From: an uncultured Erythrobacter sp.
GTDB taxonomy: Bacteria; Pseudomonadota; Alphaproteobacteria; Sphingomonadales; Sphingomonadaceae
NCBI GenBank assembly: GCA_913061345.1
Contig: CAJXTZ010000031.1
Span: forward strand, 1 to 26,722
Reading direction: 5' to 3'
DNA: 26,722 bases
Numbering within the stretch: position 1 is the first letter of the stretch; each line of letters starts with the position of its first letter. Both the position numbers and the translations under genes were made by a program. Positions 1 through 26,722 of the stretch are shown here, piece by piece. The notes beneath the pieces were generated by a model. That model did not search any database. It worked only from the letters and a program-made list of their open reading frames with translations, and had not been told where the DNA came from.

Positions 1-1
1 G

Positions 2-484
2 CTGGACATGACGATCGAGGATGCCGAGGGCTTCTTCAAGGCCGTGCCCCCCATCCGTGACAAAATGCACATGCTGAACGAAGTGGGGCTGGGCTACGTC
101 AAGGTGGGCCAGCAGGCCACCACGCTATCGGGCGGGGAGGCGCAGCGCGTGAAACTGGCGAAGGAACTGGCCAAGCGCAGCACCGGCCAGACGCTGTATA
201 TCCTGGACGAGCCCACCACCGGCCTGCATTTCGAGGACGTGCGAAAGCTGCTGGAAGTGCTGCACCGATTGGTGGACCAGGGCAATTCCGTGGTGGTGAT
301 CGAACACAACCTCGACGTGATCAAGACCGCCGACCACGTGCTGGACCTCGGCCCCGGCGGCGGCGTGCGCGGAGGTGATGTGGTGGCGGAAGGTACGCCA
401 GAGGAGGTTGCGAAGGTGGAGGCGAGTTATACGGGGGCTTACTTGAAGCCGATGCTGGGCGGGGTAAAGGCGGCGGCCGAGTAG
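2..484 (+). CDS. uvrA: UvrABC excinuclease subunit A, C-terminal fragment
   Basis: The last 160 or so residues of UvrA, the damage-sensing ATPase that loads UvrB in nucleotide excision repair. The reading frame is open through the left edge (codons from base 2), so the Met at base 8 is internal and about 800 residues lie outside the window. Visible motifs are the ABC signature [11 protein letters not shown], the Walker B run [12 protein letters not shown], and the H-loop VIEHNLDV, in the order of the second UvrA ATPase domain. The C-terminal [19 protein letters not shown] stretch is also typical. The stop codon TAG (482-484) abuts the stop of the convergent tcmP gene with no spacer, which leaves no room for a separate terminator. 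Identity is essentially certain from the motifs. Confidence 0.97.
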
Positions 485-1615
485 CTAGGCTAGAACAATC
501 CTTGTGTCTGGCTGTGGCTTTTTCGCTCGCCCCACAAGCTTAAAATCTACCGCGCCTTCCGTCTTCATCGCATTGAGGAGGTCTTTGGTGTGCGTGAGTC
601 GCATTGGCCACTCTTCCATCACTCTAGTTCCAATGTGCCGAAAGGGCGCAGGCCCCGAAGAGAGCAATTGGATTACAGTTTCACGCGCCTGTCGCCTTAC
701 ACCCGTTGAGCCGATCCCATGGGCCCCCTGCATCATCTCACTGTTCTCGCTGGCAGAGAAGAGCCCCAACTGGTCTGAATTTGTATCACTAATCGAGTTG
801 CGAGTTTCAAATTCGCTCAACTCGACTTTGGCGTGCACATCACGGAAAACTTCGACCCCTTTAGCGGAGTGAGTGCCCAGAAGTAGGCGCATTTTTATTC
901 GCTCTTGTCGAGGCTTCAGTATTGGCATGTGCGGTAAAAATTTGGCGGCACCGACATCTCGGATTTTTCTTTTGAGCAGAAAAAGAACGCGCTCTTCGTT
1001 ACTTAAATTTTCGGGCAGAGTATCGAACTCCACTTTCCAATCGGGGTCGGCGAGGAAACGACCAAACGATTCCGCAACCTGTTCCCATCCTGCATGTCGG
1101 TTCACGTGCTCAGACATAAAGTTGATCAGGAACTCGCCATTCATCGACTTTAGAAATTTGAAGACGGGCTCCGAGCGAATGTTCCAACCCGTTGGATCAA
1201 TGAATGTGAAGGTGAATCCGGTTCGACAAGCAGAAGCTATTCCGCCCAAGTTGTCTTCGAAAGCCCCTTGGAACACGTAGATTTCAAAGCGCTTATTCTC
1301 TGCGGCGTACTCGCGGAGTCGGGCTACCGCTTCTGGTCTTCGCTCACAGAAACAAAAACGAATTTTTAGACCGCCTACTCCACGTCCTGCGAGATCCGCG
1401 CGAACTGCTTCGAGAGTCCGCAGTGCTTGGTCAAAGGATGCATCGGAATAGTTCTCGTCAGATACGCTCCAAGGCCCAGCGAATGCATCAACAAAATTGA
1501 ATGTAGGAGATCGTCCTTGGAGCGTCTTATAGGCGGCTGCTTGCAGATACTGCGTAAGAAACTTGTGCTTAATGAATGACTGTTCGCGACCCAGATAACG
1601 CTCAAGTTCAGCCAT
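485..1615 (-). CDS. tcmP: Three-Cys-motif partner protein TcmP
   Basis: A 376-residue protein that I recognise as TcmP, the usual genomic partner of Gp37/Gp68 (DUF5131) proteins with a three-cysteine motif. Its molecular function is not established. The N-terminal FVDAFAGPWSV and the later FTFIDPTGWNIR recall the glycine-rich and DPP-type loops of SAM-dependent methyltransferases, so a Rossmann-like fold is plausible, but that is inference. The start is well set: GGAGG lies 9 bases before ATG 1615. The DUF5131 gene is 13 bases upstream on the same strand, so the two are almost surely co-transcribed. Base composition differs from the flanks: 60-base samples at 901 and 1501 have 31 and 30 G+C, against 40 in a sample at 3601. 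That suggests acquisition by transfer. Confidence 0.85.
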   Translation of the reverse strand: MAELERYLGREQSFIKHKFLTQYLQAAAYKTLQGRSPTFNFVDAFAGPWSVSDENYSDASFDQALRTLEAVRADLAGRGVGGLKIRFCFCERRPEAVARLREYAAENKRFEIYVFQGAFEDNLGGIASACRTGFTFTFIDPTGWNIRSEPVFKFLKSMNGEFLINFMSEHVNRHAGWEQVAESFGRFLADPDWKVEFDTLPENLSNEERVLFLLKRKIRDVGAAKFLPHMPILKPRQERIKMRLLLGTHSAKGVEVFRDVHAKVELSEFETRNSISDTNSDQLGLFSASENSEMMQGAHGIGSTGVRRQARETVIQLLSSGPAPFRHIGTRVMEEWPMRLTHTKDLLNAMKTEGAVDFKLVGRAKKPQPDTRIVLA

Positions 1616-1628
1616 TCAGATCATCCTC

Positions 1629-2387
1629 CTAACTTCGGAGCGATGTAAGTATTTGATCGGGAACGATCTGCCAAGGGAAGCCATTCCATTCTTCCCCGTC
1701 TAGTAGACGACCGCCAGATTTTGGTCGTGCACCGCCCCACTGCTTGAAGAAAAATGCGACTCCATCGCGTTCACATATATCTCGAATGTGGGTTGCCCAT
1801 TCAGCGTTCATCACGCGAGCGCCAGGGCCGCTCTCGCCGCCAACTATCGCCCAAGCGATTCCATTGAGATCAATATCGCCCACAGATCCCAATAGAGGCT
1901 CGAAAGAGATGAAACGCGCTTCCGAATTGATTTCCTTGAGATGCTCAATGCGGGTCGCCCTTTTCGAGTCTTCAACTGAAACCCCGAGCCAGATATGTTT
2001 CGGGACCGACTTGCCGCAGTAGCGATTTGCAATATAGTCGCGCATCAGAGAACTTCGCTTCGTAAGAACCTGAAAGACATGCCAATTGGCTTTTTCCATT
2101 GCCTCGAAAACGAGGTCGATGTGGGTCCGGTCTATGTCTTTGTGGAAGAGATCGCTCATGGAATTCACGAAGATCATCCGAGGGCGCTTCCATGCAGCAG
2201 GTTGCAGGAGACGCGAAGGCCAAAGTCGAAGATCAAATCCCTGTTCATACGGATGACCGGCAATTCCCCTCCAGCGTTCGGCAAAACGCTCGGCATAACA
2301 ATTGTCACAACCAGGTCCGACTTTCGTACAACCCGTAACAGGGTTCCAAGTCGCGTCTGTCCATTCGATCTCAGAATGCTGGGCCAT
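1629..2387 (-). CDS. DUF5131 / phage Gp37-Gp68 family protein with three-Cys motif
   Basis: A 252-residue protein of the Gp37/Gp68 family (DUF5131). The diagnostic feature is WNPVTGCTKVGPGCDNCYAE near residues 14-33, giving Cys20, Cys27 and Cys30 (C-x6-C-x2-C), which resembles a radical-SAM-like or metal cluster. Other conserved-looking blocks are FVNSMSDLFHKD, VFQVLTKRS, IWLGVSVED, FISFEPLLG and AIVGGESGPGAR, the last near the middle-to-C-terminal part. No enzymatic activity is known to me for this family. The start ATG at 2387 has AGGAAGGAGA a few bases upstream. It is the first gene of a two-gene minus-strand unit with tcmP. A 60-base sample at 2041 has only 26 G+C, the lowest I counted, supporting foreign origin. 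Confidence 0.87.
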   Translation of the reverse strand: MAQHSEIEWTDATWNPVTGCTKVGPGCDNCYAERFAERWRGIAGHPYEQGFDLRLWPSRLLQPAAWKRPRMIFVNSMSDLFHKDIDRTHIDLVFEAMEKANWHVFQVLTKRSSLMRDYIANRYCGKSVPKHIWLGVSVEDSKRATRIEHLKEINSEARFISFEPLLGSVGDIDLNGIAWAIVGGESGPGARVMNAEWATHIRDICERDGVAFFFKQWGGARPKSGGRLLDGEEWNGFPWQIVPDQILTSLRS

Positions 2388-2415
2388 ATCAGTCTCCTTC
2401 CTGCGCTCTAACAGC

Positions 2416-2445
2416 TTCTGAATCGCGAAGGAATCCCTGTATAAT
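2416..2445 (+). promoter_or_regulatory. Candidate promoter with perfect TATAAT -10 box
   Basis: A perfect TATAAT lies at 2440-2445, about 100 bases before the preferred start of the downstream plus-strand gene. A weak -35-like TTCTGA sits at 2416-2421, 18 bases upstream of the -10. The -35 match is poor, so this is a suggestion only. It lies in the divergent spacer between the DUF5131 gene and the 2546 gene. Confidence 0.3.
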
Positions 2446-2545
2446 GCTCGTCTCTAGGTGTGGCCTTTCGGATTCAGATGCCTTCCCTACACCCCCCAAG
2501 CATGCCTCCCTGCGCGGTCCTGCCAATCGCACACCGAGGCCCGCC

Positions 2546-3313
2546 ATGTCCGCCGACGCTCACACAGCTCTCGAAACCACCAATCTGGTCGCCCTGCGCC
2601 CGCTGAACGCGCCGCCATCCACCGGCCCTGCGCCATTGCTCACGCCACCAAAGCAGGCGGCGTTCTGCAAGGCGCTGGCCAATCATGGCAATGTGCGGCT
2701 CGCGTGCCGGGCGGTGCAGGTTTCGCCGCAGACGGCCTATCGCGCGCGGCGGGCCTCGCCTGCCTTTCGCCAGTGCTGGGATGCGGCGCTGGTGATCGCG
2801 CGGGACCATGCCGAGCAGGTGCTGGCCGACCGCGCTCTCAACGGGGTGGAGGAGACGGTGTTCTACCACGGGGAGGAGGTGGCCACGCGCAGGCGCTACG
2901 ATTCGCGGCTGCTGCTCGCCCACCTTGCACGGCTCGACAAGCGGGTCGAGGTGCAGGAGGCCTGTCGCCATTGCGGGGAGGACACACTGGGGGAGCATGA
3001 TTTCGACGACGCTCTCCACGCGCTGGAAAGCGGGGAAGGGGAGGGCGCGGTTTCCCTGTCAGGACTGTGTTCCATGTGTTCCACATTGGCCGCCGATCAG
3101 GTGGAGGAGGACGCCCCCTTGCCGGACCTTGCCCAGCGTCTGCGCGCGATGCACGCCGCTATGCCAGAGGACGCGCAGGCCAAGAGCGGGATGGACGATG
3201 CCGCCTGGCGCTCCAACGAGGCGGAGCGGCTGGTGGCCTTCGAAACGGGTCTGCCGGAATGGTGGTGCGCGGTAGAGGGGCCGTCCATCTGGGACCGTGA
3301 TGCAGGGGACTAG
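2546..3313 (+). CDS. Conserved hypothetical protein with N-terminal HTH-like segment
   Basis: A protein of 255 residues if it starts at ATG 2546, preceded by GAGG at a suitable distance. The frame opens further upstream (2444), but those residues look like non-coding translation. After a Pro-rich lead, residues from about 30 read [20 protein letters not shown] followed by [11 protein letters not shown], which looks like a helix-turn-helix of the type seen in small-terminase or transposase-like DNA-binding proteins. The middle is helical and charged; a CRHCGE and a later LCSMCS could be a metal-binding pair. The C-terminus is acidic with a WW pair. I recognise the type as recurrent in sphingomonads but know no function. 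Its stop overlaps the stop of the convergent rlpA gene through a shared CTAG at 3310-3313. Confidence 0.7.
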
Positions 3314-3888
3314 TCCTGCAGCAGTTCCAGCTCGACCCGGCCATGGCCCGAACGCACGATGCCCACGCGCTCTGCCGCTTCGCGCGACAGGTCTATGTGG
3401 CGGCCACGCACGAACGGTCCGCGATCGTTGATGCGCACCACGACAGATGCGCCGCTGCGCGGGTTCGTCACCCGTACGCGGCTGCCGAAGGGCAATGTCT
3501 TGTGCGCGGCGGTGAGCGCGTTCATGTCGAACCGCTCCCCATTGGCGGTGCGCCGACCGTGGAAGCGGCGTCCGTAATAGCTGGCAACGCCGGGGCCGAT
3601 GGGGGTGGCGCTGGGCTCTGCAGGTTCGATTGCAGTGATGTCCACCGCGTGATCGGGCAGGGCAGGCTCGATAGGCTCTGCAAAGCGGGCAAAGGCGTTC
3701 TCGAACTGCGCCGCTTCGCTGGGCTGGAAGGCGGGCTGGGGGGCCTGCGGTTCTGCCCGCAAGGCGCTGCTGTCGGCCGCGAATTGCGTATCCTGCGCCT
3801 GGCTGACGCCTGTCGCCCCAAGCAGCGCAAGCGCAGCGAGGGGGGTGATCCAGCGCAAGGTAGCGCGGGTGATGTTGTTCCCGTCCAT
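3310..3888 (-). CDS. rlpA: RlpA-family septal ring lytic transglycosylase-like protein (DPBB domain)
   Basis: A 192-residue exported protein. A cationic N-terminus with a hydrophobic run (residues 11-29) ending in VSQAQ is a signal peptide, without a lipobox Cys, so it is probably periplasmic and soluble rather than a lipoprotein. A Pro/Glu-rich linker covers about 40-98. The double-psi beta-barrel domain follows (about 99-190), with [40 protein letters not shown] and HIDLS, the RlpA hallmarks including the catalytic-type Asp in INDRGPF. There is no C-terminal SPOR domain, so septal targeting seen in larger RlpA proteins may be missing. RlpA cleaves peptide-stripped glycan strands in species where tested; activity here is by family. 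The start ATG at 3888 gives a good signal peptide. Confidence 0.9.
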
Positions 3889-4302
3889 AGGCAGCGGGGT
3901 TAGCCCAGGGGGGTTAAGAGAGCGAGTCTGGCGGGGGTCTGCAAACGCTTCACCGGGGCAGTCCGTCGCGAAATGAGGCGAAAATGCGACGAACCGTTTA
4001 TGGGGGGTGGGAACACGCGATGGTTAACGCAAAATGGGGTCGGTATCGCTACCGACCCCACTCTCACCGACGTGTGGATCACCCTTTGGGGTGATGCTTT
4101 ACGCCTTGCGAGTCTCCCTCGCGAACCTGAAAGGTTCAGCCAGGGATATGTCGCCGGCGCTCGCGCCGGTGCCGGATAGGTGCCCGGTCTTGCAAGGGGA
4201 TCCGAAGGACCGATCCTCGCGCGGTCTGGCGGTCTGTCCGCAGCCTTCGCCCTGGTTGGCATCTCAAGCGGTGCCGCGTGCAGCAAGCTGCGCGTGTCAC
4301 CA

Positions 4303-4361
4303 TCGATGCCGGTTCAAGGGTCCGGCCAACCGATGACAGTCGATGCGGTTTCAACGGTCCG
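4303..4361 (+). repeat. Imperfect direct repeat inside the structured region
   Basis: Two related segments, 4303-4325 and 4340-4361, share TCGATGC, a TTCAA core, and GGTCCG in the same order with a few substitutions and one small length change. The repeat unit is about 37 bases. It lies between the 4270-4301 hairpin and the 4361-4392 hairpin. Confidence 0.5.
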
Positions 4362-4545
4362 AGATGTCGTTACCCGAAGGTAGCGATGTCTCTTTCCTAC
4401 GCCGCGATCGTGCTTTCATCGCGTCGAGTGCGCTTCGGTTTCCGTTTTCCTGCCTCGTCGGGCGATGCAGGAAGCTGGTCCGTCTTCTCTCTCGATACAA
4501 GGATGGTGCGCCGACCGGGTCGAGTCGGGCAAGAGCGCAAAGGCC

Positions 4546-4594
4546 GACTTATCCACTTTGCAAAGAATCGCCGGTGGACAAGGGTGGATAAGTC
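4546..4594. repeat. 11-bp perfect inverted repeat carrying near-consensus DnaA boxes
   Basis: GACTTATCCAC (4546-4556) is repeated perfectly in reverse complement as GTGGATAAGTC (4584-4594), with a 27-base loop. Each arm holds a TTATCCAC core, eight of nine bases of the DnaA box TTATCCACA (4549-4557 forward, 4583-4591 reverse). A third, weaker box TTGTCCACC reads in reverse at 4573-4581. It could equally be a stem-loop ending argG or the candidate RNA; no T-run follows on either strand. It sits 25 bases beyond the argG stop. Confidence 0.5.
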
Positions 4595-4618
4595 AACATG
4601 TCGACGTTGCGTGTGAAA

Positions 4619-5839
4619 CTACCGCCTGCGATCGCGCGCTGCCAGGAGCCGCAAACGCAGGGCGTTCAGCTTGATGAAGCCTTCCGCGTCCTGCTGATCA
4701 TAGGCGCCTGCATCGTCCTCGAACGTCACATGCGCCTCGGAATAGAGCGAATTGGGGGACTTGCGGCCCACCAGATGCGCGCCGCCCTTGTACAGCATCA
4801 GGCGCACGGTTCCGTTCACCTTCTCCTGGCTGAGATCGATCGCGGCCTGCAGCATCTCGCGTTCCGGGCTGAACCAGAAGCCGTTGTAGATCAGCTCCGC
4901 ATAGCGCGGCATCAACTCGTCCTTGAGATGCGCGGCTCCGCGATCGAGCGTCACCTGCTCGATACCGCGATGGGCCACGGCGTAGATCGTGCCTCCGGGC
5001 GTCTCGTACATGCCGCGCGACTTCATGCCGACAAAGCGGTTCTCGACCAGATCGAGGCGCCCGATGCCGTGTTTGCGACCCAGTTCGTTCAAGGCGGTGA
5101 GCAGAGTGGCAGGACTCATCGCTTCGCCATTCAGCGATACGCCGTCGCCCTTGTCAAAGCCGATCTCGACATATTCAGGTTCGTCAGGCGCCTGCAACGG
5201 AGAAGCCGTGCGCGAGAAAACGTAATCCGGCGTTTCCTCCCACGGATCTTCCAGCACCTTGCCTTCGGACGAGGTGTGGAGCAGATTTGCGTCGGTGGAA
5301 AAGGGCGCTTCGCCGCGCTTATCCTTTGGTACGGCGATCTGATGCTCTTCGGCCCAGGCGATAAGGGCAGTGCGACTGGTAAGATCCCATTCGCGCCACG
5401 GGGCAATCACCTTGATATCGGGATCGAGAGCGTAGGCCGAGAGTTCGAACCGCACCTGGTCATTTCCCTTGCCGGTTGCGCCATGGGCTATGGCATCGGC
5501 GCCGGTTTCGTGGGCGATTTCGACGAGCCGCTTGGAAATCAGCGGACGGGCGATCGAAGTCCCCAGCAGGTAGTCGCCTTCGTAGCGGGCATTGGCGCGC
5601 ATCATCGGGAAGACGTAATCGCGCACGAATTCCTCGCGCACGTCTTCAATGTAGATGTGCTTGTCGGGAATGCCCATGGCGCGCGCTTTCTCGCGCGCAG
5701 GCTCGATCTCTTCGCCTTGTCCCAAATCGGCAGTAAAGGTGACGACTTCGAGCCCACGCTCGGTTTCCAGCCATTTTGCAATGACACTGGTATCCAGCCC
5801 GCCGGAATAGGCGAGGACGACGCGTTTGATTTCAGACAT
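4619..5839 (-). CDS. argG: Argininosuccinate synthase
   Basis: A full-length 406-residue argininosuccinate synthase, the cytosolic ATP-dependent enzyme that joins citrulline and aspartate in arginine biosynthesis. The nucleotide-binding motif AYSGGLDTS is at residues 10-18. Further family blocks are [55 protein letters not shown] and [19 protein letters not shown]. Length and order fit the family. The start ATG at 5839 is two residues before the conserved core strand; no strong Shine-Dalgarno is visible. It lies 63 bases downstream of the MATE/CFA operon on the same strand, so read-through is possible. The large antisense frame across this gene is a shadow. Confidence 0.97.
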
Positions 5840-5902
5840 GGATGGTTCCCGTTGCAGAGTAATGCGCGGCGGCGGTTAGCAGCGCTCTGCTCATATCGCA
5901 AA

Positions 5903-6448
5903 TTAGTCTATCTCTCTGGCACCCAACTGGGGGTTGAGGCGGGTAACGTAATTCAGCCAGGCCTTTGGGCGGCGCAAGTACTCTTCGGGCACATCCGCTT
6001 CCAGCCCCGTTGCACGGGCCAGCGCCGCGACGAAGTGGATGCAGTTGTTCTCGTCGAGGTCGTAGTACTTGCCCGGATAGTCGCGCCAGGCAAGTACGGT
6101 TGCCAGCAGGCGGCGATACTGGCGATCCGATACGGTGACAGTGAAATGCCGATTGGTATTTGCGATCGTGCGTTCCGTTTCGGTAAGGATCATGTGTTCC
6201 GCAGGGCCAGAGGAAATGGCCTCGACGGAGCTGCGGGCTGAAAAGCCGTAATTTTCGGAGACGCGGGTGCCGTCTTCCAACTCTCCATCGAACACGACGA
6301 AGGTGTGCGGGTAGCGGCCCCAAAGCACCGAGCCGTTGAACGAATGGAAATGCACATCGACATCCGCCTGGGCGGGGCCGGGCGTGGCCAACATGGCGCA
6401 GACCACGAGAATGAACGCCGCCAAGCGGGGGATAAACTTGCGTTTCAT
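5903..6448 (-). CDS. Exported LRAT-like (permuted NlpC/P60-type) protein
   Basis: A 181-residue protein starting at ATG 6448, which overlaps the MATE stop as ATGA, implying translational coupling. Residues 1-28 form a signal peptide (MKRKFIPRLAAF... ending GPAQA). The mature part has YPHTFVVFDG (His48) and, much later, DENNCIHFVAALA (Cys136, His138). His before Cys, and an NCxHFV motif, is the arrangement of circularly permuted NlpC/P60 proteins such as LRAT and YiiX-type enzymes, which act as acyltransferases, lipases or peptidases. This assignment is mine from motif order only and could be coincidental. The neighbours (lipid-modifying CFA enzymes and an exporter) would fit an envelope lipid or peptidoglycan role. 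The long frame extending through the MATE gene is out-of-frame translation; only this part is real. Confidence 0.75.
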   Translation of the reverse strand: MKRKFIPRLAAFILVVCAMLATPGPAQADVDVHFHSFNGSVLWGRYPHTFVVFDGELEDGTRVSENYGFSARSSVEAISSGPAEHMILTETERTIANTNRHFTVTVSDRQYRRLLATVLAWRDYPGKYYDLDENNCIHFVAALARATGLEADVPEEYLRRPKAWLNYVTRLNPQLGAREID

Positions 6449-7800
6449 GATCGTCGATCTCCGCCAGCCGGCGCATTGCCTACATCCTTGATGAGGTGAG
6501 GAAAATACAACGCCAGGCCACCTGCGCGCAAGAGATAGCTCGCGGTAATCGCTATCCAGGCGCCAGTGTTGGCAAACGGACGCAGGACGATATCGAGCAG
6601 GACATAGAGCGCGGTCGCCATCACCCCGGCATTGCGCAAGGCCCGCCCGCGCGTGGTGCCGATAAAAATGCCGTCGAGCAGCCAGCTTGGCATGCCCAGC
6701 AGCGGAACCAGGGCCGCGAATGGTAGGTGGGCGCGCGCAATCTGACGCACGTCTGGATCGGTAGTAAGGAAATCTATCAGCGGACCGCCAAGCAGCAAGA
6801 AGGCGAGCGCCAGTGCAGCGCCGCTGACAAACGAAAATTCGCCCGTCAGGCGAATGGCACGCATGAAGCGCAGCATGTCTCCCTGGCCATAAGCGCTGCC
6901 CACCCTCTCTTCTGCCGTGAACGCGAAAGCATCTAGGATGAAGGCAGCAAAACTCACAAATTGCAGCAGTACGTGGTTGGCCCCCAGTGTCTCTGCGCCA
7001 AGACGCGCGCCAGCATTGGCGAACCAGGTAAACAGGATCAGCAAGGCAACGGTGCGGATCATGATATCGCGATTGACTGCGAAAAGCTCGGCAAGGCGCG
7101 ATCGGTTTGTAAGAAGGGACCGGGGCGTGCGAGCATAGATGGTGAGTAGGTGAGCGCCGGCTACCCGGCCCACGATCACGAGGCCCAGCACCAGCGCGAC
7201 CCCCTCGGCGCAGGCAGTGCCGAGCCCTACTCCAAAAGCGCCGAAGCCAAGCCCCCAGACGAACCAGATATCGAGGCCAATGTTGGCGATGTTCATGACA
7301 ATTTGAAGCGCCAGCGCTTCTCGCGTGCGGCCAAGGCCAAGCAGCCAGCCATTGATGGCATAAACGCTCAAGGCAGCAGGCGCGCCAAGGAAGCGGCCCT
7401 GCATATAGCCGCTCGCCTCTGTATCGACGGAACTCGATCCGCTCATCACGGCCAGCGCTGCTTCGCGAAGTGGCCAGCTTATCGCCAGAAGAATGAGGCC
7501 AAGGCCAAGACCTACAGCCATTGCCCGTAGCAGCAGCGCCTCTACCTCCGGCCTGTCTCCTGTACCTTGTGCCTGCGCTGTCAGGCCAGTCATGCCCATG
7601 CGCAGGAAGCCGAAGGTCCAGAACACCAGCGTGATGATAGTTGCGCCTAGCGCTACGCCGGCCAGCGCCACAGCATCGCCCGTGCGCCCGATCACTGCTG
7701 TATCGACGATGCCTACCAGCGGCACGGATGCCTGTCCCAGCATTATCGGCCAAGCCTGCGTAAATATGGCGCGGCGCGTGAGGGGGGCAGGGGTGGACAA
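6445..7800 (-). CDS. MATE family efflux transporter (DinF-like)
   Basis: A 451-residue polytopic inner-membrane protein with about twelve hydrophobic segments, of the multidrug and toxin extrusion (MATE) family, DinF branch. Recognisable features are IFTQAWPIMLGQASVPLVGIV, the GLTAQAQGTGDRPEV loop after the second segment, YAINGWLLGLGRT, and FIAAF-like FVSFAAFILDAFAFTAEERVGSAYGQ in the second half, the usual half-repeat signature. MATE proteins export cationic drugs or metabolites using Na+ or H+; the substrate here is unknown. The first in-frame start is TTG at 7800, two bases after the cfa stop; the next Met is 19 residues in, beyond the first conserved helix, so TTG is preferred. It overlaps the next gene by four bases. 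Confidence 0.92.
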   Translation of the reverse strand: MSTPAPLTRRAIFTQAWPIMLGQASVPLVGIVDTAVIGRTGDAVALAGVALGATIITLVFWTFGFLRMGMTGLTAQAQGTGDRPEVEALLLRAMAVGLGLGLILLAISWPLREAALAVMSGSSSVDTEASGYMQGRFLGAPAALSVYAINGWLLGLGRTREALALQIVMNIANIGLDIWFVWGLGFGAFGVGLGTACAEGVALVLGLVIVGRVAGAHLLTIYARTPRSLLTNRSRLAELFAVNRDIMIRTVALLILFTWFANAGARLGAETLGANHVLLQFVSFAAFILDAFAFTAEERVGSAYGQGDMLRFMRAIRLTGEFSFVSGAALALAFLLLGGPLIDFLTTDPDVRQIARAHLPFAALVPLLGMPSWLLDGIFIGTTRGRALRNAGVMATALYVLLDIVLRPFANTGAWIAITASYLLRAGGLALYFPHLIKDVGNAPAGGDRRS

Positions 7801-7802
7801 TA

Positions 7803-9050
7803 TTATCGGGCGAGGAGCTTGCGCTCAGCCTCTTCGATATAGTCGCGCGTCAGCGGCAGGGCGTAGCGGTTGCGGCTGTATTGTACCTGGAAATTGCAAA
7901 GCCCGCCCCATTCGAAGGTGGAGGCCGCGCCTGCTAGGTAGAAGGTCCACATGCGGAAGAAGCGTTCGTCGAACATGGCGATAATCGCATCGCGATGCTT
8001 CACGCAGCGAGCATACCATTCGCGCAGCGTCTTCGCGTAATGCACGCGCAGCACCTCGACATCGGTGGCCATCAGTCGCACTTTCTGGCTGGGCTCCATC
8101 ATCTGGCTGAGCGCGGGGATATAGCCGCCGGGAAAGATGTATTTGCGGGTAAATGTGTCTGCTGCCACAGGGCTGCCGAAACGGCCAATAGTATGCAGCA
8201 GCATCACGCCATCGTCCGAAAGCATGCGCGCGCAATCGCGAAAGAAGGTCTCGTACTGCGGCACGCCGACATGTTCGAACATACCGACCGACACGATGCG
8301 ATCGAAAATCTCGCCTCGCGCCGCGAGGTCGCGGTAGTCGACCAGTTCGAACGTAACCTTGTCGGATACGCCAGCCGCCTCGGCTCGCTCTTGCGCGAGG
8401 GCGAGTTGCTCTACGCTGAGCGTTATTCCGGTGACTTTTACGCCCGCCCGACTTGCGAGAAAAATCGCCATGCCGCCCCAGCCACAACCGATATCAAGAA
8501 CATGATCGCCCGGCTTGAGCATCAGCTTGGCGGCGATATGAGCTAGCTTTGCTTCCTGTGCTTCCCCCAGTGTCATGCCATCCCGCGGCCAGTAACCGCA
8601 GGAATACTGCATGTGTTCCTCGTCCAGCATCAGATTGTAGAGATCGTTGCCGATATCGTAATGATGCGCGACGTTATCCCTCGATGTGAAGGGGTTGTTG
8701 AAACTGTCCTTGATAAAGGCGAGCCGTTTAAGCGCGCGTCGATGCGGCGCCAGTTGTCCGAAACTGCCTTTTGTTTCCCACGGCCGGTTGCGACGCACCA
8801 GCTCTATCAGCTCCATGATCCCGCCGCGCTCTATGATGATGCGGCCATCCATGAAGGCCTCACCTACGCCCAGCTTCGTGTCGAGCGCGATATCGCGGAT
8901 CACTTTGCTGTCGGTCAGCCGAATAGCGACATCCGGATAGTCGGGATGCGGCTGGCCGTAGGTGGCGCTACGACCATCATGCTTCGTAAGCTTCAGAGTT
9001 CCGTGCTCGATTGCGTTGCCGATCAGCCGGTCGATCAAAGTGGTGCTCAT
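7803..9050 (-). CDS. cfa: Cyclopropane-fatty-acyl-phospholipid synthase
   Basis: A 415-residue SAM-dependent enzyme that adds a methylene bridge to unsaturated acyl chains of membrane phospholipids. An N-terminal lipid-binding-type region (about 1-110) precedes the methyltransferase domain with VLDIGCGWGG at 184-193. Active-site elements of the family are present: HHYDIGNDLY (129-138), YSCGYW (149-154, holding the counterpart of E. coli Cys139), GMFEHVG, LLHTIGRFG, RKYIFPGGYIPALS and RVHYAKTLREW. All bicarbonate-site residues I know of seem kept. GGAGG lies 6 bases before ATG 9050. It is second in an operon: 15 bases after the paralogue stop and 2 bases before the MATE start. Confidence 0.93.
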   Translation of the reverse strand: MSTTLIDRLIGNAIEHGTLKLTKHDGRSATYGQPHPDYPDVAIRLTDSKVIRDIALDTKLGVGEAFMDGRIIIERGGIMELIELVRRNRPWETKGSFGQLAPHRRALKRLAFIKDSFNNPFTSRDNVAHHYDIGNDLYNLMLDEEHMQYSCGYWPRDGMTLGEAQEAKLAHIAAKLMLKPGDHVLDIGCGWGGMAIFLASRAGVKVTGITLSVEQLALAQERAEAAGVSDKVTFELVDYRDLAARGEIFDRIVSVGMFEHVGVPQYETFFRDCARMLSDDGVMLLHTIGRFGSPVAADTFTRKYIFPGGYIPALSQMMEPSQKVRLMATDVEVLRVHYAKTLREWYARCVKHRDAIIAMFDERFFRMWTFYLAGAASTFEWGGLCNFQVQYSRNRYALPLTRDYIEEAERKLLAR

Positions 9051-9065
9051 GTTGCCTCCGCCTGC

Positions 9066-10379
9066 TTACTCCGCCGCCTGTTCCAGCGCCGGATCAAGAT
9101 GCCATTGTGGCGGTTCTTCCAGACCGCGCAGGCGTTCGCTTTCCTCGTACACGAAATCGCCCGTCATCGGGATGGCCTCGCGATCCTTCACGTAGATCAT
9201 CTGCCAGTTCACTAGTGTACCGTGGCGGAAACTCTGTTCCGCGCCCGCAAGGTAGAACTGCCACATGCGGAAAAACTCCTCGTCGTACAGGTCCACCAGT
9301 TCTCGCTCGTGCATTGTGGTGCGGTTGTACCATTCCTCCAGCGTGTGGCTGTAGTGGAAGCGCATGGCTTCCACGTCCATCACCTGCCAGCCGGCCTTCT
9401 CACTCTCTGTCACAAGTTCCGACAGGGCAGGAATGTAGCCTCCGGGAAAGATGTACTTGCGCGTCCATGCATCAGTGAAGCCGGGTGGGCCCGCGCGGCC
9501 GCAACAGTGGCTGAACATCACGCCCTTGGGCGCCAGCAACTCGTGCGTTTTCTTCATGAACTGCGGATAGTGCGGGGTGCCGACATGCTCCAGCAGGCCG
9601 ACGGAACTGATCCGGTCGAACGTGCCTTCAACGTCGCGGTAATCCATCAGCGCAAACTTCACCTTGTCGGAGACGCCGGCCTCTTTTGCGCGCTCCTTGC
9701 AGAAGGCGATCTGGTCCGGTGCAAGCGCAACGCCCAGCACTTCGGCGCCATAATGCTTGTTGAGATAGAGTGCGAGACCGCCCCAGCCGCAACCGATATC
9801 CAGCACCCGCAAGGGGCGATCCATCTCGCGGGCCTGCTGCATGTACATCTTGGCGGCAATGTGCGCTTTCTTGTCGAGCTGCGCCTTCTCCAGGCTGTTC
9901 GACGTGTCGCGGTAATAGCCCATGGTGTACTGGCGATCCTCGTCGAGGAACAGTTCGTACAATTGCCGCGTCAGATTGTATGTATGCTCCGCGTTCTTGC
10001 GCGCCTTGCTTTTTAGATTAACGCTATCGATCTTCGCCGCAGTCTTCTGTGCCAGCCGCTTTAGCGGGCCTTGCGGTTGCAGGGCCTTGTCGCCGTGTAC
10101 CTTGGCTTGCCCGGTAACATACAGCACCATGTCGCGTATATCGTGCGGCTCTTCCACGATCAGCCAGCCCCACATGTAGGCCTCTCCCGCCCCGACCTGC
10201 GGATAGCGGGCGATGTGGCTGGAGGCCTTCTTGTTGGTAAGGCGCACTCTGATCGGTTCGCCGTATTCGCCGTTCACATCCCCGCCGGGACCGTATTCGT
10301 AAACCTTGCCGTCGTAATCGGTGATCACCAGCTTGCCAGCACGGATCAGTTTCGTCAGCATCTTGTCGAGCAGCCACAT
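9066..10379 (-). CDS. CFA-family SAM-dependent methyltransferase, divergent paralogue
   Basis: A 437-residue relative of the next gene. The SAM motif VLDIGCGWGG (192-201), GLLEHVG, RKYIFPGGYIPALSEL, MRFHYSHTLEEWYNR and FFRMWQFYLAGAE are all conserved. Two active-site regions differ: HHYDIGND is replaced by EHTYNLTRQ, and YSCxYW by YTMGYY, so the Cys139 counterpart is Met; HTIG becomes HCCG. It may therefore do a different methyl transfer on fatty acyl chains, or be a slower CFA synthase; both are inference. The start is taken as ATG 10379, with GGGGA about 11 bases upstream; the frame could begin at GTG 10397. It is first in the operon cfa-paralogue, cfa, MATE, LRAT-like. The C-terminus has an extra tail beyond the family end. 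Confidence 0.9.
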   Translation of the reverse strand: MWLLDKMLTKLIRAGKLVITDYDGKVYEYGPGGDVNGEYGEPIRVRLTNKKASSHIARYPQVGAGEAYMWGWLIVEEPHDIRDMVLYVTGQAKVHGDKALQPQGPLKRLAQKTAAKIDSVNLKSKARKNAEHTYNLTRQLYELFLDEDRQYTMGYYRDTSNSLEKAQLDKKAHIAAKMYMQQAREMDRPLRVLDIGCGWGGLALYLNKHYGAEVLGVALAPDQIAFCKERAKEAGVSDKVKFALMDYRDVEGTFDRISSVGLLEHVGTPHYPQFMKKTHELLAPKGVMFSHCCGRAGPPGFTDAWTRKYIFPGGYIPALSELVTESEKAGWQVMDVEAMRFHYSHTLEEWYNRTTMHERELVDLYDEEFFRMWQFYLAGAEQSFRHGTLVNWQMIYVKDREAIPMTGDFVYEESERLRGLEEPPQWHLDPALEQAAE

Positions 10380-10469
10380 AGGCGTGAAGTTCCCCACATT
10401 GCGTTTGAGATTGGCGCAGGTTTGCGAGCCGTTTGGCGGCCTGTCAATTGTGCGCTAGCATCGCTCCCC

Positions 10470-10913
10470 ATGAGCGAGAACAAGACCCAGCCGACCGAAG
10501 CAAGTGTGGAGGCCTACATCGACAGCGTGGACCACGCGCGAAAGCGGGAAGAGGCGCATGTGCTGGATGCGCTGTTCCGCAGGGTAACAGGGAAAAAGCC
10601 GACAATGTGGGGGCCAAGCATGATCGGCTATGGCAGCTATCATTACAAATACGATAGCGGACGCGAGGGCGATTTCCTGCGCACTGGCTTTTCCCCGCGC
10701 CGGGCAAAGCATTCGATCTATCTGATGGGCGGATATTGCGAAGACATTACAGCGAGTAAGAACGAGGAATTGCTTGCCCGCCTCGGCAAGCATTCCCGCG
10801 GCAAGAGCTGTCTTTACATCAACAAGCTGGCAGACGTTGATCTAGACGTTCTGGAAGAACTGGTACGGGTAAACTGGGACGCGATGAACAGGGTCTATCC
10901 GCCCGAAGGCTGA
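10470..10913 (+). CDS. DUF1801 domain protein
   Basis: A 147-residue protein of the DUF1801 family. The hallmark MWGPSMIGYGSYHYKYDSGR is followed by FSPRRAKHSIYLM and later LLARLGKHSRGKSCLYINKLADVDLDVLEELV, covering nearly the whole protein. The family has a small alpha/beta fold related to frataxin-like YdhG proteins and no assigned biochemical role. The start is ATG 10470, where homology begins; the frame is open far upstream but that part is antisense to the CFA paralogue. It is divergent from the CFA operon, with a 90-base spacer holding both promoters, and its stop TGA abuts the stop of the convergent molybdenum enzyme gene (shared TGATCA). Confidence 0.87.
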   Translation: MSENKTQPTEASVEAYIDSVDHARKREEAHVLDALFRRVTGKKPTMWGPSMIGYGSYHYKYDSGREGDFLRTGFSPRRAKHSIYLMGGYCEDITASKNEELLARLGKHSRGKSCLYINKLADVDLDVLEELVRVNWDAMNRVYPPEG

Positions 10914-11654
10914 TCAGATGCCGGCATACCACTGGTAGCCCCGGTCTTCCCAATAGCCGCCGTTGCCATCGCCAAAACCATCCAGGCTGGCAACCGCTTC
11001 GATTCCGGTCAGGTACTTGGCGTGTTTGTAGCCCAATTGCCGCTCTATCCGCAGGCGCAGCGGGGCGCCGTTGCTTACAGGCAAGGCTTCACCGTTCAAC
11101 TGGTGCGCGATGATGGTTTGCGGGTGGATCGCATCGTCCATGTCGCAGCTTTCGTAATAGTCCGCTCCGTTCAGATTGTCGGCGCACCGAAAGACGATGA
11201 AATTCGCTTCGGGTTGCACGCCTGCTGCCTCCAGTATCCGCGAGAGTTGCGGGCCGGTCCATTCACCGATGGCGCTCCAGCCTTCCACGCAGTCGTGCCG
11301 CGTGATCTGCGTGCGCTGGGGCAAGGAACGAATATCGTCCATCGTCAGTTCGTCGGGATTGTCTACCAGTCCGCCAACAGCCAGCCGCCAGTTGGCAAAA
11401 CCTTCCGCCTCGGCTGTGCGGTAGGCATCCGTATCCACCGTCAGGCTTCCGTTCCCGCGAAAATATGGCGAGAGATCGGCAAGGTCGTATTCCGGCGCCA
11501 TCGGAATTCGGCCGGCACCTAGCGCGCGGTGCAGTCCGCGGTGCCACCCCTCCGCACCGTCCACCAGTTTGCCGAACCAGTCCGTTTTACCGATCTCGCT
11601 GCATCCGGCCAGAAACGCGGCGCCTGCCGCAACGAGGAAATTACGCCGTTGCAT
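10914..11654 (-). CDS. Molybdopterin-dependent oxidoreductase, YedY/MsrP-like
   Basis: A 246-residue sulfite-oxidase-fold protein. The N-terminus has a twin-arginine motif RRNFL (3-7) followed by a hydrophobic run and a lipobox-like LAGC (15-18), so it is probably Tat-exported and possibly lipid-anchored. The domain carries NWRLAVGGLVDNP, RHDCVEGWSAIGEW with Cys122 as the expected molybdenum ligand, and PLRLRIERQLGYKHAKYL. E. coli MsrP repairs oxidised methionines in the periplasm with a cytochrome b partner; here the preceding gene encodes such a cytochrome and overlaps by 14 bases, supporting a similar electron chain. The substrate is unproven. It is the last gene of a three-gene minus-strand unit. 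Confidence 0.9.
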   Translation of the reverse strand: MQRRNFLVAAGAAFLAGCSEIGKTDWFGKLVDGAEGWHRGLHRALGAGRIPMAPEYDLADLSPYFRGNGSLTVDTDAYRTAEAEGFANWRLAVGGLVDNPDELTMDDIRSLPQRTQITRHDCVEGWSAIGEWTGPQLSRILEAAGVQPEANFIVFRCADNLNGADYYESCDMDDAIHPQTIIAHQLNGEALPVSNGAPLRLRIERQLGYKHAKYLTGIEAVASLDGFGDGNGGYWEDRGYQWYAGI

Positions 11655-12339
11655 CGTCGTCTCCTTCGGCTTTGCCTCCGGTAATCATGTCACGGACCTG
11701 ACCGATCGGTCCGGCGGCCAGCACCAGCAGGATATGGACAACGAAGAACGCAAACAGCAGCCACGCGGCGATGAAGTGCAGCGAGCGTGCGCTCTGCCGC
11801 CCGCCGAAAAGTTCCGTCAGCCAGGGCCAGGCCGCTTCCATGCCTGGGCTCATCACCATGCCGGTAAAGATCATTAGCGGTATCAGGATCAGGATTACGC
11901 CCGCGTACGAGATCTTCTGCAATATATTGTACTTGCCAGCGCCATGATCGAAGTTGAACTTCATGTGCTCGCGAACGTCGCGCAAGATGTTCGACGGTTT
12001 CCATTCCCAGCGACGTGCAAAAATATCGCGCTTCAAGTGACCATTGATGATTGCGAAGATCATGAAAGCCAATAACGAGAAGCCCAGCACCAGGCTGAAC
12101 AAAACGTGCCAGTCGCGCGCCGCCGCCAGGCTGTAATAGTCGGGAATGGTGGCCCATCCGGGAAAGCGCGGCACTTCAAGCCAGGCCTGTTCGGGCAGGA
12201 ACCCGCTATCGCCCCAGTAGAGCCTGCGATGCGCGTTGGATATGTTCAATCCGCTCATGAACAGGATGATCAGTGCAAGCGCATTCAACCAGTGCCAGAT
12301 ACGCGTGGAAATGGCGTGGCGTTTCCGTTTCCTCGCCAT
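11641..12339 (-). CDS. Membrane cytochrome b (b561/Ni-hydrogenase b type)
   Basis: A 232-residue inner-membrane protein with four main hydrophobic segments near residues 17-32, 79-100, 143-163 and 190-208. Candidate haem-ligand histidines lie in or at these helices: His16 (RIWHWLN), His78 (ARDWHVLF), His188 and His202. The fold fits the bacterial cytochrome b561/Ni-hydrogenase b-type family, which passes electrons from the quinone pool to a periplasmic partner. The gene overlaps the molybdenum enzyme by 14 bases and the upstream reductase by one base (TGATG), so all three are probably translated together. The partner role is inferred from that order. The basic MARKRKRH start and Asp/Glu tail suggest both ends face the cytoplasm. 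Confidence 0.88.
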   Translation of the reverse strand: MARKRKRHAISTRIWHWLNALALIILFMSGLNISNAHRRLYWGDSGFLPEQAWLEVPRFPGWATIPDYYSLAAARDWHVLFSLVLGFSLLAFMIFAIINGHLKRDIFARRWEWKPSNILRDVREHMKFNFDHGAGKYNILQKISYAGVILILIPLMIFTGMVMSPGMEAAWPWLTELFGGRQSARSLHFIAAWLLFAFFVVHILLVLAAGPIGQVRDMITGGKAEGDDDATA

Positions 12340-13097
12340 CAGGCACCCCCTTCGCGTTCGAGGTAGATCACGTCCCGCGGCTGCGACAACAGGTGCTGTC
12401 CTGAATCGATGTAGAGCGACTGTCCGCTGGCCAATGGTCCTTCTGCGAGGAACAGCGCAGCGTCGGCAACTTCGCGGGCGGCGGTGTGGCGCTCCAGCAG
12501 GTTCAGCCGGTGTGAGCGCTCGGCTTCGGCGCTGCTCTGGTCATGGCTGGGAAGGATAGCACCGGGGGCCAGGGTATAGACCTTGTCGTCATCGCGGTGG
12601 ACCATCGCCATCATGCGCGCGGCAATATCGGCGGCGGACTTGCTCATCGTATAGCTGAAGAAATCAGGATTGAGATTGGCCAGCTTCTGGTCCGTCACCT
12701 GCACCACGCGTCGGCCGGCGCTGCTGGTGGCATGGGCAAGGTAAGTCTGCGCCAGCAGGGTAGGGGAAGCGGCGTTGATGCACATTGCTTTCCGGTTCGT
12801 CTTGATATCCAGTGCGGTTACATCATCGGCCTCGAAGATCGATGCCGAGTTGATCAGGCACCGCCAGTCATCCAGCTTTTCCGTTAGTTTGCGCGCCATG
12901 GCTGCCGCCTCGTCAAGGTTCGCCAGATCGCATTGCACCACCTCGGCACTCGGCAATTCGCCTGCCAGTGCATGGGCCGCTTCGATCGAGCCGTTGCAGT
13001 GAATAACGACATGCCAGCCCGCACCACCAAAGCGGCGACTAATGGCAGCGCCCACGCGCTTTGCGCCGCCAGTTACCAGAACCGCCTTGCGGATCAC
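12339..13097 (-). CDS. SDR-family oxidoreductase, FolM/pteridine reductase type
   Basis: A 252-residue short-chain dehydrogenase/reductase. The nucleotide motif TGGAKRVG (9-16) has the Arg typical of NADPH users. The catalytic set is Asp136 (VQVTDQ), Tyr149 and Lys153 (YTMSK). Asp in place of the usual Ser is characteristic of pteridine reductases and FolM (dihydromonapterin reductase). NSASIFEADD and a C-terminal SGQSLYIDSGQHL fit. The only plausible start is GTG at 13097; no ATG lies in frame upstream before a stop and no clear Shine-Dalgarno is visible. It overlaps the cytochrome b start by one base. A pterin reductase beside a molybdopterin enzyme may be meaningful or coincidental. Confidence 0.87.
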   Translation of the reverse strand: MIRKAVLVTGGAKRVGAAISRRFGGAGWHVVIHCNGSIEAAHALAGELPSAEVVQCDLANLDEAAAMARKLTEKLDDWRCLINSASIFEADDVTALDIKTNRKAMCINAASPTLLAQTYLAHATSSAGRRVVQVTDQKLANLNPDFFSYTMSKSAADIAARMMAMVHRDDDKVYTLAPGAILPSHDQSSAEAERSHRLNLLERHTAAREVADAALFLAEGPLASGQSLYIDSGQHLLSQPRDVIYLEREGGA

Positions 13098-13229
13098 GAA
13101 AGAATCGACCGGTTCAATCCGGAATGGATATTCATGCTCTTACGATAGTCGCGAGTGCAGGGGACACAACAGCGCTCTCTTTCCTTCGAAGGGCGGGACG
13201 GTGGAGTGCCGTCAGGGTGCACCCGTTCG

Positions 13230-15293
13230 CTAAACCCGTTCCGGCACGTTTTCGCGCAGGTCGGCCAGCCATACGTCTGCCACCGCATCGCTGGGGGCGC
13301 GCCAGTCTCCGCGCGGTGACAGCGCTCCGCCGGCGCTTACCTTCGGTCCGTTGGGCAAAGCGCTGCGCTTGAACTGACTGAACTGGAAGAAGCGGTTCGC
13401 GAAATTTTCCAGCCAGTGGCGGATTGTGGGCAGATCGTAAGAATTCTTGAGCGCGTCCGGAAATTCGTGCGGCCAGCTCCCTTCATTCACTTCGCGCCAG
13501 GCGTGCCAGCACAGGAAAGCGATGTGGCTGGGCTTTTGCCCCCAGCGAATGGTGTGGTGAAGAAAGAAATCGTTCAGCTCGTAGGGGCCGATAATGCTCT
13601 GCGTGTTCTGAATGTTCCCGTCATTGTCGGCTGGAACCAGCTCGGGGCTGATCTCGGTCCCCAGCACGGCTTCCAGCGCGTCGTCGACCGCAGGTTCGAA
13701 CTGGTTCGTGCGCGCCGCCCAGCGTATCAGGTACTGGATCAGCGTCTTGGGCACACCGGCATTGACTGCGTAATGGCTCATCTGATCACCGACGCCATAG
13801 GTGCACCAGCCGAGCGCCAGTTCGGAAAGGTCGCCCGTTCCGATGACGAAGCCCTTGTGGTGGCCTGCCAGGCGGAACAGGTAATCGGTGCGAAGGCCCG
13901 CTTGCACATTCTCGAAAGTAACGTCGTAATGCTTTTCTCCCTTGGCGAAGGGATGGTTCATATCGGCGAGCATCTGTTGTGCGGCGGGCCTGATGTCGAT
14001 CTCTTCCGGCGTCGTTCCGAAAGCTTCCATCAACTTCCAGGCATTGGATTTCGTGTCGTCCGATGTGGCAAACCCCGGCATGGTGTAGGCGCGGATCATG
14101 GAACGGGGCAGACCCAGCCTGTCGCAGGCCTTGGCGGCGACGATCAGCGCATGGGTGGAATCGAGCCCACCCGAAATGCCGATTACCAGGCTTTCCGATC
14201 TGGTCGCCTTCATCCGGCGCATCAGCGCATCGACCTGGATATTGAACGCCTCGTAAGCGTCATGGTCCAGCTTGTCCTGACGATTCGGAACGAAGGGAAA
14301 CCGGCGGGTGCAGCGACGTAGGCCGATATCGCCACTGGCGTAGTCATGTTCGAAGCCGATCGTGCGATAGCTGTCTTCTGGCCGCCCGGCGTCCTCCACC
14401 GCATCGTTGAAGGTCTGCATGCGCATCCGATCGTTGAGGATGCGCCTCGTGTCGATATCGGTGACGCACAGTTCGGGCTCCAGCTCGAAACGAACGCTTT
14501 CCACCATCAGGTCACCCAGTTCGTAAACCATTCCCTGGCCGTCCCAGGAAAGATCGGTCGTGCTTTCGCCAAAACCAGCAGCCGAATAGGCATAGGCACA
14601 GACCGAGCGGCTGGAACTTGCCCTGCAAAGCAGGTGCCGCTCATCCGATTTGCCGATGGTGATGTTGCTTGCCGAAAGGTTCAGGATGATCGTCGCTCCG
14701 GCCAGCGCAGCCATGGTACCGGGCTGGATGGGACTCCAGAAATCCTCGCAAATCTCTACCCCGAAGGTGAAACCGGGCAGGTTCTGCGCGCTGAAGATCA
14801 CGTCCACGCCAAAGGGGATTTCCTCCCCGCCCACTGGGATCCACAGATCGCGGCAGTTGTTGCCGCGCGCAAACCATCGTTTCTCGTAGAATTCGCGATA
14901 GTTTGGCAGATAGGTTTTCGGCACGGCGCCCAACACTTCGCCATGTGCGATTACAAGGGCACAGTTGTAGATGCGGCCATTGCGTCGCAGCGGCGCCCCG
15001 ATCACCAGCACGGGAGTAAGTTTCGTGCTGGCCTGTCTTATCTCCTCGATATGATCTTCCACGCTGTCGAGCAGGGCGGCCTGGATCACAAGATCGTCCA
15101 GCGCGTAGGACGAAAGGCACATCTCGGGATAGAGCAACAGGTCCACGTGCTGCTCGTGCGCCATTTGCGCTTGTTCGATGATCGCCTGCGCATTGAAAGC
15201 GACATCAGCGGTGCGGACTTTGGGTGTACTGGTGGCAACGCGCACGAAACCGTGGTTGTGCATGTCAAAGAAAGGGTGCGTTTCGGCATTCAT
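13230..15293 (-). CDS. nadE: Glutamine-dependent NAD+ synthetase
   Basis: A 687-residue two-domain enzyme for the last step of NAD synthesis (deamido-NAD plus ATP and glutamine-derived ammonia). The N-terminal nitrilase-type glutaminase domain shows the Glu-Lys-Cys triad: Glu57 in LLYPEM, Lys126 in GAVPKTYLPNYREFYEKRWF, Cys182 in FGVEICEDFW. The C-terminal synthetase domain has the P-loop ISGGLDST with SGGLDS at 374-379, and GTGDLSELALGWCTYGVGD. The length fits the long glutaminase-type NadE. The gene overlaps pncC by four bases (ATGA), so the two are translationally coupled. The C-terminal PxxSAGGALSPRGDWRAPSDA tail is a common family end. Confidence 0.96.
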   Translation of the reverse strand: MNAETHPFFDMHNHGFVRVATSTPKVRTADVAFNAQAIIEQAQMAHEQHVDLLLYPEMCLSSYALDDLVIQAALLDSVEDHIEEIRQASTKLTPVLVIGAPLRRNGRIYNCALVIAHGEVLGAVPKTYLPNYREFYEKRWFARGNNCRDLWIPVGGEEIPFGVDVIFSAQNLPGFTFGVEICEDFWSPIQPGTMAALAGATIILNLSASNITIGKSDERHLLCRASSSRSVCAYAYSAAGFGESTTDLSWDGQGMVYELGDLMVESVRFELEPELCVTDIDTRRILNDRMRMQTFNDAVEDAGRPEDSYRTIGFEHDYASGDIGLRRCTRRFPFVPNRQDKLDHDAYEAFNIQVDALMRRMKATRSESLVIGISGGLDSTHALIVAAKACDRLGLPRSMIRAYTMPGFATSDDTKSNAWKLMEAFGTTPEEIDIRPAAQQMLADMNHPFAKGEKHYDVTFENVQAGLRTDYLFRLAGHHKGFVIGTGDLSELALGWCTYGVGDQMSHYAVNAGVPKTLIQYLIRWAARTNQFEPAVDDALEAVLGTEISPELVPADNDGNIQNTQSIIGPYELNDFFLHHTIRWGQKPSHIAFLCWHAWREVNEGSWPHEFPDALKNSYDLPTIRHWLENFANRFFQFSQFKRSALPNGPKVSAGGALSPRGDWRAPSDAVADVWLADLRENVPERV

Positions 15294-15805
15294 TCACGAA
15301 GTTCCTGTTCGATGAGGTGGAGCGCCACTTCCAGCGCCGCAATTCGTACGCCCTGGCGTCCACGTTTTCCAAAGTGGCTTTCGCGATGGGTCATGCCGTT
15401 ACCCTTGCGGGAACAGGCGAAATGAACAAGCCCTTCCTCGCCGTCGTCGCCTGCGCCGGGTGGACCAGCGTAGCCCGTGATGGAGATACTCAGCCCCGCA
15501 TCTGAACGCGTCAGGGCGCCCTGGGCCATGGCAATCGCAACCTCGCGGCTTACCGCGCCGCAGTCTTCCACCATGGTGCGCTCCAAACCGAGCAGATCGC
15601 ATTTTGCCTGATCTGAATAGACCACGAAACCACGTTCGAACATGTGGCTGCATCCGGGAATATCGGTAAGCAGCGCGGACAAGAGTCCGCCCGTGCAGCT
15701 TTCGGCAGAGACAATCGGACAATCGCAATCGCATGCTTTTTGCAGCACACGCTGTGCATGTTCCTGCAATTCATGAGGAAGCGCGGGACCAAGCGTTTCC
15801 GCCAT
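15290..15805 (-). CDS. pncC: Nicotinamide-nucleotide amidase (CinA C-terminal domain protein)
   Basis: A 171-residue stand-alone CinA C-terminal domain. This type (PncC) deamidates NMN to nicotinate mononucleotide in NAD recycling. The motif AESCTGGLLSALL (about residues 34-46) and GYAGPPGAGDDGEEGLVHFA are family marks. The start is ATG 15805, with AGGAG six bases upstream; a TTG two codons earlier is less likely. There is no N-terminal molybdopterin-binding-like domain, so this is the short form. The product nicotinate mononucleotide is the precursor of the NadE substrate, which gives the four-base overlap with nadE a metabolic logic. The 275 bases upstream hold no recognisable gene apart from a terminator for the next operon. 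Confidence 0.93.
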   Translation of the reverse strand: MAETLGPALPHELQEHAQRVLQKACDCDCPIVSAESCTGGLLSALLTDIPGCSHMFERGFVVYSDQAKCDLLGLERTMVEDCGAVSREVAIAMAQGALTRSDAGLSISITGYAGPPGAGDDGEEGLVHFACSRKGNGMTHRESHFGKRGRQGVRIAALEVALHLIEQELRE

Positions 15806-16020
15806 TCTCAACTCCTATCGGCTATAGTGAATGGGCAACGGACGGCGCGCGGCACGAGTTCCACGGGCTTGATCGGGACCTGCACGCCCTTCCTGACGTG
15901 GAGCACATCGTCCGATTGACGACGGTGCTTCAGTTTCCACAGTGCTCCAAGAACGATCTCCTGCGAACCTTGCGATCGCCAAGCTGGTTATCGAGCGGGT
16001 TACGGGGATATAAACCACAA

Positions 16021-16055
16021 AACGCCGCCGCTCCGAGGGAAGGAGCGACGGCGTT
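16021..16055 (-). terminator. Rho-independent terminator after the glycine-zipper gene
   Basis: A 14-bp stem (16021-16034 with 16042-16055, one G-U pair) closes a short purine/pyrimidine loop and is followed on the minus strand by TTTTGTGGTTT (about 16022 downwards). It lies 27 bases past the stop of the glycine-zipper gene. On the plus strand the tail is weaker (GTTTCATG), so the minus direction is preferred. Confidence 0.75.
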
Positions 16056-16081
16056 TCATGCAGGTTGGGCCGAAGCCAGGA

Positions 16082-16552
16082 TTAGCGGCAGCGTGCACCG
16101 CCACGGTCGATTTCACGGCCAAGGACTGCGCCAAGGGCACCGCCCAGCAGTGTACCGACGGTGCGATCGCCATCTGTGTCGACGGTGCGACCCAGCAGCG
16201 CGCCACCGGCAGCGCCGATGATCAGACCGGTCGTACCGTTGTCACGCTCGCAGTAATAGCGGCCATCGCGGCCCTGCCACACGCGGTCGCCACGGCGAAC
16301 CTGACGCGGTTCGTAATAGCGGCCGCGATCGTCATAATCGCGGTGACGACGCCGATCACGAGCGCGACGACGGTCGCGGCGATCGTCACGATCGTAGCGG
16401 ACCTCATAACGGTCGCGGTCGTAACGATCATGCCGGTCGTTGTCGCGATAGCCGTGCGCGGGTGCCCAGGACGGAGGTCCCTGCTGCGCAACGGCGGGTG
16501 CGGCGGGAATTGCCAGCGAGGCGGCGGCGATTGCAAGAAGTGTCTTGTTCAT
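16082..16552 (-). CDS. Glycine-zipper 2TM domain protein, Asp/Arg-rich
   Basis: A 156-residue exported protein. Residues 1-22 are a signal peptide ending PAVAQ. Residues about 35-95 are a highly charged low-complexity region of Asp, Arg and Tyr (repeats such as DRYDRDRYE and DRRRARDRRR). A YYCERDNGTTG turn leads to a glycine zipper (about 106-146: GLIIGAAGGALLG ... GTLLGGALGAVLG), a two-helix membrane or oligomer-forming motif found in outer-membrane and surface proteins (17 kDa antigen-like). It ends in GGARCR, so Cys101 and Cys155 could pair. AAGG lies nine bases before ATG 16552. It is a single-gene unit with its own terminator. Function is unknown; the family is often linked to envelope integrity. 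Confidence 0.85.
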   Translation of the reverse strand: MNKTLLAIAAASLAIPAAPAVAQQGPPSWAPAHGYRDNDRHDRYDRDRYEVRYDRDDRRDRRRARDRRRHRDYDDRGRYYEPRQVRRGDRVWQGRDGRYYCERDNGTTGLIIGAAGGALLGRTVDTDGDRTVGTLLGGALGAVLGREIDRGGARCR

Positions 16553-16677
16553 GGCGATTACCTTTCCGATTCGACATCGCTCTGTGTCTGAAATCGCTTT
16601 TCGTTCATAGAACCGATACTGAATATGAACAGCGCGTTGGAATGTGCGTTTTGGGGTGAGCCGTTCTCGGTTGGCGA

Positions 16678-17271
16678 TCAGTCGAACTTACACGCCGTTA
16701 TCGCGATCCAGTCGCGGCCTATCCCATCGGCGCCGCTACCACGGTATTCCTCGGCTTGAATTACCTGCCAACCGCTACTGCGATAGAGCTTCAGTAGATG
16801 TCCGGACGGCGCAAAATTGTAGAGCCGCCCCAACCGATCGCGCCCTTCGCCGCAACCCAGCTTGTAATTGGCGAAGAACCAGCCAGGTGCGCGTGTGGCT
16901 TGGTAGATTTTGCGTAGAACATCGCCAAGTCCCGACAGCGGCTGGTGATGTAAAGAAGCGTGAGCCCAAACCGCATCACAGCAATCATCCTCATCGAGTT
17001 CATCGAACCTGAGCAGTCGCACGTCCTGTCCGGTTCGCTCACGCGCTTTCCTGGCCATGCCCCTGGACCCATCGGTCATATCTACGGTGAAGCCGCGCTC
17101 GATCATCCGGGCAGCATCACGCCCGCCGCCGCAGCCGAGTTCGAGGATTTGCGCGCCAGGTGGCACCCGATCCAGAAATCCGTCAAGATGACGCGCAGGG
17201 CCTTGCGCAAAGCTCAACGTGTAGCGGGGCGCCTCGCGATCGTAGAACGCGATGGTCGCTTCATCGGTCAT
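16678..17271 (-). CDS. Class I SAM-dependent methyltransferase
   Basis: A 197-residue methyltransferase. Motif I is [12 protein letters not shown] (about 42-53), preceded by [13 protein letters not shown], the usual lead of the Methyltransf_11/25-type family. The acidic end of strand 2 (VDMTDGS) and WAHASLHH, a motif IV-like block, follow. It ends shortly after [13 protein letters not shown]. The substrate cannot be told from sequence; the length and simplicity suit a small molecule. Its ATG overlaps the rlmN stop as ATGA, so it is co-translated with an RNA methyltransferase, though no shared role is known. Confidence 0.88.
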
Positions 17272-18509
17272 GCGCCAGCGACGGCTTGGGCTTCCTCGCG
17301 GTCACGCTGCGCACGGCTTTTCTTCTCGGCCGCAGTTTTCAATTGTCCGCATGCGGCATCGATGTCCCGTCCGCGCGGGGTGCGCACAGGCGCGGAGATG
17401 CCGCCTTCGAAGACGATATCGGAAAAACGCTTGATCCGCTCGGGCGTCGAACAGTCGTAGGCGGCACCCGGCCACGGGTTGAACGGAATAAGGTTCACCT
17501 TCGCCGGCAGCTTATAGTGCTTCAGCAGCCGGACAAGTTCGCGCGCATCTTCGTCGCTGTCGTTCTTGTCCTTCAGCATGACATATTCGAAGGTAATACG
17601 CCGTGCGTTGGAGGCACCGGGATAGTCGGCGCAGGCCTGAAGCAGCTGGTCCAGACCGTATTTCCGATTGATCGGTACAATTTCGTCGCGAATGTCTTTG
17701 GTCACGGCATGGAGAGAGACCGCGAGGTTTACGCCGATCTCCTCTCCGCAACGCGCCATGGCGGGCACCACGCCGCTGGTGGAAAGCGTGATGCGGCGTT
17801 TCGACAGGGCAAGCCCATCTCCGTCCATCACCAGCTTCAATGCGTCGCGCACGTTATCGAAGTTATACAAAGGTTCGCCCATGCCCATCATCACGATGTT
17901 GGTCAGCAGGCGGCCATCGGCGGTGTATTCCGCTTCGTCTTCCACCTCGGCAAAATCCATCTTGCCCTTCGGCCACTCGCCCAGCGCGTCGCGCGCCAGC
18001 ATGACCTGGCCCACAATTTCGCCAATGGTCAGATTGCGCACCAGGCGCATGGTGCCGGTGTGACAGAAGGTGCAGTTTAACGTGCAACCAACTTGCGAGG
18101 AAACGCAAAGCGTGCCGCGGTCCGCATCGGGGATGAAGACCATTTCGAACTCGTGACCGTCGGGCGTTTTCAGCAGCCACTTACGCGTGCCATCGGTACT
18201 GTGCTGCGCTTCCACCACGTCGGGGCGACCGATCACGAAGCGCTCTGCAAGCCAAGGCCGCATGGTCTTGGCAATGTCGGTCATCGCCTCGAAATCTGTG
18301 ACACCGCGATGATAAAGCCAGTGATACACCTGCTTCGCCCGCAGCTTGGCCTGCCGCGCATCCAGCCCGGCACCTTCGAACAGGGCAGCAATATCTTTCT
18401 TCGGCAGACCGATCAGGTCCACGCGGCCATCCGCGCGCGGTGTGATCTCGCGCGCTACGGGAACCGGGTCTACCTGCCCGGGAATGCTCATCAGTGTCGT
18501 ATTGGCCAT
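17268..18509 (-). CDS. rlmN: Dual-specificity 23S rRNA A2503 / tRNA A37 C2-methyltransferase
   Basis: A 413-residue radical-SAM RNA methyltransferase that makes 2-methyladenosine at 23S A2503 and in some tRNAs. The radical-SAM cluster is CTLNCTFC (Cys142, Cys146, Cys149). The two methyl-transfer cysteines are also there: Cys135 in RGTLCVSSQ and Cys387 in [11 protein letters not shown], matching E. coli Cys118 and Cys355. [20 protein letters not shown] and LMLVVSLHA-type [20 protein letters not shown] complete the family. The start is taken as ATG 18509 ([12 protein letters not shown]), where homologous N-termini begin; a longer frame to 18716 looks non-coding, and ATG 18491 is a second option. 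No Shine-Dalgarno is obvious. The stop overlaps the next gene by four bases. Confidence 0.93.
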
Positions 18510-18877
18510 GGGAGGCAGCGATATAGGGTCTGCGGAAGGGTTTGGGAAGCGGGCGCCTTCGCCGAGCTTTTGCATCGGTTCCCGCATCCTCCCCGTCAGG
18601 ACGCGCGATTTCATCGGTGAAGCGTCGGGAACAACGTTTTCGAGGGTGAGCCGGGCGAATTTTGCGATGGATCGCACACGAATCCTATCATCGAACATTA
18701 GTTCACGAACGTTCATGCTGTTCGTCGAGCCACGAATGCGTTTCGTCGAGCAATAATGTTGCTCAAAAACAACAACTTTTTTGTTGTGCTGGGTTCATGA
18801 AACGAACCAGCGCTCCGCATCATTAAGGCAGTCCACGCACGGGAATTCTCGTGGTGAAACAAGAAATGGAGTACATA
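18510..18877. promoter_or_regulatory. Divergent spacer between rlmN and the beta-barrel gene
   Basis: This 368-base stretch has no supported gene. Its right half is AT-richer and holds structure: a direct repeat TTCGTCGAGC at 18721-18730 and 18742-18751 (21 bases apart, two helical turns), an inverted repeat GAGCAA-TAATG-TTGCTC at 18748-18764, and an ACAAC/GTTGT symmetric pair around a T-run (about 18769-18788). A CACG/CGTG pair flanks GGAATTCT near 18837-18852. These look like operator sites for the outer-membrane protein gene, but no regulator is identified. Confidence 0.4.
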
Positions 18878-19564
18878 ATGAAAAAGGGTATCGCACTCAT
18901 TCTCGCGTCGGCCTCGGCCACGGCTCTGGCCGTTCCAGCCGCCGCGCAGGACAATTCGGCATTCACCGGTCCGCGTATCGAAGGCATCGCCGGATACGAT
19001 ATCAGCAAAGCCGGAAGCAGCGTGGACAACGACCTCAACGACGAGGACGATCAGTCCATCGACGGCTTCATGTATGGCGTCGGCATTGGCTATGATGTTG
19101 CCGTGGGCGGTATCGTACTGGGCGCGGAAGCCGAACTTTCCAGTTCGACCGCCAAGACAGACGTGGTCGACGGTGATCTTGAAGACCTGGGCTTCGGTGC
19201 CGAACTGGAAACCGGGCGCGACATCTATGTCGGCGCGCGCGCAGGCGTTCTGGCCGGTGAGAACCTGCTGGTCTACGCCAAGGGCGGCTATACCAACGCC
19301 CGGTTCAACCTGCTCGCCGATAACGGCGTCGACGAGATCGAAACCGATCTGGATCTAGACGGCTGGCGCGTCGGTGCGGGCGCAGAATACGCCATGAGCG
19401 AAAACACTTTCGTGAAGCTGGAGTACCGTTATTCCAATTATTCGGAAGGCGAATTCGACTTCAACGACGATGACTTCTTCGATGATGACACCGGCGAAAG
19501 CGATCGCTTCGATGCCGATCTGGATCGCCATCAGGTCGCCGTCGGCTTCGGCTACCGCTTCTGA
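18878..19564 (+). CDS. Outer-membrane beta-barrel (porin-like) protein
   Basis: A 228-residue protein with a signal peptide (MKKGIALILASASATALAVPAAAQ, residues 1-24, cut before DNS). The mature part alternates hydrophobic and polar strands of an eight-stranded OmpA/OMP_b-brl type barrel: FTGPRIEGIAGYD, GFMYGVGIGYDVAV, IVLGAEAELSSS, IYVGARAGVLA, LLVYAKGGYTNARF, WRVGAGAEYAMSENTFVKLEYRYSNY and HQVAVGFGYRF. It ends in the terminal Phe recognised by BAM. Three loops are strongly acidic (NDLNDEDDQS, NDDDFFDDDTGES), giving a very low pI. The start is ATG 18878, with GGAG seven bases upstream; an upstream GTG/ATG frame exists but spoils the signal peptide. It is a single-gene unit ended by a strong terminator. 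Confidence 0.92.
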   Translation: MKKGIALILASASATALAVPAAAQDNSAFTGPRIEGIAGYDISKAGSSVDNDLNDEDDQSIDGFMYGVGIGYDVAVGGIVLGAEAELSSSTAKTDVVDGDLEDLGFGAELETGRDIYVGARAGVLAGENLLVYAKGGYTNARFNLLADNGVDEIETDLDLDGWRVGAGAEYAMSENTFVKLEYRYSNYSEGEFDFNDDDFFDDDTGESDRFDADLDRHQVAVGFGYRF

Positions 19565-19586
19565 TCGAATCGATTACCGAACGAAG

Positions 19587-19620
19587 GGGCCGGGGGAGCA
19601 ATCCTCCGGCCCATTTCGTA
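19587..19620. terminator. Strong hairpin terminator between convergent genes
   Basis: An 11-bp stem (19587-19597 with 19602-19612, one G-U on the plus strand) is capped by a GCAA tetraloop and followed by ATTTCG. It begins 22 bases after the beta-barrel stop. It is also positioned directly after the stop of the convergent 19622 gene, so it may serve both. Confidence 0.75.
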
Positions 19621-19621
19621 T

Positions 19622-20119
19622 CTAGCGCAATTGCGCGCATCCGACCTGCGCTGCATCCAGCGCGGTTGCCGCGCCCTGCAGTGAATAGCGATCGGTAAAG
19701 CGATTGCCGCGATTGTCGGTCGCACTGACATAAAGGCGGCTGCCTGAACGCATGGCCGCCAATATTGCCGCATCGTCCTGCGCGTTCGTCGCCCAGGCAT
19801 CGCTGCCACCACCCGTCAGATCGAAACGTCGTCCGCCGATAGCAAGTCGTATGCGCGGGCTGCCGGACAACTCCCGGCTGAGCCGGAAATGCACCTGCGC
19901 GCGAATGTTGCGGCGCGGCCAGGTGCCGACACTCGCAAAAGGTTCGAAATCACGACGGCTGCGGGATACGTCGGCCGCAGCAATTGCATAGCAACGCGGC
20001 ACACCGGGATCACGGAATGCCCCCCATTGCCCGAACACGCCAAGGCTGTCTTTCGCCAGCACGGGTGCGGCCAATGAAAGGGCGATCCCGGAGACGATGA
20101 GGGAAACGATTATCCGCAT
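19622..20119 (-). CDS. Exported IalB-like hypothetical protein
   Basis: A 165-residue protein with signal peptide MRIIVSLIVSGIALSLAAPVLA. The mature chain reads like a short all-beta domain: FGQWGAFRDPGVPRCYAIA, then FRLSRELSGSPRIRLAIGGRRFDL, GSDAWATNAQDDAAILAAMRSGSRLYVSATD and a C-terminal VGCAQL. A Trp near the start, a Cys soon after it, a central IGG, an AMRSG block and a C-terminal Cys are the arrangement of invasion-associated locus B (IalB) proteins. The match is by pattern only, so the family call is tentative. It is convergent with the beta-barrel gene and divergent from the YqiJ-like gene. Confidence 0.7.
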   Translation of the reverse strand: MRIIVSLIVSGIALSLAAPVLAKDSLGVFGQWGAFRDPGVPRCYAIAAADVSRSRRDFEPFASVGTWPRRNIRAQVHFRLSRELSGSPRIRLAIGGRRFDLTGGGSDAWATNAQDDAAILAAMRSGSRLYVSATDNRGNRFTDRYSLQGAATALDAAQVGCAQLR

Positions 20120-20137
20120 GGGTCTCCCTTAGGCCAA

Positions 20138-20147
20138 GTCACGTGAC
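20138..20147. promoter_or_regulatory. 10-bp palindrome GTCACGTGAC in divergent spacer
   Basis: A perfect palindrome 18 bases upstream of the IalB-like start, in the divergent spacer before the YqiJ/flotillin operon. It could be an operator for a dimeric regulator; no regulator gene is nearby and a chance palindrome cannot be excluded. Confidence 0.25.
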
Positions 20148-20292
20148 AGTCAAAATCGGACTCCTTTCATCCGATACTACTGGATTTTTTCCAACATTTC
20201 TGCCATATGAACGAGACGGGAAGGGGCACCGACGAAATTGGCCCAAAGATGAAAGGACGCCCTCGGTATAGTGCCGGGTGGCGAGCGTTACG

Positions 20293-20949
20293 ATGAGCCT
20301 GCTTGCCGATTACAACCTGCCATTTGCCATTGCCTTCGGGCTGTTGGTGCTTGCTCTTGTGTTGCAATTGATAGGCCTCGGCGATTTCGATTTCGGCGGC
20401 GATGTCGATCTGGACGCGGATGCTCCCGATTTCGACGCGAACGCGGTAGAAGCGCCGTCCGTCGGGGTTGGCGGGGCTGTGCTTACCTTGCTGGGGTTGG
20501 GGCGAGTGCCGTTGATGGTGTGGCTGGTGGTGTTTCTGCTTTTGTTCACGCTGATCGGGATGGGCATCCAGCTGTTTGCTACGGATCTGACAGGTGCGCC
20601 CCTTTATGCGGGTCTTGCCGCTTTGTTTTCGGGTGGGGCGAGTTTGCCTGCGACAGCCGTAATGATGAGGCCGCTGGGCCGCTTTTTGCCGCAGGATGAA
20701 ACGAGTGCCGTGGGGCTTAACAGCCTTGTGGGGCGGCGCGGCACCATCACCACCGGCAAGGCCGCTCGCGGCTCGCCGGCCAGAACGAAAGTGCGCGACC
20801 GCCACGGTCATGCGCATTACGTCATGCTCGAGCCACATGAGGATGCGAGCATCATTCACGAGGGGGACGAGGTATTGCTCGTGCGCCGCGAGGGACAGGT
20901 CTTTTTCGGCATGGCCCTGGCAGAGCGCAAGCTGGCGCCGATGTCCTGA
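20293..20949 (+). CDS. YqiJ-like inner-membrane protein (NfeD-type OB domain)
   Basis: A 218-residue membrane protein. A first hydrophobic helix (about 8-27, FAIAFGLLVLALVLQLIGL) is followed by an acidic loop (DFDFGGDVDLDADAPDFDAN), a second helix pair (VPLMVWLVVFLLLFTLIG and a Gly/Ala-rich segment), and a soluble C-terminal OB-like domain (about 135-215) with SLVGRRGTITTGKAARG and EGDEVLLVRREGQVFFG. This fits the YqiJ/NfeD group, usually encoded beside flotillins and thought to work with them in membrane microdomains. The flotillin gene begins 24 bases downstream on the same strand. The start is ATG 20293; a GTG five codons upstream (20278) is possible. Confidence 0.85.
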   Translation: MSLLADYNLPFAIAFGLLVLALVLQLIGLGDFDFGGDVDLDADAPDFDANAVEAPSVGVGGAVLTLLGLGRVPLMVWLVVFLLLFTLIGMGIQLFATDLTGAPLYAGLAALFSGGASLPATAVMMRPLGRFLPQDETSAVGLNSLVGRRGTITTGKAARGSPARTKVRDRHGHAHYVMLEPHEDASIIHEGDEVLLVRREGQVFFGMALAERKLAPMS

Positions 20950-20973
20950 AACTAGAAAACAACAGGAGAAGAA

Positions 20974-22776
20974 ATGGAAGGTTTACTGGATCTTGGCTTT
21001 GTAACTTTGGTGGCGGGCGCGCTCGTCTTTTTCGTCATCGTTTTGTTCCTGCTGAAAATGTATCGCCGCGCGTCGAAGGAGATTGCCTTCGTACGGACTG
21101 GCGTGGGGGGTGAGAAAGTGGTGATGAACGGGGGCGCGCTCGTCTTCCCGATCTTCCACGAAACGATGCCCGTCAATATGAACACGCTGGTGCTCTCGGT
21201 CATGCGCCGGGATGGAGAGGCGCTGATTACGCTCGACCGGCTACGGATCGACGTGAAAGCGGAATTCTACGTTCGTGTGAAGCCCGATGCCGAAGCCATC
21301 GCCATGGCCGCCCAGACCCTTGGCCAGCGCACGATGCAGCCAGAGATGCTTAAGGACCTTGTCGAGGGCAAGTTCGTCGATGCGCTGCGCTCCGTTGCCG
21401 CCGGCATGACCATGAACGAGCTGCATGAACAGCGCGCCGATTTCGTGCAGAAGGTGCAGCAGGTCTCGTCCAACGATCTGGCCATGAACGGGCTGGAGCT
21501 GGAGTCCGTCTCGCTGACGGGGCTGGACCAGACCTCCATCGAACATTTCAACGCCAACAATGCCTTCGACGCCGAGGGTCTGACGAAGCTGACCGAACAG
21601 ATCGAAGCGCGCAAGAAGCTGCGCAACGATATCGAGCAGGACACGCGCGTGCAGATGGAGACAAAGAACCTTGAGGCCGACCAGAAGTCCTTCGAAATCA
21701 GCCGTGATACCGAATACGCGCGGTTGGGCCAGGAACGCGAGGTTGAGGTGCGGCGCGCGGCACAGATGTCGGAAATTGCCAGTCAGCAGGCAGAGCGGCA
21801 ACGGGAAGCCGACGCGGCACGTATTGAGGCCAAGAAGCAGGTCGATGCGCAGCAGATCGAGGCCGACCGGCTGGTGGAAGAAGCCCGCATCGACCAGGTG
21901 CGCGCGCTGGAAATCGCCCGGCAGGAACAGCAGATCGCAGTGCAGAACAAGTCGCGCGAGGAAAGCCAGGCCAAGTCCGAAGCCGATGCTGCCCGTGCCA
22001 AGGCAGTCGAGGCGGAGGAACGTGTGTCCACAGCCCGCGAAAGCGAGATCGCAGAGCGGCAGAAGAAGATCGAACTGATCGAGGCAGCCAAGCAGGCCGA
22101 ACGTGACGCAATCAAGATTCGCGTTGACGCAGAAGCCGACAGGGATGCCGCGACCAACCTCGCTGAAGCCACTCGCCGCGAGGCGGAAGGTGAAGCCGAC
22201 GCGACCAAGCTGCGCGCAGAAGCCGACCGCGTGCGGTTCGAGGTGGAAGCTGCCGGTCAGCAGGCCGTGAACGAGGCGGCCAATATCCTTTCGATGGACC
22301 AGATCAGTCTGCAGACGAAGCTGGCGCTGCTGAAGGTGCTGCCAGAAGTCATCCGCGAAAGTGCGAAACCGATGGAAGCTATCGACTCCATCAAGATCGT
22401 GCAGGTCGACGGGCTGACGCAAAAGTCCGGCGCGCCGGGCACCACCACCAATGGCTCCGGTGGCGGCAGCGGTGGCAGTGGCAACCTCGCCAACGATGCG
22501 GTTGCCGCAGCGTTGGCCTATCGCGCTCAGGCGCCCGTGCTGGATGGCCTGATGAAGGAGCTCGGCCTCGATGGGTCCTCGCTCGGCAAGATCGTGGAAG
22601 GCGCGGCGAACGGCAACGCTGAAGAGGCTTTCGGAACGATGGCGAAACTGAGTGACGAGGCGGGCACACCTTCCTTGTTCGACACTGGAACCAAGGCCGA
22701 AGACGAGACTGAAACTGATGTCAGAGCCAGCGATACGAAAGCTAGGAAGGACAGCGGCAAGGAAGCTTCGGAATAA
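20974..22776 (+). CDS. Flotillin-family (YqiK-type) membrane scaffold protein
   Basis: A 600-residue SPFH protein. One N-terminal transmembrane helix (5-28) is followed by the SPFH/band-7 domain (about 30-200: FVRTGVGGEKVVMNGGALVFPIF, RLRIDVKAEFYVRVKPD, SLTGLDQTSIEHFN). Residues about 205-450 are a long Glu/Ala/Arg-rich coiled coil (many EAxR and QxEAD repeats). A Gly/Ser linker (GTTTNGSGGGSGGSG, near 489-503) joins a C-terminal helical region and a charged tail. Flotillins oligomerise on the inner membrane and organise microdomains. AGGAGA is four bases before ATG 20974. The upstream YqiJ-like gene is its usual partner. A clear terminator follows at 22798. Confidence 0.95.
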   Translation: MEGLLDLGFVTLVAGALVFFVIVLFLLKMYRRASKEIAFVRTGVGGEKVVMNGGALVFPIFHETMPVNMNTLVLSVMRRDGEALITLDRLRIDVKAEFYVRVKPDAEAIAMAAQTLGQRTMQPEMLKDLVEGKFVDALRSVAAGMTMNELHEQRADFVQKVQQVSSNDLAMNGLELESVSLTGLDQTSIEHFNANNAFDAEGLTKLTEQIEARKKLRNDIEQDTRVQMETKNLEADQKSFEISRDTEYARLGQEREVEVRRAAQMSEIASQQAERQREADAARIEAKKQVDAQQIEADRLVEEARIDQVRALEIARQEQQIAVQNKSREESQAKSEADAARAKAVEAEERVSTARESEIAERQKKIELIEAAKQAERDAIKIRVDAEADRDAATNLAEATRREAEGEADATKLRAEADRVRFEVEAAGQQAVNEAANILSMDQISLQTKLALLKVLPEVIRESAKPMEAIDSIKIVQVDGLTQKSGAPGTTTNGSGGGSGGSGNLANDAVAAALAYRAQAPVLDGLMKELGLDGSSLGKIVEGAANGNAEEAFGTMAKLSDEAGTPSLFDTGTKAEDETETDVRASDTKARKDSGKEASE

Positions 22777-22797
22777 CCTCCAGCTCGCAAAATACAG

Positions 22798-22830
22798 GGC
22801 GGGTGCGGTAACCACCGCGCCCGCCTTTTC
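22798..22830 (+). terminator. Rho-independent terminator of the flotillin operon
   Basis: A 12-bp GC-rich stem (22798-22809 with 22814-22825, one G-U pair on the plus strand) with loop AACC, followed by TTTTCCTT. It lies 22 bases after the flotillin stop, a textbook position. It overlaps the degraded end of the sigma-factor remnant on the other strand. Confidence 0.85.
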
Positions 22831-22841
22831 CTTGGGCAGAA

Positions 22842-23099
22842 TCTATTCGCATGGCTGCCCGCGACATTGCGGGCGATGCGATAAACCCAGCTATTGGCAG
22901 AGCACTAGCCCTCGAAATATTCGAAACTACGCCAGAGTTTTGCGTGGATATCCTGCACAAGGTCGCGCGCCAGCTCGACATCTGCGTCGTAACCGCGCGC
23001 CAAACGCATTAATGCAGCACCATAATGTTCGGCGGCGCCGCGATAGGCTTCGTCCTGCGAAAGCGGTGGATTGTTCACGGTGTTTTTCCCTCGTGCCAT
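22842..23099 (-). pseudogene. Truncated ECF sigma factor (region 2 remnant with in-frame stop)
   Basis: The 64-residue frame starting at ATG 23099 reads as the start of an ECF RNA polymerase sigma factor: YGAALMRLARGYDADVELAR followed by DLVQDIHAKLWRSFEYFEG, the region 2.1-2.2 pattern. It ends at TAG (22905-22907). Reading through the TAG in the same frame continues with CSANSWVYRIARNVAGSHAN, which matches region 2.3-2.4 of the same family (C-x-L-x-x-WVYR-x-A-HNVA-x-SH). Homology then stops near 22842, against the flotillin terminator. Region 4 is absent. So the gene appears broken by a nonsense change and a 3' deletion. A functional short product is possible but unlikely. No anti-sigma gene is adjacent. 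Confidence 0.7.
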
Positions 23100-23172
23100 G
23101 CAAGGGTAGTCTGCGTCGCGATGAGAGTCTTACCGCAGAAGCGAAATTTTTGTTGGCCGTTCAATCTGTGGC

Positions 23173-23661
23173 TTAATCAGGATAGCTGATGGCCACCACT
23201 TCCCATTCCTTCACGCCGCCGGGAAGTCGTACGGTGCGCAGATCGCCGATTTCGGCGCCACGCAGGGCGCGGGCGATGGGGCTGGACCAGCCAATGCGGT
23301 TGTCGCTGGCGTCCTGTTCCTTGTCGCCCACAATAGTGACGGTGCGCTCTTCGTCGTCCTCGTCAGCGATATTGACAGTAGCGCCAAAGAACACGCGGCT
23401 CTTATCCGGCTGCTGGCGGGGATCGACGACCTTGGCGTGCTTCATCACCTTCGCGAGATAGGACAGCTCCCGGTCAATCTCGCGCATCTTCTTGCGGCCA
23501 TACAGGTAATCACCGTTCTCGCTGCGATCGCCATTGCCCGCCGCCCAGCTGACGATCTCCACGATTTCAGGCCGCTCTGTGCCGAGCAAGTGGTCGTAGC
23601 GCGCTTTTAGTGCGGAAAGGCCTGCGGGGGTGATAGGGCTGGTGTTATCGGGGGAGGGCAT
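23173..23661 (-). CDS. greB: Transcription elongation factor GreB
   Basis: A 162-residue GreA/GreB-family factor, which enters the RNA polymerase secondary channel and stimulates transcript cleavage in backtracked complexes. The N-terminal coiled coil carries the acidic tip block GDRSENGDYLYGRKKMREIDREL, where the Asp and Glu coordinate catalytic Mg2+. A VVDPRQQP hinge precedes the C-terminal FKBP-like domain (GATVNIADEDDEERTVTIVG ... SSPIARALRGAEIGDLRTVRLPGG). GDYLYGRKKM and the VVDP hinge favour GreB over GreA. The start is ATG 23661 (MPSPDN); the upstream in-frame extension to 23745 looks non-coding. No strong ribosome site is visible. Single-gene unit. Confidence 0.92.
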   Translation of the reverse strand: MPSPDNTSPITPAGLSALKARYDHLLGTERPEIVEIVSWAAGNGDRSENGDYLYGRKKMREIDRELSYLAKVMKHAKVVDPRQQPDKSRVFFGATVNIADEDDEERTVTIVGDKEQDASDNRIGWSSPIARALRGAEIGDLRTVRLPGGVKEWEVVAISYPD

Positions 23662-23789
23662 TGGGCAGTTTATAGCGTAGTCGTGAGAACTGGCCAGAGA
23701 TGATGCCCGCTTACGACCCTGGCTGCAGTCTAGCGGACGTAGCAACTGGATCCTTAATCGGACCGAGGTTGGTTACCACTCAGCGACAA

Positions 23790-24872
23790 TTATTCGCTAA
23801 GCAAAGGCATTACATCAACGAGTTCCACGTCGCGCATCTGTTCGAGATAGGCTTCGTAGTAGGGCTTGTGCGATGCACCAACGATGGCGAGCATTCGGGT
23901 CCCCGGCCTGCGGCCAAGCACTTCCCTGATGTTCGCTACCATTCGCAGATTGCGCGCCTCCCAATAGGATAGGTAGCGCCTACCGAAACCTTCATCTGAG
24001 GGGTCCTGCAGCACTGCGCCGAAATCGGATGCGTAAATTATCTCCGCTTGAGACGGGTCGTTAAATACTCGATACATCTCGAAGAACGCGCCCGGCTGCC
24101 CCAGATTGGTGAAAAGCCTTTCGTAGGCTTCTCGGCGTTCGACTGTGGCTGGATTGTCCCACGCCGCCATGATCGCAGCGGCAAAGGCTTCCTCGTCCGG
24201 TTCCGGACCGGCGTAGAAGGCCTGATCATCGACCTCATAGGTTCGCTCCAGCCCGACACGTGCGGCGACGCGCGCGGCGATGGTTCCTTCGCTTCTCCTG
24301 ATTTCCTTGGCAGTGAGGTAGACCACCATATCTTGCGTCAGAAAATTATCGGCCCGACGTTCGTTCGTCGGTAAGCGCAGCCATTGAACCAGACTGGAGT
24401 CTGGCTCACCCGCCGCCAAGAATATCGCTGCCAAGCGGCGGCGTTGCTGGCCAGACGGGTTTTCCGGCCAATTGGCGAGTAGCTGCTCGGCCTGTTCGTT
24501 TGCCGCACTAACATCGAGCCCGGTCGCTTCCCCGTAAGGAGTAGGATCGAAATCACACCACTGCTTGTGGGCGTTTCCATAGCGCCAAGCCAGCCGCCGC
24601 ATTGTGTCGCACAGCAGGCCGGATGAACTTTCCGTCGCAATTGCAGTTGGCCGCCATTCGACCAGCCGGTCGACGAGCGGATTGATCATTTCGATCTGAA
24701 AATTTTCTGGAAGCTCATGTAGGTGCGGCGTGCCCAACACCATAACTTCGTTCGGTTCGCCCACAGGGCGATCCATCATTTCGTCAGGTTGGAACGAAGG
24801 TCGATAGGTCTGGGCGGACGCCGAGTTCATACCACCAAGTAACACGAAAACAGCTAGAAGCACTCGAAACAT
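23790..24872 (-). CDS. Exported DUF5694 / TraB-like hypothetical protein
   Basis: A 360-residue protein starting at ATG 24872, where AGGGCGG lies upstream and the signal peptide (MFRVLLAVFVLLGGMNSASA) begins; a Met nine codons earlier is less likely. The mature chain has VMVLGTPHLHELPEN near its start and LAIVGASHKPYYEAYLEQM near its end. Paired GxxH motifs at both ends are the arrangement of the TraB/Tiki/EreA-like fold, and the overall layout fits DUF5694. The first His may be a metal ligand. The middle is helical with TAIATESSSG and a RRxLAWRYGN block. A 60-base sample at 24061 has 30 G+C, lower than neighbouring genes. Function is unknown. Confidence 0.78.
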   Translation of the reverse strand: MFRVLLAVFVLLGGMNSASAQTYRPSFQPDEMMDRPVGEPNEVMVLGTPHLHELPENFQIEMINPLVDRLVEWRPTAIATESSSGLLCDTMRRLAWRYGNAHKQWCDFDPTPYGEATGLDVSAANEQAEQLLANWPENPSGQQRRRLAAIFLAAGEPDSSLVQWLRLPTNERRADNFLTQDMVVYLTAKEIRRSEGTIAARVAARVGLERTYEVDDQAFYAGPEPDEEAFAAAIMAAWDNPATVERREAYERLFTNLGQPGAFFEMYRVFNDPSQAEIIYASDFGAVLQDPSDEGFGRRYLSYWEARNLRMVANIREVLGRRPGTRMLAIVGASHKPYYEAYLEQMRDVELVDVMPLLSE

Positions 24873-24967
24873 CGTTACCGCCCTAGTTACATAATACACC
24901 TGTGCACTATGCTCAATTGGCGATTCGGATCAAGCCAGACTTGTCCAACAAGGCAAAGCCAACCGGT

Positions 24968-24990
24968 CTCGATAGTGTATTGCTATCGAG
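24968..24990. repeat. 8-bp perfect inverted repeat in spacer
   Basis: CTCGATAG (24968-24975) and its reverse complement CTATCGAG (24983-24990) flank a 7-base loop, extended by partial pairs outwards. It lies between the lytic transglycosylase stop and the DUF5694 gene. No T-run follows on either strand, so it is not a convincing terminator; an operator or mRNA-end stabiliser is possible. Confidence 0.4.
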
Positions 24991-25024
24991 CCGACCGTCC
25001 GCATTCCACTTCCAGACGCTTTGA

Positions 25025-26673
25025 TTAGCGCAGGAAGTCCTCAACATCGCGTGGTCCACCAGCCCTGCCGGTGCGGTCTGGATAAAGGTGCTCGTACACC
25101 ACCGCATTCTCTATCACGCGTTGCACGTAGTTCTTCGTTTCGAAGAATCCGATCTCCTCGATCCAGCGTAGCCAGTCGCCGGTCTGGCGCGGGTCGCCGT
25201 TCTGGCGCAGCCACTTGTTCACATTGCCGGGGCCTGCGTTGTAGGCAGCAATGGCGAGCGGGTAGCTGCCATCGTAATAGGAAATCAGCCGCTCGATATG
25301 GTTTGAGCCAAGCTGCATCGAATATTGCGGATCGTCGATCAGGCGACTGGCAGAATACTGCACGCGGGCACGGCGCGCTTCTTCACGCGCGGTGGCGGGC
25401 ATGAATTGCATCAGTCCGCGGGCCCCTGCATGACTGATGGCGTTTTCGGCAAACTGGCTTTCCTGCCGCGCAAGCGCGTGGATCATCGTCCAGTTGGTGC
25501 CGGGAGGTGTATCCAGCGTGGGATAGCCGATGCGGGTAAAGCCTTCGTGTCCGTCGGACATGGCGGCATCGGCAAGATTCACAGCCAGATCGCGCCGTCC
25601 GATCTCGCGGGCCAGGTCTGCCACAAGCATATGTTCACCCACCGTCTCTGCCTGATCGGCGATGGAGCGGTAGAAGCGGATGCCGGTGCTCCACGGCGCA
25701 TCACGGGCCACTTCGGCCACGGCGCGGGTGATTGGGGCGGAAAGGAACTCCTGCCGCTCTGCCATCGTCGGCTCCCCACCGGGCTGCGCATCGAAGCTGG
25801 GAACATCGCGGCCCAGACGATCCAGTGCCAGCAGACCGTAGAAACGATCTGCATATTCGGCAGCCATTTCGTAATAGCGCTGCGCCTCTGCGGTGTTACC
25901 CGCGCGGCGATAGGCCTCGCCCGCCCAGAAGAAGCCCTTGGAACGGGTCTGCGGGGTGCGCGCGGCGGCGCCGTACTGATAGAACAGCGGGGCAGCGGCT
26001 GCGCCATCGCCAAGCTGCCATAGGGCGTTGGTGCCGCCCAGCCACATCAACGAGGTGTAATCGTCACGCAGGCGATATTCACCGGCCGAAATGTCATATC
26101 CCGGTTCGAAAGCCTCGATAGCGCGCTCTGCGACACGAACCGAATCGCGCGTACTCGCGCCGCGCGCAACGGCGAGCAATTCGGTTATCCACGCGGTTTG
26201 GTCGAAGGGGAGGGCAGAAAGCTGCGGCCCGTCCACGATATTGCGCACGGCTGCCGATGTCTGGCCCTCCTGTCGCAGTTCGCGGCTGCGATTGTAGAGG
26301 TAGCCGGGATCGGCCATCGCGCCTGGTGCGCTGGTCGCTCCGTCGCCGCCTTGCAGTATGGCAAGGCGTGCCTGGAACACTGCCCGCCGCTCTGGCGAGA
26401 CACGAGAAAGCTGACGTGCTGCGGCATCCCCATCGCGCTGCCACAACAGAGCGTCCATGCGGCGATCGTGATCGCCCTGTTCGAACATCTGTCCGAAATT
26501 GGCAGACAGCGACGCCTCTGCCGTCGGGCTCATCTCGCCGCCGCGCCAGGCTTCCAGCGCCCAGCGCTGTGCAGCGCTGCGATCCTGCCCCATCAGGGCC
26601 AGCGCGTAATGTGCCTTGGCATAATTGGTAACGGGAGGCTGATTCTCGAAGAAGCGCAGGAGAAGGGCGGGAT
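25025..26673 (-). CDS. Soluble lytic murein transglycosylase (SLT), 5'-truncated
   Basis: The C-terminal 549 or so residues of an Slt70-like periplasmic lytic transglycosylase, which cleaves peptidoglycan glycan strands with anhydro-end formation. The long N-terminal part is a superhelical U-domain of repeated helices (AEAQRYYEMAAEYADRFYGL is typical). The SLT domain follows: ALARQESQFAENAISHAGAR with the catalytic Glu in RQESQF, GLMQFMPATA, NAGPGNVNKWL. The frame continues without a stop past the internal Met at 26593 (upstream residues read YAKAHYALALMGQD) up to 26673, where adapter sequence begins. The true start and signal peptide are therefore lost. The C-terminus ends GPRDVEDFLR. No gene is close downstream. 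Confidence 0.93.
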
Positions 26674-26722
26674 CTGTCTCTTATACACATCTCCGAGCCC
26701 ACGAGACTAGGCATGATCTCGT
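26674..26722. other. Nextera sequencing-library adapter (artefact, not genomic)
   Basis: The last 49 bases match a Nextera read-2 adapter. Bases 26674-26692 are the 19-base transposon mosaic end CTGTCTCTTATACACATCT; 26693-26707 are CCGAGCCCACGAGAC; 26708-26715 are TAGGCATG, which I recognise as i7 index N706; 26716-26722 are ATCTCGT, the start of P7. The translated reading frames that run into it give peptides such as LLYTSPSPRD and VGSEMCIRD, well-known adapter products in public databases. Confidence 0.97.

Follow-up and report, generated by a model that had tools for sequence, protein, structure and literature searches.

A structured RNA of no listed family between argG and rlpA in Erythrobacteraceae, with a putative cell-cycle-type promoter

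The cell-cycle non-coding RNAs that emerge from the literature searched are CcnA, EcpR1 (PMC4414408) and the entries of a bioinformatic list for Caulobacter (PMC5988900). CcnA is characterized, in the excerpt consulted, as a Caulobacter cell-cycle ncRNA encoded at the replication origin and presumably activated by CtrA (PMC8959179). Protein genes of the same organism offer a second point of comparison: passages of a study of Caulobacter start sites give ctrA P1 a GANTC at -28/-29, podJ P2 a GANTC at -24 and a DnaA motif at -82, and mipZ P2 DnaA motifs at -52 and -83 (PMC4287350). Start sites with a GANTC between -10 and -35 are activated at 40–60 min according to the same passages, and only 31% of GcrA-bound cell-cycle start sites have a GANTC within 50 bp, so that a GANTC by itself is no proof of GcrA control (PMC4287350). 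A third comparison is with the DARS sites of E. coli, the core of which is described in excerpted text as one DnaA box facing two others (PMC5742627, PMC8682772).

The element described here, which lies between argG and rlpA in an uncultured Erythrobacter sp., has something in common with each of these. Going by published description, it resembles CcnA as an alphaproteobacterial ncRNA with what looks like a cell-cycle-type promoter; it differs from CcnA, which sits at the origin and presumably answers to CtrA, in lying off the origin behind DnaA-like and GANTC sites. With mipZ P2, podJ P2 and ctrA P1, as these are described in the passages cited, it shares a GANTC within the -10/-35 interval and DnaA-like motifs near -52 and -82, but those promoters drive protein genes, whereas the promoter of the element would drive an RNA, from a three-box array of fixed geometry. 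Literature searches, judged by the titles and abstract openings of the top-ranked items, turned up no paper on the argG-rlpA RNA. The RNA is long, structured, absent from Rfam and carried by roughly one in three of the genomes sampled from one family, and if it does stand behind a DnaA-like and GANTC promoter, it would add a new input or output to the cell-cycle circuit of Alphaproteobacteria.

In the window (the whole stretch of 26,722 nucleotides that was analysed), argG occupies 4619–5839 (minus strand; NF001770, 613 bits) and rlpA, of the septal ring lytic transglycosylase family, 3310–3888 (minus strand; TIGR00413, 146.5 bits against a cut-off of 82.15). A preliminary description of this DNA had seen no credible gene at 4036–4594, between the two, and had proposed instead a large structured RNA of unknown family, on the plus strand. 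The absence of a gene was borne out, and a coding stretch is further rejected by the gap runs in alignments of eight RNA pairs, 38 of 46 of which are not multiples of three. The borders, too, fit the conserved element, as the BLAST alignment to the nearest relative spans 4032–4597. The 591-nt stretch is more structured than chance on both strands, with z values of -6.93 (plus) and -6.05 (minus) and 0 of 100 shuffles as stable on either one. There is good support for a structured RNA that belongs to no listed family: it is conserved, it covaries and it occurs at one site per genome. We place the RNA gene, of ~467 nt (~470), on the minus strand at 4030–4496; both ends are predicted, the span from promoter to terminal hairpin being kept in 88 relatives, with +1 at 4496, the A of AUCGAGAG, and a 3' end near 4030.

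An Rfam search and an examination of stem conservation and covariation in relatives, both proposed in the preliminary description, also favour a family of its own. Rfam 15 gave 0 matches over the whole window at gathering cut-offs, and the four matches seen at a loose threshold scored 17–22 bits against cut-offs of 44–70. RNase P RNA and tmRNA, which the preliminary description had likewise set aside, are excluded: RF00010 is found elsewhere in 7 of 7 carriers (273–297 bits), and ARAGORN, which looks for a tRNA-like domain plus a tag, finds no tmRNA in the window. What the argG-rlpA RNA shares with these and other Rfam families is its size range only. The terminal stem does covary, as detailed below.

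Of 298 genomes sampled from the family of Alteraurantiacibacter aestuarii, a species placed by NCBI in Erythrobacteraceae, Sphingomonadales, 94 match the RNA stretch by BLAST (E of 0.001 or better) and 98 match a covariance model with a score of at least 46 bits; roughly two in three of the genomes show no strong match. The model cut was set at 46 bits because second matches of 31–42 bits appear in family genomes that already have a strong one, so that the E-values of the model are too kind. When compared by BLAST with loci gathered via RlpA, the whole stretch is matched in one MAG (72% over 590 nt), and a 5' part plus a 3' part in Alteraurantiacibacter aestuarii and in Altererythrobacter segetis (L001, L002 and L033, respectively). 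Six of the 94 BLAST-positive genomes, with short inner pieces only, were left unaligned (G011, G053, G088, G264, G073 and G205), of which G011 and G073 later scored 57–58 bits with the model. In 87 of the remaining 88, motifs mark the two ends of the element, while the last (L123, from genome G138) ran off its contig; these 87, G001 and the window make up the working set of 89 sequences.

Beyond the family, a class-wide search gave a model match in 35 of 385 genomes. Four of these exceed 60 bits, all already among the family genomes, and the other 31, at ~27–40 bits, were taken as a group to be presumed chance matches. The known spread is that of genomes of one family, two named species and one MAG. 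Phage and plasmid records searched for the element gave no match, and horizontal carriage was rejected on that basis. In 30 genomes without a strong BLAST match, the DNA downstream of argG was inspected for the DnaA-box-like triad and GANTC discussed below: L307, L308 and L315 hold a diverged triad with GANTC, and the first two match the model as well; L311 has a box score of 16/22 and a GANTC, with rlpA close behind; in the other 26, nothing clear is seen downstream of argG. The diverged copies suggest that the family may be older than sequence searches indicate.

The best-conserved feature of the element is a terminator-like terminal hairpin at 4036–4059 (minus strand), capped in the window by a GCGA loop of the GNRA type. 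When read on the minus strand, 879 of 880 cells of its stem pair across 80 distinct rows, with double changes in 7 of 11 pairs (42 cells, against a shuffled mean of 4.8), a signal that is destroyed when the partner is slid. At one position, 71 of the 80 rows have a U.G, which on the plus strand would be a C.A mismatch. The loop is GNRA or UNCG on the minus strand in 87 of 89 sequences (GCAA 53, GCGA 24, UCCG 3, GGAA 2, UUCG 2, GAAA 2, GAGA 1, others 2), and the hairpin is followed at 4029–4035 by a short U-tract, AUUUUGC, in a region that has 4 to 9 T per 12 nt in all 61 sequences examined.

Further hairpins lie inside the element. One at 4154–4169 (CCGGCG-CGAG-CGCCGG, minus strand) keeps at least 5 of its 6 pairs in 86 of 89 sequences, its fifth pair being C-G in 56, U-G in 24, U-A in 4 and otherwise in 2, and the window has a UUCG-capped hairpin, UACC-UUCG-GGUA, at 4371–4382, placed on the minus strand by the bias of UNCG loops. 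Outside the terminal stem, the 89 sequences hold 97 UNCG hairpins on the minus strand and 4 on the plus, where whole-sequence shuffles give 3.8 and 8.4; GNRA hairpins are mildly raised, at 80 and 24 against 60.6 and 35.4. If hairpins are chosen by Watson-Crick pairs alone, a strand-neutral choice that leaves 132 of them outside the terminal stem, 31 carry special tetraloops on the minus strand and 3 on the plus. Given the covariation and pair counts, the tetraloops, the U-tract and the promoter letters, we regard it as almost certain that, for the family, the minus strand is the RNA strand.

Upstream of the predicted start, the window has a -35 element, TTGCCC, at 4527–4532 and a -10 element, CACCAT, at 4503–4508 (both minus strand, by fit to consensus). 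In all 70 sequences that hold TTGnnnGANTC, a CAnnnT follows the TTGnnn with a spacer of 17 (69 sequences) or 18 (one, which by our reading is the window), and we take these letters to fit the -35 and -10 of a sigma-70 promoter. Within the spacer, at 4522–4526 (minus strand), lies GACTC, by motif a CcrM methylation and GcrA site. A GANTC is present no more than 45 nt downstream of the nearest box-like site (c, below) in 83 of 89 sequences (GACTC 63, GAATC 14, GATTC 6); 62 share an identical position and 71 come within a base of it, and the background elsewhere in the element is 0.015 per 45 nt. It falls at -26 to -30 from the predicted start, and 81 of the 83 sites fit, on one strand, YGAKTCK, given in an excerpted source as the extended GcrA motif (PMC7987155). 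A GANTC so placed between -10 and -35, in its extended form, is what one would look for in a GcrA/CcrM-dependent promoter, and this one may well be such. The GcrA gene (PF07750) is present in all 16 genomes tested, which include both carriers and non-carriers of the element. The window has a second GANTC (GATTC) at 4565–4569, between box-like sites b and c.

DnaA boxes have the consensus TTWTCCAC, with A as the ninth base in the textbook form. Some 50–95 nt upstream of the predicted start lie three sites resembling them: c (TTATCCACT) at 4549–4557 on the plus strand, b (TTGTCCACC) at 4573–4581 on the minus strand and a (TTATCCACC) at 4583–4591, also minus, centred at about -57, -81 and -91, respectively. 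In the minus sense, the triad reads (G/C)TTWTCCAC, then a TGTCCAC-like site, then GTGGAWAA. Its spacing is identical in 86 of 88 relatives; b and c are 15 nt apart except in L171 (14) and L162 (16). We rejected the alternative that the triad is an RNA stem, since its third base is A-A in 14 rows and T-T in 7, and the first base beyond the stem pairs in 48 of 89 only; the letters vary independently, as in DNA sites, with no RNA-pair covariation. Upstream sites that fit TTWTCCAC and vary as DNA are what a DnaA-regulated promoter should have, and the element would qualify. The weak point of this promoter reading is the ninth base: of 89 sequences, 5 have A there at site a, 42 at b and 8 at c. The DnaA motifs reported for Caulobacter, in the passages cited, are CTCCACA, ATCCACA and GTCCACA (PMC4287350).

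Searched as a DNA pattern that tolerates up to two mismatches, the triad turns up in 93 of 298 genomes, against 0 for a reversed-pattern control, and at one place per genome, aside from reverse readings of the same near-palindrome. In 93 of 93 cases, it is on the contig of the model match and 421–657 nt from it. The matches so paired score at least 46 bits in 91, and 38–40 bits in G064 and G114. Conversely, 7 of the 98 genomes at 46 bits or more have no triad pattern (G011, G073, G091, G096, G138, G216 and G257), and in G216 the match is on a contig other than that of argG.

From the conserved element of ~470 nt, its strand, its covarying hairpin, its tetraloops, the sigma-70-type promoter signature, the GANTC and the geometry of the triad, all of which can be read directly from the DNA, we infer transcription, regulation and function. 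The probable explanation, in our judgment, is a stand-alone minus-strand ncRNA gene timed by DnaA and by GcrA/CcrM. DnaA bound at the triad would stimulate the promoter, and GcrA together with sigma-70 would activate it once CcrM had methylated the GANTC. Transcription would come in pulses, as the locus changes from full methylation to hemimethylation once the replication fork has gone by; the RNA would fold, the transcript would stop at the terminal hairpin, and during S phase or division the product would act in trans, either by base pairing or by binding protein. Such a geometry predicts methylation-gated bursts, DnaA binding at three sites and one start near 4496. For one conserved 11-mer, 3 of 12 genomes have no antisense site beyond the RNA gene itself and the other 9 have extra ones, which means that this 11-mer has no target common to all 12. 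We can also picture, though with low probability, a replication-clock locus in which a single DARS-like DnaA complex is fused to a methylation-gated GcrA/CcrM promoter and a structured 470-nt RNA is made once per cycle, with the passage of the fork; it would read both DnaA and methylation state and act in trans on replication or division.

A different account would make the RNA the leader of rlpA: the cell-cycle promoter would serve rlpA through a structured 5' UTR of 470 nt, in which the terminal hairpin would attenuate transcription, and so put a septal peptidoglycan enzyme under cell-cycle control. The order of genes allows this, as argG, RNA and rlpA lie on one strand at 59 of 61 loci (the remaining two being without one neighbour in the stretch examined) and rlpA is downstream on the RNA's own strand at 60 of 61; the family name of rlpA is indeed that of a septal ring transglycosylase, and the U-tract is short enough to make read-through plausible. 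However, the interval separating the hairpin from the first in-frame rlpA ATG ranges from 33 to 864 nt (median 211; 57 sequences, start codons as predicted), conservation with the nearest relative ends at 4032, ahead of the gap to rlpA, and in 6 of the 30 genomes without a strong BLAST match rlpA follows argG with no clear triad between. The variable gap, the end of conservation at the hairpin and the genomes with rlpA after argG speak for an RNA gene separate from its neighbours, and we consider the leader unlikely.

Alternatively, the triad could be a DARS-like or datA-like DNA site that regulates DnaA, the RNA being a by-product or else a device for opening and closing the site. The triad has the box order and orientation of the E. 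coli DARS1 and DARS2 cores as these are described, with box I opposite to II and III, and, like them, fixed spacing; it is one site per genome, and a review describes, in the passage cited, DARS1- and DARS2-like sequences as conserved across many proteobacteria (PMC10380432). Yet by our reading of the K-12 sequence, the gaps in both DARS1 and DARS2 are 5 and 3 nt, against 15 and 1 nt here, so that the triad fails as a DARS by the test of spacing; it is, moreover, joined to a promoter and an RNA, and is never found away from that RNA (93 of 93). The triad may still work like DARS in some respect, but as the explanation of the locus we think a DnaA-regulating site unlikely, and prefer the timed ncRNA gene.

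The plus-strand RNA of the preliminary description fares worse. Its argument was a bias of wobble pairs, and within the window the bias holds, with 6 G.T against 0 A.C outside the 4036–4059 stem by our hairpin finder; the family reading of that stem on the plus strand, at 179 A.C against 1 G.T, goes the other way. This opposite bias was invisible in the window because there the telling U.G position is a U-A pair (1 of 80 rows). The plus strand has the better z over the 591-nt stretch, and a folding z favours the RNA strand in 5 of 8 sequences only, with the window contrary at -5.15 for the RNA strand and -5.58 for the opposite one. A mild plus-strand bias is also present in the inner hairpins of the family (4060–4500, without the terminal hairpin), 75 G.T against 41 A.C where shuffled whole sequences give 84 against 87, and the minus reading provides no explanation for it; the family rows are related, such that these counts stand for fewer events than they suggest. 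With the conserved stem, the tetraloops, the promoter and the U-tract all on the minus strand, a plus-strand RNA is very hard to credit, and the region ~4547–4594, formerly taken as the 3' part of that RNA, is better seen as promoter-upstream DNA with box sites.

A chromosomal replication origin, which the three DnaA-box-like sites might bring to mind, is to all intents ruled out, as GGGNAGGG polarity switches away from the element in both relatives sampled (two genomes at 20 places each, the main contig being about the whole genome, with small counts and noisy GC skew). In G081 the switches fall near 1.1 Mb and between ~2.3 and 2.6 Mb, with the element at 1.515 Mb; in G292 they fall near 1.0 Mb and somewhere in 2.2–3.2 Mb, with the element at 1.326 Mb. 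By the same polarity in these two relatives, the element does not share the origin location of CcnA.

Two other regions of the window drew attention, both on the minus strand. At 7803–10397 are two tandem cyclopropane fatty acid synthase-like genes, each under its model cut-off. At 485–2387, beside the end of uvrA, is a gene pair of lower GC (~0.51, against ~0.60 around it), encoding the three-Cys-motif partner protein TcmP and a protein that matches radical SAM mobile pair protein A below the cut-off; the pair may be a mobile insertion.
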